This document shows, piece by piece, positions 1-64,000 of a DNA stretch of 64,000 bases (position 1 is its first letter; every line of letters begins with the position of its first letter). Source of the stretch: Histomonas meleagridis (lineage: Eukaryota; Parabasalia; Tritrichomonadida; Dientamoebidae); NCBI GenBank assembly GCA_020186115.1, contig WSYJ01000186.1, forward strand, positions 2,959,501 through 3,023,500, read 5' to 3'. The translations under genes were made by a program, and so were the position numbers. The notes below the pieces were generated by a model, which was not told the DNA's origin, ran no database searches, and saw nothing but the letters and a program-made list of their open reading frames with translations.

Positions 1-82
1 AGAGGAAGCACAAAAAAGCGAAAAAGAATATAACGAAAGTGAAGAAGAATTTAAAGAATGTGAATCTCATATCGAAGAATAG
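1..82 (+). CDS. 3' end of an acidic Glu/Lys-rich protein (partial)
   Basis: Frame 2 is open from the window edge to a TAG at 80-82 and encodes 26 residues dominated by Glu, Lys and Ser. This looks like the acidic low-complexity tail of a longer protein whose body lies outside the window. No domain is visible, so no function is assigned. The composition differs clearly from the AT-rich non-coding DNA that follows. Confidence 0.45.
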   Translation, partial: EEAQKSEKEYNESEEEFKECESHIEE

Positions 83-403
83 GAAACGAAAAAATGTAAC
101 ATGTAAACCCAGACAGATATAAGCAGATCATACGATCGAAAAAATATTTTTTTGTTTAATTAAAATATTGTATATGTCTAAAATATTTTGTTATAAATCT
201 GAGCTGAAAACAATTTTTTATTCAAAGAAAAACTTTTGACACTTTGTAAGATGCATTAGTAAAGGAATTTATTTTATTTCGATTTTAACATGTTTCTTGG
301 AAATGCATTTCGTATGTTTATTTTATTTTTGCTTATTAAAAGGCATTTATCCCAAATAAGTGTGTGGAATTATGAATAAAAATACATAAATTATTTAATT
401 TAT
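83..403. other. Intergenic region, no gene seen
   Basis: AT-rich spacer between the acidic tail and the 3' end of NAA10. No ORF, RNA gene or repeat was recognised. Confidence 0.5.
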
Positions 404-910
404 TTACGTCTTTTCGCTTTTATAATCTGATTTTGGATATGTGTACCTTAGAGTCCACCCATTTTCCCCATCTGCATAATACTTCTCATCAACGTTAACA
501 AACTTATAACCAAATGTCTTTTGATAAAGAATATGTGCAGCTCGATTCGTTTCACGCACATTCAAATTAACATACTGAGCAAGGAAGCATTCGCGAAGAG
601 TGTAATGGGTGTAACTAAGTAATTTAGTTGCAAATCCAAGTTTTCGATATCTTGAATAAATTGCAACTGATGTAATATGACCATGTGGTGGAACAGGAGG
701 CTTTTGGTTGCGTCCCTCTTCATCTAGCTTACCAAGAACATAACCCAAAACTTTTCCTTTTGAATCGACTGCAACATGTGCTGATTGTGGTGACATAAGA
801 TGGTGATAAATCCAATACCACATGTGATAATTTTCTGGTAGGCAATGTAAATTAGCATTTTGCATTTGGATTAAATCATCAACTTGGGCTCTTCTTAGGC
901 TTATAGGCAT
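404..910 (-). CDS. NAA10: N-alpha-acetyltransferase catalytic subunit (NAA10/ARD1)
   Basis: The 168-residue protein is a GNAT acetyltransferase of the NAA10 (ARD1) type. Known NatA enzymes transfer acetyl from acetyl-CoA to the N-termini of nascent chains at the ribosome, usually with a NAA15 subunit. Family landmarks visible are the early LHCLPENY stretch (residues 21-28), HGHITSVAI (77-85), the acetyl-CoA loop R89-K-L-G92-F-A94, NVRETNRAAHILY and KYYADGE near the end. The length is typical for a core NAA10 without the long acidic tail of animal versions. A TCATT initiator-type motif lies just upstream on the coding strand (917-921), and the stop codon continues as TAAA. No NAA15 gene is present in the window. 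Confidence 0.93.
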   Translation of the reverse strand: MPISLRRAQVDDLIQMQNANLHCLPENYHMWYWIYHHLMSPQSAHVAVDSKGKVLGYVLGKLDEEGRNQKPPVPPHGHITSVAIYSRYRKLGFATKLLSYTHYTLRECFLAQYVNLNVRETNRAAHILYQKTFGYKFVNVDEKYYADGENGWTLRYTYPKSDYKSEKT

Positions 911-1902
911 CCAGGAAATGATCGAACACAGTTACTCAAAATTGGGTGATGAAGTGATAAAAAATTTTGCAGTGGCCAAAGATCTCAGTGTTTCTCATTC
1001 CTTTTGATTCAAAGAAATTCTCATTGTTTCTGTTATACGTTTTATTTCTTCAATAATTCCTCATTACTTATATTTACATTATTTTAATAATACAAATGAT
1101 TTTCCAAAGTAAATTTACATACAATGTATTCATAAATATTTTTCATTAAAAAATTATATATATTTTAAATTTGCATTTGAGATGATTTCTTTTCTCATAA
1201 ATAAAAAATATTTTGAATTCATTTTACTTTTTAAGCAATCCAATTTATTTCCCTTCAATACCATTATCAATGGCATACTAATTTGAAAGTCAATCTGAAA
1301 ATATAGATAAAATTGATATACAGGTATGATTTTTATCTTCTTCATGGTAACCAACATGATACCTTTAACTTTTTCAGGTTCTGAACGATTATATTTTACT
1401 CAAAAAGTAGCCACTCCCAACAACAAAAATGCGATCGCCCCATTTCCCAATTTTCTGTAATTTTTAGATAGGGAAATAATAAAGAAAGTGATACATTTGA
1501 AGTTATATGATTATATTTTTGGAAGACAGAAAAAAATTGACCAAATTGTACAACGAATGGATTTGAGTCCTTCAAAAACAATAAATGAATCGGCTTTCAG
1601 CGGAATCACTTTTCATCGATTTTGGAATAACTGTGTTAATATGAGTTTTTTCGAAAAAACTTCCTTATATTCAATTTTTCAGAGCGGCTGTTGGAAAAAC
1701 ATTTCACATTTGAAGAATGCATTAAAAATTTCTTTCAAAATTCAAAATTTTCTCGTGACAAAGAAATTTTATCAGAATTCCTTACAATAAATTGAACGGT
1801 TAAACTCAGAAATATCCTTCTGTTTGAATGCACAGAAATACTCAGAAATATCCTTTTTTTTCAGGGATGAGTTAGGCCAAGTCTTCCACTTCACTATTCC
1901 AA
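911..1902. other. Intergenic region between NAA10 and ODC
   Basis: About 1 kb of AT-rich sequence between divergent genes. Short ORFs exist, including a 100-codon plus-strand ORF at 1488-1790, but none resembles a known protein and all are Phe/Ile/Asn/Lys-rich as expected of chance frames. The right-hand 110 bp carries the ODC promoter elements. Confidence 0.5.
1795..1896 (+). promoter_or_regulatory. ODC promoter: AACGGT (MYB-type) site and TCACTA initiator
   Basis: AACGGT at 1795-1800 fits the YAACGG core bound by MYB proteins. TCACTA at 1891-1896 matches the trichomonad initiator TCAY(T/A) and sits 6 bases before the ATG at 1903. The initiator match is direct. A MYB role is inference. Confidence 0.55.
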
Positions 1903-3114
1903 ATGGCAACACATAAAGCTCCTGAACACAACTTTACTATTGTTTCTAGCTTGGACAAAAACACTCGCTCGATTCTCGAGAAAGTTGATGAAGATGAAGC
2001 ATTTTGGGTTGCTGATTTGAATTGTCCACGTGAAAGTCTTTCCCTTTGGGAGGAAAATCTGCCTGATGTAAAACCATTTTATGCAATGAAATGTTGTGAT
2101 GAACCAAACTTACTCAAATTCTTGGCTCGCCGTGGCGCTGGTTTTGATTGCGCATCAAAAGTCGAAATTCAAACAATCCTCAAGTTGGGTGTTGATCCAA
2201 GCAATATTCTTTTTTCACATCCACTCAAATCATATTCAGCAATCCGCTATGCGAAAGATCAAGGTGTCAAACGCATGGTTTATGACACTAAGGAAGAACT
2301 TGAGAAGATCCTCAAGATTTATCCTGACGCTGAAGTTTATCTTCGCGTTAAACCAAAATTCACAAATGCCAAGATTCAATTGAGTGACAAATTTGGTGCA
2401 TCAACTGAAGAAATTGATCCACTTCTTAAGATTACCAAAGAGTATGGAGCCAAGTTCATTGGCTTCTCCTTCCATGTTGGCTCATTATGTGATGATGTCA
2501 CCACATTTCAAGTTGCATTAAACTATGTATCTGACCTTAAGTCACAAGCAGAACGCTATGGACTTCACGTGCGCTTCATTGATATCGGTGGCGGCTTCCT
2601 CCCTCCGAATGCTCCATCAAATTATAAATTCGAAGAGATCGCAAAAGCCATCAACCGCGCCATCGAGGAAAACTTCGATGAAGCTGATATCGAATTTTGT
2701 GCCGAACCTGGTCGCTTTATTGCTAGTGAATATATGGATCTCCATCTTCCAATTATTTGCGCTAGACAATTTAATGATATTAATGATAAGTTAGTTCAAT
2801 CTGTATACATCCCTGATGGAATGTATGGTGCTTTTAACTCACTTTCATATGATCATGCTGAGCCTCATTTCGATATGTACCGCAAAAATGGAAAAGGAGA
2901 TGATTCATTCAAAATATCAACAACACTTTGGGGACAAACTTGCGATTCGGCAGACGTAATTTATGACTCCATGATGTGGCCCAAGATGGAGATTGGTGAT
3001 TACTTATCAATAAGGAAATTCGGGGCTTATACGTACTCGCCAACATCGTTCTTCAACGGATTTAATCACCATAAAGTTTTTGTGGTTAACGAAGAATCTG
3101 ATGGTGAGTACTAA
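1903..3114 (+). CDS. ODC: Ornithine decarboxylase
   Basis: This 403-residue PLP enzyme decarboxylates ornithine to putrescine, the entry step of polyamine synthesis. It has the fold-type III layout: PFYAMKC with the PLP lysine K63, HVGSLC (191-196), the phosphate-binding IDIGGGF (227-233), AEPGRFI (267-273), and WGQTCDSAD with catalytic Cys347 contributed across the dimer. It is shorter than animal ODC and ends soon after the barrel/sheet core, so the C-terminal PEST degradation segment of mammalian ODC is absent. This suggests different turnover control. The start is fixed by the initiator 6 bases upstream. The stop reads TAAA. Confidence 0.96.
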   Translation: MATHKAPEHNFTIVSSLDKNTRSILEKVDEDEAFWVADLNCPRESLSLWEENLPDVKPFYAMKCCDEPNLLKFLARRGAGFDCASKVEIQTILKLGVDPSNILFSHPLKSYSAIRYAKDQGVKRMVYDTKEELEKILKIYPDAEVYLRVKPKFTNAKIQLSDKFGASTEEIDPLLKITKEYGAKFIGFSFHVGSLCDDVTTFQVALNYVSDLKSQAERYGLHVRFIDIGGGFLPPNAPSNYKFEEIAKAINRAIEENFDEADIEFCAEPGRFIASEYMDLHLPIICARQFNDINDKLVQSVYIPDGMYGAFNSLSYDHAEPHFDMYRKNGKGDDSFKISTTLWGQTCDSADVIYDSMMWPKMEIGDYLSIRKFGAYTYSPTSFFNGFNHHKVFVVNEESDGEY

Positions 3115-3394
3115 AACTAAATAACTAAAATATTTCCATAGATATCTGATTTTTTTTTGATAATTTCTGAAATTATAAATTATGAAATAAATGTATCTTC
3201 GAAATATACATGAATGTTTACGAAAAAGTGATACATATCTTGATTTTTTGATATGCTTTCTCTGCTATCTTACTTTGTAGTATGTTTTGAGTTGTAATTT
3301 AGAAAAAAAAATGCTTTTGTTTAAACGCATTTAACCGTTGAATATTTGTGTACTTTACAGTCAACATTACTTGCACGTTTATTTTTATTGAAAA
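3115..3394. promoter_or_regulatory. APC6 upstream region with ACCGTT site
   Basis: Short spacer of AT-rich DNA. ACCGTT at 3334-3339 (reverse complement AACGGT) lies 56-61 bases before the APC6 ATG, similar to its placement before other genes here. No exact TCAY(T/A) initiator was found close to the ATG. Confidence 0.35.
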
Positions 3395-4627
3395 ATGGCT
3401 GAAGAAAGTTTGCTTGCTGCCCTACATAGAAGTCTCGACAGTTGTGATTGGAAGTCAACAATTTTTTTATCCGATCAAATCTTAGAAACAGATCAGAATA
3501 ATTTTGAAGCAATTTTTGCAAAATGTTATGCATTCTTTTGCAATACAAAATATATCGAACTAGAAGAATACGCAAAATCTCTACCACAAAACATAGCAAG
3601 AGACCCTTACATTTTAAAAATTCGATGCGAAGGTCTTAAATCGCAAAAACTTTATCCTCAAATATTATCCATTCTTGGAGGTGACACATCAAACCTTCTC
3701 TTACCTCCTTTAGTTAGTCTTGAAGAAGTTGAAACTTCTGAAATTTTAAAACCTATTCGTGATAATGCATTATTTAATTTATCAAGGATCGAAACAAATC
3801 CAATCAAAAAAATGGAGGATATTCTTCCACCCACAAATGATCCATTTAATCCGGCTTCAATCCAGCGAAAAGTCGTTGAAGCATTCACACTTCACCAACC
3901 GTCGCTTCTTCAACCGTTTACAAACAAATTTGACCACACTTCAAATAACGATGCACTTTTGTTATCGGTCTGCGGTTCATATCAATACTTAAATGGTCGA
4001 ACAGAGTATGGTGAAATGCTCATCACAAAAGCAACAGAAAATGATCCAGATCTCGAATTACCATGGCTTTGTTTGTTATACATATATATAGAAACAGCAG
4101 AGTGGGATAAGGGACTTTCAATATTAAAGAAAGCAAGTCGAAGATTCCCTGCTAGTCAATCTATTTCAATGTTTGCTATTTCTTTAAATCTTAAAAGTAA
4201 TAGCATACAAAACGCATGGCAATGGATACAGAAAGCGAGTATGAATAATACAAAAAATTATTTTTTGATGCACGAAAAAGCCGTTGCTCTTTTGATGGGA
4301 GGAGAACTGCATGAGGCAAAAAAGCTTTTCGAGAAAATTATTGACGAACAAGCCAATGTCGAAAAAGACATAATTGCTGCAACATATTTGAATTATGGAC
4401 ATTGCCTTAGAAGATTAAAGGAATTTGATGGAGCTATAGCAAATTATCAAAGCGCTTTGAGCTTTGAGTTTAAGCAAGCAGAGGCATTAGCATCAATTGG
4501 ATTTACATATCAATTAATTGGAAAAATTGACGTTGCCATTTTACACTATAACAACTGCTTATCTGTGGACCCTGTGCATCCGTTTGCAACAAAAATGCTT
4601 GATTTAGCTTTACGTAATGGATTTTGA
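3395..4627 (+). CDS. APC6: Anaphase-promoting complex subunit 6 (CDC16), TPR protein
   Basis: The 410-residue protein is built of TPR helices. The C-terminal third is diagnostic: a stretch reading like the APC6 'lNnlGHv.RKLkky..Al..y..AL.l.p....ty.aiGy...l.G....Ai..y..aL.l....' series (residues about 325-405). The N-terminus (LHRSLDSCDWKSTIFLSDQI) resembles the APC6 start, where paired helices mediate dimerisation. APC6 is a scaffold of the APC/C ubiquitin ligase that triggers anaphase. It is shorter than human CDC16 because the C-terminal extension is missing. APC8 or APC3 are alternatives, but the repeat pattern fits APC6 best. Confidence 0.75.
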   Translation: MAEESLLAALHRSLDSCDWKSTIFLSDQILETDQNNFEAIFAKCYAFFCNTKYIELEEYAKSLPQNIARDPYILKIRCEGLKSQKLYPQILSILGGDTSNLLLPPLVSLEEVETSEILKPIRDNALFNLSRIETNPIKKMEDILPPTNDPFNPASIQRKVVEAFTLHQPSLLQPFTNKFDHTSNNDALLLSVCGSYQYLNGRTEYGEMLITKATENDPDLELPWLCLLYIYIETAEWDKGLSILKKASRRFPASQSISMFAISLNLKSNSIQNAWQWIQKASMNNTKNYFLMHEKAVALLMGGELHEAKKLFEKIIDEQANVEKDIIAATYLNYGHCLRRLKEFDGAIANYQSALSFEFKQAEALASIGFTYQLIGKIDVAILHYNNCLSVDPVHPFATKMLDLALRNGF

Positions 4628-5105
4628 ATTTTCAATATGATTCTTATTTACGATTTGAACCTGTTCTTAGACTGAAATAAAATGTTATTTTAATTTGAAT
4701 AATATGTTTAAAATAATAATTTTTTGAAATTCGAAATAGTAGTGAAGAAATATAATACTGCAATCGCCGAAAAAGTAAACATTTGAAGAAATATTATTTT
4801 TTTATTTGTTTGCTGTTTCAAAATGAAGGTTACGACGCGTTAGTAGTGATAATGAAGACAGCCTAATCAAACAACAGATATAAGCAAGGAAAAGAAAAAA
4901 AGTAATAGTCTGCTTAATATACTAATATGTAGTCTAAATGCCAATGCATATAAAAATGTTTTTTAATGTTTTGCATTAGTTCAAATAAAACAATATGGAT
5001 TTATGATAAATTTTTTAAAAAGCATATAATTATGTTTTATAAGATAGATTTATTAAAAGGCATATATGTAATATGGTTTTAGGATAATAAAGTTGTTTAT
5101 AATTA
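4628..5105. other. Intergenic region, no gene seen
   Basis: Very AT-rich spacer with no ORF of substance, RNA gene or obvious repeat. Confidence 0.5.
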
Positions 5106-5835
5106 TTATTGATATTGATTACAATATTTTTGTAACTCAATGGCAAGAGGAGTTTCATCAAAAGGCTTGGATGGTTCAATTACTATATTTGATATACTTT
5201 CACAATTGATCTGTTCCTTTGGATGTGGAATTCTTTGTAATAATAAAGAAATAGGAGATAAAGACAATGACAATTGTGACCTGTTTGATGAAGTTTGTTG
5301 TTTTAAATCTGTTTTTTGAATTTGTGATGTTTGAAAATTTTGTGAGTTATTTGAATTAACAAAAATGCTTTCTGGTGGTTTTTCATTTTTTATTGGTGGA
5401 GCAAAAGAACCAAATGTTGGCATTTCAATATTTTTTTCTTTTGAGTTCACTCCAAAGGGGTCAAACTCCATTCGGAATTGTCAATTTCAAATAAAGTATT
5501 AAAAATTGGTTGTAATCCAAAGAACGTTAAATATAAACTGTTTCAAAATCATGCTCAAGGAACTGATTCTGTTGATACTTTTCAACAACAGCATTATTCT
5601 CTTGTTTATTTAAATCAATTTCTATAGTTGGCATTATTAAATTGTTCGATCTGAGACATGTCAAAAATTCCTACTCCAACACCTTCAAAGGTCACACCAT
5701 TGGTTATTAGGGGATAAGTTTAGTGTGAAATTATTTGAAGAAGAAAAATCAGTTGTTGCTGAGCTTTTATTAGCTTCATGTGGTGGTTGGTTTAAGTTTT
5801 CTACCTGTTAAATATTGTTCGACTGATTTAAAAAT
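5106..5835 (-). pseudogene. Relic of an Asn/Ser/Gln-rich protein of unknown family
   Basis: The longest open piece (5471 to 5106, 121 codons) begins MEFDPFG and is rich in Ser, Asn, Gln and Pro. Upstream on the same strand, other frames keep coding-like composition up to about 5835: a VENLNQPPHEANKSS segment, then VTFEGVGVGIFDMSQ, then MPTIEIDLNKQENNA, then FFGLQPIFNTLFEIDN. Each is separated from the next by a frameshift or stop. I read this as one decayed gene with at least three or four breaks. DPFG with Ser/Asn-rich linkers is common in endocytic adaptors, but no domain can be named. Confidence 0.4.
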
Positions 5836-5889
5836 CTTCTTACATTTTCGATTGGTCAATCACTAAAGAGAAAATGATGCTACCTCTCA

Positions 5890-7389
5890 TCAAGGAAATT
5901 CGATTGGAATTGGGGTCGAAATCCACTTGCAAGTCTTGTTAAAGTATTATCAAAAACTTCGAATACATATGAACTTGAATTTGTCTAATATGATGAATAT
6001 CCGCTTAAAGATATTAATGTTCAAACTTTACAAATATTAGATATAAACTCTTCTTTGATACCACCAATAGATAAAACTTCGGATAATAAAATTAAATCTA
6101 ATGAATTAAAAAGAAAACTTAATGAGATAAGAGTTGATTGGTTATCTCCGAATTCGATTCGAATTTATGATTATACACCAACTTATTTTGCCGTTAATCG
6201 ATATCTTAGACTTCAACATAGTTATTATCAATATGGATGTTTTAATCTTGAATCGAATACACATTTAACATTTAGAAATATTTATGTTTATTCATGTTCT
6301 GGACATGCATTTTCTGTTGGAGGTTCACAACAATATTGGCATTTTGATAATGTTAATATTGTTAAACCTAAAGATAAAACTAAAAGACATATAACATGCA
6401 CAGCAGATCATTGTCATTGTTATGGATCGAAAGGATATTTCTTAATGGAAAATTGTGAATTCTCATTTGGTACTGATAATTGTTTAAACTTTCATGATAA
6501 CACACTTTATTTAACAAAATATTCGACAAATTCAGGAAATAATTTACATTTAGTAGCAATTGGACAAACAATCGAATTACGTTATGAAGATTTTTCACCG
6601 ACAAATATTATAACAACAATTACTGATCGAAAAGTTATCGATCAATCGAATGAAATATATGAAGTAATTTTAAATAATACAATTCCTGGTAATATTAATG
6701 ATGGATTTATAATATTTAATCAATAGAAAATTGTTATTTTTATGATTTTGCTCAAGCTGCAATTAAAATAGTAACTGGATTTACATTAAATTCTTGGTGC
6801 GAAGGTTATGGTGTTAATAATGTTGAAATAAGTAATTTCTCAATGTAACTTATTTGAAGGGAAAAGTCCTGACTCTAAATTTGGCCGTGACATCGAAATT
6901 ACTACATTTAGTAAAGTGGATGCTCTACAAACGAAATTTCCGATTTTAAGGAATATTTTGTTTGATATTAATACATTCGCTTATACTTACGGGTTAATAG
7001 CATGGATTGCTTCAGTAGAAAATGTTACGTTTCGAAATAATATTATTAAAAACGATAAAAAAGGTTATAATGAATTGGATTATAGAGGTTCGTTTTATAT
7101 AGATGTTGCAACAAATATAAAAATTGTTAATAATGTTTATATACCTTTAAATAACAATAGTAACTTCAAAGTTAGAATGGGCGTAACTTTTACTGAAAAT
7201 AAAGCAAAAAATGTTATAACTGAAGGTAATAGAATCGGATTTTATGAAGCAGATATAAATGATGAAGGAAAAGAAAGCAATACTACACTGATTGCTGGGT
7301 GTGTAATATGCGGAATTATAGTTGTAGTTGCTGTAATTTTAGTTTCCGTAATACTGATTAAAAGGAAAAAAGAAAATGAAAATTTATAA
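5890..7389 (+). pseudogene. Broken membrane-anchored right-handed beta-helix protein (GH110-like)
   Basis: The region holds consecutive pieces of one protein in shifting frames. An NWGRNPLASL segment ends at a TAA near 5989. A 223-codon piece (6055-6726) then carries YSCSGHAFSVGGSQQYWHFDNV and SYGFLMENC-like beta-helix turns (with FSFGTDNCLNFHDNTLYL), and it ends at a TAG. The frame continues to a TAA near 6840, and after a shift a final piece (6916-7389) ends in a transmembrane helix (LIAGCVICGIIVVVAVILV) and a Lys-rich cytoplasmic tail. The rungs resemble pectate-lyase-fold glycosidases such as GH110 alpha-galactosidases. The architecture (ectodomain, one helix, short basic tail) suggests a surface protein. 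Two internal stops and at least two frameshifts make it non-functional as read. Confidence 0.65.
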
Positions 7390-7595
7390 TAAAAATTTGT
7401 ATTAACATTAAAAGTAGTATTATTTTAACAAAAGCAGATATAAATGATGAAAGAAAAGAAAGTAATGTCGCGTTGATTGCTGGGTGTGTAATATGCGGAA
7501 TTATAGTTGTAGTTGCTGTAATTTTAGTTTTTGTCATATTGATAAAAATGAAAATTTGCGTTAATATTAAAAGTAGTTTTATTTTAACAAAAATA
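7249..7595 (+). repeat. Imperfect tandem duplication of the beta-helix gene tail (185-bp period)
   Basis: The segment starting GCAGATATAAATGATGAA at 7249 recurs at 7434 with scattered substitutions. It carries the same transmembrane-helix coding sequence and the same AT-rich trailer ending near ATTTTAACAAAA. The second copy has a shortened basic tail. The offset is 185 bp. Confidence 0.85.
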
Positions 7596-7599
7596 TATT

Positions 7600-8970
7600 T
7601 TATGGACTCCGAAGATATAAATGATCATTTAAAATAAAAAATGGCTGACCGCTATTTTCATTTTGTGGATCGTAAAAACTATTCAGTTGCACAATTAATG
7701 ATCGATTAAACATCATCAATTCTGTTCCAACTTGAACAGCTCCATGCATTACAACAGAACATAACTTTTCTGTTTGCCCCAGAAGAACCTTTGAAATAGA
7801 TGTTGGATGTGCACAAAAACCTGATTGAAATAGAATTAATAAAATTTTTTGGATTGCATTTCTCCCTACAAAATGGCGGAGACCGTTAACATTGAATAGG
7901 TTTGTTTGAGCTTTCATAAAAGTGTCACCGTAAACTTTCTTCATCAAATCAGGAGAAACCATAAAAGAGAACACAGAATTATCACCATAAAAAGGAGAAC
8001 TGTTTTGAATGTAACTCCACTGCGTGAAGAAAAAGGAGACAATAAATCTGTTAAATGCACATTCTTCAACATTTATCGAAATTGGTGGGAAGTTCTCTAA
8101 AGTTAACTTTCTGGGTGCTGCTTGGTATTCTGTTTTAATAGGGATGCTTACTTCTGGAACAACAAATTCTTTTGGTTGAATTTGATCAAGAATTCCAACA
8201 GTAACATTAATCTTTTGATGATGAATGTTAACGAGATTTATCAGATATGGCTCTAAAGCACTTCTTTGTATGTTACAATTTTTCATTGAAATATCAATTA
8301 ATTCTGGAAAATAAATTGATACACCATCAATTGAGCTTGCCGACAAGCGATTGGAATCTAAAATCAAATGTGTTACTATGTTTCTATCATTGCTTTTTAG
8401 TGCAATTGAAAACATAAAAATAATAAAACGGAAAGTACCTTGATTGATTTGTTCATTAGTTTTAGAAATCTTCAGCAGCCTTTGGAATATGTTAGATAAA
8501 TTAAGAATTCCATTTGAATAAAAATTGGCAAAATTTCGCTTTCTAAGTTCGGATATATTATGTGTTATGCTTTGCGCCTTTGAGATATCGCATGGTGATA
8601 TTAGAATTTCTGATTTTAAAAGATCTGTATTTCCATTGAATTGGAGAAATTGTTTGTACTTATTGTTTCTATTAAATGTGAAAACCCCAAGGTTTGGATC
8701 TAAAAACATAACCGTTTTTGTTCTTTCATCATTATATCGAGCTCCAAAAGAATTAAAAATCGGATTTCTTTTGTAATTATTTTGAGTTGAATAACAAATT
8801 GCATACTGGAATTTTTCGCTTTGTGGTTCGCTTTTTTGGAAATTATTTGCGTTTCTATTGGGACTAAAAGGATTGTAAAGTGTCCAGTTGTTCATTTTGT
8901 CACTTTTCTTAAATGGGGGCTGTCCCAAAATTGCTCCAAGCCGAATTGCCGTCTTCCACTTTGATTTCAT
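7600..8970 (-). CDS. NXF1/Mex67-like mRNA export factor
   Basis: This 456-residue protein has a leucine-rich-repeat segment around residues 190-260 (VTHLILDSNRLSASS, then FPELIDISMKNCNIQ). An NTF2-like domain follows from about 300 to the end: FFTQWSYIQNSSPFYGDNSVF, VGRNAIQKILLILFQSG, LCSVVMHGAVQVG, FNRSLIVQLNS and GQPFFILNDHLYLR. That order and the closing 'FiLNDhLyLR' strand are typical of the NXF/Mex67 family, which carries mRNPs through nuclear pores with NXT1/p15. The C-terminal UBA-like domain of NXF1 is absent because the protein stops right after the NTF2 fold. The N-terminal RNA-binding region is not recognisable by eye. It ends in TAAA. Confidence 0.75.
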   Translation of the reverse strand: MKSKWKTAIRLGAILGQPPFKKSDKMNNWTLYNPFSPNRNANNFQKSEPQSEKFQYAICYSTQNNYKRNPIFNSFGARYNDERTKTVMFLDPNLGVFTFNRNNKYKQFLQFNGNTDLLKSEILISPCDISKAQSITHNISELRKRNFANFYSNGILNLSNIFQRLLKISKTNEQINQGTFRFIIFMFSIALKSNDRNIVTHLILDSNRLSASSIDGVSIYFPELIDISMKNCNIQRSALEPYLINLVNIHHQKINVTVGILDQIQPKEFVVPEVSIPIKTEYQAAPRKLTLENFPPISINVEECAFNRFIVSFFFTQWSYIQNSSPFYGDNSVFSFMVSPDLMKKVYGDTFMKAQTNLFNVNGLRHFVGRNAIQKILLILFQSGFCAHPTSISKVLLGQTEKLCSVVMHGAVQVGTELMMFNRSLIVQLNSFYDPQNENSGQPFFILNDHLYLRSP

Positions 8971-9257
8971 ACTGAAAAATGTAATGTCTTATATACGTAA
9001 GCTAAATTTTTTGATTTGTTGTTAAAAAATTGTCCTTTTCATGATAACATTCCAATTCCATTCTTGAATCAAGAAATAAAAAATCATAAAAACAAAACAA
9101 TTGTTTGAAGGAATTCAAGCACATACAAAAAATCAATTCTGCTAAAAAACACTTTTATTATTTATTTGTTCAATTCAACATTTCCGGAATAAAATTTAAA
9201 ATTTAGTTACGCACACATAAAAAAACATTAATTTGATTACAGATCAATATAAAACAC
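8971..9257. other. Spacer, no gene seen
   Basis: AT-rich spacer between NXF and the 3' end of the TRPML-like gene, both on the minus strand. Confidence 0.5.
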
Positions 9258-10835
9258 TCATAAATCCAGTCCTTCTACTTCCTCATCTGATGGCAAAACT
9301 TCCTTTTCATGAATGAAGCTAATTGTAGCAGTGAAAGAAGGGAAAAGAATTGATGCTGATGTTATAGCCATCGCGGTAACGTAAATTGTACTTAATATGT
9401 CGAACGTTAAGGAACCGTCGGTGTAAAACGCAAACGTTCCCTTCATGTTGTCGCCGAAGATGAGGCCGATGAAGATCTGAAGGAACTTCATGTACGTCTT
9501 AGATACCTCAGAGAAAGAGCCAAAGATGAAAACGCCGAGAACCATAAGCCCAATAATCAAGGGAAGGATACCAATGAAAAGATTTAAAAGTCGAACAAAA
9601 GATGCTCTGATGAGAAGAATTAATTGGTACAAGTAAAGAGATCCACTGTACCATTGACTTGATGTGGCAAAAGAAAGAAAAGCAGCAAATGCAAACATAC
9701 GAAGTGACGTGATTGATATATATTGTGTGGAATGGAAAGAATCTACAAGAATAACTATGGATGCTATCATAATATAAAGCTCTGAGACAATGTGGATTAA
9801 AGGCCAAAAACCAATTGTCGAATGAATCTGTTCATATATGTCGAGATCTTTATAAGCTCCTTGATGTTCCCTATGAAAAATATGATTTTTAAATCGCTTT
9901 ATGAGCTCGAAGGTTAAAATGATGAAACCAGCTAATGAAATAATGAGGAGACAGAACGAAAGAATCTCTTGCTTGTATGCTTGTGGAATAAAGAGGCTAC
10001 TAAGTAAATCTGTTGGTGGACTAGATTCTAAGAGTTTGCTAGAACTAAATGTTGCTTTTGTTGAAAAGCTTCGAGGAGAAATATTTTTGGTTCGATGTTT
10101 GCTGGCAGTTTTCTTTACATTTCGACGGTTAGGGGCACTCCTAATATGAGTCCACTTTTTCTGATCGTTGGGGGACCCTAAACGGTTTTTGGGTGCCTGG
10201 TTTGAGGCTGTTGGTGTTCTTTTCTCTGAGCTTGAGATTGCTTTCATGAATGACATAGGACAATTAGACCTTTTAATTAATGGCCTTGCTTTGAATGAAA
10301 AGCTCCCAATTTCTTGGTGAAATTCGGTGCCAGCTTCCCATTTTGTGCATCCTAATGAATCTGTTTGAGTTATAATCCAATATAATTTTGCTTGTATTGT
10401 TACATGAACGAGGTGTAAAAAAAGATTTGATGAAATGTCAATTGTTCGATGATTCGATTCTGTTCCATTTTTCCATTTTAACTTGATTTCGTAAGGATTC
10501 ATTTCATCTTCCAAGTATATTTTCATGAAAGAAGAAGAAATCATGAATTGTAAATTTTTTTTGAAATCATCAAAATATTCTTCTATTTCAGTTATATTAT
10601 CAAGTGGGCGATACAAGTCATCATCATTACCTATGCATAAATTCTCTGATAATACCTTTCTTTTGAGAAATGTGTCTCTTGTTGTTGGAACAACAATAAG
10701 AAAAATGAAAATTACAATAACCAAAATCTCAAAAAAATTTATGAAATACATTGGATATTTGCGCATGAAATTCCAACACTTCTTCGGTATTTGTTTGATA
10801 GCTGATAAAATTGGATGTGGTGGATTAGCTTGCAT
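9258..10835 (-). CDS. Mucolipin-type TRP cation channel (TRPML-like)
   Basis: The 525-residue protein follows TRPML topology. A basic N-terminus precedes a first helix (about residues 30-50, FFEILVIVIFIFLIVV), then a large luminal loop, then five more helices from about residue 295. The pore region GSFSEVSKTYMKFLQIF is followed by IFGDNM, matching the TRPML selectivity-filter motif (N)GDDM. Known TRPML channels release Ca2+ and other cations from endolysosomes. Features specific to this protein are a Ser/Thr/Lys/Arg-rich insertion in the luminal loop (about 200-275) and an acidic C-terminal end. No dileucine sorting motif was confirmed. The ATG at 10835 is the first in the frame. A Met at residue 24 is an alternative start. 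Confidence 0.85.
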   Translation of the reverse strand: MQANPPHPILSAIKQIPKKCWNFMRKYPMYFINFFEILVIVIFIFLIVVPTTRDTFLKRKVLSENLCIGNDDDLYRPLDNITEIEEYFDDFKKNLQFMISSSFMKIYLEDEMNPYEIKLKWKNGTESNHRTIDISSNLFLHLVHVTIQAKLYWIITQTDSLGCTKWEAGTEFHQEIGSFSFKARPLIKRSNCPMSFMKAISSSEKRTPTASNQAPKNRLGSPNDQKKWTHIRSAPNRRNVKKTASKHRTKNISPRSFSTKATFSSSKLLESSPPTDLLSSLFIPQAYKQEILSFCLLIISLAGFIILTFELIKRFKNHIFHREHQGAYKDLDIYEQIHSTIGFWPLIHIVSELYIMIASIVILVDSFHSTQYISITSLRMFAFAAFLSFATSSQWYSGSLYLYQLILLIRASFVRLLNLFIGILPLIIGLMVLGVFIFGSFSEVSKTYMKFLQIFIGLIFGDNMKGTFAFYTDGSLTFDILSTIYVTAMAITSASILFPSFTATISFIHEKEVLPSDEEVEGLDL

Positions 10836-11384
10836 GCAATTTCTAATTTCGAAATCGTCACTTTTTATATCTTATTCAAAAAGTTACTACTACTTTTGCC
10901 ACTTTTACGTTTAATGAAGGAATAAATAAAATTGATTTTTAAATAAAAAATACATCAATAAAAATTGGATAAAATATCTTATAATATTATTTTGAATGGC
11001 TTTCGTAATTTTAGAAAAGAATTTTATAAAACTTATTATTCATAGAAGAAATGAATACCATTTTTTTCGATTTTAAAATGAATAGATTTCACCCAATATT
11101 TGATATTATTTATCATATTGATATCACTCAACTTTACACAAAATTTTTTACAATTCCTATTGACCAAATTTATGGTTTGAGTAAATTTTTCCGAAAATCA
11201 TTTTTTTTAATTTCAGATCCTAAAATGAATAATTTTTGAGTTTAGGCATAAAACAACATATTTTTCTATGAATATGATTTTGGCACAGCAAACAAACCAA
11301 TTCATCCGGTGAAAATTCGTTTTTCTATTACATCCCATCAATTTACACAATTCAATACAAAAAGATCATTTTCTTTTCAATTAT
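10836..11384. other. Intergenic region, no gene seen
   Basis: AT-rich spacer between two minus-strand genes. It contains short chance ORFs only, including a Phe/Ile-rich 62-codon plus-strand ORF at 11051-11239. Confidence 0.5.
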
Positions 11385-12683
11385 TTACTGTTCATTTTTG
11401 ACCAAGTTTCCTCTTACGAAGACTTTAACAACGTTCCTATCGTCGCCTTGGTGGACGAACTTATCCAACAAGTCCAACTTCGTTTCCTGTCCGAAGCAAT
11501 CTACGTAGCCCTTTTGCATATCAACAACAAGTGCATCGAATTCCTTTCCGACTTTGAAGTTTCCGATTTTATCTTCGAGTCCAACAGCGCGTGCGCCTGC
11601 TTCGGTTGCGAGATACAACACTTCTGGAACAGTTAATGGTTTGTAGTCATCGTGCCCGAGTTTTCTTTGGGTGAAAAGGATAGAGCGTGAGCAAACAAGA
11701 GCATTACGCATTGCGTGAATCATTGATGATGATTCACCTCCAGCAAGGTCAGTACCAAGGCTAACATTGACGTGGGCAGCTTGAAGGCGTCTGACGTCGC
11801 AAGCACCTGAGAAAAGTTGGAAATTTGATGATGGGCAATGTGCAATTGTGGCATGACGTTCAGCAAGAAGGCGAAGTTCGTCATCAGTAAGATGGACTCC
11901 ATGGGCTAAAATTGTTTTTGCGTTAAGGAGACCGCACATATCATATACACTTGTATAATTAGGACATTCTGGATGAAGGCTATGGACCCATTCGATCTCA
12001 GATGTGTTCTCTGAAACGTGTGATTGGATTAAAAGGTTTGGATGTTCGTTGTGGATTGATGCAATTCCTTTCATTAACTTCTCGGTACATGATGGAACAA
12101 AGCGTGGAGTAAGAATTGGCTGAGCGAGGCTGTTTGGATCGTCCATAGCTTTGACAAAGTCAGAAACAGCAGTAATTGCTTTATCAGTTTCTTCAATGTA
12201 ATAATCTGGTGAATTGCGATCCATTGAAACCTTTCCAATGAAAGCACGTTGGCCTTGCTTCTTGCAAATATCGGAAAGAAGCAATGAAGTGTTGTTATCG
12301 ATGGTCGCGAAGAATACTGCAGTTGTTGTTCCTGATGCTAATGTTTTCGCGACAACATTTTCGTATACTTTACGAGCATGTTCAACTTCCTTAAATTTAG
12401 ATTCTGCTGGGAATGTGTATGTATTAAGCCAATCAAGAAGAGGAAGATCAAGACCGCATCCAGCAAAAACGTATTGTGGTGCATGAATGTGTGTATCTAT
12501 TAAACCTGGGATGATTAATTGGGTTTCAGTTGTTTCAATCAATTCAAAATCACCTTCTGGTTTATTTTGAGAAATACTTACAATTTTGCCATCTTTAACA
12601 GCAACATATGTATTTTCGAGGACTTCAAGTTTTCCTTCGACAGTGTGAACGAGTGTTCCGTGGATAAGGAGAGGCTTGGCCAT
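11385..12683 (-). CDS. GDA: Guanine deaminase
   Basis: The 432-residue metal-dependent amidohydrolase converts guanine to xanthine and ammonia, a purine-salvage step. The zinc ligands and active site are visible: the H65-I-H67 pair in PGLIDTHIHAPQY, H222 in QSHVSE, H261 in LAHGVHLTDDE, CPSSNFQLFSG (283-293) and D312 in LGTDLAGG. A longer reading begins at TTG (12701), but MAKPLL at 12683 is the first ATG, and a TCACA initiator lies 9-13 bases before it (12692-12696 on plus). This fixes the start. Length and motif spacing fit eukaryotic guanine deaminases (cypin). Codon usage is richer in G/C than the neighbouring ankyrin genes, as expected for a well-expressed gene. Confidence 0.95.
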   Translation of the reverse strand: MAKPLLIHGTLVHTVEGKLEVLENTYVAVKDGKIVSISQNKPEGDFELIETTETQLIIPGLIDTHIHAPQYVFAGCGLDLPLLDWLNTYTFPAESKFKEVEHARKVYENVVAKTLASGTTTAVFFATIDNNTSLLLSDICKKQGQRAFIGKVSMDRNSPDYYIEETDKAITAVSDFVKAMDDPNSLAQPILTPRFVPSCTEKLMKGIASIHNEHPNLLIQSHVSENTSEIEWVHSLHPECPNYTSVYDMCGLLNAKTILAHGVHLTDDELRLLAERHATIAHCPSSNFQLFSGACDVRRLQAAHVNVSLGTDLAGGESSSMIHAMRNALVCSRSILFTQRKLGHDDYKPLTVPEVLYLATEAGARAVGLEDKIGNFKVGKEFDALVVDMQKGYVDCFGQETKLDLLDKFVHQGDDRNVVKVFVRGNLVKNEQ

Positions 12684-12691
12684 ATTTAGAA

Positions 12692-12696
12692 TGTGA
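12692..12696 (-). promoter_or_regulatory. Initiator TCACA of guanine deaminase
   Basis: On the coding strand TCACATT precedes the ATG at 12683 by about nine bases. It matches the trichomonad initiator TCAY(T/A). Confidence 0.5.
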
Positions 12697-12858
12697 AGCA
12701 ATAATTTGAGAAGGCATCGTTTAGAAAGCTCTCAAATCGATATCGTAAATTGCACTTTTTCAATCCAAAAAACGTCATTTTCTTCTTCTTCTTCTGTCTG
12801 GACAACTTTTCCAAATATATACTGTAGACATGTGGAAAATTATAATTTATTTGAGGAT

Positions 12859-14838
12859 TTATTCAACTTTCTTTGCACCACCGAGGATGTTCGGGTTTTC
12901 TTCGTAAACCCTTTCCAAGACGCCTGCGTATTTATTTCTTAATGAATGTAATTGTGGCTTTAGAGAAGGTGTCAACAAACCATTTTCGATAGTAAATGGT
13001 TCATCATCCAAAGCAACGGCAGCAATTCTTTCGAATCCTCTCAACATTTCTTTCTTTGCAGTGACAGCTAATGCCGCCAATATTTCATCTTTAGCTTCTT
13101 TCGATTCCTTGAAATCGACAATTCCTCTATTCTTCCATTCGGCAATTTTTTGTTCTGTTGGTATAACCAAAGCCACAGGTGCACCGTGGTGTGAATCAGC
13201 GTACAAGTAAATGAATGCGACTCCTGGTGTATTACTATATTTCTCTGTCAAAGTTGTCAATGATAAATATTCTCCTTGATATAACTTAACCAATTGCTTA
13301 GCTCGATCTATGATTTGTATGTAACCATCTTCTGTTACAATTCCAATGTCACCAGTGCAGAACCATCCATTATCTAATGCTTGTCTTGTTAATTCTTCTT
13401 CTTTATAATACCCAGCAAATATTGTTGGCCCGCGATATAATATTTCGCCTGTTGGCGGATTACCGCATGGATCATAATCGAAATCTTTCACAGGTCGTAA
13501 CTTCATATCAATGGAAATTGCTGGTGGACCAACATCGCATGGATTCTTAGCTCCGACTTGTTGTACACAACCAGCTGCACATATTTCAGTGAGGCCATAG
13601 CCTTGAATTACATTCGGCGTTAATGTTGCTCGGATTAAAACATATACTTCGGGTAATATTGGTGCGCCGCCACTAACAATTAATCGCATACGTCCTCCTA
13701 ATGCCGCCCTGAACTTAGAAAAGAGGATTTCTAAGAGTAATGATGGTGGGCGATTGTTTATAAGATATTCGTTCTTGTTATTAATTGCCCAACGAATTAA
13801 CTTTTGCATGGGCCATGAAAGCTTTTTGATGTTTTCTTCGAATTTCTCGTAGATACGATTAAAGACACGTGGGACAGCACATGTTACTGTTGGTTGAAGG
13901 ACATACATATCATCAACTAAGTTACGTGTGTCGCCACTAAAGAAACCTATGGGTGTTCCTTGCGCAATTAAAACGATTTGAACACACATTTCATAGACAT
14001 GTGCTAATGGTAAAAATGAGAAATATAAATCTCGTGGAGTAACAGAGGCATCTATGGACGCTAAGCCAGTGCCACCTCCAACTATGCCAATTTGGGTAAG
14101 AATGCATCCCTTAGGATTACCTGTCGATCCGGATGTATACATGTATATTGCAGTATCACTGGCTGTTGGCTTGTGAACTACAAAATTGGAACGTTTTTCT
14201 TTGCCAATTTCAATGACTTGCTGAACATTCATAAATCGAGATTTATCATATGGTTTTGGTAAGCCAGACTCAATAACAAAAATTTTTTTGATGTTTTTAG
14301 AATCTTGGCATGCTTTAATACATTCCTCAATTTTGGATTGAATTACAAAAACTGCTTTACATTCTGAATGTTCAACAATGTATTTGGCCGCACCAGCACC
14401 AAGTGAATCATAAACTGGTACCGGAATATAACCGCCATATTGACAACCGAAGAAAATCATTTGCCAGAATGGACAGCTATAAGAATAAATCCCAATAGTG
14501 TCTCCTTTTTGAAAACCAAGTGCATTAAGGGCAGATGCAATGTTAAGACTGTTTTCTTGAAATTCTTTAAAGGTGCAGAATTTATATTCACCGAAAGTGC
14601 CATCTGGTTTTACTACTCTTTCACCAAGTGCTGGCATATCTCTAAATTTTACCGCTGATGAGTCTAAAATTTTTGTTGTGGTATCGCATTCTGGACATGA
14701 TCTGAGTGTTTTCATGTACTCGCCTCCATTTTCTTTGATACGTGAAGAGTTAATATAAATAGGACTTTCACCTTCTGCTTCTGGAGGAGCAGCAATAATA
14801 CACTTTGATCGATCTTCAGTTGTGAGATTATTTCCCAT
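12859..14838 (-). CDS. Long-chain acyl-CoA synthetase (AMP-forming)
   Basis: This 659-residue member of the ANL superfamily activates long-chain fatty acids to acyl-CoA through an acyl-adenylate. The P-loop-like motif YMYTSGSTGNPKG is at residues 232-244. Other motifs are SFLPLAHVYEM, VSGGAPILPEV, IQGYGLTEICAAGC (adenine binding), and the fatty-acyl signature GWFCTGDIG..EDGYIQIIDRAKQLVKLYQGEY. Length and motifs fit eukaryotic ACSL and plant LACS. No signal peptide or clear transmembrane helix is visible. The frame opens with TTG, but the ATG at 14838 follows a TCACATTG initiator, so it is taken as the start. The stop reads TAAA. Confidence 0.94.
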   Translation of the reverse strand: MGNNLTTEDRSKCIIAAPPEAEGESPIYINSSRIKENGGEYMKTLRSCPECDTTTKILDSSAVKFRDMPALGERVVKPDGTFGEYKFCTFKEFQENSLNIASALNALGFQKGDTIGIYSYSCPFWQMIFFGCQYGGYIPVPVYDSLGAGAAKYIVEHSECKAVFVIQSKIEECIKACQDSKNIKKIFVIESGLPKPYDKSRFMNVQQVIEIGKEKRSNFVVHKPTASDTAIYMYTSGSTGNPKGCILTQIGIVGGGTGLASIDASVTPRDLYFSFLPLAHVYEMCVQIVLIAQGTPIGFFSGDTRNLVDDMYVLQPTVTCAVPRVFNRIYEKFEENIKKLSWPMQKLIRWAINNKNEYLINNRPPSLLLEILFSKFRAALGGRMRLIVSGGAPILPEVYVLIRATLTPNVIQGYGLTEICAAGCVQQVGAKNPCDVGPPAISIDMKLRPVKDFDYDPCGNPPTGEILYRGPTIFAGYYKEEELTRQALDNGWFCTGDIGIVTEDGYIQIIDRAKQLVKLYQGEYLSLTTLTEKYSNTPGVAFIYLYADSHHGAPVALVIPTEQKIAEWKNRGIVDFKESKEAKDEILAALAVTAKKEMLRGFERIAAVALDDEPFTIENGLLTPSLKPQLHSLRNKYAGVLERVYEENPNILGGAKKVE

Positions 14839-14841
14839 CAA

Positions 14842-15034
14842 TGTGAAGTGATTTTTATTCTGTTGGGTGTAATGATCACTTGATCAGTTTTGTGTGAGAA
14901 ACCCTCAATTGAATGACTTTTTGAGAAACGGTCATTTGGAGATCCCAAACAAAAAACATCGAGCCATTCAAATTTGGTTGAGGTGACCATATTTTTTAAC
15001 GATATCTGACGATAGCGTTGGGAAAGCCGCCGTT
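14842..15034 (-). promoter_or_regulatory. Acyl-CoA synthetase promoter: TCACA initiator and two AACGGY sites
   Basis: The coding-strand initiator TCACA lies at 14842-14846, immediately before the ATG. An AAACGGTC element at 14927-14934 and a GCCGTT element at 15029-15034 lie about 90 and 190 bases upstream. Confidence 0.4.
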
Positions 15035-15768
15035 ATTTTTCCATTCAAAAAGTGACTGTTTTTATTAAATGATATCTATCTAATTAAAATATTTTAAATA
15101 TATCAATGGCTAAAGTGTTGCTCATGAAATCGTTGATTATATAATAAATGCAATTACAAATTTTATCTTAATTTTATTTTTTTTATATTTGCTAAACATT
15201 TGAGATCTGCATAGCCTTGTGATAACATGATATCATCGAGCTATACACTGTAATATATGTATTAATTAATTAATTATTTATTTATTCGATAACAATTTTA
15301 CAAAATAAATTATTCAATTCTATATATTTTATCAAATGGTTATTTTATAGAATTATATAAAATTATTTATGAGTATCTATTCGATAATTATTTATAAATA
15401 TCAGATATCATAAAAAACATCTGTTAAACTATTTGTCAGTATGTCTGGTATAAATATATACAAAATAAAATAAAAAAAATTGTAAAAAAAAAAATATCTC
15501 ATTCTCATTACAAAACATTAACAAAATTTAAACAAATAGAAATAAAAAAACAGTTAAACAATCATTTAGACGATATACCCAAAATCAAATTTTGTTTATG
15601 ATTAAATTTCGAATATTATTTTTTCTGTGCTTGAAAAGAGCGAAATGATAAAAAGTAATAAAAACTGGTTCATTTTTTTTCAATTTTGAGGCGGATCACT
15701 TTTTAAGTATAATATTCGAAAATTCTTCTTTTAATTTCATATCGTTCATAGGTTCCAATCAATTGACA
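15035..15768. other. AT-rich intergenic region before the ankyrin locus
   Basis: Very AT-rich DNA with ATTA/TTTA runs (for example the TTAATTAATTAATTATTTATTTATTC region near 15258-15285, written here only as a run of ATTA units). No gene was seen. TCATA at about 15748 precedes the ATG at 15769. Confidence 0.4.
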
Positions 15769-18642
15769 ATGAAGTCTGTGATAAACAAAGATCACAATGA
15801 CTTACAATTTTTACAATCATTGGAACAAATCATATTCAATTTGAATAAAAATAATATCGATTTATCAACTAAATTAACATTGAATTTATTTAATGAATAT
15901 TTCCCATTTTCTTTTCTTCTTGTTATCAGCAATTTTGTTTGTTCTGCTTTTGATTCTGGGCATATAAAAGAAAACATATTATTTAGCTATTTAAAAGGAA
16001 TCGAAATAAAGCAAAAAGAACATGTTCTTATATTTATTAATCGATTTTTTTTGTAAATATTTAAGGAAATTAAATGCAAACGAATCGTTACATAATTATC
16101 TTCTTGAAAAAATGATTGAAGAGAAAATTATAAAACCAAATTTTGTAAAAACGTTAGATACTTTATATTTTGCACATTATAAAACAAGTGAAGAAATCGA
16201 TGAACTTCTAAAATTTGGTTTTCATGGATTCGAAGGCCAATTTTACAGAAATATCGACGAATTATCAAAAGACAATTGGAAACTTCATAAGCAATTAATT
16301 TCAGATGGAATTAATCCAAATGAAATTTTGAAAATTCTTCGAAATGACAAAATCGAAAAACTAATGGAAATATCAGCTCAAAGTAATTTTGATTATAATC
16401 AAGGAATTGAACCATCTGTTTATGAAAGATGTTCATTTATTAATTATTATGTTGGATTAATTGATTACGCAGCATTTTTTGGATCGATTAAATGTTTTAA
16501 ATATTTGTTAATAAATGGAGCAAATGTTGAATATACGCTTGAAAATGCTGTTGCAGGAGGTAATTTAGAAATTATTCATTTATGTGAACAAAATAATGCA
16601 TCATATAAATACATATATGAAACAGCAATTGAATTTCATCGTAATGAAATTTTTCATTATTTTTATGATAATAAAGTGATCGAAATTGAAGACCTAACAG
16701 GATTAGGAAAAATATGTATTCAATACAATAACTATGAAATTTTTTCGTTTTTAAAAGAAGAAGGAATGGAAATTAATGAAAAAATTATTAAAGCAGCAGC
16801 GAAATTAGGAAATATTTACTTTATAGAAAATTATTCAATATATCCAAAAGATTTATTGATATATGCAGTAAAATCAGGTAACACTGAACTTGTTGAATTA
16901 CTTCTCAAACAAAAAGAAATCGATGTTAATGCAAAAAATAATTTTTTTAAAAAATTTATGAATTTTTTTCATGTTATTATTGACACCATTAATTTGTGCT
17001 TCCGAATATGGTTTCATTGATATTGTTAAAATACTTATTGAACATAAAGATATTAAAATTAATTTAAAAAATGTTTATAAAAAATCTTTAAAATTTCTTT
17101 TGAAAATTTCTGTCCATGATTTAAAATTCGGATTTCATTTCTATTTTTTATAACAGCAATTTATAAAGCATCTGAAAGTAAGAATTATGATATTGTTCTT
17201 TTACTACTTAAAAATAAAAAAATTTTTGAGGATTTATTATTTTTTTCTGTTATGATGTTTATTTGTATTTTTTCAAATTTATTTTTTCTATTTATTGTTA
17301 TTTTGCATTACATAAAAAAGTTCTTCTAAATGCATCTAAAGATGGTAAACTTAAAGTTATTCAACAAATTTTAAAACACGGAAAAATTGATGTTAATGTA
17401 AAAAATATTTTTCTTTTATATTTAAAACTTATTAGTATTTTTTGACGTTTGTAACTAATTTTTGATTTTTGTTTAAATTTTTTAAAACGCCATTGATGTT
17501 TGCAGCAGAAAATGGTCATTTAAAAGTTGTTCAATATTTGTTAAATATGAAGTCAATAGTTTATAATATGAAAGACATTTTTTAATAGTTTTTAAAGTTT
17601 ACTTTAAGAAATTGAAATTTGAATTTTTTATTTGGTGTTTATTCTCTATGTTTACTACAGCTCTTATGTATGCATCTCTTAATGGTCAATTTGATATAGT
17701 TAAATTGCTTCTTGAACAACCAGGAATTGATATATTTGCAAAGAATGAAAATGGAATATGTATCAAATACTTTATTCATCATTTGCGCTAGCGTGTCTAT
17801 CTGGAAATATTAAAATTGTTAAATTACTTCAAAGTATCAAAGGTATGAATCTTTATATCAATAATTTTCGTTTTTTATATTTCATGTTTATTTATAATTT
17901 ATAAGCAAGAAATTTTAAGCTGCATGAGTGCGAAAAGTAAAGAAATGATTATTTTTTTATTCAAGCAAAAGAATTTTAACACATACGTTTATTTAAATTT
18001 TTTGTAGTTCAATTTAACTTTTTGATGTTTATAATATTTTTTTGGAATATATTTATTATATTTGGGATAGCATTAATATATGCTACTAAGAATATTAAAG
18101 TTGAGCTTGCAAAATTTCTAATTGAAAAACTTCGGATCAATTATAATGCAAAAAATATTTATTCATTTTAATTCGAATTTATTTTAATGATATGATATTT
18201 ATTTTATTAATTTGGGATTTATTTTAATTATTACGTACAGCACTTATGTATGCGTCTCTATATAATCAAATTGAAATTGTTAAATTACTTCTTGAACAAA
18301 AAGAAATAGATATTAATAATAAAGATATTTATACATTTTAATTCTAACTTATTTTAATAATATGATATTTATTTTATTAATTTGGGATTTATTTTAATTA
18401 TTACGTACAGCACTTATGTATGCATCTCAATCTAATCGTATTGAAATTGTTAAATTATTTCTCCAACAAAAAGATATTGATGTTAATGCAAAAGATATTT
18501 TTTTATATTAATTTATATATATTGAATTTAATTCGTTTTTATTTTATTAATTCGGAGTTCATTTTGATCAATTTGGACAGCATGGAATTATGCAAATAAC
18601 CATGGTTTCATTGAAATAGGTAAAATTATTTGTGATCATTGA
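15769..18642 (+). pseudogene. DUF3447-type ankyrin gene (locus A), frameshifted and split into modules
   Basis: The N-terminal domain (from the ATG at 15769) resembles the 59.7-kb ankyrin gene: LEQIIFNLN, then a helical region, YFAHY, DNWKLHKQLI, the DYNQGIEPSVYERCSF stretch, LIDYAAFFGSIKCFKYLL and EIIHLCEQN. The frame slips at an 8-T run (16046-16053), because the partner gene reads through a KYLR.LN segment that lies in two frames here. From 16850 ankyrin repeats follow. After 16939 each repeat is separated from the next by a segment that breaks the frame. Modules at 16983, 17153, 17317, 17487, 17657, 18067, 18237, 18407 and 18577 are recognisable. The last (TAWNYANNHGF) ends in TGA at 18640-18642. 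Whether this is a pseudogene or a gene with unusual introns cannot be settled from sequence. Confidence 0.7.
16940..18576 (+). repeat. 170-nt ankyrin module + spacer array (locus A)
   Basis: Spacers of exactly 80 nt lie at 17073-17152, 17407-17486, 17577-17656, 18157-18236, 18327-18406 and 18497-18576. The exceptions are 43 nt (16940-16982) and 74 nt (17243-17316), and one fused junction near 17747. Spacers begin RTTTWT directly after the NAKN/NAKD-type codons and end directly before the Thr codon of TAL/TPL. A TTYGG or TTTGA core occupies spacer positions 55-59. The spacers at 18157 and 18327 are near-identical, while the others differ widely in sequence. Confidence 0.85.
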
Positions 18643-18976
18643 TAATTTCTAAATTGCGAATGTCTGTAGTGTATCCTGAAATGTGAACTTGTATGTCAGC
18701 ACCTGATAAAGTAAATTCAATTGTATCTCCACCAGAAAAAACAAGATCGAGGTTTGTGCTTTCGTATAATCCAATTGTAAAAGCAACTGCTACAACTGGC
18801 TGCCTTTTGTTAATGGAAACATGTAGTACTACTCTTCCCCTCGCGTGCATTTCATCTGGAGAAATTGCAGCATTTGTTAAGAATAAATCAGAGTCCTTTG
18901 GAACAACAATTCTACAAGTTCTATCACTGGAAACAACAGCAGACCAAAAAGAATAGTAATTAGGTGGGATCTCCAT
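18626..18976 (-). CDS. Nucleoplasmin-like (NPL) domain protein
   Basis: The 116-residue protein consists of a nucleoplasmin-like beta-sandwich of the kind found in plant HD2 and insect/yeast nuclear FKBPs. It has FWSAVVSSD near the start (family FWG.v.. motif), LFLTNAAI, GRVVLHVSI, LDLVFSGGDTIEFTLSG and VHISGY at the end. NPL domains form pentamers and bind histones or chaperone nucleosomes. No FKBP isomerase domain or long acidic tail follows, so this is a stand-alone NPL. A longer open frame begins at a TTG (19042), but the first ATG is at 18976 and the conserved domain begins just after it. Its 3' end overlaps the end of the ankyrin locus on the other strand by 17 bases. Confidence 0.75.
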   Translation of the reverse strand: MEIPPNYYSFWSAVVSSDRTCRIVVPKDSDLFLTNAAISPDEMHARGRVVLHVSINKRQPVVAVAFTIGLYESTNLDLVFSGGDTIEFTLSGADIQVHISGYTTDIRNLEIINDHK

Positions 18977-19175
18977 TATGGAAAGCCACTTTTTTGACCA
19001 GCAACCCAAAAACGAACACGAATGATTTGAACGAGTATTCAATTTCAGGCATAAAAATACGATAGTAATTCAATTACGATTATTTTTTGTTGAAAATTCA
19101 ATGCTATCAAAAAGTCATTTTTTGGCGGTATAACTTTGGAAGATTTGGTGTTTAATGATTGTTTAGTTCATCAAT

Positions 19176-19607
19176 TTATTGAAGTGATTCAAGGAATTCA
19201 GCAAGTGTGATTTGGCGGTTGCCAAAATCTTCTGGTTTTGCATTAATTCCTAATAATTTCAAGAAGCGGGCAAGCTCATCCCCTGAAAGTGCACCTGATT
19301 TATCGGTATCAAGTGCTGTGAATAAAACGCCGACAAAATATAATGGATCATCAGATGTTTTCATCATATCTTTTGCAAAGTGGCAGAACTCATTGAAGTC
19401 AAGAACCTTGTTATGATCGTGATCATAAATAGCGAACATTAAATCAGCTAATTCACCTTCCATATCCAATTTTGCAAGAAATTCTGACATTTCGTTTCTA
19501 TCAAGAACTCCGTTATGGTCGGCATCCATTCCATCGAAAATCTCTTTGACCTCAGCGAGTTCTTTTTCAGTAAAGGTCTTTTGGTGTTGAACTCTTCCGT
19601 CCTTCAT
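19176..19607 (-). CDS. Calmodulin-like EF-hand protein
   Basis: This 143-residue protein contains three canonical Ca2+-binding loops: DADHNGVLDRNE (28-39), DHDHNKVLDFNE (62-73) and DTDKSGALSGDE (100-111). A degenerate fourth site lies near the C-terminus, where a helix-loop-helix remains but the acidic ligands are lost. The arrangement is that of calmodulin/centrin-type sensors, though the linker is not calmodulin's. The target is unknown. Two GCCGTTAT elements lie 53-80 bases upstream of the ATG. The stop reads TAAA. Confidence 0.9.
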   Translation of the reverse strand: MKDGRVQHQKTFTEKELAEVKEIFDGMDADHNGVLDRNEMSEFLAKLDMEGELADLMFAIYDHDHNKVLDFNEFCHFAKDMMKTSDDPLYFVGVLFTALDTDKSGALSGDELARFLKLLGINAKPEDFGNRQITLAEFLESLQ

Positions 19608-19660
19608 TCGTTAAAAATACTTTTCAGAAAATTTCCAACAGTCATTCAATTCCATGTGAA

Positions 19661-19687
19661 GCCGTTATACATTGAAAAAGCCGTTAT
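19661..19687 (-). promoter_or_regulatory. Tandem GCCGTTAT elements upstream of the EF-hand gene
   Basis: GCCGTTAT occurs twice, at 19661-19668 and 19680-19687 (19 bp apart). On the EF-hand coding strand this is ATAACGGC, a YAACGG MYB-type core. The same octamer occurs before the TBC gene at 54026. Confidence 0.45.
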
Positions 19688-19691
19688 TTGA

Positions 19692-19811
19692 TTAAATTGA
19701 GCGTTCATCAATTGAAAGCCCAGCTTCTTTTAAAAGGTGTAATCTTATCAAAAAGTTGTTTACCATATAATGTTGTTTTTTATTTCCTCGCCAAAATTCA
19801 TCCCAAACCAT
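19692..19811 (-). CDS. Possible 39-aa ORF, unknown
   Basis: An ATG-initiated frame encodes 39 residues with a mixed composition (MVWDEFWRGNKK at the start), less repetitive than chance frames here. It lies between the EF-hand promoter and RIO1. It could be a small gene or the last exon of something lost. No family was recognised. Confidence 0.15.
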   Translation of the reverse strand: MVWDEFWRGNKKQHYMVNNFLIRLHLLKEAGLSIDERSI

Positions 19812-19983
19812 AATTCCTGTATTCTGCAATATTATCAATGTTATAACAAAAATCAAGTTATGGGAATGGTTTGTGCACAAATATATTATAGATATGTTGT
19901 TAATTTGTGTTTATCGAAATTTCGTTTTTTTTTGCAATAATTTGGGGTGCCCCATTGACTTTACTCTGGTCGATGAATTTGTG

Positions 19984-21390
19984 ATGTATGATGATGACTT
20001 TGCTTTCGATATGAACCACAAATATCATGACTCTCATGTTACACCACAAATGTTTGATCGCTTCAGTAGTCATATCCATTTGGAAATTAACCCTGATCAC
20101 TTCGTTGATACAATGAGAAATCGTTTGGAAATGGATGACCAAAAGAAAAAGAATCAACGTGCTGGAAAAGATCATAGAAAAACAGAAGATATGGTTTTAG
20201 ACAATCGAACTAAGGTTGTTCTTTTTAAACTTTTAAAAAGAGATATCTTACATGAAATTAATGGATGCATTTCAACTGGAAAGGAAGGAAATGTTTACAT
20301 TGGTATTCGTGGTGCTAACGCTCCAGAAGATTGGCCTCATGAATTTGCTATCAAAATTTACAAAACATGTATTCTAAAATTCAAAGATCGTGATCGATAT
20401 GTAAGTGGTGAAATGCGTTTCCAACACAAAGCAGGGTCACGTAATTCACGTAAAAGCGTTATTCTTTGGGCCGAAAAAGAATTTAGAAATTTATCTAGAC
20501 TTAATAATTGTGGAATTCCTTCACCACGTGTTCTTCTTGTCAAAGCCAATATAATTTTCATGGAGCTTATCACTGATGATGAGAATAAGTATCAAGCACC
20601 ATGTCTTAGAGATGCCAATCTTACCTTAGATGAATACAAGAATATCTACAAACTCATTTGCTTTTATATGCGTGACATATATCACAAATGTAATCTTGTT
20701 CATGCAGATCTTTCTGAATATAACATTCTCATCAAAAACAAGATGCCTATTATTATTGATGTAGGTCAATCCGTTGAACAAGACAACATGAACTCTACTG
20801 TATTTCTCCGTAATGATATTGCTGTAATAACGAAATACTTCAAGAACAAAGGTGTCAAAACCGCTCCTTTGATGCGTTTGTTTGAATTTGTTGTTGAAGA
20901 GAAGTTGATTGCCGATAGGGAAACAGTGTTTAATGAAATCGTTGAGATGGAAGAAGACATGACTTCCAATGAGTTCACTAAGATATATATACCACAACGA
21001 TTAGCTGAAGTTAATGATCCCGATATTGAAATCGAAGATATGATCGACGGAGACTTTTCTAATGCTGCTCTTCACGGTGCTCTCACAGGTATTATTCCAT
21101 CTGAATTAGCACCTTATGATGATGAGGAAGAAGATATCGATCAAATTGGAGAAGAACAAAAAGATGATCAAGAGGAAGAAAATAATGAACAAACAGAAGA
21201 GGAAGAAGAGGAAGAACAAAACGGAGATCAAATTCCTGTTGGTACTCTCGATCGGAAGAATTATACAAAGGAAGAATGGAAAGCAATCCAGAAGAAAATT
21301 AAGGAGCAGCGCCGCGAGAAGCGCAAAGTGAAGAAGCCGAAAGCGCTTAAGCGAAAACAATATCGTCGATCTCATCCAAATGCAAAGTAA
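19984..21390 (+). CDS. RIOK1: RIO1 atypical protein kinase
   Basis: RIO1 is an atypical kinase/ATPase needed for late 40S ribosomal-subunit maturation. From the ATG at 19984 the protein has 468 residues. It has the flexible P-loop STGKEGNVY (about 97-105), the ATP-binding lysine in AIKIYK (K124), WAEKEFRNL, the catalytic LVHADLSEYNILI (D242) and the metal-binding IIDVGQSVEQD (D259). After the kinase fold comes an acidic segment of Glu/Asp runs, then a Lys/Arg-rich tail (KEQRREKRKVKKPK), as in RIO1 orthologues. The frame is open back to 19873, but the upstream residues are hydrophobic and unlike RIO1, while MYDDDFAFDMN matches the acidic lead of the family. The 3' end is 40 bp from the convergent GRP170 gene. 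Confidence 0.93.
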   Translation: MYDDDFAFDMNHKYHDSHVTPQMFDRFSSHIHLEINPDHFVDTMRNRLEMDDQKKKNQRAGKDHRKTEDMVLDNRTKVVLFKLLKRDILHEINGCISTGKEGNVYIGIRGANAPEDWPHEFAIKIYKTCILKFKDRDRYVSGEMRFQHKAGSRNSRKSVILWAEKEFRNLSRLNNCGIPSPRVLLVKANIIFMELITDDENKYQAPCLRDANLTLDEYKNIYKLICFYMRDIYHKCNLVHADLSEYNILIKNKMPIIIDVGQSVEQDNMNSTVFLRNDIAVITKYFKNKGVKTAPLMRLFEFVVEEKLIADRETVFNEIVEMEEDMTSNEFTKIYIPQRLAEVNDPDIEIEDMIDGDFSNAALHGALTGIIPSELAPYDDEEEDIDQIGEEQKDDQEEENNEQTEEEEEEEQNGDQIPVGTLDRKNYTKEEWKAIQKKIKEQRREKRKVKKPKALKRKQYRRSHPNAK

Positions 21391-21430
21391 ATATAATACA
21401 TATAAAACATATGTAACTGATTTGTTTATT

Positions 21431-23803
21431 TTATAGTTCTTTTTTCTCACCATTGTCGTCCGAGTTGTCTTTAGCTCCTACATCTGTTTCATTAATTTTA
21501 TTTTCCGGTAAATCTGTCGAATTATTCACATTCAAATTTGTTGTATTGTTTTCAATTGTCGTTGTATTATTATCAATTGTTGTTGTATTGCTTTCAATAT
21601 TTGTTGTATTGCTTTCAATTGTTGTGTTGCTCTCAATATTTGTGGAATTATTTTCGGTTGTCGTAACGTTTGGATCTGGCTTTGGAGTTGGTGTCGGAGT
21701 TGGCTTTCTAATACGATTTGTGGAATTATAATTCCATTCCAATATCATTCTCTTTGTATCTATTTCACTTGCTAACACAACAGGGTCTTCTGTATCCTTC
21801 TTTTGGAGTTGTTCACTTCTTTTTTCTTCGAACCATTTCTTTGTTGAGTTGTATACCTTCCATAGAGGCTCCAATTGTTCTTCTGTTAGCCAAGGCTTCG
21901 ACATTGGCCATGTCACGTTGAGTGCGTTAATTACCATATTAATTGTATTATTTAACTTCATGAAAGCAGGTGCACGCTTTACATATTCTTCAGCTCTTTT
22001 GCGTACTGCTTCAGTTTGATCCTTTAATTCGTTAAGTTTTTCTTTGATTACTTTTAATGGCACTGCTTCTTTCCTGTCTTCTGTTAACCATTTGTTATGA
22101 TCTTCGACTATTTTTATTATGTTTTTCCGTTCTTTATCAGTGACAACTTTCTGATATACAACATCATAATTAAGTTTATCACGCACTCTGTATATATAAC
22201 TTTCATAGTCGTTATGAATCTCTTGATACTTACGACGTTTATCAAGGACTTTATCCATTTTGTTGATAAGTTTTGTACTGTTGATAAATTCTGTTTCATT
22301 CATTAAGTAATTTGCTCTTTCGATTGTAATGTTACGAAGTGGAATTTGTGTTTCATTAACCCAAATTCCAATGATCGCTGGAATCGTATAATCATCGAAG
22401 CCAAATTTGATTTTAACTGTCTCATTCTCTGTTGTATTTTCTGGTAATGGGAATGAGAAGTTAAACAATAGCTTATCGGCAATAATGGAAATGTTTCCAT
22501 TATCAGTTGCATTATATTCATAAATATATGTCTCATTAAGTCTCGAGTTCGTAGTGAAGATTTGTGTCGTGTTTCCGTCATGAATAATTGATACGTTCGT
22601 ATTTGCAAATGGTGAAAGTGAGACTTTCTTAACAATAAATGCACTGCTTGATGAAGCACCAATATAACCTGCGCCTAATGCAACAACTTCATCGGAATTC
22701 ATCGTACGATTAAGTTTCTCCATACCAGAAAGCTCTAAAAGTACATTTTGAACATATGGTACACGTGTAACACCTCCAATAAGTTCAATAGAATCTAATT
22801 GTTCTGATGTGATGTTAGCGCGCAAAAGTGCATCATTGTAAACATTACAAATCGATTGGTTAAATTCGGTGATAAGACTCTCGAATTCTTCACGAGTGAG
22901 ACTGTAGTCTAACCCATAGTCATCAACAACATCTTCAAGATGAATATCGACGGCTTTGTTAATTGACAGATATTCTTTAGCTCGACGAGCTTCCTCAGTA
23001 AAGCGGCTGATAACACGATCGTTTGTTGGGATTTCAACTTTGTTGGCCTCAGCATACTTTTTCAAGAGGAAATTTGACAACTTTTTATCAATGAGATTTC
23101 CACCAAGTGATGAGTTCGTAGATATGGAAAGCTCATAGACAACAGGTGTGTCGTTTTGGTTTTCAAATTTAAAGACGGCAGCCCATGTATTGGTTGCACC
23201 AATGTCAATGAAAAGTACAATTTTCTCTTTGTCATGGTAAAGAGATCGCTTCTCTAATGCATATACTTCGGCAGCAGCTGTTGGAGAATCAACAATTGCA
23301 GCTAAAGTTGCATTTGATAATTTTATTGCATCAATAAGACCTAAGCGTTCTGACCTGGGTAAAAGTGGTTCGACTGTAATAACAATTTGGGCTACTTCTG
23401 GTGTCCATTGACCTTCATCAACTGTTGAAATTAAATGACGTAATAAAAGTGCTGTGGTTTCACGCCTTGTAAAACCATTAATTGTTGATAAAATTGGTGA
23501 AATTCCTTTAATCATGTTTTGTGGGAAACGAAGGGAATGAGATTTTGCTGCATCAAGAAATGCCCAATTACAATTTTCAATTTCCTCAAGTGTCCAATGT
23601 TCTTCTTTTGGTTTTGAATTTTTAGGATCTGTTAAATTCCAAAAAGCGAAATAAGAAGGTGAGAGACGTTTTGATTGTTGGTTTAATGCAACATGTACAC
23701 CTTGTCCTGGTTTAGCCATACCAACCTTTGTGTATTCACAGCCAAAATCAATTCCAAATACAGCTGAATTAATTAAACAGGAAAAGATGAAGAAAAAAAA
23801 CAT
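21431..23803 (-). CDS. HYOU1: ER Hsp70-family chaperone, GRP170/HYOU1/Lhs1 type
   Basis: The 790-residue protein starts with a signal peptide (MFFFFIFSCLINSAVFG) followed at once by IDFGCEYTKVG, the first nucleotide-binding loop. DIGATNTWAAVFKF and ELIGGVTRVPYVQ are the other actin-fold landmarks. The nucleotide-binding domain covers about residues 18-400. A beta domain and a long helical region (to about 690) follow. This layout is that of GRP170/Lhs1, the large ER Hsp110-like chaperones that act as nucleotide-exchange factors for BiP. A TPTPTPKP hinge leads into an Asn/Thr/Ile-rich repeat tail with many N-glycosylation sequons, and the protein ends in KKEL, a plausible ER-retrieval signal. 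The upstream TTG is ignored because the ATG at 23803 follows a TCACA initiator. Confidence 0.9.
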   Translation of the reverse strand: MFFFFIFSCLINSAVFGIDFGCEYTKVGMAKPGQGVHVALNQQSKRLSPSYFAFWNLTDPKNSKPKEEHWTLEEIENCNWAFLDAAKSHSLRFPQNMIKGISPILSTINGFTRRETTALLLRHLISTVDEGQWTPEVAQIVITVEPLLPRSERLGLIDAIKLSNATLAAIVDSPTAAAEVYALEKRSLYHDKEKIVLFIDIGATNTWAAVFKFENQNDTPVVYELSISTNSSLGGNLIDKKLSNFLLKKYAEANKVEIPTNDRVISRFTEEARRAKEYLSINKAVDIHLEDVVDDYGLDYSLTREEFESLITEFNQSICNVYNDALLRANITSEQLDSIELIGGVTRVPYVQNVLLELSGMEKLNRTMNSDEVVALGAGYIGASSSSAFIVKKVSLSPFANTNVSIIHDGNTTQIFTTNSRLNETYIYEYNATDNGNISIIADKLLFNFSFPLPENTTENETVKIKFGFDDYTIPAIIGIWVNETQIPLRNITIERANYLMNETEFINSTKLINKMDKVLDKRRKYQEIHNDYESYIYRVRDKLNYDVVYQKVVTDKERKNIIKIVEDHNKWLTEDRKEAVPLKVIKEKLNELKDQTEAVRKRAEEYVKRAPAFMKLNNTINMVINALNVTWPMSKPWLTEEQLEPLWKVYNSTKKWFEEKRSEQLQKKDTEDPVVLASEIDTKRMILEWNYNSTNRIRKPTPTPTPKPDPNVTTTENNSTNIESNTTIESNTTNIESNTTTIDNNTTTIENNTTNLNVNNSTDLPENKINETDVGAKDNSDDNGEKKEL
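21530..21665 (-). repeat. Asn/Thr repeat tract in the GRP170 tail
   Basis: A degenerate minisatellite of about 24-30 bp units encodes repeated NTT.I..NTT motifs, nearly every one an NxT sequon. It lies between the helical region and the KKEL terminus. Confidence 0.75.
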
Positions 23804-25205
23804 TTGTGATTTGGCCAAATACTTAAATGGTCGGATGGTTTATTTGAGGTTTGTAATCATTTGACTTACAAAAAAATCAAGAAAATTTTTTCAAAGTTAC
23901 TCAATAAATAATTATTAGAGGAAAAATCATGAAATATTTTTTTATATTCTTAATCAAGCATTTGACATATATATCAGTTAATGATTTTTAAAGACTTTTT
24001 ATTCACTGTACTTAAGATTATTTTGAGAATAATCAATTTGCCATGATAAATAAAATTTTGATGAAGAATCAGTTTTTTGTTATTTAAATAGAAGAACACA
24101 GCCATCTTTTAAAAATATTTTCTAAAAATCCAATTATTAAATCATATTTAAATGAAGCTGTGCATATGAAGCAATTTTAAATTAATGTCCAAACGTTTTA
24201 CGATATGTTGTAAATTTGCTCAATAACTATGAACTTTGTTTGATTTCCACAAGACGCTGTCAACCAAATAAACGGTCGTTTCAAATCAGAAAATCATTTT
24301 TTTTTTTTTCATTTTCCACTGAACTAAATTTAAAAAAATATAAATAAAAAAGTATACACATTCTATTCAATAAAATTATCTTAACCAAATTTTGTTATCT
24401 TATTTTTTTATGAGCAATCTCCAAAATTTCAAAATGCTTTTTCGAGCTTTCGAATTAAATACAGAAGTTCAAATTCAATAAATAAATAGAACTAATAATA
24501 ATCAATATTAATTTATATAATTTTCATTTTGTTTTTATGTTATACAAGATTTTCAATATCTATAGATCAGGGCAAAAATTCAAAAATCGGTCTTTGCAAT
24601 TTTTTATAATTTATATGTTCTATAAATAGGATAATTCTTGAAACAATTTATTCATTATTGGAGACTCTGGACAAAGAAGAAAAAATAACTTTTTGAATTC
24701 ATTTTGCGGTTACAAACACATCAAGATCCGTTGCTCCACGAGCGATATCCACAAAAAAGAATCACAAAATTAAACAGAAAATAAAAATATTTTAAACATT
24801 TTTTCAACAATACTTGTATATACTGGTTTAGATGTGGTTAATTGGTAAGCCCAGTCTTTGCTTAGATGACCGTTTGTGTATTGTATCGTACATGAATTTT
24901 AAAATGGAAGTGGCTAAATTCATAGGAAATTTTTATTACTATAGCTAATAATATTGTAAAAAAGCAGGAAACCATTTTTTATATTTTCAATAAAATCATA
25001 ATCAAAAAAGATGAAACTAATATTTTTATAATTATAATGTTATATGTTCTGATTTTTATCATTTTATTATCAAAAAATGTTGAGACAAAACCAAAACCCA
25101 CAAAATTTAACCATTCTATCGTTATTGTAATTTGAGAGCCATTACGGTTTTTTGGGTGAAGCCAAACTTTGGCATTTTTTGTGATGGAAATTCTCATTAT
25201 TAATT
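23804..25205. other. Intergenic region (1.4 kb), no gene seen
   Basis: AT-rich spacer between divergent GRP170 and the BTB gene. An AACGGTC element is at 24271 and ACGGTT at about 25143. TCATT at 25194-25198 precedes the BTB ATG by eight bases. No ORF of substance or RNA gene was recognised. Confidence 0.45.
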
Positions 25206-26588
25206 ATGTCAAATAATGGTATTATACGTTATGAAGAAAGGTCCAGATGCAGATGTTTGATGAATTTTTCTCTTTCAGCAGAAGGTTTAAAAAGGATTAA
25301 TTTTAATAATTATGAAAATAATTTCGAGTTTCAGTTCCAAGACGGTAGGGTGTTGAAAGTCCCTGATTTTCTTGCAGAATTTATTTCACCTGTTGTTTCA
25401 AATATGAAAGCTAATAATCCAAATATAAATTTTTTAAAAGTTGAGGAAACTGCAACCGATGAAATGGTGGATAAAATAGAGAATTTATTACATGGACAAA
25501 GTGTTAACATTGTTGATCTGAAAGATCCACTAATCAACATTTTTACTCATTTCAAAAATCCAGAACTTATTGAATCATTACCACTTCAAATCAATAATGA
25601 CAATTTGGTAGATATTCTCAGCATTAAAACGAAGGCAGAAGTTAATATTGACAAAGAAATAGAATATGGAGCAATTCATTTTGAAAAAATCAAAGACAAA
25701 AACTTTTCGTTGTCACAATTAAAGTCGATTTTGAGTTGCGATAAACTGAAACTTTTTGACGAGAAATCATTACTTGATTTTGTTATTGATAAATATCGCC
25801 AAGATCCAGAAAATTATATCTTGTTTAAGTTTATTCACTGCGAATTTTTAGAAAAAGAAGATACTGATAGATTAATATCCATTGTCAACACAATTCCACA
25901 TGAAAAAATCGGCGAGTTGTGGCCTGCACTTAATAAAATTAGAGGAGAACGATCTGAAACAGAATTCAACAAAAGATTTCTGAAAAGTTTGAGATTTGCA
26001 TATGATGGAGTCCATAAATTTAAAGGAATTTTTAATTATCTCTCAACGAAAAGTAATTTAACTCCTCGAAATATTATAGAAAATGGAACAATAGAAGCAA
26101 TTGCATCGTCAGAATTTGATTCTGTTCGTTATCCATTAAAAAGTATTGTACAAAGTGAAAAAGAATTCAGTACGGAAGACAAACCAAATCAATTTGTTTT
26201 ATTTGACTTCAAAGATAAAAAAGTTTCTCTCACTGCATATTCATTAAAATCTAATTCATCAATGTGGAGTTTTTCTCCTCCGAAAAGTTGGAAATTAGAG
26301 GGTTCAAATGATAAATGTAATTGGACAATTCTTGATGAAAGAACTTATGATAACTCAATAAGTGGATACCTTAAAGAAGAATTATTTGAAATACAGAATA
26401 TGAACGAACAATTCCGTTATTTGAAACTAACGCAAACTGATCTGACTTGGGTTAACAATTACTTTTTTGCGCTGAATAGAATCGAATTCTTTGGGCAACT
26501 TGTGGGTAAACAATTTTTTTTTTTTTTTTGTTTTGTTTTTGTATTTGTTTTTTCACATGATAACATGGATGGCATTATAAAACAGTAA
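25206..26588 (+). CDS. BTB/BACK-like protein with C-terminal discoidin (F5/8 type C) domain
   Basis: The 460-residue protein belongs to a family expanded in trichomonads. The N-terminal BTB fold reads FEFQFQDGRVLKVPDFLAEFISPVVS. A helical BACK-like region spans about residues 130-270, and a discoidin-like beta-sandwich occupies the last part (NQFVLFDFKDKKVSLTAY, PKSWKLEGSNDKCNWTILDER, FRYLKLTQT, LNRIEFFGQL). These may be Cul3-type adaptors, but the partner is not known. The start at 25206 is supported by a TCATT initiator eight bases upstream. The discoidin domain normally ends at the FFG.L strand. Here the frame continues through a 16-T tract (26514-26529) to add a Phe/Val-rich tail of about 28 residues. 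Confidence 0.8.
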   Translation: MSNNGIIRYEERSRCRCLMNFSLSAEGLKRINFNNYENNFEFQFQDGRVLKVPDFLAEFISPVVSNMKANNPNINFLKVEETATDEMVDKIENLLHGQSVNIVDLKDPLINIFTHFKNPELIESLPLQINNDNLVDILSIKTKAEVNIDKEIEYGAIHFEKIKDKNFSLSQLKSILSCDKLKLFDEKSLLDFVIDKYRQDPENYILFKFIHCEFLEKEDTDRLISIVNTIPHEKIGELWPALNKIRGERSETEFNKRFLKSLRFAYDGVHKFKGIFNYLSTKSNLTPRNIIENGTIEAIASSEFDSVRYPLKSIVQSEKEFSTEDKPNQFVLFDFKDKKVSLTAYSLKSNSSMWSFSPPKSWKLEGSNDKCNWTILDERTYDNSISGYLKEELFEIQNMNEQFRYLKLTQTDLTWVNNYFFALNRIEFFGQLVGKQFFFFFCFVFVFVFSHDNMDGIIKQ

Positions 26589-27679
26589 GTTGTCCAGAGT
26601 CTTGATTTCATGAACTATTTTGATTGACATTTTTTACAAGTCGCTTTATAACATTATTTTTACATGTGCTTCCATGAATATATTTCTTCAAAAGCAAAAT
26701 ATGACAATGTTTTTTGTGACTTTGATGATTTTCATAAGTTTGTGTGCTTATCTGAACTTTTGTTTTGATATTTTCCTTTTTGTTGTCTTCTTTATATACT
26801 TGAAATTCGAGTTGGTTTTGTTGTGTATTTTTTGTTGTTGATGAATTAAATAGTAATGTGACCATATTAATATGTTGTTGTTAATTCTTTAAACAGATAT
26901 AGATCAGTTAATGTGATTTATTATGTGATGGAGAATATTTTTATTTAACGAAATTTTTTAAAATGCAAAGTTTGAGATCTATTCATTTGAGTATTATCAA
27001 CAATTGATGTATTAGTTTTCAAATATCAAATTATTCAAAATTTATTACGAATATCAGGTAATGAATGATACCAAATGAAGGTATAAACAATAAGAAAGTA
27101 ATTTTTAAATATAAGATGATATCTTTAATCATGTAAAAAAATACCATGTCATGCATGATATATCTATTGTGTATAAAACGGTTTGGGGATGGGTAGAATG
27201 TGAATTTTCATGCCCTTTCGCAAGGCTAAAGCTGAACATCGAATAGAAATATGACCAGCATCATCATTTGATAAAGACACATGACTAATTCAATTGAATT
27301 GATCTGATCAGATAATAAAAAATAAATTAGATAATAAATTATTTGATATAATAATAATCATTTTCTCAAGATATCTTCTTTCCCTAACTTCTCAAGAATC
27401 ATATTACCTTTTAGAAAAAATGTTCGATCAAGAAATGATTGGCTGAGTTGAGATGTCTTATGTGAAGAAAAAGTAAAAATAATCATAAACAAAATTTCTT
27501 CAATATCTATTATTAACTAAATTTTATTACTGGACATCAAGGTTTATTGTTTTTTATGGGTTATCCCATCTTATAGTAAGGCACTAAGCCCGCAAAATTT
27601 TCCCTTCTTAAGCCAAGCTAAGCCCCAACAGAGATACAACATTGTTGTTTAGCAAATCCATATATTCTGAAATGAAAAT
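26589..27679. other. Intergenic region, no gene seen
   Basis: AT-rich and T-rich DNA with chance ORFs only. The slightly GC-richer segment around 27560-27640 was examined for a tRNA or other structured RNA, and none was convincing. Confidence 0.45.
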
Positions 27680-28085
27680 ATGTCTGATAACAATGTTTTT
27701 AATGCTTTCATCAAAGAATCAATAAATAAATTTAAAATATGGCAAAAACAAGGTTGCAAATGAATTTGTGGTTATGAAAAATATGTGGAAGATCTACTTT
27801 TTGGATTTGCCAATTATTAAATAATAAAAGTGTAAAACCAAGAAACCTTCGATTTGAAGCATATGTTCATTCATCTAGTGAAAGTGTTAAGCTTTCACAT
27901 GAATTTATTAAAATTTTTGCCTGCTCAGAAATATTTGATAAATTTTCAACGATGTAAACTTGAGAACAGTTCTCCTAAATCTTCATCTTCAACCAAGAGA
28001 AAAGATAAACTATTATTAAAAAAATTCACAATGACGTTTCCAATAAACTCAGCTTTGAATTTTTTCAAATTTTTGAGTATCTGTT
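27680..28085 (+). pseudogene. Decayed gene fragment of unknown family
   Basis: A 27-codon ATG-led piece (MSDNNVFNAFIKESINKF...) ends at TGA. The same frame continues with CGYEKYVEDLLFGFANY and then shifts to a frame reading VKPRNLRFEAYVHSSSESVKLSHEFIKIF before a TAA near 27957. The composition is coding-like and unlike the surroundings. No known family was recognised, and two or more breaks are present. Confidence 0.3.
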
Positions 28086-28269
28086 GAGAATGTGTGTGTT
28101 TCGTTTCAATTTCTAATTGAATATGAATTTAATGTTCATAGAAGAATACAATTAGAATGTTTCTGAAGTAAATTTACTATTTCCGTGTAACTTTTTTGTT
28201 GGGTGATCTGAATTGCTGTCAAATATTGTTAAAACATATTCCAAATAATTAAAACATATATTAAATTAT

Positions 28270-29335
28270 TAAAACATATTTTAAATTATTCGAATGAATA
28301 TTTTTTGCATTAACATCAATTCCTTTATCTAAAAGTAATTTTAATATTTCTATATTATTGTTTCTAACTGTTATATGAAGTGCTGTTTCAAATTATTAAA
28401 ACATATTTTAAATTATTAAAACATATATAAAATTATTAAAACATATTCTAAATTATTAAAAAATATTCTAAATTATTAAAAAATATTTCAAATTATTAAA
28501 AAATATTTCAAATTATTCAAATGAATATTTTTTGCATTAACATCAATTCCTTTATCTAAAAGTAATTTTGCTATTTCTATATTATTATTTCTAACTGATA
28601 TATGAAGTGCTGTATTAAATAATTTAAATAATTTCCAAATATTGTTTTGAAATATCAAATTATTTAAAGAAATATTGAATAAAACAAATAAAAATCTTTA
28701 GCATCAATTCCTTCTTGTTCAAGAAGTAATTTAATTATTTCTATATTACCATTAGAAGATGCTGACATAAGTGCTGTTTAAAAATATATTTAGTAATTAC
28801 CATTTATTGTTTTATAACAAAAAATTATTAAAACGAATTATAAACAAAGTAAATCAACATTCTGTGCATTAATATCAATTCCTTCTTGTTTAAGAAGATA
28901 TTTAACAAGTTCAATATTTTTTGACTCTGCTGCGTATATCAAAATATCATCTGGTATTTTGTTTGCTTTAATAAAATGTTTTACTAAATAGAAATTCCCA
29001 AGGTTTGCAAGCATATCAATAATTCTATCATTAATTTTTACTCCTTTTTCTTGTAAAAAGGCAAAAATTTCATTATTCCCATTCATAATACTTAAAATAA
29101 CCAAATCTTTTCTGTCTAGAACTTCAACAATTTCATTTTCATAAAGATATTTAAAGACGTCATTTTTATATAAAATAATAGCTGTTTCATATGCATCAAT
29201 AAATGATGAGTGATTTTGTTCACATAAATGAATGATTTCTTCCGCATACACAGAATTACCAAATATCACACTTAACATTAACTGATATAAACCACTAAAG
29301 TTCTTCGTAGCTTTCATAAATCCAAACACACACAC
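28270..29335 (-). pseudogene. 5'-truncated DUF3447 ankyrin gene (locus C)
   Basis: From 29335 the frame has an unrelated short leader and then joins family sequence at EIIHLCEQNHSSF, the point reached about two-thirds through the DUF3447 region of the other copies. The N-terminal domain is therefore missing. It runs to LLKQEGIDINAQN at 28859, where the frame hits a stop. Further ankyrin modules lie at 28694-28777, 28527-28613 and about 28300-28390. Spacers are 81 nt (28778-28858) and exactly 80 nt (28614-28693). The spacer at 28391-28526 is expanded by AATTATTAAAACATATT-type short repeats. Confidence 0.65.
28391..28526 (-). repeat. Short tandem AAATTATTAAAAMATATT repeats inside an ankyrin spacer
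   Basis: About seven copies of a 17-18-bp AT unit are stacked here, replacing the usual 80-nt spacer. A smaller set lies at 28240-28290. Confidence 0.7.
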
Positions 29336-29521
29336 ACAACATTAACCACATTAAAACTGGTGCAAAAAATAGAAATCAAAAAGCATAATTTCTTAAATTC
29401 TTGTTTTTTATAAAAGTTTTAAATATAATAGCCTTTATACTTAAATGTTTTGATAAAAACCAATGAAATTTTCTGTTACAAAATCATAAAAAAACAGAGT
29501 AAAACCATTTTAAATAATATC

Positions 29522-30739
29522 ATGGGTTTCTTTTCAGTAGATTTAAGAAATGCAATATTTATTGGATTAGGATCATTTGTTTTAGGTCAAGGAATTTCTT
29601 ATTATTCTGTAATTCGAGCTGATTTTAACAACAAATTAGAATTACCTGATTCTTATTCAATACACTTTAATGTTATTTTTCATTTTTCTGCGATTTTTAG
29701 TGGAATAGTTATTTTCTTTTTAGTGCCTTTGCTTGGTAGGAAAAAAATGATTTTTGTAACAAGTATTCTATCATCAATTTCATATATTTTTATAGCTGCA
29801 TGTACACCAAACATTATTCCACTTGCATTTGTTGGGAGAGCACTTTCAGGTCTTTGTGCTGGGATTTTATCAGGGTTATGTTTTATGTACATAATTGAAA
29901 TTTCACCAACAAAGTATAGAGGATCTTATGGAGCTATTGGCCAATTAATGATATCGAATGGCATTTTATATGTAAGTATAGTTGCTGCATTTTGGGAATG
30001 GAAAGTTTATACATCGTTTTGTTTTTTACCACAACTTATTTTATGTTTAGTTATACATTTTGTTCCAGAAGTTCCAAAAAATGAAAATTACGAAAAAAGC
30101 ACAATTAAAAACATGTTTCAAAAGAATTATTTAAAACTTCTTTTTCAATCTTTAATGTTAATGCTTTTTCAACAACTATCGGGAATAGATCCATTACTTA
30201 CATGTATGGAATCATTAATAGATAAAGAAGCAGATGATATAACAATGGAATGGAATGTTTCTTCATTGATCTTTGCATTTGGCCAAGCATTTTCAACAAC
30301 AGTTTCATTATTTATCATTGAAAAATTTGGACGTAGACCAGCATGGATTTTATCTTCAATAACTCAATCAATATGTTTAATTGTTTTAACTTTCTATATG
30401 AAAAGTGATAAAGTAACAGTAACAACTTTAGTTGCTTATTTTTGTTGTATATTTTTTTATGGTTTAGGAATGGGTGCAATCCCTTGGATGTATCCAGCAG
30501 AGATATTTCCTGACTCTCTTAGGTTGTTTGCTATATCAATTGTAACAACTTTTAAATGGGTGATTTCTTCAATACTTATTTATGTATGGGGAATTTACCA
30601 AGATAAAATTTCACGTTGGACATTTTTAGCTTTTGCTTCAAGCCTTTTGGCTTCAGGTATATTCGGATTGTTCTTTATGAGGGAAACAAAAGGAACAGAA
30701 TTAGGTGAAATAGCTTTTAATGAAGATTTATCAAATTGA
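29522..30739 (+). CDS. MFS sugar transporter (SLC2/GLUT-like)
   Basis: This 405-residue polytopic membrane protein belongs to the sugar-porter branch of the major facilitator superfamily, which carries hexoses down their gradient or with protons. Motifs seen are GRKK after helix 2, GRALSGLCAG in helix 4, EISPTKYRG after helix 4, QQLSGID in helix 7, EKFGRRP between helices 8 and 9, YPAEIFPDSLR in helix 10, and RETKG after helix 12 where PETKG is usual. The frame is open from a TTG at 29450, but the ATG at 29522 (MGFFSVDLR) leads directly into helix 1. It sits divergently next to a truncated ankyrin relic. Substrate cannot be deduced. Confidence 0.9.
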   Translation: MGFFSVDLRNAIFIGLGSFVLGQGISYYSVIRADFNNKLELPDSYSIHFNVIFHFSAIFSGIVIFFLVPLLGRKKMIFVTSILSSISYIFIAACTPNIIPLAFVGRALSGLCAGILSGLCFMYIIEISPTKYRGSYGAIGQLMISNGILYVSIVAAFWEWKVYTSFCFLPQLILCLVIHFVPEVPKNENYEKSTIKNMFQKNYLKLLFQSLMLMLFQQLSGIDPLLTCMESLIDKEADDITMEWNVSSLIFAFGQAFSTTVSLFIIEKFGRRPAWILSSITQSICLIVLTFYMKSDKVTVTTLVAYFCCIFFYGLGMGAIPWMYPAEIFPDSLRLFAISIVTTFKWVISSILIYVWGIYQDKISRWTFLAFASSLLASGIFGLFFMRETKGTELGEIAFNEDLSN

Positions 30740-31159
30740 AAAATTCAGAATGTTTAACTAAACTTTATGATTATATTAATCTGAATGTTTATGATTTTTA
30801 TTGATTTTTGAACATTTTCAATATACTTAATATCAAATTACTTTAAGTTTTTGGATTCTTATAAAAATTATTTAACTTTATTTTTCTTACTTGATCATAC
30901 CTTTACAATGACAACATGTTAAAATTTGGATGCATTAACTCTAAATAAGGTAATTAGATGAATTAATTTAAAATGCATTTTAAATATTATGGTAGAAATG
31001 GACTTAAATCATGAAAGTTATCATGTATTCTTTATAAGTCTTAATCTCCTAAGAAGACATAAAAATTAAAATATCATCAAACATATAAATATTTAATTTG
31101 TTTAAAATATAATGAAAAACATTTGAATATCATTTATTTTTTGCAGCAGCTAATGTGAT
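30740..31159. other. Intergenic region, no gene seen
   Basis: AT-rich trailer after the sugar transporter. No ORF, repeat or RNA gene was recognised. Confidence 0.45.
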
Positions 31160-31570
31160 TTATATAACAGATTAATAACTGCATCAACGGATTCTAAAAA
31201 GTTATCTTCACTTAAATCAAAAATAATATTTTCAATAGATTCCAAATCTTGCATAAGCTTTAGTGCCAAATAATAAGATGATTGATCATTTGGTTTCTTT
31301 TTGATGTGACTAATTCCTATTTGAAGATGCTTTTATAAGTGCTGTAAAAAATATTTTAAATAATTTTCAAATATTATTTTAATATTTCAAATATATAAAA
31401 TAAATATTAAATAAAACATTCTAATATCTTTAGAATCAACATCAATTCCTTTTGTTGAAGAAGTAATTCAATTACTTCAAAACGACCATTTTGAGCTGCA
31501 TACATAAGTGCTTTATAATAAAATTTAAATAATTTCCAAATTTTATTTTAAAATCTCAAATTAAGAAAAC
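31160..31570 (-). pseudogene. Ankyrin relic joined to a DUF3447 N-terminal fragment (locus D)
   Basis: On the minus strand an ankyrin module (KALMYAAQNGRFEVIELLLQQ) at about 31514-31426 carries a one-base deletion. It is followed by an 80-nt spacer (31346-31425) and the start of another module (TALIKASSNRN). Here the sequence jumps to a fragment like the N-terminus of the family (LESIENIIFDLSEDN), ending in TAG near 31160. An N-terminal piece thus lies downstream of C-terminal modules, the reverse of a normal gene. Confidence 0.55.
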
Positions 31571-31951
31571 AATTTCCAAATACAATTTTTAAACATTTTT
31601 TATATAAATATCAGCTACTTTATGTTCAAGCAAAAGTCAAATATTTCAAAATTGATGAATTTATTGGAAAAAACAATTCGATAAATTCAATTTAATTTTT
31701 CATTTCTTTGTTTTATTCTCATAAATATAATGAAAGATATAATATAAAATACGATAAAAGGCATCTTGAACAAAATTTAATAAGAATTTCATTATCATAT
31801 TTAGACTTTGAATAATGCGCATGCATTGTTTGACTTTAACTACAATGACTAAATATTACATCATATATGCTTTAAACAATGAAAACGTTCTAATGTGACG
31901 TCATTCTGAAAACCGCTGACTATATTTTAATGAGATCTCATTGAATTGTCG
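31571..31951. other. Intergenic region, no gene seen
   Basis: AT-rich DNA before the C2-TerD promoter. No gene was recognised. Confidence 0.4.
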
Positions 31952-32008
31952 AACGGCTAATTCTCATAAAAATGGCTTATCGGCCACTTGATATACCAAA
32001 AAGTCATA
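31952..32008 (+). promoter_or_regulatory. C2-TerD promoter: AACGGC site and TCATA initiator
   Basis: AACGGC at 31952-31957 and TCATA at 32004-32008 precede the ATG at 32016 with the same spacing pattern as in other genes here, even though the gene is broken. Confidence 0.4.
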
Positions 32009-32015
32009 CCAAAAA

Positions 32016-33609
32016 ATGTTCGAAATCTTCATTATCTCTGCTGAAGATCTCACAAATCCTTCAACACAAAAGCCCCCAAGCCCACATGTCAAAGCTTATT
32101 CGTACACATCAGGTGTACGCTTTTTTTTAGGCAAAACAGATCATATTAAAAAAACATCAAATCCAGTCTGGGATGAAAAACTTAAGGAACCGATTGTTTT
32201 TCCTTTTTTTATTCTGAAGGCTTGACATTAGAAATTTATGATCATTATGTTTTTCAAAAGGATAAATTGATAGGAACTGTTAAAGTACCATTAACCCCAG
32301 AGAACCATAATACAAAAGTAAAACTCCCTGTTGAATGCGAAAAAGATTCTTCTATGATGGAAGAAGAACTTATTAATTCGAGTATAACTATTCAATATTA
32401 TTTACCAAATACAAATTTTGCAATCAGTCCAAAACCAAAGCCTCATACATCCTATCACCTATTCTTTACATACCCAGAACCATATTTCCCTAATCCTAAT
32501 GAATTTAAAATATTTAAACGTAAATATAACGAAAAAAAAGATTTTATCAAATGTATTCCTCTTAACACCGAACTTGAATTACTTCCATATTACCAAAATT
32601 TGGAAGGTCTTTGTTATGGTCCGACTGGATTAACACCATTTTTCCGCTTCCAGACAACTTATATTTCATCCAAATCCATCATTGTTCTTTTCATTACTTC
32701 TTCCACGTATTCTGGTGACATCACACTTAATGTTCTTTACACTCCATATGATTCCAAATTATTTCTTTATCGCCCACATCAGCGGGTCCATTTTACAACA
32801 ACCATTAGTGATCTTCCCAAGCATCAAATTGTAGAGCAATGTACATTTGGTGTTCGGCCAGGAGTTATCACAACAATTCCTCTTTATCTCGAATACAGTT
32901 CGAAATTTTTAAGAGGCTTCCTGAAGACGGTTAATTTTGCCAATGACCTCACATTTGACATCCAATAACATTAACAACAGCATTAAAATATTATCATGAT
33001 GAATATCCCAACACTTTAATATTTGCACTTGGATGGGAAAATTGTAATATTGATTTATCATGTGTTGTTTATTCTCAAGGCATTGATGGGAAATATAATA
33101 TACGCTTAGTATATTATTCGAATCTTAACTGTTACAATCGAGCAATTGCACATAGCGGCCGAAATATCTATGGTTATGAAATCGACGACAAATCAGATTA
33201 ACCATATCACATAAACAAAGATGACGAACTAATTCGAATAAAACTACAAAAGCTTCCAGTGACAGAAGCAATTCGATTCATCGCTATATGCGTTACATCG
33301 CCAGAATCAATTCCCCTTAATAATGTTGACGCAAGTTACTTAAGAGTATTATCAGGCGACGAAAAGTTTGAGTATTTGTTCTTCCCTTTAAGTAAGGCGA
33401 AACAAAGCGCATCAGTAATTGCATTGGCTGAAAACATGCAAAATGATGTATGGGAAGTAAGTCCACTGTACTATAATACAAATGATAAAGATATCAAAGA
33501 TTTGTCGTGCGGATTCTTGGAATTGATGAACAACGAAGAAGAAATCAGTAATGTTCTGATGGGTTTGCACAATACGAATGCGAATGAAAATATAAAAATA
33601 GAAAATTAA
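32016..33609 (+). pseudogene. Broken C2-TerD fusion gene
   Basis: An N-terminal C2 domain (FEIFIISAEDL, HVKAYSYTSG, SNPVWDEKL, then LTLEIYDHYVFQKDKLIGTVKVPL) is interrupted by a frameshift at a T-run near 32205. The second piece (to 32968) contains a further beta-rich region. After another shift, a third piece encodes a TerD-like domain (LIFALGWENCNIDLSCVVY, NRAIAHSGRN), which is cut by TAA at 33199-33201 but continues in frame to 33609. TerD domains bind Ca2+ and are known from bacterial tellurium/stress loci, and C2 domains bind phospholipid with Ca2+. At least two frameshifts and one stop indicate a pseudogene, although coding pieces and promoter are well preserved, so decay is recent. Confidence 0.7.
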
Positions 33610-34315
33610 TTTATAAAAATGTGTGTATATGATAATTGTTATGTAACTCGAGTAATAAATATTTTTGTGAACGAATTATCATTATTAATAATGATTATAC
33701 GTTTGTCTGATTTACTTTCGCCATTCCATTCTTAATCTATTGAAGTCTTTCAACTTTTTTTTTTATTCACTTGTATCTTCTCTTCATAAAATTATTTCTT
33801 TTCTGGTGATTAACCATCTAAGTAATAGGTTGACTAGGATTTTTAATTCTGTCCTATTGATAATGCTTTTACTAATTGGACCTAAGTAATGAAATCTGTT
33901 GGTACATTAATCTTTCAATAGAAGAATATAATGTACCAATAATGCAGCTCAATTTGTCGTGATTGCAGCTCGCTAACTTTGCTTCAATTCTTATTATAAT
34001 CAAAATGACATGGATTTAATCCAATTTAAATTGGATAAATTATTTTGATGATCTTCAATTATCATAATCTCGAATTCTCTAAGCGAATAGATGAAAATAC
34101 GAATTTTGAATCAATCATTCAATAAAAATTAAATCATAATATTATAATAATTTCTTCAACAAAAAATATAAAATTAAGTTATTCCATATGTAGAGTGAAA
34201 TTAAAAAATTAATCATATACATACAGTGGTATATAGTTGGATCTCCATAGGAAAATCATAAAATATGACTCAATTTAAAAGTGTACCTAAAGTTTAACGA
34301 TATTAATCTGATTGT
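33610..34315. other. Intergenic region, no gene seen
   Basis: AT-rich spacer between convergent genes. Only chance ORFs were found. Confidence 0.45.
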
Positions 34316-34620
34316 TTATGGATTTTGTTGGTGTGCTTCTGAACAATATTTTTTAAGATCATTAACACGATTTGTGATGACTGTTAATTGATTTCGAATT
34401 GCAACAAGTTTTTGTGTTGCTGAAACTATGTCTTTCATGCACTGCTCATAACGCTCTTTACTCTTTTCAATTTTTTCATGTAACGAATTTTCTGTTTCTG
34501 TTAAAGCTGAAATTCTGGAGTTAATAACAAAATATACATTTTTTCTTGTTGCTCTATTACCTTTTGAGCATTTTCTGTTGGTGGAATTGTTTTAATTTGC
34601 TCAATAACTTCTGTTGCCAT
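34316..34620 (-). CDS. KxDL-like coiled-coil protein with a predicted 23-nt intron
   Basis: The two exons 34620-34538 and 34514-34316, joined across a 23-nt intron, give 93 residues in one frame. The product is a single coiled coil. Its second half (TQKLVAIRNQLTVITNRVNDLKK) resembles the KXD1 family, whose name motif K-x-D-L appears here as R-N-Q-L. KXD1 is a BLOC-1/BORC subunit that helps position lysosome-related organelles. Without the intron the frame ends at 39 codons and the downstream coiled coil is orphaned. The proposed intron starts GTATAT and ends TTAACTCCAG, close to the trichomonad GTATGT...ACTAACACACAG pattern. The family call is moderate and the splice call is inferred but well supported by phase. 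Confidence 0.6.
34515..34537 (-). other. Predicted 23-nt spliceosomal intron
   Basis: On the coding strand it begins GTATATTTTG and ends TTATTAACTCCAG. Removal restores a single open frame through the coiled coil (phase 2). The length is near the lower limit known for any spliceosomal intron. Confidence 0.6.
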
Positions 34621-34912
34621 TGGAGTAAATTATTGTCATTTTTTTCACTGCATCTGTTAATTTTTTTTCTTTGAAGCTAACAAAAGTGGCAACAGAAAAA
34701 CAAACAAATTTGCACCCCACACATGGGTAGGTATATTATTTTCGATACTTTGCAACACTCACGCTCTGAATGGTGCAGAGATTTTCAATCCCAAAGTATG
34801 GAATTTCACAATTATCAAGTTTTGTGTCTTAACAAATTAAGATAAATGAAACAAAGGAAATTAAAAACCAAATTTCTCCAAAAAATCAACATTTACTAAT
34901 ATAACTTTTTAC
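34621..34912. other. Spacer, no gene seen
   Basis: Spacer between the KxDL-like gene and PRC1, both on the minus strand. No regulatory match beyond chance was noted. Confidence 0.4.
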
Positions 34913-36313
34913 TTACATTACATTTTCCAAAAGTTTATTATTTTCCACAGATAAATGTTTCTTTTTTGCTTTTTGCATGTTTTCTTTCTCGCACACATTT
35001 AAACTCTTTTTCCTCACTGCTAATTTTGCATTTTTTATTTCCACATCAGACAATAAAATATGTGACAATTTCTTTGCATAAATTTCTCCGTTCCATGTTA
35101 GATCAAATCCATTTTGTTCTTTAAATTGTATCAATTGCAGCAATAACTTCTTTTCTAATCTCGGCAATAAAGATTTATATCTTCTTCTTAATTGTTCATC
35201 TTTTTGTTGTACTTTATTGTGTTTCATACTTTCTGTAATTTTGTTGATTTGTTCAATCATTTCTTCTCTTTTTGTTATTATTTCGATGAAAGGTTCCATT
35301 TTCTTTCGTAAGTTATTAAGTCGTTTTATCTCAAGTTCATTTGCTTCAAACGTTTCTTCAAGATCATTTGATGTTGTACACTGTGAAGACAAATGAAGAT
35401 ATGAACAAAGTTCATTGATTTCGTTGCGTTGGATTTCAATAAGAATCGGAAGACGTTTATTCCGAATTTGCTTCAATCGTTCGATTTCTTCAACACATGA
35501 CTTCAAAACGGATGGACCAAGTGTAGAATGGGACTGAAGGAATTTGTTTCTAGTGTCTTCAGGAACTTCAAGAATATTCCACAGATTGGTGATTTCATTG
35601 GCCATTTTGGTGATCTCAACAATTCGTTGTGACTTCTTTTCTTCAAGAAATTGTAAATATGAATCAACGCTCATGACTGATTGGGTTGAAAGTGAATTAG
35701 TGATGAATAAATTTACAATTTCATTGGGAATATCAAGCTCAAGCTCGGTGGATAGAAGTGATATCTGAGAATTAATTTCAAGCATATGTTTTTGTCGTGT
35801 TGAAGCTTCTTGTGAAAGATTTGTAACATAAGTTTCAAGACGTTGAATGGTAAGACTATCAAAGGTGATATTATCAATGTTAGAAAATTCGCCTTTTTCA
35901 GAATCTGGTATTTCAAGAAGGGTAAATAATCTAATGACCTCGGATTTAAGATATTCAATTTTTTCTAAGATCTTTTGATATTTGATTTTGTCCTCTTCAT
36001 AACAACGAACGACTAATGCTAAATTTGGTTTGGTAGGTTCGTATTGTGTTGATTTTAATTTTTGAATAATAGGTTCTGTCTCTGGAAATGAACTAAGGAG
36101 TTTAATATGATTGGAAATAGTTTCTTTTATTTGACTTTCAATTTCTAGGCATCTCTTTTCAAGAGATTTTTTGAAATCAATGAATACTTTCATAACATCA
36201 AAGTCAAGCTTTCCTTTTTCTTGATTTTTCTCTTCACTGGAAAGTCCTAATTTATCCCACAGATGTTCAATTTCATCAATCACATTGTTTAATCCTGAGA
36301 GCTCGAAAGACAT
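34913..36313 (-). CDS. PRC1/Ase1/MAP65-family microtubule crosslinker
   Basis: The 466-residue protein is helical almost throughout. It shows the repeated 'LW..L.+ ..e..++F' segments of the family: EIEHLWDKLGLSSEEKNQ (about 12-29), EITNLWNILEVPEDTRNKF, then EEIERLKQIRNKRLPILIEIQRNEINELCSYL. These form the spectrin-like rod of PRC1/MAP65, which bundles antiparallel microtubules in the spindle midzone. The microtubule-binding part would be the basic C-terminal third (LPRLEKKLLLQLIQFKE, AVRKK). It is shorter than human PRC1 (about 620 residues) because the C-terminal disordered tail is reduced. Confidence 0.75.
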   Translation of the reverse strand: MSFELSGLNNVIDEIEHLWDKLGLSSEEKNQEKGKLDFDVMKVFIDFKKSLEKRCLEIESQIKETISNHIKLLSSFPETEPIIQKLKSTQYEPTKPNLALVVRCYEEDKIKYQKILEKIEYLKSEVIRLFTLLEIPDSEKGEFSNIDNITFDSLTIQRLETYVTNLSQEASTRQKHMLEINSQISLLSTELELDIPNEIVNLFITNSLSTQSVMSVDSYLQFLEEKKSQRIVEITKMANEITNLWNILEVPEDTRNKFLQSHSTLGPSVLKSCVEEIERLKQIRNKRLPILIEIQRNEINELCSYLHLSSQCTTSNDLEETFEANELEIKRLNNLRKKMEPFIEIITKREEMIEQINKITESMKHNKVQQKDEQLRRRYKSLLPRLEKKLLLQLIQFKEQNGFDLTWNGEIYAKKLSHILLSDVEIKNAKLAVRKKSLNVCEKENMQKAKKKHLSVENNKLLENVM

Positions 36314-36417
36314 TAAATTTTAAACGTATCAATATTTTTGAGAAAGCATTGAAATTTCAATTGATTTTCAAAAAGTTGTTCTCATTCAAATTTGAGGTAA
36401 CTTTTTTTGTGAACATT

Positions 36418-36422
36418 TCACA
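36418..36422 (+). promoter_or_regulatory. TCACA initiator of the small secreted protein gene
   Basis: TCACA lies 16-20 bases upstream of the ATG at 36438, with a second TCATA match closer to the ATG. Confidence 0.4.
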
Positions 36423-36437
36423 TAGCATGTCATAAAA

Positions 36438-36914
36438 ATGTTTTTTTTTGTGCTGAAAGCTTGTTATTCATCAATTTATTGTCCTCCAACAACACAATAT
36501 CTTTATGGTTCAACAGCACGTGATGTTTTAATCCCAAAGGGAGAATGGTATTACTTTTATACTTCTTTACCAAGAGCCAATGTTCCAATAGAAATATCAG
36601 CAAAGTCAAATGTTACTGTTCCAATGTACAAAGCTAAGAATGGTCTTTGCCCAACAACAAGCGATAGAGTCCTTTTAGAAACAGGTCAAATATTTTGGTC
36701 GTCAGCTGAATTATCATCTAAAAACAATAAAGACATAATAGGGCTGGGTGTATATGGTGAAGAAAATGCAAAGGTTACTATCCGTGTTGGATCGCAGCCA
36801 ATACCAAAACACAAATATTCGAATTCATCCATCATTTCAACTTTATTTATTGTTGTAACATTAAGTATTTATACGGTCTGCAGGTTTATAAATCTAAAAA
36901 GCAAACCCCAATAA
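36438..36914 (+). CDS. Small single-pass membrane protein, unknown
   Basis: The 158-residue protein begins with a short hydrophobic leader (MFFFVLKACYS) containing a possible cleavage site. It continues with an ectodomain of about 115 residues (CPPTTQYLYGSTARDVLIPKGEWYYFY at its start, two further Cys, three potential N-glycosylation sites). It ends with a transmembrane helix (IISTLFIVVTLSIYTVCRF) and a seven-residue basic tail. No family was recognised. The architecture suggests a surface or endomembrane type I protein. Confidence 0.6.
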   Translation: MFFFVLKACYSSIYCPPTTQYLYGSTARDVLIPKGEWYYFYTSLPRANVPIEISAKSNVTVPMYKAKNGLCPTTSDRVLLETGQIFWSSAELSSKNNKDIIGLGVYGEENAKVTIRVGSQPIPKHKYSNSSIISTLFIVVTLSIYTVCRFINLKSKPQ

Positions 36915-37258
36915 AAATCAGATGCATATTCCTAAAAAAATCTCTTTGAATTTTCATAAAAAACGATAATTTCTAATTGAAATCCAAATCCATTTTTCAT
37001 ATGTGCTTCATTCTTATTTTAACTATTAAATTTATTTAGTCACAAGAAGTGCACTAGAGAGCATTTAAAATGAATACTTTTTGAGCATAAAAATTCAACA
37101 TTTATCATATCTGATATCTTTTTATTGATGAAAATACTGAATTATGTATGAAATTTTATTTTAATGGCTATATTAGATGAGAGGTGTGCTTTCCTACATG
37201 TAGTCTCAAATGGATTTTTCTTTCTTCTTCTTCGAAGTAAAACTTTCAAATTATTCTG
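36915..37258. other. Intergenic region, no gene seen
   Basis: AT-rich spacer before the 37-kb ankyrin gene. No initiator match was found close to the ATG. Confidence 0.4.
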
Positions 37259-38850
37259 ATGTCTTTGGAACAATTTCCAAAGTCTGCAATTGATCAAATA
37301 CAATTATCAGCTCGACTTCAAGATGATTTAATCTCAATTTCTTCCACGAACTATAACGCAAAATTGGAATCAATTCTCAAAAATAATTTTGATGATCAAA
37401 CTATTGATACTTTTATTCATGATATTTTAATAGCCACAGACTTTCGACCAAAATCAGCTTCTCTTTATGCTCAACTTATTTATGATTTATCACAAAATCA
37501 TCAAATAAACAAATTAATAAATTTGCTTAAACAAATATTTTTTACTCCTTATCAAGTTCTTTCGACTAAGTATATACAAGAGGAGGCTGTATCTCAAGCA
37601 CTTTTAATGAGAAAATGTTATGAACTTAATTTAATTTCGTTTGATGAAATTTTTGAATTTTCCAAATTACTTAAAAGCTTTAAGCGAAAATATTGTATTC
37701 AACTATCATTTATTTATGTATATTTTATGTATGAATTCACTCAGAAAGATCCATCATTTAGTCTTACTCTTTGTATATTTTGTGAACACAAAATGAAATC
37801 TTTTCAAGTTCGCGAATATTTTGAAGCCATTCTTGGCAAGCGAACAACACTCTGCAACAACAAAGAGCTGTGGGAAGAGCACATCAAAATAGGGTACCCC
37901 AAAAATTCAATTGCCGGCGCTATCGTTCTTGACAATTTTGAACTTCTTCAAGATATTTGTTCTTCCCCTGATTTTGATTATAATCAAAAGATTTTCCCAT
38001 CACTATTTGATCCACATTCACTTAAACATAAAGAATCAACGTTATTACAATTTTCAGCAATTCATGGATCAATTCAATGTTTTAAATATTTATATTTAAA
38101 TGGAAGTCAAATGATTCCAAAGCGTTTTACTGATTGGACTATTACACAATTTGCTACTGCAGGAGGAAATCTTGAGATAATTCATATACTTGATCAAAAT
38201 GATATAAGTTTTGATAAATGTCTTGAAATTTCGTCGATATTTCATCAACATGAAATCTTTGATTGGTTAATTGATACCAAAGGAAAAGATATAAATAGAG
38301 AGAAAGTAATTTTTAAATGTATTGAATCTAATAACATCATTGATTTTCTTAAATGTATAAAATGTGGTAATGATATTAATATGAGAGATGAAAACATTTG
38401 TTTTTATTATTTTTAAGACTGCCTTTGTTTTATGCTGTTATGAATAATAAAATAGAAATCCTTAAATTCATTTTAGCGAGCAATAAAATAGATGTGAATT
38501 TAACAAATTCTTTGGGTTGGACTGCTTTGCATTATGCTGCTGCACTTGGATTAAATAAATCTGCTGAATTGTTATTAGAAAATGATTTAATAAATCCAAA
38601 TATACAAGCAACTCAAAAGAAAGAAGAAACACCAATTTATGTTGCTGCTAGAAATGGATATAAAGAAATAGTTCAAATGATTCTGAATTCAGAAAAATTT
38701 GATCCTAACTTTAATTCACGTTCATTGATTTGTTTTAAGTTAGTTTTTGTGTTTCGGTGGTTTATTCTTTTTTTTTCAAATGCATTAAAAGTTGCAGCTA
38801 TGAATGAAAATAAAGAAATTGTGGATATGTTAAGTTCTTTTAAACAATAA
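37259..38850 (+). CDS. DUF3447-type ankyrin protein (locus E), frame broken at a 23-nt spacer
   Basis: The first 385 codons (to a TAA at 38414-38416) contain a helical N-terminal domain and the DUF3447-like region (DYNQKIFPSLFDPHS, LLQFSAIHGSIQCFKYLYLNG, AGGNLEIIHILDQND). After NMRDEN the frame ends. The next ankyrin repeat starts at 38419 in another frame and runs through four repeats to TAA at 38848-38850. The 23-nt segment 38396-38418 sits exactly where locus A and B spacers sit. A later spacer of 57 nt (38722-38778) is open in frame and encodes a hydrophobic stretch (VFVFRWFILFFS). With the 23-nt segment removed the protein would be about 520 residues. It is a possible gene if spliced, otherwise a pseudogene. 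Confidence 0.6.
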
Positions 38851-39577
38851 CTTCTTCGTAGATAAAAAATTGATAATTTTCTCATTTGTTATTCTGTATT
38901 ATCAAAACTTGTTGTATTTAAGAATTATATGGAAAGAATAAGTTTGAATTTTTTTTATAAAGTTTTAACAATATGTGATGAAATTTAAGTATGTGTGAGA
39001 TTATGAATTCATAAAATTGTAAATCAACTTACTTGAATTAAATCATATTGATCCAACACAACACACTAAAAAATTAATTATAAACAATTACAAGTAAAAA
39101 GAAAGAAATATTTGATAAACACCTTATTAAAAACTTAAGAAAACAACATAAACATTAATGCTAAAGCTCAATTTAAAAGTTTAATTTGCAAATCAATATT
39201 TTGCTGAAAGGTCGAAAATTTATATACAAAAGTTATAATCAAACGAAAGATAAAAATAATGTTTTACTCATATGAAATGTAATGCATTACTATAGTAATA
39301 ACTAATAATTATTATTTGTGTTTGTGTAGTAATAGTTATAATTATTATAACAACACTACGCTTATTTTTACGAATAATTTCTTACCTTATTGTTTTGGAA
39401 AAGAGCAAAAACGGTTATGCCGATGATGGCAAAAAGTGCAAATAACAAAAAATAAAATTATTTCCTTCTCAAGACAGAATATTGCTCATTAATAATAATT
39501 TATTCTTTTCGAAGAATGTACAACCAAAATAAAAATAAGAAGCAATTTTATTATATGTATTGTAAGATATAAATATT
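38851..39577. other. Intergenic region, no gene seen
   Basis: AT-rich DNA with chance ORFs only. An AACGGTT element is at about 39410. Confidence 0.45.
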
Positions 39578-39742
39578 TTAAATAAAGAAATTTAGATAGG
39601 TCTCAACATCCACAACATATTTTGGAATAAAACCAATTTTGATTTTATCAGCACCATATATAATTTCACCTTTTAAAACCTCATGTAGATAAAGTTTAGA
39701 TTTTAAGGTGACCGAATGATTTCTGATTTGATAATTCACCAT
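39578..39742 (-). CDS. Possible 54-aa protein, unknown
   Basis: An ATG-led frame of 54 codons with balanced composition (MVNYQIRNHSVTLKSKL at the start, then KGEIIYGADKIKIGFIPKYV) ends in TAA. It is more protein-like than chance frames in this AT-rich DNA, but no family was recognised and no initiator motif was confirmed. Confidence 0.3.
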   Translation of the reverse strand: MVNYQIRNHSVTLKSKLYLHEVLKGEIIYGADKIKIGFIPKYVVDVETYLNFFI

Positions 39743-39955
39743 GTTAAGGTAAAACAAAAAGTTTTTGAGGAGAAAAATTTAAAATTACATAAAAGTGGAA
39801 TGAAAATATAACAATTTTCGATAATTTTCGAGATATATTTCCTTGAATTTCTCTAAAATCGGCTGTCTATAAATCTTCTTCACACTGCTTATATTCAGCG
39901 TTTTTTTTCATGTTATGATCTTTTCTTGGATAATATGATTTTAATTGTGATCATA

Positions 39956-40104
39956 ACCGTCGAGTAAAACCGCTCTTTGTTCACTAAAACCGTGTAATTT
40001 TTTTTTTTGGTAGGATGAACGATGATTTTCTGTTCAAATTTTGAGCTCCGATGTTCCATCTGACAGTTTGATTGAAAAATTTCGAAAAAGGCAATGAGTT
40101 CACA
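39956..40104 (+). promoter_or_regulatory. Subtilase promoter: three ACCG-type sites and TCACA initiator
   Basis: ACCGTC (39956-39961), ACCGCTC (39969-39975) and ACCGTG (39989-39994) cluster 110-150 bases upstream of the ATG. TCACA at 40100-40104 abuts the ATG at 40104. Confidence 0.4.
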
Positions 40105-43100
40105 TGATGTTTTTGCTGTTCCTGCCTCTTACGATAAGTAATAAGTATGTATTCCCAACTGCAAGAGGAAAGCAAATCATTTTTGATTCTAGCGAACGAA
40201 AAAAAACTCTTTCCTTTCATAATGCATGGGCATATCTTTATTTTCCAACAGAAGTACCCATTACTCAATTACAAGATCATGGAATCAAGTTCACCAAGCG
40301 TGACATGGTCAATAAAAATGTGTATAAACTTTATTTAACACCATCTCAAATTTCATATTTAGAAAGCATCAACGTAATGGTTAGTCTAATTCAACCGAAT
40401 GATAAGATTATATCACCAGAGCAAATCAAAACAGCTGAATATTTATTCGTTACTGGCATTTTTGATCAAATTCCCAAATCAAAATACTTCAAAGTCACCT
40501 CTAGCTCGCCAGAAATCCTTATTATTGAGACAAACCAGCCTGAGGAAGCTTCCAAATATTTAAGTCAAATTGATTCAGTTGAATCAATAACCAAACATAC
40601 ATTACCTAAGATCAATAATAACATGGCAGCTGGATTTACTCAACATAACTCTGAACAAACCACCTTCGACTATGGTGTTGTTCCCACACTTCCACGATAT
40701 TTCGAAGATAAAGGCATCAGTGGTAAGAATCAAACGATTGCAATGATAGACACACTCATTGATTATTATCACACTATGTTTTATGATCCTAATGTCCAAG
40801 TTACATATGGAAAATTTATGCCAACACATCGTAAACTTTTATATGTTTACAATGATTTTGGTTACAATGAACAAAGTTATTATCAAAACGTTGGGATTGG
40901 TGAACATGGGACACATGTAGCAGGCACCATTGCAGGTAGTTCATATGATTCATCGAGTGAAATCAGCAAATTTAATGGTGTTGCGCCTGATACGAAACTT
41001 ATGTATTTAGGTCATTTACATGCAGTACATAATCCATTTTTATCCAATCTATATCAAATGGCACAAATTTTAGCCGAAGGTAATGCATGTGCATTTTCTA
41101 ATTCATGGGGCTATGGTGTTAATAATCCGAACTTTGCGATTAATTCTGCTCTTGATAATTTAATATTTACTACTAAAGCAGGTGAAAATTGTTTATGTAT
41201 CTTTGCATCAGGTAATGATGGATCCCAAAAATATTTTTCGGCTTCATCACCTTCCACTTGTAAAAACATATTAGCAGTTGCAGCATCTGATCAAATATAT
41301 AATTTTAATAATTATAAAGTAACTATTAATAATAATATCGAATTATATATACCAGAAGATAAAAATAATCAACCTGATGGCTCATTACATAATGCGCCAA
41401 ATGAAATATATTTATCACGATTAAATGACTTTAGTACTGATCATCACACAACTAAAATTTTATATTTTGATTTAGACACATTATCAATGTTAAATGATCC
41501 GCAATCAATAATCGAAATTAATTATAATATTTCTCTTCAATCTTCATATTATGAACTTGCTGCTTTTCTTCTTGATATAACAAAAGAAGATTTTGATAAG
41601 TATAGTATTTATTTCACATCTTTATCAGTCCAAATATTATATACAAATAAAACAAATAGTTTAGCATCATTAATTGGTACAACATTAACTGTTAATAGAA
41701 AATATGATTCACTTCAAAGTAAATTATTAACTGATATTAACAAAGCTTCATTTTCTTCAACAGGTCCATCATTTATAGGTTTAATTAAACCAGATGTAAT
41801 GGCACCAGGCGTATTTATCTATAGTGCTAAATCATTAACTACACCGACACCTAATCATGGATCAGATAACGCAAATTATAATGAACATTTAAAGATTAAT
41901 CAAGGTACATCAATGGCTACACCTAATGTTGCAGGTATTACAGCATTAATTTCTGATTATTTCTCAAATGGTTATCATTTAAATACAAAACTTAATTTTA
42001 ATTCATTATTATCGAAATCAATTTTAATAGCATCTGCTAATAAACCAGATGGAAGTAAGGCACCAGATTATTTAATGGGCCATGGTATGATTGATATTTC
42101 GAATGTATTACCATTTGAAGGTTCTAATTTCGGATTACGATTTACACGAAATATTAAAATGTATTCAGAAGATTATCATCATATAGGAAAAATTACTATC
42201 ACAAATACAAATGTACCATTAAGAATAGTATTATGTTCACTTGACGCAGCTTCTAATGCAGATTCATTAATACCGATTATTTATGATTTAGATTTAATTG
42301 TTATATCACCATCAAAGAAAATATATATTGGAAATGATCGTAAGGATGAAACAGAACATTTCACATTAAATGAGAAAGTTATAATTGATATTGATGAATT
42401 AGAAATTGGTGATTATGAAATTCATGTTATAACTAATAATGAAATTCAAGAAGAAAATGGTGTTCCATATATAGTTACTGTAGTAGGTCCATTTACTAAT
42501 AGTGACACAACAACAAATCCATTCTATATCACAATGACAAACACTACAAATTGTATTCCATCAACTAAAGGTAAATGTAATGAAAATGGAAGATTAACAT
42601 GTAATACAGGTTATACTGGTCAATTATGTGAGAAAGAAATCCAAGAAATTAAATCATATGATAATATTAATGATATTTATATTACAATACCACCACATTC
42701 TATGCAATATTATCATATTAATTCTAATGCAAATTATGATAAGTTAATGTTAACAATAATTTCATTATCAAGTCAAAACGCTTATTCATTTATATATGAA
42801 ACTGGTTCACCAGAGAATTATTTAATAGCATTATCATTAAATGGATCACAAATTCCACGACTTATTGATCCTAAATATGATTCAACATATACATCAAGAG
42901 TTATCTTTGATACTGAATTATTATATCCGACAATTAGTTCGAATGAAGAACATGACATATTAATATTTAACAATTTCCCTGAAGAAACTAAATTCATGTT
43001 TTATTCATTAAATGCACCGAATGAAGGACCAATTTGTATCTGTAATAATAATGAATGTTCCAACAAAGAAATTTGCGTAACACAAAATGTTTATAAGAAT

Positions 43101-43922
43101 ATGAATGTATTATATGGCTTAAGACAATATGTAAATAACAGATTAATTTATATTGACGAAAATGTTCAAATCGATTCATTGTTCTTAGCATTCTTTAATG
43201 TTGCTTTACATTCATTAAATCAGAATACAAAATATAATGTAACAATTACATCACTTGATAATTTAACACGTAATTATCCACAAGGATTCAGTCTAAATCT
43301 CGTAAACTTGAATTTGTTATTTGATATTGATTCCAATTTACAAATTAATTTCAAAACATTAAATATATCGAAATCGTTAGTTAACGCAAATAATGTTCAA
43401 TTAAATGTTAACGAGTTAACAAGTGATTTTGATTCATATAATGATAATATTATGAATCCAACTACAGTAATAATGTATGACTCATCAGATCCAATTCCTT
43501 TGATCAAAGTTTATAGTACACATTTTGAATTCATAAGTAAAAATAACATAACTAAAAAAGTGCCATTCAATGCTTTAACGGAATTTATCACCGATAGAGA
43601 AAGTACTGAAAATTTGAAAATTGTTAAAGGTGATGACAAGGAAATTATAACAGAACATAAGGTCTTTATAATATTTACTAATCCAAATGGTTATAGTTGT
43701 GATATAGATGAAAAACTGAAAAGTATAGTTTACATATCAACTATTGGTGGTGATGATAAAGGTCTGAGTGATGGCGAAATCGCTGCAATAGTAATAGTCT
43801 GCATCGTTGTGGTGGTGGCTGCTGTAGTTGCGACTTATTTCTTGGTGATCAGGAAGAGGAGAAATAATTACACAAAAACTTTGGATTCTTCTGACAATAA
43901 AAGAGAGAAATATACTCCGTAA
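40104..43922 (+). CDS. Membrane-anchored subtilisin-like serine protease (S8 family)
   Basis: The 1272-residue type I membrane protein starts with a signal peptide (MMFLLFLPLTIS). A prodomain-like region (about 20-190) precedes the S8 catalytic domain. The triad is Asp216 in IAMIDTLID, His268 in GEHGTHVAGT and Ser603 in GTSMATPNVAG, with oxyanion Asn371 in FASGNDGS. A long insertion lies between the Asn and Ser motifs (about 400-560). Beta-rich regions follow, with an EGF-like Cys cluster (CNENGRLTCNTGYTGQLC, about 830), a single transmembrane helix (AAIVIVCIVVVVAAVVATYFLVI) and a basic tail. Trichomonad homologues such as TvSUB1 act at the cell surface. A second family member lies at 62.8-64 kb. 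Confidence 0.95.
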   Translation: MMFLLFLPLTISNKYVFPTARGKQIIFDSSERKKTLSFHNAWAYLYFPTEVPITQLQDHGIKFTKRDMVNKNVYKLYLTPSQISYLESINVMVSLIQPNDKIISPEQIKTAEYLFVTGIFDQIPKSKYFKVTSSSPEILIIETNQPEEASKYLSQIDSVESITKHTLPKINNNMAAGFTQHNSEQTTFDYGVVPTLPRYFEDKGISGKNQTIAMIDTLIDYYHTMFYDPNVQVTYGKFMPTHRKLLYVYNDFGYNEQSYYQNVGIGEHGTHVAGTIAGSSYDSSSEISKFNGVAPDTKLMYLGHLHAVHNPFLSNLYQMAQILAEGNACAFSNSWGYGVNNPNFAINSALDNLIFTTKAGENCLCIFASGNDGSQKYFSASSPSTCKNILAVAASDQIYNFNNYKVTINNNIELYIPEDKNNQPDGSLHNAPNEIYLSRLNDFSTDHHTTKILYFDLDTLSMLNDPQSIIEINYNISLQSSYYELAAFLLDITKEDFDKYSIYFTSLSVQILYTNKTNSLASLIGTTLTVNRKYDSLQSKLLTDINKASFSSTGPSFIGLIKPDVMAPGVFIYSAKSLTTPTPNHGSDNANYNEHLKINQGTSMATPNVAGITALISDYFSNGYHLNTKLNFNSLLSKSILIASANKPDGSKAPDYLMGHGMIDISNVLPFEGSNFGLRFTRNIKMYSEDYHHIGKITITNTNVPLRIVLCSLDAASNADSLIPIIYDLDLIVISPSKKIYIGNDRKDETEHFTLNEKVIIDIDELEIGDYEIHVITNNEIQEENGVPYIVTVVGPFTNSDTTTNPFYITMTNTTNCIPSTKGKCNENGRLTCNTGYTGQLCEKEIQEIKSYDNINDIYITIPPHSMQYYHINSNANYDKLMLTIISLSSQNAYSFIYETGSPENYLIALSLNGSQIPRLIDPKYDSTYTSRVIFDTELLYPTISSNEEHDILIFNNFPEETKFMFYSLNAPNEGPICICNNNECSNKEICVTQNVYKNMNVLYGLRQYVNNRLIYIDENVQIDSLFLAFFNVALHSLNQNTKYNVTITSLDNLTRNYPQGFSLNLVNLNLLFDIDSNLQINFKTLNISKSLVNANNVQLNVNELTSDFDSYNDNIMNPTTVIMYDSSDPIPLIKVYSTHFEFISKNNITKKVPFNALTEFITDRESTENLKIVKGDDKEIITEHKVFIIFTNPNGYSCDIDEKLKSIVYISTIGGDDKGLSDGEIAAIVIVCIVVVVAAVVATYFLVIRKRRNNYTKTLDSSDNKREKYTP

Positions 43923-43984
43923 AGAGATAAATAAAATGGAACTGGTTAAATATTTTTGAGAATAATTCTGATGAAGAATATCTC

Positions 43985-44659
43985 CTAGGATAAATGAAAT
44001 AAACGTTTCCTTTCGGTTTGATTTGGCTCTTTCTTTGGCTGTGGATCATTTATACGAAGATAGAATATTTTGGTGACCAAATAAGCTAATGATTCATGAA
44101 CATTGATATTTTTGAGTGATGATGTTTCAAAGAAAATAAGGTTCTTACTATCGCTGAATTCAATTCCTTCTTCTGTTGTAACAGTTCGATTTGTGTCAAG
44201 ATCGCATTTCGATCCAATAATGATAATAACAACTCGTTTATCTGAATATTCATGGATAAGATCGAGCCACATCGAAAGATCTTGGAATGTTTGCCGATTT
44301 GTAATATCATATAGAAGGAATACTCCAATTGCATTACGAAAATAAGTAGGTGCGGGACACATAAAAACTTCTCCGTACTTGATGTCCCACAATTGTGCTT
44401 CAATAAGTTTATCTCCAATTTTAAATATTTTTGTGTTCAATACTTTACCAATTGCACTTCTTACTTCTTTCATATCATTATCGATACGAGAAATAAAGCT
44501 AGACTTACCAACAAATTGGCTGCCTACAACAATAATCTTCCAAATAAAGTCTGGTTTTCTTTTTTGCGTTTTTTGAGTTGATTTTGAACTTGAAGCGTTT
44601 GAATTAAAAATAATCGTTTTACATTCAATTACTGATCGTTCACCAACATATTGACACAA
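43985..44659 (-). CDS. Divergent Rab-like small GTPase, 5' end lost at the Tc1 element
   Basis: The frame encodes a Rab-type G domain: P-loop GSQFVGKSS, switch II WDIKYGE in place of WDTAGQE, DITNRQTFQDLSMWLDLI, GSKCDL where NKxD is usual, and FETSS. The degenerate guanine and switch II motifs suggest weak or altered nucleotide handling. The C-terminus (RKRLFHLS) lacks prenylatable cysteines. The frame is open to 44659 but has no ATG before the P-loop. The first in-frame ATG lies after it. The frame runs into the inverted repeat of the adjacent transposon, so the natural start was probably removed or displaced by the insertion. Confidence 0.65.
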   Translation of the reverse strand: MCQYVGERSVIECKTIIFNSNASSSKSTQKTQKRKPDFIWKIIVVGSQFVGKSSFISRIDNDMKEVRSAIGKVLNTKIFKIGDKLIEAQLWDIKYGEVFMCPAPTYFRNAIGVFLLYDITNRQTFQDLSMWLDLIHEYSDKRVVIIIIGSKCDLDTNRTVTTEEGIEFSDSKNLIFFETSSLKNINVHESLAYLVTKIFYLRINDPQPKKEPNQTERKRLFHLS

Positions 44660-45904
44660 AGTGTTTCACAAAACGATGAACCTGCCGATAGGAAAAATTT
44701 GTCATCTGCATATATTTTATATAACATTTCATTTTATTGTACATCAAATGCAAAACCAAAGTACTATGCCAAATCACATGGTTAACTCACGCCTACGAAT
44801 TTTCCAGGAACTTTCACGAGGTAAGAGCATTAGTCAAATAGCTTTTGAAACTGGTCATTAAAGAAATCTTATTCGTCAAGTCAAGAAACAAATGGAGGCA
44901 CAAGAAAATGTTATCGAGCTTAAAAACAAGATTGGGGCACCAAGAAAAAGAACGAAAGATATCGAAGCAGAAATAATAAGTATTATTACATCCAATCGAA
45001 GACTTGGCCTTGAAAAAACTGCCGAAAGAATCAGTTCGAATTCTAATTTTCCCAAAGTCAGCAGACAATTGGTAAGCAAGGTTCTTCATGATTATCATTA
45101 CTCTTATCTGCCATCAAGAGAAACATTTCTTCTAACCGACTCCCAGATGCAAGCAAGGATTAACTTTTGTGACACTTCATATCTCATCCAACACAGACTC
45201 GAAATCGATTTTATTTACTGATGAATCATCATTTGTGTGCGGAGAAAATGGAAGATGGCTTTGGCGTCGTCGAGGAGAGAAAGATGATGCCATTTTCGTT
45301 CATATAAAAAAGTTTCCAAAGAAAATCATTATATTTGGTGGGATATCATATAATTATCGAACACCATTGATTGCAATGGAGGGAACTATTGACGCAAATC
45401 GTTATGTTGATGATTGCATCGATGGATTTGGTTTGATAATCGGCATGAATGAAGCATATGGCGTGGGTCAATGGAAATTAATGGAAGACGGGGCAGCAAT
45501 TCACACATGTGCTTCAACCATGGATTATTTGAAGCTAATGTGTAATGTATTGCCAAACTGGCCGGCAAACTCACCCGATTTGAACCCTATCGAAAATTTA
45601 TGGTCGATTATGAAGGAACGTGTGCAAGAATTGGAACCTGACACAATTGAGAACTTGATCGAAATTGTTTTTCAAGTATGGGAAACCATAGAAGAGAAAA
45701 CAATCAAAAATCTCATTGACTCAATGCCAGATAGATTGACTCGTGTTATTGCACTAAATGGCGCTCCAAATGGTTACTAAACATTTATGAAATAAATTCG
45801 GTTTCACAAAATAACAAACGATTAAATGAAACTTTTTGATAATAAAATTGACTTTTTAACCAATTTTCGATCAGTTACTGGTCTATCGTTTTGTGAAACG
45901 CTTT
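44658..45904 (+). mobile_element. Tc1-like DNA transposon (about 1.25 kb) with inverted terminal repeats
   Basis: The left end AAAGTGTTTCACAAAACGAT and the reverse complement of the right end AAAGCGTTTCACAAAACGAT match at 19 of 20 positions. They enclose a degenerate DD34E transposase. The expected TA target duplication is not clear: the flanks read AC on the left and AT on the right. Confidence 0.8.
44748..45780 (+). pseudogene. Tc1-like DD34E transposase, inactivated
   Basis: The protein starts at an ATG preceded by a TCATT motif (44729). It has an N-terminal helix-turn-helix (LRIFQELSRGKSISQIAFETGH) interrupted by a TAA at about 44859, a second basic HTH region (KNKIGAPRKRTKDIEAEI), a frameshift near 45175, and then the catalytic core. 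Its acidic residues are the Asp of LFTDESSFV, the Asp of LMEDGAAIHT, and, 34 residues later, the Glu of SPDLNPIENLW. This is the DD34E spacing of Tc1 elements. One stop and one frameshift mean it cannot be made as a single protein, but it ends normally at 45780. Confidence 0.85.
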
Positions 45905-45941
45905 ATATGAATAAGAATTAAAAATTAAAATAGTAAATCAT

Positions 45942-46470
45942 TTAAAGTTTGAAGCCACCATTGGCAGTTCTCTTCTTTCGTGTTGTTTGTCCATTTGGAA
46001 GATTGATAGTAATTTTTTGTCCTTTATGAAGGGAATAGTCCCTTCCTAATGAATGTATTTCAACTGGTGATTGTGGTGCACTTTGTTCAGCTTCAAATTC
46101 ATCAGCAACTTTCATTATCAACTGCTATTTTGAAATCTAATGATTCATTTCTTTCTTGCATACCTATGCATAGGCCAATAAATACATGGCGTGTGCCTTG
46201 CACTACACGAAGAACAAAATATCGAGATGAATCAGTAACAGGTTCAACAGCATTTGGATGATCAAGTAGACATTCAAAAAAATTTCCTGTGTCAGGTTCA
46301 TCAAGTACAATAATTTCCCTTTGATGAAAACACGAATACGTCCGTGCCAAAGTTGATTTCCTTCCCAACCAGAGCATCTATATCCTTCTGCTTGATTAAG
46401 TGGTGGAATTCTAAATACATATACCATCAGCGCCAAGATTTATTTCAATGTCTGCATTATTTGAATTCAT
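45942..46470 (-). pseudogene. Broken NECAP-like gene (adaptin-ear-binding coat protein)
   Basis: Three or more overlapping minus-strand frames together match the NECAP PH-like domain: VFRIPPLNQAEGYRCSGW, then LWHGRIRVFIKGK, then VEPVTDSSRYFVLRVV and FIGLCIGMQERNESLDF, then LHKGQKITINLPNG and a Lys/Arg-rich Gly tail. NECAPs bind AP-1/AP-2 and act in clathrin-coated vesicle formation. Single-base shifts occur near the start, in the GGGAAATTATTG region and near GATAATGAAAG, so the gene is inactive as read. It lies beside the transposon. Confidence 0.7.
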
Positions 46471-46635
46471 AAATATGTCTATTTTATATAACTTTTTTAT
46501 TACATTTAGAAATTGTTTTTTAATATTTTGCTTTGAATGAGTTATGTATACAGAAAACCCAGGAGCGGATCCAAATGGTACTGAATTAGAGTATGATGGT
46601 TAAGAAGGTAATAATCATACTAAAAAGCATTTTCG

Positions 46636-46636
<1 letters not shown>

Positions 46637-46668
<32 letters not shown>
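46637..46668. repeat. (TA)n microsatellite
   Basis: About 16 uninterrupted TA units lie between NECAP and the 3' end of the BEACH gene. Confidence 0.95.
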
Positions 46669-46669
<1 letters not shown>

Positions 46670-46743
46670 CTTTAAAATCATCTTTGACGTAAAGTTTTGA
46701 ATTCCTTCACTTTTTTAATAAAAAGATGAAACAAATGGAAATT

Positions 46744-49700
46744 TTATTGGTACTCATAAGGAATTAATGTCATTTTACCATCAGAATGCGCACAAACAAT
46801 TATTTGATCTTTTTTACAAAAATGCATCGATGAAATTTGCGTATTTGAACGAAAGATCGGCTCATGCAAATCCAAATAATAAAGTTCGAACGCATAAACT
46901 TTGTTTGATATTGTACAAGCACACGCATAGTCGAACGCATCATTGCTTTCCCAAGTTATCATTGAGACAATTGGCTCTTTGATTTGGACTTTCTTTAAGA
47001 ACAATCCATTTATGTTATACAAAGACAATGAATAAGTTCTCTTTTTATCATCGATGGAATATATCAAAATAAATCCAAAAGATTTCGAGATTTTGATGAT
47101 TTGTGGTTTTTCTTCATTTAAATTAATACTTTGAATAATTCTTTCTTTGTTTATGGAAACAATATCAAGAAATCCGTCGTTAGTCCCCAAAACAACTAAA
47201 TCGAAATCATAAGATATAGCAGAAGATATATATTCTTGGTGTGAAGACTCAATGCAGAATAACGGTTTTGATATATCCGAAACGTTCCACACGTAAACTA
47301 TTGAATCCGACCCTATCGTCATAATTAACGGACTACTATAAACGATAGAATTAATTTTGCCAAAAATATGACGCGAAGTTTTGACTGATTTATTTTTGAA
47401 GTTAATTATATTAAATCTTCTTAAGTCTATTGATATATCAATTATATTCGATTTATCGATAAATAAAGCATTGTTAGAAATTTGTATATCATTTAACACG
47501 TAATTCTTATTTTTTGTGATTATGAATTTATTATTATCTTTAAAATTAAAGTTAAAAATGTAAATTTGGTTTGGAACACTTAAGAAATAACCCGAAAATA
47601 TTTTATTTTTCTTGAAAACGAATTTTGTTTTTAATATTTTAGCATTATCGATAATTGTTAAATTAGATAATATATCATTAATTAATGAAGAACATTTTAT
47701 ATTATTTCTAATTGGATGAGGTTCTGTAAATATTTGAATTGGAACTTGACCACATTGTTTCCTTAGTAAGTCCGCATGTTTTTGTTCTTCTTGATCTTTA
47801 ATTTCCGAATTATTACTTACGTACATATATTTATTATATACATTACCTGTTTCAACATTTTTTTGTTTTACGCCGAAATTTAAATCAATCCAATGATGAA
47901 TGTTTTCAGACACATAATTACTCTCAAGTGCTTTCCGATTTAAATATATTAAATCCATTGACGTCTTACACCATTTTGGTAATTTAACATCGCCATTATT
48001 CTTATCAATACCTAAATCGAAGTGATTCGAATTAATTAATATTTCAGGACAACAAAAAAATTCGGGCGTTAATTCACAATTATCAAATACGGAACTTTTA
48101 AAACATTTTGTCATACTTCGAAATATTCGATTTTTATTATCGAATTTTCCTTTTTGAAAATCGATATGAAATGTAGTGAAAGGTTCGATTCGAATTAAAT
48201 ATTTATATATACATTGTGGACATATTGGACCGGATTTTAAGAAGTATTTATACCCTTCATACATTAACGTGTTATTATTATACGATTCTGGCATAAGAGA
48301 ACCCATAGGTAACTTTAAATCACGATAAATAGTTATATCATTTATATCGAATGTTTCTTTTTTATAATTATTAATTACCCATGGTAAAAATGGATATTGT
48401 GATAAATCATTTAATGTTCTACCACAATAATAATTAATAAACATCAAATATTCGAAATTTGATATTTCTTTTTTAATCCATTTATTAGTATATACATTTA
48501 AATTATTTTTATTTGTTAATGAATTTATAATTTTTATGTTTAAGTTTCGTTGAATTGTTGTTATAATATTTGGATTATCAAATATTAAGAAATAACTTTT
48601 ATGATTAAATAAATATATTTCGATTGATTTAGGTATAGTTAAATAATATTTTTGTTGTATATATTTGATATTATTTATTGGAATTTGTATTAATTTCTTT
48701 TCATGTTGAATTGTTATTTCATTTGAATAAATCGAAAAAATCGATTTCTTATCATTGTTTTGATGTATATAAATACAATCAAATTGTTTTAATGGCTTCT
48801 TTTCAATATATGAATTACTTCTTTCGATTTCTTCTATTACTTCTTCATTTATATCTTGTGTATAACCTTTAATCATTTCAGTAGCTTCTGTTAAACTTCC
48901 AGTATCTCTCGCTAATGAAGCTAAAAGATGTATATTAAAATGTAAGTTTAATTTCATCTTCATTGGTAATCCTAAATTACCACATAATAAAGTATCAAGT
49001 TTAAAATGTAAATTAATATCATTTTCATTATTATTTTTCCAAATGTTTTTCGATAAATTTAAATAAAGTTTTCTCCAATTTTTATGTATTTCTTCATAAT
49101 GTGATACTGCTTCTGTTGATAATATATCAATTAATGAAACTGTCTTTTGTACAATTTTGTCACTATTTAATGCTTTAAATTGATCATTAATATCTGGAAG
49201 TTGATTAAACCATTCATTAATGAGAATTTTCTTTTGTTTAAATAATTCGATAATATGTTGAGAATTTGTATATTGATGAATAATTTCGAATGAATCGACA
49301 GAAAGTAATGGATTACTATCATTTTGGAATCCTAAATCAATGTTATTTCTTAATGCCGAAATTTCCAATATTTTAAATGGTAAAGGATTTTGTGCATATA
49401 TTGTATAATAATGCATCTTTTTAATATGATTTAATACATGTGATTTATCAAATTTTAATAAATATGAACATATTATTATATCACCATATATATAAGGTGA
49501 TTTATTATTTATTAATTCTAATTCACTAATACATAACTTTGCAGCATTCGTTGCTTTCCATGTATTATTAGTTGTTATACTTATACCAAATATTATATCT
49601 TGTGGAGATTTAATATATTCGATCATATTATTTATTACAGTTATAATCTTTTTAGGTTTACCTTGATCTGTAATTTTATTACTATAATTCTCAGATAATA

Positions 49701-52700
49701 AAAATGGTGAATCTTTAAATAAATTCAAGAAAAAGTTTTGATATTTAATTTTATTTTGGAATAATATAAAGAAATGTGCAGCAGAGATTAATTCTTCTTT
49801 TTTATTTTCACTATTTAAAAACAAGAATTCTAAATATGGATAAAATAATGAATCATTACATATTACATAAGAAAATATATATAAAATTAAACATGTCTTA
49901 AAAATATCAGTTGAAGAATTAGCTAAAAACTCAAAAATTAATTGAATACAATTCTCATTTTCATGTAATAAAGAAACACAAAACAAATAATCAAATAAAG
50001 ATTCTAAATTAAATGATTTCTTTCGTTTCAAATATTCATTAACTAATTTCCCTTGAATAGCTATAAAGCATTCTAAAGGGAACAAATATTTATTATTTAA
50101 ATCCATTAAACGATTTAATAATTCTTTATTACAAATTGATTTAGGGAATATTTGAATTATAGAAAATATTCGGAAATTAACTTGATCATTTGATTCCAAA
50201 ATTATCGAAATTATTAAATAAGTTATATCTTGATCATTATAACTTATTAACAAATATAAATATGTTAAATAATTTGTTATAAATGGATAATTCTTTTGTG
50301 ATACAATTGTTTGTAATACAGATAATAATATTTTTACTAATGCTAAATCGATTTTAGATAAAATTAATCCAATTAGAAATTCCAAATTTTCTTTATCAAA
50401 TAAAAAATCAGAAATTCGAACTAATATTGATGAAATTTCTGTAGCTGATTGTATATCAATATGTGGCATTTTACTTAACAATTTATTAAAATCAAAATAT
50501 TCATGATATTCATTAAATAATATTTTACCCCAATGTCTATAAATTATAATTTTATTAGAAGATTTATCCCATATATCGAAATTTAATATAATTTCATTAA
50601 ATATTAAATTAATCAAATTTTTATCTTGAATTAATTGTGTTAAATATATAAATTTCTTATATAAATTATATGTAATTAATTGATTTATAGATGAAATTAA
50701 AAAATATGAAATTATTGGAATACAATTCTCTAATGATTGAATTACATTTGGTGAGAAATTTAATATATTTAAAAATAAATCAACAGATAATTCCAAAATA
50801 TTGGAAGAAAGATCATAATTAGTTTGTAATACTTGTGTCTGAGCAAAAAGAGGTAATAAAGTTTCGATTTTTATTATATTTATTAAAACATCGGCAAAAG
50901 TTAATTCATATTTAAATGATATATCATTCGAATGAACATATATATCTTTAATTTGTGTATGTGTTTCAATATTAATATCACAATTTGTCTCATAAAAAGT
51001 TATATAAAAATATGAACTCTTTGGTACAAGTCTATAATTAGAAGTCCAATTAAATATATCATCTCGAGTTAAATTACAAGGTAAAAAAGCAAATGAAGAT
51101 AAATAACCAAAAGTAGAACATGAATTTATATTGACTGTATTAATATTCTTACATACAGTCATTGTTAAAGGTTCATTTTCGATAAATCCTGTCCAATCCA
51201 CAGAAAAACATTGATATTTTTTGTTTCTTAATTCCATTGATATTATAGCTTCATCATTATCATTAAATTTACAACTTACTATAACAAGACACCATATCCC
51301 TGTTGGTATACATTGTAATTTATTCGAATAAACTCCATCAATAACTTTTAAATTAGCTATTAAATAATAATCATTTAATATTAATGAAAACTTTGAGCTT
51401 GTTTTATCTGATATTTCAAATAAGATAATTGGTAAATCGATTTTAATTGGCTCTAAAAATATCCAAAACCCAAAAGAAAACCCTTTTTTAGTTGTATATG
51501 AAGGAATATTCTCAATACAAATCGTTGTACAATTTGATGATAATTCGGAATAAAAAATTGGACAATTATTAATCTTAGAAAAGATATCACTTAAATTCTT
51601 TATGAAATGTATTTGATATATTGATATCATTTGTGAATTTATTGGCGTCAATAAATTTAAATGTCGTTGTACTATAATAGATGTAGAAATTCGTTCATAA
51701 ATTAATAATAAAACTTCTAATATCATATCAATAATATTCGATCGATCAATAGTATCTTCTTTATATTTATGTAAACATTCAAGTAAATATAAATCTAAAC
51801 CACCTTCATGTGCAAATAATCGATTTTCATATGAAGATATTAACGATTTTTGATATGTCTTTAATACATTTATAAAATCATCATCATTATTACATATTTG
51901 TAATAAAACAGGTAAAATTTTTGGTGCATTAAATGGTAAAATACTATCAATTTCTAAGTTTTGTTTAAATGAAAGTATTTGTAATAATTTAATTTGAAGT
52001 TCATTAAAATATTTTTCATCTTTAAAATGTAAACAACCATTTAATATATCATTAGTATTAATATTTTTATCATTATAAAATGAAATAAATTGTAATAATT
52101 GTAATAACAAATTAAATGAATTTTCACTTTCATTTAATTTATACATTAATTCATATATATATGATTTTAATTCTTTAAATAATACATATAAATCATTCTT
52201 ATGTAAAAGTGTTTCATTTATTATACGTAATAACGAAGTAATTAAATTAGTATATTCATCTTCAGGGACAAAAGGATAACTAATAATAATAACATTTTCA
52301 AATGAATTTATAAAATGTTGATCAATATCATTAATGTTTTTACAATTTATTAAAAATTTATGAATTAAATCTAATATAAATGAACGAACAGGTAATTCAT
52401 AAAGAAATGAAATGAAAATAGTAACAAAATAATTACTTGAAATCCAAACATTACCTTTTGCTAAGAAAACATTTGATATGAACAAAAACAATGATTTTCG
52501 TGTTGATTCAATTATGTTTATATTATCTTTTGTTGAAATAAAATGTAAATTTTGCATAAAGATTAAAGACTTAGATATTGTTTCAATAAATGACTTTTTC
52601 GTTAATTCGTTTTCATTAATATTCGAATAAAGTAAAACAATTCGTTGCATAACTTCACAAAATAATAAAGGCTTGTTAAATAATGAATTAATTATATAAC

Positions 52701-53865
52701 TTAAATTAACAAAACCACTTTTGGATAAAGCTTCAATTGAATCTGTTCGAAGTTTACATATTAATAATGAATAATCATTGTTATCAAATGATGATACATC
52801 TTCTGTATATATTATTGAGTTTAGAATTATGTCCCAATATAATGAAACTATTTCTTCATCCATTTCGATGTTAGAAGCAAATAATATTATGGTGTATAAG
52901 AAATCAAATTCATTCGGTTTGGATTTAACTTCTTCTTTTAATTTATTAAATTCATTAAACGTATGAACAATTTCACTTTTTATTTGACTTGTTATTGATG
53001 CTAATAATTTTATGATTTCATTATATGGATAATTTATTACATAGTTAATGGGTTTTAATATGTTTATATCATTAATGTTTAGTTCGGTTTCATACGTATG
53101 AATAAAACTAAATTTTAGACTTGTTTCGAATGATTGAGGTTTATTTAAAATATATTTTGTTTTTTCATGTTTTGGGATCTTAATCGTCGGATCCGTTTCT
53201 TCAAATATTTTAGAGAATAACGAGTTAATAATGATGGAGGTGTTGACTTGAATTGAAATAATCGGCAAAAATTTGGAAAGTCGTGATACTAATATTAAAG
53301 CTGGCTTATCAAGTTGGTTAAGCTTAATAGAGATTTGGACATTGATTTTGTTGGAGTCTTGTTCAGAAATTTGAGACGGATGATTTTTAATAAAATAATC
53401 AAGAGTATCTTCAATAATATTTTCTGATGGTTCTGATGAATCGTTAACATAAGTGGATATAGTAAGAAGAAATAAACTTGTGGCTAAATCTGAATATGAT
53501 GAATTTATTAGATCTGCAAGTAAATATAACACATCTCCAATGATTAGAAAGTTTGTCTTTTTTGAAAATAAATACCATGATATGAACATATAAAAAAATA
53601 CTATAGCAATTAAATCAATTTCATTATCAGTTGTTGAAAGATATTGATGAAAATCTTTAATTATTGTCGGAACAGATGGAAAAATAAAATTCTGCTGTTG
53701 TAGCATTTCATTTGTTAATGGAAATTCAAGTTCTTCAATGTTGATTTTTGGAAATTTTACAGTTTGAAGAAAGTTACAAATTCTTTCGTGTGAAATTTGA
53801 ACATCCATTGATTTGGGAACAGGAATCTCTAAAATAGAAATAGCCAACTGTGAAAACCATTCCAT
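46744..53865 (-). CDS. Giant BEACH-domain protein (2373 aa)
   Basis: The N-terminal ~800 residues are helical, armadillo-like. A concanavalin-A-like beta sandwich follows (about 810-960, KGFSFGFWIFLEPI, TGIWCLVIVS). Another long helical region leads to a PH-BEACH-like module (about 1730-1860). The BEACH domain starts at TNKWIKKEISNFEYLMFINYYCGRT and includes YPFLPWVI, RDLKLPMG, the LIRIEPFTTFHIDFQKGKFD segment, ELTPEFFCCPEIL, LPKWC, and HHWIDLNFGVKQ. WD40 repeats close the protein. This order is that of neurobeachin/LRBA/LYST/WDFY3-type proteins, which act in membrane traffic and lysosome biology. Which subtype cannot be told by eye, and no FYVE domain was seen. The stop reads TAAA. It is divergent from the TBC gene. 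Confidence 0.93.
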   Translation of the reverse strand: MEWFSQLAISILEIPVPKSMDVQISHERICNFLQTVKFPKINIEELEFPLTNEMLQQQNFIFPSVPTIIKDFHQYLSTTDNEIDLIAIVFFYMFISWYLFSKKTNFLIIGDVLYLLADLINSSYSDLATSLFLLTISTYVNDSSEPSENIIEDTLDYFIKNHPSQISEQDSNKINVQISIKLNQLDKPALILVSRLSKFLPIISIQVNTSIIINSLFSKIFEETDPTIKIPKHEKTKYILNKPQSFETSLKFSFIHTYETELNINDINILKPINYVINYPYNEIIKLLASITSQIKSEIVHTFNEFNKLKEEVKSKPNEFDFLYTIILFASNIEMDEEIVSLYWDIILNSIIYTEDVSSFDNNDYSLLICKLRTDSIEALSKSGFVNLSYIINSLFNKPLLFCEVMQRIVLLYSNINENELTKKSFIETISKSLIFMQNLHFISTKDNINIIESTRKSLFLFISNVFLAKGNVWISSNYFVTIFISFLYELPVRSFILDLIHKFLINCKNINDIDQHFINSFENVIIISYPFVPEDEYTNLITSLLRIINETLLHKNDLYVLFKELKSYIYELMYKLNESENSFNLLLQLLQFISFYNDKNINTNDILNGCLHFKDEKYFNELQIKLLQILSFKQNLEIDSILPFNAPKILPVLLQICNNDDDFINVLKTYQKSLISSYENRLFAHEGGLDLYLLECLHKYKEDTIDRSNIIDMILEVLLLIYERISTSIIVQRHLNLLTPINSQMISIYQIHFIKNLSDIFSKINNCPIFYSELSSNCTTICIENIPSYTTKKGFSFGFWIFLEPIKIDLPIILFEISDKTSSKFSLILNDYYLIANLKVIDGVYSNKLQCIPTGIWCLVIVSCKFNDNDEAIISMELRNKKYQCFSVDWTGFIENEPLTMTVCKNINTVNINSCSTFGYLSSFAFLPCNLTRDDIFNWTSNYRLVPKSSYFYITFYETNCDINIETHTQIKDIYVHSNDISFKYELTFADVLINIIKIETLLPLFAQTQVLQTNYDLSSNILELSVDLFLNILNFSPNVIQSLENCIPIISYFLISSINQLITYNLYKKFIYLTQLIQDKNLINLIFNEIILNFDIWDKSSNKIIIYRHWGKILFNEYHEYFDFNKLLSKMPHIDIQSATEISSILVRISDFLFDKENLEFLIGLILSKIDLALVKILLSVLQTIVSQKNYPFITNYLTYLYLLISYNDQDITYLIISIILESNDQVNFRIFSIIQIFPKSICNKELLNRLMDLNNKYLFPLECFIAIQGKLVNEYLKRKKSFNLESLFDYLFCVSLLHENENCIQLIFEFLANSSTDIFKTCLILYIFSYVICNDSLFYPYLEFLFLNSENKKEELISAAHFFILFQNKIKYQNFFLNLFKDSPFLLSENYSNKITDQGKPKKIITVINNMIEYIKSPQDIIFGISITTNNTWKATNAAKLCISELELINNKSPYIYGDIIICSYLLKFDKSHVLNHIKKMHYYTIYAQNPLPFKILEISALRNNIDLGFQNDSNPLLSVDSFEIIHQYTNSQHIIELFKQKKILINEWFNQLPDINDQFKALNSDKIVQKTVSLIDILSTEAVSHYEEIHKNWRKLYLNLSKNIWKNNNENDINLHFKLDTLLCGNLGLPMKMKLNLHFNIHLLASLARDTGSLTEATEMIKGYTQDINEEVIEEIERSNSYIEKKPLKQFDCIYIHQNNDKKSIFSIYSNEITIQHEKKLIQIPINNIKYIQQKYYLTIPKSIEIYLFNHKSYFLIFDNPNIITTIQRNLNIKIINSLTNKNNLNVYTNKWIKKEISNFEYLMFINYYCGRTLNDLSQYPFLPWVINNYKKETFDINDITIYRDLKLPMGSLMPESYNNNTLMYEGYKYFLKSGPICPQCIYKYLIRIEPFTTFHIDFQKGKFDNKNRIFRSMTKCFKSSVFDNCELTPEFFCCPEILINSNHFDLGIDKNNGDVKLPKWCKTSMDLIYLNRKALESNYVSENIHHWIDLNFGVKQKNVETGNVYNKYMYVSNNSEIKDQEEQKHADLLRKQCGQVPIQIFTEPHPIRNNIKCSSLINDILSNLTIIDNAKILKTKFVFKKNKIFSGYFLSVPNQIYIFNFNFKDNNKFIITKNKNYVLNDIQISNNALFIDKSNIIDISIDLRRFNIINFKNKSVKTSRHIFGKINSIVYSSPLIMTIGSDSIVYVWNVSDISKPLFCIESSHQEYISSAISYDFDLVVLGTNDGFLDIVSINKERIIQSINLNEEKPQIIKISKSFGFILIYSIDDKKRTYSLSLYNINGLFLKKVQIKEPIVSMITWESNDAFDYACACTISNKVYAFELYYLDLHEPIFRSNTQISSMHFCKKDQIIVCAHSDGKMTLIPYEYQ

Positions 53866-53954
53866 TTTTAGAAATTAATTGTCATTTGAATATCCGCTTC
53901 ATTGATAACTTTACTTAACATCCAGTATTGGCACTTTTTCGGAAATGAATAAAT

Positions 53955-54034
53955 AACCGCTCAAAAAAAGACTTTTCACTGTGAATTTCGATGAAATAAA
54001 GCACTCAATAATTGAATCGAAATGCGGCCGTTAT
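53955..54034. promoter_or_regulatory. Shared upstream region of BEACH and TBC genes with AACCGCTC and GCCGTTAT
   Basis: AACCGCTC at 53955-53962 and GCCGTTATG at 54026-54034 lie in the 270-bp divergent spacer. GCCGTTAT is identical to the tandem element before the EF-hand gene. Confidence 0.35.
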
Positions 54035-54135
54035 GAAAGAAAAGTCAGTTAACAAAAAAGGGTTTTAATAGAATTACAAAAAGTGTTAAAATTGGTGAAT
54101 ACAAAAAAGTGACAGGAATATAAGCTTGCTTCGAG

Positions 54136-55875
54136 ATGGAAAAAGAAAACCGCATCCATATATGTACTATCGAAATGGCGAGTGAAATAATTTCTGGAAG
54201 GAGAAGAAAAAATCCTGGAACTATATGTTTAACCAAAATAGAAAACAAATTTGAACTTCAATGGGTTCCGATCGAAGGCTATCCTTATCAATTAAACAAT
54301 AATATTTTCCTTTCAGTTAGGACACCAGAAGCAGATGACTGGAATCCAGGGAAACCATTTATTTTTAATTGTCAAGATGCATCATACATAGAGTTTCAAG
54401 AAAATCCATTATCAATCACATTTTATCGTCTTAGTTCAGATGTCTCAAGGAAATTTGAAATTCCAGAGTCTGAATTTTTCTCTGTTGTTTTATTTGTTGA
54501 ACAATTAATCAAAAATGGAATCACTGTTCCTTCGATCAAATACAAATATTCTCTAAAATTCTACAAAAATTGTCGTGCAGATGTTTATTCGTTTGTTCCA
54601 TCTCATATTCAAATGCCAAATAACCCATTTACTATTCTCTCAGATTTTTGGGACGATGTTATCAATTATTTTGATGTTTTACTTGGATATTTATACTCAT
54701 GTAATTCTATTCCTAGAGATCCTGATTTCCCACTTTACGTGGCTGCCGAATCTTCATATTTTCGTGTTGTCAATAAAATTAACAAATATATCGAAAACCT
54801 TCCAAAATACCCCAAAATTAGCGAGGACAACATCTCAGAGGTATTCGATGAGGATGGAAGGGTTAAAGATGAAGATTACTTTCGGAAGAGATTATATCAT
54901 TCTGGCGTAGATTCTAATCTCTTGCCAAAACTTATTCCCCTGATTTTTAACATCCACTCCTTAGGTAGTACCCAACAGGAACGGCAGACTAAAGAAAAAG
55001 AGCTTGAACAAGAATTTAATGTAATTTCGAATCAGGTAAATTCTTTGTTTCCCAAACAAATCAAAAACAACAAAAGGGTTTTTGACATGTGGCATGTTAT
55101 TGCTAACGATGTTTCTCGAACTGATCGCCAAACGATGGCATTTAAACATTCGGATAAAACCGGCCATCGAATGTTAACAAAACTTCTTAAAACCTTTGTA
55201 ATGTATAACCCACCTGTAGGGTATCTTCAAGGGATGAACGATCTCTTTGTCCCCATCATCACAGCTTATTTTCCAGATTGGAACGAAGATGGAGAGCCGA
55301 TAGACTCTATCGGCACGGTTATTGATGTTGACAAATTTATGCATTTAATTTTTTGGTCATTTGAATCAATGATAATTAATACCGGCCATATTAAAATGTT
55401 TGACGATGTTACAGAGTTTTGTAAAAAGCAAATGATCAAAGTTCATCATATGATCGGTAAAATATCACCCGTCATGGAAATTTGGTTAAATCAAAACGGA
55501 CTTAAGAATCCAATATGGTGTTACTCAGACTTTGTTTTAATATTCAAAAGGAGCTTCGAAAATGTTTGGCCTTTATGGATAAGCATTAACATATCTCCAC
55601 AGCCACAAAATTGGTTAACATATACAATGTGCGCTGCATTGATTTTGTCTTTCCATAAGATAATGGAGCTTGTGAACGAGTTTACAAGCGTGGCAATGAG
55701 TGAAAAGGGATTCCAGGAAATGCTGGCTTCTTTGGACCCACAATACATAGCAAATACTGCGTTCTGGATTTATGAAAAATCACCAATGAAATGTGTTAAT
55801 GTAAAACCTGTAAACGAGGTTCAAGCAAAATTCGAATTCTTTGATGCTGATTGTGTCTGTTGTATTAGTGATTAA
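54136..55875 (+). CDS. TBC-domain Rab GTPase-activating protein (TBC1D15/17-like)
   Basis: This 579-residue protein has an N-terminal region of about 300 residues, similar in size to the DUF3548-type region of TBC1D15/17 and yeast Gyp7, and a TBC domain from about 310. The dual fingers are present: the arginine finger I322-x-x-D325-x-x-R328 (VIANDVSRTDR) and the glutamine finger Y363-L-Q365 (GYLQGMNDL). Later motifs include LIFWSFESMI and the helix pair around YSDFVLIFKRSF and WPLWISI, so catalytic competence is likely. Such proteins accelerate GTP hydrolysis by endosomal/mitochondrial Rabs, commonly Rab7. The C-terminus ends in a Cys-rich DADCVCCISD, of unknown meaning. The stop reads TAAA. 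Confidence 0.93.
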   Translation: MEKENRIHICTIEMASEIISGRRRKNPGTICLTKIENKFELQWVPIEGYPYQLNNNIFLSVRTPEADDWNPGKPFIFNCQDASYIEFQENPLSITFYRLSSDVSRKFEIPESEFFSVVLFVEQLIKNGITVPSIKYKYSLKFYKNCRADVYSFVPSHIQMPNNPFTILSDFWDDVINYFDVLLGYLYSCNSIPRDPDFPLYVAAESSYFRVVNKINKYIENLPKYPKISEDNISEVFDEDGRVKDEDYFRKRLYHSGVDSNLLPKLIPLIFNIHSLGSTQQERQTKEKELEQEFNVISNQVNSLFPKQIKNNKRVFDMWHVIANDVSRTDRQTMAFKHSDKTGHRMLTKLLKTFVMYNPPVGYLQGMNDLFVPIITAYFPDWNEDGEPIDSIGTVIDVDKFMHLIFWSFESMIINTGHIKMFDDVTEFCKKQMIKVHHMIGKISPVMEIWLNQNGLKNPIWCYSDFVLIFKRSFENVWPLWISINISPQPQNWLTYTMCAALILSFHKIMELVNEFTSVAMSEKGFQEMLASLDPQYIANTAFWIYEKSPMKCVNVKPVNEVQAKFEFFDADCVCCISD

Positions 55876-56060
55876 AAAATCGAAAATAATTTTTTTAAAA
55901 ACATTCGGGTGGCATTGAGATTTATTATTAATTATTAATTTATTGAGAGAAAATAATGAAATTTTTAAGTTATTTCGAATTAAAATTGAAAATATTCAAT
56001 TTAAACGAGTTTTAAAAATCAAAACAATATATGAAAATAATTATATCATAATTGTTTTGT

Positions 56061-56160
56061 ACAGCACTTATGTATGCAGCTTCTGAAAATAGAGTCGAAA
56101 TTGCCAAAGCTCTTTTGGAAATAAAAGGTATCAATCTTCTTGAAATGTTATCAATCTTAA
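56061..56160 (+). pseudogene. Single orphan ankyrin module (locus F)
   Basis: One module (TALMYAASENRVEIAKALLEIKG) begins directly after a T-rich stretch, as the array modules do, and is followed by sequence with no further module. A 16-T tract lies at 56200-56215. There is no associated N-terminal domain. Confidence 0.55.
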
Positions 56161-56215
56161 TATTACGAATATTTTTTTGTTTTTATCAATGTTTGTTGTT
56201 TTTTTTTTTTTTTTT

Positions 56216-57516
56216 AAATTCACTTCAAATAGCAAGACTTCATATAATATTTTGAAGATTGTACTTGTTTGGGATGTTTCGGACGTCAGTTTTTGCGTGG
56301 ACTTTAAAATATATATATAAAAGTATCCACACCTAATTGCTTATTTAATCAATATTAATAAGATAACTTATTTTAGCGTACCTAACATGTACGAGTCACA
56401 TTCACAACAATCAACATAAAAACCTTACCGTTTCGATCAATATTAATCAGCAATGGTATCTTTGGTGTCTCACATAACATGTACATACCCCCCCAATTCC
56501 CAGCAACATAATCACGAATGATAAAGTTGATGCACAATAAATTTCAACAAGAATTCAAAATATTCTACATTATTTATAAACAACATTGCTTTTTATTTTT
56601 TTGTGATACAAATAAAATTTTTAACATGAGGCTCCTGTTCATGAACAGCAAATTTTAATGTATGAAATGTAGACATTGAAAAAAGAGGTTGTACGGATTG
56701 CATGAATTTGCTGCTTTAACGAAGAGCAGGCTTTAAAGTTTCAGTTGAAAATTTATGATTAATCATATGTATGAATGTTGCTTGACATGAAAGATTAAAA
56801 AAAATGATGGAATTGGAAAATTTTGGAACTGAAATATTGCGCTTTTTATAGATTATTTTTGGTTGAGTTAAGTAATTTTATGTTTTGAAAATTTATGGTG
56901 ATTTTTAATCTCTGTTGTGAATTCCGAAGTTCTTTAAGCTGAGCTTGTTTTTCAAGATGGAATTTTCAATGTAAGCAGTATTAAGTAATTCTTTTAAGTT
57001 TAATTTCATTTTGTATTGCTGATATTTGCTCCATATATCCCTACCATTTCTGGTTCGTATTGATTTATTGCTTTCAAATAAAATTTTTAAATTATACATA
57101 TCATTTTCTTCCTTGACTTAGTATGCATAAAAGAGTTTTATCTTATCATTTTTTAACGTCTTTTGAAGCAACACATAAAACATGCAAAAATGGTCTTATA
57201 CTCTCATTTTTTCCTCATTACACAAATGTTGGTTCTTATAACAGTTGTAAATTTTCTTTAAAATATTAATTTGCAATATCAAATTTGTTAACAAAATATT
57301 GTTTTCGTAATATTCTCAATTTCGATAAAACAAGATATACCTTCATTTAGAAATGAACCATTAATCAAGTAAGTGAAGTAATATCATATGCCATTTAAAG
57401 GAATTTAATTTTACATTTTGGTTAACAAATTATGTTACTTCAAACCATTTTATAAACAACGTTTAATTTAAAAAATATTGGATACTTATTGTGAAAGTTG
57501 TTTTATTTAAATAGAT
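56216..57516. other. Intergenic region, no gene seen
   Basis: About 1.3 kb of AT-rich DNA with only chance ORFs (for example minus 57099-56905). No RNA gene or repeat was recognised. Confidence 0.45.
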
Positions 57517-57528
57517 TTCTTTTTGTAT

Positions 57529-59754
57529 TTAATCTATTGCACCCTTCTCACGAAGTAATTCAATTATTTCAGTATAATCATTATCCTCTGCACATTTTAG
57601 TGCTGTTTCAAATATTTTACACAAATTCCAAACATAAATTTGAAACATAAAATTTTAGCAATAAATTTTAAACAAAATATTTAAATATCTTTAGCATTGA
57701 TGTCAATTTGTTTTTGTTTAATGAGTAATTTAACTAATTCAATTTGACCATTTTCTTGTAAAGTAATGAGAGCTGTTTTAAATAATATAAATAATTTCCA
57801 AATATTATTTTGAAATATCAAATTATTAAAATGAATTTTAAATAAAACAAATCAATATTTTTAGCATTAATATCAATTCCTTTTTGTTCAAGAAGTAATT
57901 TAACTATTTCAATATATTTTTTTTCAGATGCAATTATAAGTGTTGTTTTAAATAATATAAATAATTTCCAAATATTATTTTAAAATATCAAATTATTAAA
58001 ATGAATTTTAAATAAAACAAATCAATATTTTTAGCATTAATATCAATTCCTTCTTGTTCAAGAAGTAATTTAACTATTTCTGTATGACCTTTTGAAGATG
58101 CATAAATAAGTGCTGTTTCAAATAATATAAATAATTTCCAAATATTATTTGGAAATATCAAATTATTAAAATGAATTTTAAATAAAACAAATCAATATTT
58201 TTAGCATTAACATCAATTCCTTTTTGTTCAAGAAGTAATTTAACTATTTCTGTATTACCTTTTACAGATGCTAAAATAAGTGCTGTCTCAAATAACATAA
58301 ATAAATTTCAAATATTATTTTGAAATATCAAATTATTAAAATGAATTTTAAATAAAACAAATAAATATCTTTAGCTTTAATATCAATTCCTTTTTGTTCA
58401 AGAAGTAATTTAACTATTTCTGTATGACCATTTGAAGATGCAATTATAAGTGCTGTTTTAAATAATTTAAATAATTTCCAAATATTATTTTGAAATATCA
58501 AATTATTAAAATAAATATAAAACAAAACAAATCAATATTTTTAGCATTAATATCAATTCCTTCTTGTTCAAGAAGTAATTTAACTATTTCTGTATGACCA
58601 TTTGAAGATGCAATTATAAGTGCTGTTTTAAATAATTTAAATAATTTCCAAATATTATTTTGAAATATTAAAATATTCAAATAAATTTTATTTTTAGCGT
58701 TAATATCAATTTCTTTTTGTTTAAGTAAAAATAAAAATAGTTTGATATTTATAATGTCTTTTTGGACAAATAAATACAAATTGTTAAGATTATTGGTAAA
58801 GAAATAAAATGATTCTTGAAATTTTCCTAATTTATTTTCATAAAGATAATGAAAAATATCATTTTTATGAAATTTCATTGCTGCTTCATATGCACCTTCA
58901 AATGTTGAATGATTTTGTTCACATAAATGAATAATCTCGAGATTTTCACCTGCAATTGCATATTTTCCTGTATTTTTTACTTTTGCACCATTCATAAGTA
59001 AATATTTAAAACAATTAATTGATCCAAAAAATGCTGCATAATCAATTAATGTAACATCTTCTTTATTAATAAATGAACATCTTTCATAAAGTGAAGGTTC
59101 AATTGTTTGATTAAAATTAAAATTTGTTTGTGATGATATTTCTTGAAGTTTTTTAATATCATCACTTCGAATTACTGTTGATATTTTATTCGGATTATGC
59201 CCGAATTCAATATATTTCTTATGAAGTTCCCAATTATTCTTTTCAAGATCTTTTATATTTTGAATGAAATAAAGAAAAAATGGTATGATATTTATTGTCT
59301 TTAATTGGTTTAATGCTTCATTCGATAAATAATGCGCAAAATAAAAAGTTTTCATGCATAAGATAAAATTTGTATTAATCATATTTAATTCAATCATTTT
59401 TCCTAGTAAAAAATAAGATTCTTCAGTATTTAAGTATCGAAGATACTTCGAAAATGTATGAATTATTTCGTATTTTTTATTGAATTCTTTTTCTTTATTC
59501 TCAAGTTCTTCCATGAATTTAAGATATATATGAGAATCTTTAATTTGTGATTGAAATAATGAATAAGTAAATTTGCATATAACTATATTGAAATCATACG
59601 AGATATTGTTATGAGATAAATCAATAATCGATTTAATTGTTTCTTGTATATTGTCTTCTCTTAGATTAAAAATAATTTCTTCAAGTGATTCATAGAATGC
59701 TCCAAAGCCAACATTAGAACAATTAAGATGTTCTATTGTATTGTTGTTATCCAT
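57529..59754 (-). CDS. DUF3447-type ankyrin gene split into 170-nt modules (locus B)
   Basis: From the ATG at 59754 a 418-codon frame covers the family N-terminus (FYESLEEIIFNLRED), the DUF3447-like region (FNQTIEPSLYERCSF, YAAFFGSINCFKYLLMNG, EIIHLCEQNHSTF) and the first ankyrin modules. A 63-nt spacer (58627-58689) is read through in frame. The frame stops at 58498 inside the next spacer. Seven modules follow, at 58537-58626, 58367-58456, 58197-58286, 58027-58116, 57857-57946, 57687-57776 and 57529-57606. All are open in the ankyrin frame, and the last ends LLREKGAID followed by TAA at 57529-57531. A clean terminal repeat and six uniform spacers favour a working gene whose spacers are removed, but splice sites are not canonical. 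Confidence 0.6.
57607..58689 (-). repeat. 170-nt ankyrin module + 80-nt spacer array (locus B)
   Basis: Module starts on the plus strand are 57517 (equivalent), 57687, 57857, 58027, 58197, 58367 and 58537, each exactly 170 apart. The spacers are 57607-57686, 57777-57856, 57947-58026, 58117-58196, 58287-58366 and 58457-58536, all 80 nt. On the coding strand each begins ATTGAT or a close variant and carries TTTGG at positions 55-59, or a near match. Confidence 0.9.
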
Positions 59755-60942
59755 TCTAAAGCTTGTTTTTAAAAAAAATGTCTAGTTAAAAAATGCCAAC
59801 AATTTTTTGAATGGCTCAGTCCGACCAGATATAAGCTGAATATAAACATCTCGAAAATAAGGTAACAATTTTTAATATGATTCTAAATAAATATTAAACT
59901 CATATTGTTTTTTAATATTTCGCATTTTGATAATATTTTCATATAATAATTGCTTGAATAATACATTGATAATTTCATTACGATATTTCGATTGAGTGGT
60001 GTAAAAATATCGGGAAATCGTATTTCCACGGCGAAAACGGTCTCCAGAGCCCCATTAACACATTAACAACGAGTCGAACATACATTCATTAAGTATGCAC
60101 CTATCTTATTTATACATTTGGGACTTGTTCATACATTTAATACACCATGTTTAGTCACCTGATTCTTATTCACTCATTTAATACAACTTTTAATCATTTA
60201 ATAATATTTATTCTTTTAGCACATATTTCTTTTTCTTTTGATGCTCATATATGAGGATAGATATCTATTTAATACCCCCTATTGAGTCATTTAATCCATC
60301 TTCCTCATTCATTTGCATCTCATTTAATATTTCTTTAGATTTTATTTATTCATTTAATATATCATGTTTATTCAACTGCATGCTAATGTGCTTCAATTAA
60401 TTTTATTTGTGCCTCGTTTAGTTGTTTGTATCTATTATTAAAACCCATTTATTCAAGTTAATAAAAATTAGGAAACTCATTTCTAGTTTTTTATTTTTTT
60501 TATCTTATTATGCTGAATCATTCTCAATTTGAGAATTGAATGCAAATAGACGTTTATTTTGAACTTAAAATTCAAGTAAACTATTGAATTAAAGTATATA
60601 CTGAAAATAATTTAGGTATCATAAGCCATTATTTTTACAAATAAAATACATAAAGTATTTGATGATAATTAATAAAGATATTTGAATTTAAAAAAATTAT
60701 AAAAACCGTTTTGTTTCAATGAAACATTCATATAAAAATAGATTCCTTTCTAATGATTGAAAAATCGAAAATCGTTTTTTTAAAAAACATGAGGGGAACG
60801 GGTTATTATTTCAATTTTCAATTGTGGTGATGTGATAAATTTTCGTGAACAGACATGTCAAATCATACTGTTTTCAGATTAATTAAAAGTTTAGATCTTT
60901 TTCATATTTTCAAAAAGCTTTTTGAATTGACTTTGATCGAAT
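59755..60942. other. Intergenic region with recurrent TCATTTAATA motifs
   Basis: AT-rich DNA upstream of the locus B ankyrin gene. Between about 60130 and 60375 the word CATTTAAT(A) recurs at least six times at irregular spacing. AACGGTC lies at 60036-60042. No ORF was recognised. Confidence 0.4.
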
Positions 60943-60979
60943 TTGAAAAGTGGAGTGATCTTCTTTTCTTTTTATATGA

Positions 60980-61280
60980 TGATCCATGTACCTAATGATG
61001 ATACGACTATCATAAACACAGGAGATAAAAATTTAAATTATTCAACAACCTGCTTGAAATTCCTAATTAAACTTGAGAAAATTATATTCCGTTTAACATG
61101 GTTGAAGAAAACTTCGAGGCGTCAGTTAAAAAAGTATTGAGATTATTCGATTTAAATTTTCCAAATACATTTAATGTTATTTTAAGTAACATAGTTTATA
61201 ATGCATTTTCATCACCAAAACATGAATTTGATATTTACTTAAATTTTTTAAAAACACTTCAAACAAAAGAAGAAGAAGTT
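60980..61280 (+). pseudogene. N-terminal fragment of a DUF3447 ankyrin gene (locus G)
   Basis: The fragment resembles the first ~100 residues of the other copies: LEKIIFRL, then KVLRLFDLNFPNTFNVILSNIVYNAF and YLNFLKTLQTKEEEVW. A frameshift lies near 61098. Similarity ends abruptly near 61280, where sequence of a Rab relic on the opposite strand begins. Confidence 0.55.
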
Positions 61281-61606
61281 TGGAATCGGGTTCGGGAATA
61301 TTATTTTCATTTGCATTTGAATTCAAATACTTTTCTGCAATAGTTTGGAACATCGCATCAATTCCATAATTATGCAAAATGCGTTTGCGCTTGTTTCGAA
61401 ATACTTAATGTTTTCATCAATCTTTTCCATAACTTCATCGTATGTGATTTCGCGTTGGAGATCGTTCATGTTTCCACATAAAGCAATTATTGTGCCTTCG
61501 TATGTATTATTCTTTATTTGCCTATACCATTCTCCTATAGAATTAAACGATTCTTTCGCAAGCGGAACCGTTGGGTCAAGATGTCCAAGTGCAAAAAATA
61601 TTATTT
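61250..61606 (-). pseudogene. Rab GTPase fragment
   Basis: On the minus strand a frame reads LAKESFNSIGEWYRQIKN, then GTIIALCGNMNDLQRE (G4 region, NMND for NKxD) and KYFETSANA (G5). After a frameshift it continues NYGIDAMFQTIAEKYL, the last Rab helix. The P-loop and switch regions are missing, so this is a 3' fragment. It is fused tail-to-tail with the ankyrin fragment on the plus strand. Confidence 0.6.
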
Positions 61607-61960
61607 ACTAATATTATTCATTATCTTTTGTTTTTTAAATATGTAAAAAAAAATAAATTGATACTCAAACAAAAGACGATGGAGTTATACATGCATTCGC
61701 TAGGTGCAAGCAATGTCGTAACTCTCTCTTCGGATATCAAGATAAATTAAATTGAAACTCACCACCGATTGGATGAGACTAAAAAATGATCGTACACCAT
61801 TGAATTTGTCTTTTTAAAAAGTTTCATGGTTTTCTTGGGTGTGAAAATGTTATAAAAAAACGACAAAAACCGTCAAAAAAAGTAAACCGTTAAAATTTAT
61901 TTTTGAGTTGAAAGGACAAACTGAATTGATAACGAAGTAGTTAAATTTCTATGGATTACA
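61607..61960. promoter_or_regulatory. Upstream region of the tail-anchored gene with ACCGTC and ACCGTT
   Basis: ACCGTC at 61869-61874 and ACCGTT at 61886-61891 resemble promoter elements of other genes here. The first ATG downstream (MDYISSKSVMPHK, about 61952) opens a 16-codon frame. Confidence 0.3.
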
Positions 61961-62064
61961 TATCATCCAAGTCTGTGATGCCTCACAAAACCAATTTGTA
62001 AATTTATAACAGCAAAAGTTGGATACAACCAACACAAAAATTACAAACTTATTTCAAAAAGTAA

Positions 62065-62697
62065 ATTGAGAAAAAAGTAGATAAGGAAACCAGAAGAATA
62101 AAATTGAGTTACATACAAGGTAGTAGAATTCTTTTCAGATATAACACCGAAAATCCTTTCAGCAAGCCAGCAAAGATTCGCGAACGAAGCTATTCACACA
62201 AGGATAAATTATCAAAAGATTCATCAGACATTTTGCAAGATAATCTCAGACTTAATGAAATAGTTGGGTCAGATTCATTTCTCCTTTCCACTAGAGTTAA
62301 AGATGTTTATAAAAATCCAACTTGTATAAATCATGTTCATAAATCTGGAAATAACATAAATCTGATGGATCAAAAATATTCACGCTCAACTAAAAGATTC
62401 ACTCATCTTAATTACACGAGTCAAATAAAGCAAGTATCAATAGATTTTGCGCCAACTAATAAATATCTAACAAATTCCAGGCGAAATCAGTTTGGCTTCC
62501 ATGTCAAGTGTAAAAAAAGTGTTTATTGGTTTTCCATAATGCGAAATAGTAATGTTTCAGAAAATGAAATTTCATCACCACCTCAAAACACAAAACGTGA
62601 ATCAATATACGACTTAAATAGATTCACATTAGCTATTTTGATTATATTTATTTCATTGTTTCTTCTCATTATTATATTATTATTACCCGAATTTTAG
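62065..62697 (+). CDS. Tail-anchored membrane protein, unknown; start uncertain
   Basis: The open frame from 62065 encodes about 210 residues that are basic and Ser/Asn-rich (RILFRYNTENPFSKPAK, then many Lys/Arg). It ends in a strong C-terminal transmembrane segment (FTLAILIIFISLFLLIIIL) with only a few residues after it, the layout of tail-anchored proteins. No family was recognised. The frame has no ATG until past the middle. The ATG-led 16-codon frame upstream could be joined by an intron from GTAAAT (61997 area) to CCAG at about 62094, which keeps phase. This is speculative. The 3' end lies 57 bp from the convergent subtilase. Confidence 0.5.
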   Translation: MEKKVDKETRRIKLSYIQGSRILFRYNTENPFSKPAKIRERSYSHKDKLSKDSSDILQDNLRLNEIVGSDSFLLSTRVKDVYKNPTCINHVHKSGNNINLMDQKYSRSTKRFTHLNYTSQIKQVSIDFAPTNKYLTNSRRNQFGFHVKCKKSVYWFSIMRNSNVSENEISSPPQNTKRESIYDLNRFTLAILIIFISLFLLIIILLLPEF

Positions 62698-62754
62698 AAT
62701 GTTTTTAATAGATAGAGTAAATTTAGAAAAAATAAAAATTTTTACTCATGAATT

Positions 62755-64000
62755 TTATTTTGAAAATGAATCTGTTTTTTGTTTTTTTCTTTTGAGAATA
62801 AAAATTAAAATGATTAATATTATTGTGATTAGAATAAATATAATTGTTGAAGTAAATAATGTTATAACAATTACTTTCATTATTTTTGATGGTTCTTCTT
62901 CATAACTTGTATCATAAACAATTCTTATATTTAGTTCTATATCATTTGAAAGATAATTACAAATTGCAAACGATACAATTTTATCCGTTATGACCGAATT
63001 ATAAAAAGTGACTTTTTGGTTATTTTCACTAAATTCATAGTACATTTGATATTCACTTTGATAAATACTATTAAAACCTTCTTTAAAGAACATCCCAATA
63101 TTTTCATAAAAATTTATGTTTGATTCAAATTCTATTGTGAAATTATCAAAATCTGGTTTTAATATAACATATGTATAATTCATGGAATTTTTGTGTATAA
63201 TAATCTTTTGCATTTTTTGACTTAATTTTAGTGAGGTCATTTGACATTTGATTCCTATTTTTGGCATTTCACATTTTCTTTTTTGATACTTAATGATATC
63301 AAATGTGTCAGTATTCAAAATAGGACCTACAATGCATAATGAGCATTTTGTGGTATTTCCAACAATATGGCTATTTCTAACTAAGTGAACTTCATGAGTT
63401 CCAGAAACGATTTCATTTGGATATAGTAATATTTTTTCGGTTGTTAGAAAATGTTCTTCAATATTATCTTCATGATGATTTCCAAAAATTGCTTCACCAT
63501 TTGGTTTCAATAAATACATATCAATGTCAATATTTAAAGAATGTGTACATGTAATTATTGGTCGATCATAAAAAGCCATAGCAATTCTTAGTTTTTGATA
63601 ATTTGTATTTTTCTTTACTTCGAATTTTATAACATATTCACTATTTGTATCAATTTCTATTGAATCAAATACTTTAATATTGTTGGAAAATGTTAATATA
63701 TTTGATAAGTTCACGATGCCATAACCTGAATTGCAATTTGGTGCCTTTTGTTTTGGGTTAAGAGGTTCTGTAGATGCTATTATTAAAGCTCTTAAAAGAT
63801 TTGCTGTTATTTTTACAATGTTTTTATTATTCTTTATTCCAGTTGGATAATATCCTTCATCAAAATATTGTCTAATTAAAGCTGCTCCTCCTGCTACTAA
63901 TGGTGTTGACATTGAAGTTCCAGACTTTATAATTAATTTATTGTTTTTAAGATTTTTACACATATCTTCAATTTTTTTGTTATTCATAATATTTGCTGAT
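62755..64000 (-). CDS. Subtilisin-like membrane protease, C-terminal part (runs off the window)
   Basis: The frame is open to the window edge and holds the end of an S8 catalytic domain, with the nucleophile Ser in KSGTSMSTPLVAGGAALIRQYF. Next comes a beta-rich P-domain-like region (GYGIVNLSNIL, DIDMYLLKPNG), then a single transmembrane helix (VIVITLFTSTIIFILITIILIILIF, about 380-402) and a short Lys-rich tail (KRKKQKTD). It aligns in order with the 40-kb subtilase but lacks its EGF-like Cys cluster. The Asp and His of the triad lie beyond the window. Confidence 0.9.
   Translation of the reverse strand, partial: SANIMNNKKIEDMCKNLKNNKLIIKSGTSMSTPLVAGGAALIRQYFDEGYYPTGIKNNKNIVKITANLLRALIIASTEPLNPKQKAPNCNSGYGIVNLSNILTFSNNIKVFDSIEIDTNSEYVIKFEVKKNTNYQKLRIAMAFYDRPIITCTHSLNIDIDMYLLKPNGEAIFGNHHEDNIEEHFLTTEKILLYPNEIVSGTHEVHLVRNSHIVGNTTKCSLCIVGPILNTDTFDIIKYQKRKCEMPKIGIKCQMTSLKLSQKMQKIIIHKNSMNYTYVILKPDFDNFTIEFESNINFYENIGMFFKEGFNSIYQSEYQMYYEFSENNQKVTFYNSVITDKIVSFAICNYLSNDIELNIRIVYDTSYEEEPSKIMKVIVITLFTSTIIFILITIILIILIFILKRKKQKTDSFSK

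Follow-up and report, generated by a model that had tools for sequence, protein, structure and literature searches.

Introduction

In Stentor coeruleus, 92.8% of the annotated introns are 15 nt long and 7.2% are 16 nt long, with an AU content of 75.6%, and they mostly show a GU start, an AG end and a branch adenosine, with a spliceosome that copes with introns of 15 nt (PMC9505925). Trichomonas vaginalis has 24 type B introns in its genome, which are T-rich and 23–25 nt long, begin with GT and end with AG, and carry a CTAA branch site joined directly to the 3' end; no transcript with several introns is described, and one of the three intron-bearing ankyrin genes contains an intron of type B (PMC12316389). 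In the mitochondria of Magnusiomyces capitatus, many short inserts in coding sequences are skipped in expression (PMC5009743). For Histomonas meleagridis, the genome paper describes introns as scarce, with at most one per gene, and contains no mention of ankyrin in its main text (PMC8529796).

The locus considered here lies in a stretch of 64,000 nt of H. meleagridis DNA (contig WSYJ01000186.1; hereafter, the window) and contains an ankyrin array, the spacers of which are built of 17-nt elements and single codons. As compared to what is described for the Stentor introns, these elements are likewise AU-rich and of near-fixed length, but they are 17 nt long, 0 of 526 present GT...AG ends, and up to four or more of them stand one codon apart. 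With the T. vaginalis type B introns, as described, they share the parabasalid host, a short and T-rich sequence, a narrow length range and the occurrence in an ankyrin gene, whereas the GT/AG ends, the fused CTAA and the single intron per transcript are absent here. The Magnusiomyces inserts are mitochondrial, while the elements here are nuclear, have a fixed length of 17 nt and are flanked by mostly unmatched codons. Ciliate IESs are short, AT-rich, TA-bounded sequences with exact borders that are cut from the DNA of the somatic nucleus, whereas TA borders are not general in the elements considered here. In a literature search that covered mostly papers outside subscription, no description of such elements was found.

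Results

Layout of the locus

The gene occupies complement 57529–59754, with its start at 59754 and its stop codon at 57529–57531. Its N-terminal block is intact and lies in an ORF of 418 aa (58498–59754, minus strand; P0001) which, as it stands, scores 27.3 bits for DUF3447 (cut-off 26.9) and 48.5 bits for Ank in Pfam. The first coding block (58687–59754), as delimited by the ORF and Pfam, contains the ATG, the DUF3447-type N-terminal domain and the beginning of the ankyrin region with its first repeat, up to ...DINAKN-K. This block runs into a 63-nt spacer (58627–58689), in which the first element is absent and its codon, AAA (58687–58689), is kept, followed by elements at 58670–58686, 58650–58666 and 58630–58646, the last two of which are separated by GGA. 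As this spacer is in frame, the upstream ORF continues across it and module 1 and meets its stop in the spacer that follows.

Seven ankyrin modules are found on the minus strand, with starts exactly 170 nt apart in all six intervals. Module 1 (58537–58626; 90 nt, 30 codons) is followed by an 80-nt spacer at 58457–58536, with elements at 58520–58536, 58500–58516, 58480–58496 and 58460–58476 and the codons Y-D-G-K. Module 2 (58367–58456) precedes the 80-nt spacer 58287–58366 (elements 58350–58366, 58330–58346, 58310–58326 and 58290–58306; codons K-D-E-E), and module 3 (58197–58286) precedes the 80-nt spacer 58117–58196 (58180–58196, 58160–58176, 58140–58156 and 58120–58136; K-D-G-E). After module 4 (58027–58116), the 80-nt spacer at 57947–58026 holds elements at 58010–58026, 57990–58006, 57970–57986 and 57950–57966, and after module 5 (57857–57946), that at 57777–57856 holds elements at 57840–57856, 57820–57836, 57800–57816 and 57780–57796, both with the codons K-D-G-K. 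Module 6 (57687–57776) is followed by an 80-nt spacer at 57607–57686 (57670–57686, 57650–57666, 57630–57646 and 57610–57626; K-Y-G-E), where the sequence has diverged and the layout is unchanged. The last module and the C-terminal cap, TALKCAEDNDYTEIIELLREKGAID-stop, lie at 57529–57606.

The preliminary description of this locus had claimed an exact 170-nt period and modules that are all open in the ankyrin frame up to a normal LLREKGAID-stop cap. Both were confirmed, with TRF reporting an array at 57548–58690 of period 170 (6.7 copies, 87% matches, 0% indels, score 1561). Its set of 80-nt spacers applies to six of them, but a seventh, the in-frame spacer of 63 nt, precedes the first module. 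The lack of stops and indels that it had pointed out is real at the locus, but elsewhere in our sample 10 of 480 modules bear a stop, and one array (L010) presents many variants of 1–2 nt.

As for the surroundings, the intergenic segment 60100–60400 contains, by eye, many loosely repeated TCATTTAAT-like words. The window also encodes an ornithine decarboxylase-like protein (Pfam) and two subtilase-family genes, at 40104–43922 (plus strand) and 62755–63987 (minus strand).

Family size and sample

The 170-nt pattern is not local, as further arrays were matched across the genome. With the DNA of this array as query, at least 137 matches were found in the 43.28-Mb assembly, and two other spacer-bearing arrays of the window gave at least 204 and at least 182. 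These counts should be referred to as lower bounds, as 40 candidate regions were scored per query out of 1539–1751 first-look candidates. An N-terminal domain relative gave at least 104 genome matches (103 of 2539 candidates scored). By our own count, six of the N-terminal matches listed contain an internal stop. Most of the N-terminal relatives found elsewhere in the genome have an intact ORF, with about 380–470 codons open in most listed cases.

Our statistics are based on 51 sequences (the window, L009–L028 and L029–L058; 310 kb with some overlap). It should be noted that this sample was picked by similarity to two query arrays and is, therefore, biased towards both and represents only part of the family. 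Removal of exact-sequence duplicates left 480 unique module-spacer-module units, a few of which are not array spacers (e.g., a coding stretch of an ankyrin gene near 38500). An 80-nt spacer is found in 385 units, with 316 distinct 80-nt spacers (42 effective after weighting). The loci in the sample yielded 1844 parsed elements, of which 526 are distinct.

Composition of the spacer

The 80-nt spacer has the structure [17]xxx[17]xxx[17]GGA[17]xxx, in which the element is typically ATTT-N9-ATTT and AT-rich. Even 33 such spacers that are less than 75% alike pairwise still share a 20-nt rhythm, with T runs at positions 2–4, 15–17, 22–24, 35–37, 42–44, 55–57, 62–64 and 75–77. The triplets at 18–20, 38–40, 58–60 and 78–80 contain 0 stops in 1264 codons over the 316 distinct spacers, while column-wise shuffling of the letters gave a mean of 62.1 (range 45–79, 200 shuffles), and the triplets one base upstream of the four slots contain 251, 129, 37 and 216 stops. 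Gly occupies the third slot in 270 of the 316 spacers; weighted, GGN reaches 26.6 of 41.9 at this slot and at most 4.1 at any other position. The fourth slot is K, E, N or R in 210 of 316, and the second is Y, D or N in 195. The slot codons are the ankyrin loop x-D-G-x ahead of T-A-L. Stop-free, Gly-bearing slots and the rhythm of T runs together thus resolve the spacer into [17] codon [17] codon [17] Gly [17] codon. Straight read-through of the spacer was rejected, with 164, 1284 and 87 stops in frames 0, 1 and 2 (282 units).

A parser restricted to 17-nt elements and codons resolved 383 of the 385 80-nt spacers into four elements and four codons, which should be considered a consistency check rather than an independent test, as the 80-nt spacers themselves had served to derive its element profile. 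For 2 of the 480 spacers, no parse without a stop was possible. Many spacers of 79, 81 and 82 nt could be parsed only by taking an element as codons, and most of these (16 of 26) come from a single array, L010. This array (G000:C72:128000-137900) has about 40 units with many one-base variants in the length of A runs inside elements, and four of its modules bear stops; the length variants may reflect decay or homopolymer sequencing error.

Of the preliminary description, the period of 170 thus stands, but its division into 90 coding and 80 spacer nucleotides becomes 102 and 68, since 12 of the 80 nt in each such spacer have the properties of codons. What it had treated as one 80-nt unit consists of four 17-nt elements parted by single codons that belong to the protein, and the fixed length with loose sequence that it had found unusual arises because the spacer is 4 × 17 + 4 × 3 nt.

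Natural variants of the spacer

As judged from the parsed sequences, spacer length variants fix the element borders. Spacers of 63 nt (16 of 480, from nine sequences including this gene) contain three elements and four codons; with E for element and c for codon, 12 parse as cEcEcEc, where the first element is missing and its codon is kept, and four as EccEcEc. Spacers of 83 nt (14 of 480, five of them in L016) contain one extra codon, which stands either in a slot or ahead of the first element, although in one of them, from L010, three one-base changes may account for the length. Three spacers of 100 nt each comprise five elements and five codons, one of the two 120-nt spacers comprises six and six (the other being the coding stretch near 38500), and one spacer of 140 nt comprises seven and seven.

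Other loci of the window were read in the same manner. An array at 16930–18590 (plus strand; L029) has diverged spacers, several of exactly 80 nt, and a 29-nt spacer at 17747–17775 in which three contiguous loop codons are followed by an element (17756–17772) and the fourth codon. The ankyrin gene at about 15710–18640 (plus strand) has an N-terminal frame change at 15995–16055, close to eight consecutive T, where either a sequencing error or a genuine break may be responsible. The array at 28221–28950 (minus strand) contains a 140-nt spacer of seven elements and seven codons and one of 80 nt, along with spacers of 74 and 81 nt without a clean parse. In another DUF3447/ankyrin gene (ORF from 37259; DUF3447 28.4 bits), a single element, ATTTGTTTTTATTATTT, was read directly at 38396–38412 (plus strand), flanked by MRDEN and LRLPLFYAV. 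The gene also has a loop free of elements (NSLGWTALHYA). In its last loop, 60 nt at 38719–38778 (plus strand) resemble elements and codons with Gly, and our hand parse of this stretch puts TAA in one slot.

The joined reading

With the 27 elements left out, the gene reads as a protein of 588 residues with 34-residue repeats (…DINAKN-KDGK-TAL…) and a normal cap. The loops then become KNGK, YDGK, KDEE, KDGE, KDGK, KDGK and KYGE. This reading scores 290.6 bits for Ank_2, as compared to 172.8 bits when whole spacers are dropped instead, and 205.5 bits for Ank, placing it among ankyrin repeats (Pfam Ank clan); its DUF3447 score is 26.6 bits, just under the cut-off of 26.9. For the array alone, the 17-nt reading reaches 184.9 bits for Ank, as compared to 160.5–167.6 bits for seven other excision schemes, and is also top for Ank_3, Ank_4, Ank_5 and Ank_KRIT1. 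Ank_2 does not separate the readings of the array, with 178.2 bits against 180.9 and 178.5 bits for two single-excision schemes.

Coding selection on the modules

In the 282 full units, frame 0 of the module contains 3 stops in 8405 codons, although column composition alone predicts 127. Frames 1 and 2 deviate little from their predictions, with 436 stops against 464 expected and 1588 against 1531 expected, respectively. At codons 5 and 8, where 47 and 59 stops are expected, 1 and 0 were observed.

The substitution pattern of the modules was analyzed in 244 nearest-neighbor pairs of units from the same array, with elements differing at no more than 4 of 68 nt. The differences between elements served as the mutation spectrum for expected codon changes. 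Nonsense differences number 4 against 113 expected and synonymous differences 247 against 111 expected, while single-base non-synonymous differences number 977 against 1100 expected, with 785 multi-base codon changes. Outside the variable codons, non-synonymous changes were halved (434 against 879 expected), whereas at variable codons and slots they were more than doubled (543 against 222 expected). These numbers should be referred to with care, as the pairs share some dependence and units may be mixed by gene conversion. Since selection is seen between units with near-identical elements, it points to a protein under selection after the elements were in place.

Variation is strongest at module codons 5, 8, 9 and 11 (L009–L028 and the window), positions at which side chains are exposed in ankyrin repeats. 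The variable surface codons suggest diversifying selection in a large ankyrin repertoire.

Element ends and occurrence outside the arrays

The 526 distinct elements have a mean GC content of 9.3%. When pooled, position 1 is R in 84%, positions 2–4 are T in 81–86%, and the 3' end is A(71%)-T-T-T; in slot 4, the element starts with AA in 276 of 316. Among the distinct parsed elements, 0 of 526 present GT...AG ends and none ends in AG, the dominant 3' end being TT. The trichomonad branch/3' motif (ACTAAC-type fused to ACACAG), searched as an exact 12-mer, occurs 3 times in 43 Mb, and its reversed control occurs 2 times. Being very short, narrow in length and AU-rich, the elements share the properties of tiny introns, but as far as their sequence tells they match none of the intron types compared.

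Outside ankyrin arrays, a profile scan of 160 kb of flanks and window (less than 1% of the genome) revealed no excess of elements, with 8 sites for 17 nt, equal to those for 11, 13, 14 and 16 nt. An ORF-joining scan of the window outside arrays gave six sites for 17 nt, including one that overlaps the element at 38396–38412, while other lengths not divisible by three gave 0 to 16. The value for 17 nt lies within this spread, and for the DNA scanned 17-nt inserts as general introns were rejected. By eye, no elements were seen in the N-terminal domain, and its rare frame breaks are not consistent with 17-nt inserts.

Relatives in other sequence collections

One scan of viral contigs yielded no relative. 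Of 16 metagenome relatives examined at the protein level, seven (P0061, P0073, P0083, P0086, P0100, P0110 and P0123) end, by a stop or the contig end, no more than two residues from the expected start of the first element. The Gly slot was reachable in three metagenome proteins, with G in register in P0099 and P0124 (the latter of the 83-nt class) and W in P0113. P0129, from a metagenome and presumably trichomonad, has a related N-terminal domain and ankyrin loops with G, but runs through its ankyrin loops in one continuous reading frame, without elements. The best match of P0083 in the H. meleagridis genome is 55%, in a search that may miss matches. Among 26 N-terminal homologues, P0127 (421 aa, named caskin 1,2) alone carries the name H. 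meleagridis; in the genome of the window it finds at best 69% identity, which suggests that the genome search may miss relatives. P0127 has a proline-rich stretch.

Discussion

The sequence statistics show where the elements begin and end, that the codons lying between them are coding, and that selection acted on the protein in units already bearing elements. Since the elements contain stops and frame changes, while the codons between them are sense codons, the elements would not reach the protein. In this respect, coding selection, reading frame and element-loss variants give strong support to the preliminary description, which had proposed removal or bypassing of the spacers, but its 80-nt unit should be replaced by the 17-nt element.

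We propose that the locus is a functional ankyrin-repeat gene. In each loop tip, which comprises some four codons (typically K-D-G-K), as many as four AT-rich elements, each exactly 17 nt long, interrupt the coding sequence in phase 0, where one codon ends and the next begins. Each element would be omitted individually, with the single codons between them retained. Such omission could proceed by precise excision from RNA, making the elements intron-like, with ends near RTTT...ATTT rather than GT...AG, and candidates for the machinery would be a spliceosome with strong modifications or an independent route by endonuclease and ligase. Signals at both ends, together with the constant length, suggest recognition. 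As GT...AG ends are lacking, the trichomonad motif is not enriched and matched-codon hopping is unsupported, excision from RNA is favored, and on these sequence grounds we consider individual excision in a functional gene to be probable. Against it, the loose ends are weak as splice sites, and introns of 17 nt with exons of 3 nt are hard to imagine for a spliceosome. The scarcity of introns in the genome paper (PMC8529796), the stops in 10 of 480 modules, the length variants of L010, the badly parsing spacers, the Ank_2 scores and the absence of enrichment outside ankyrin arrays in 160 kb also weigh against it. Its serious rivals are relic arrays and translational bypassing.

According to the first of these rivals, the elements invaded repeats that were once functional, only the N-terminal ORF of about 400 aa is made, and the coding look of the arrays is inherited or maintained by gene conversion. 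The openness of the N-terminal ORFs over 380–470 codons in most listed cases agrees with such a history, as do the presence of most elements in tandem-duplicated units, the stops in some modules and the length drift in L010. Selection after insertion (4 nonsense differences where 113 are expected) and the stop-free slot codons (0 of 1264) speak against it. In addition, one exact element-free form of the loop, the only form searched, is absent from the whole genome, so that an element-free donor is not evident. We thus regard relic arrays as unlikely.

In the case of translational bypassing, the mRNA would keep the elements and ribosomes would hop over each 17 nt, which accounts for phase 0 and for omission without splice signals. 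For Magnusiomyces, 81 mitochondrial bypasses are reported, several of them without perfectly matched codons (PMC5009743). In the present arrays, however, the triplet before the gap varies (GAT, AAA, TAT, GGA and others) while the element mostly ends in TT, so that take-off and landing codons are mostly unmatched, and this gene alone would need 27 hops, with three or four in each loop and a single codon between neighbors. Bypassing is, therefore, quite improbable in our opinion. Slippery -1 frameshifting was rejected separately; a heptamer resembling U UUA AAA exists in the consensus, but unit positions 108 and 110 vary in many copies.

An ordinary intron, made of the whole 80-nt spacer or of about 68–77 nt in one piece, would require a single excision instead of four, which is simpler; the AT-rich sequence of the spacer agrees with it, and two single-excision schemes score slightly higher for Ank_2. 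Moreover, T. vaginalis type A introns span 56–196 nt (PMC12316389). Nonetheless, the internal codons at 18–20, 38–40 and 58–60 behave as coding, elements are missing singly while codons are kept, and single excision leaves loops that lack Gly (e.g., ILFK and IDFK), with five of the six ankyrin families giving it a lower score. An in-frame GT...AG pair is absent at the spacer ends, as checked by hand, and a hand search revealed no AT-AC or GT-AG pair in frame at conserved places, so that these schemes were rejected as well. A single intron is thus very hard to sustain. Elimination at the DNA level in an expressed copy, as for ciliate IESs, can practically be set aside. The elements are indeed short, AT-rich and of fixed length, with T|A at both borders at some slot 1 sites. 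Such borders are, however, missing from most sites of slots 3 and 4, as in 252 of 316 spacers GGA stands between these two slots; the one exact element-free form was not found in the genome, and no second nucleus is known in H. meleagridis.

Excision of single elements from RNA can be taken one step further. If the elements occur only in the loops of one large, hypervariable family of ankyrin genes, a second route of RNA excision, next to ordinary splicing, may serve this one family. Thousands of 17-nt elements without GT-AG ends would then be excised from mRNA, leaving one-codon exons, and only in ankyrin loops; the genome-wide number is extrapolated from the 1844 parsed elements (526 distinct). 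We put forward this wider proposal tentatively, as one that could prove right but on which we hold some doubt.

If the elements are excised, they would form an intron-like class, the ends, size and single-codon exons of which lie outside the splicing rules compared here, with dozens per gene. Such a class would test the lower size of intron and exon, as well as non-spliceosomal excision from mRNA in a nucleus. For the organism itself, our results suggest that the current annotation lacks or truncates much of a large family of ankyrin genes, as the sole homologue named as H. meleagridis among the 26, P0127, has no Pfam ankyrin domain.
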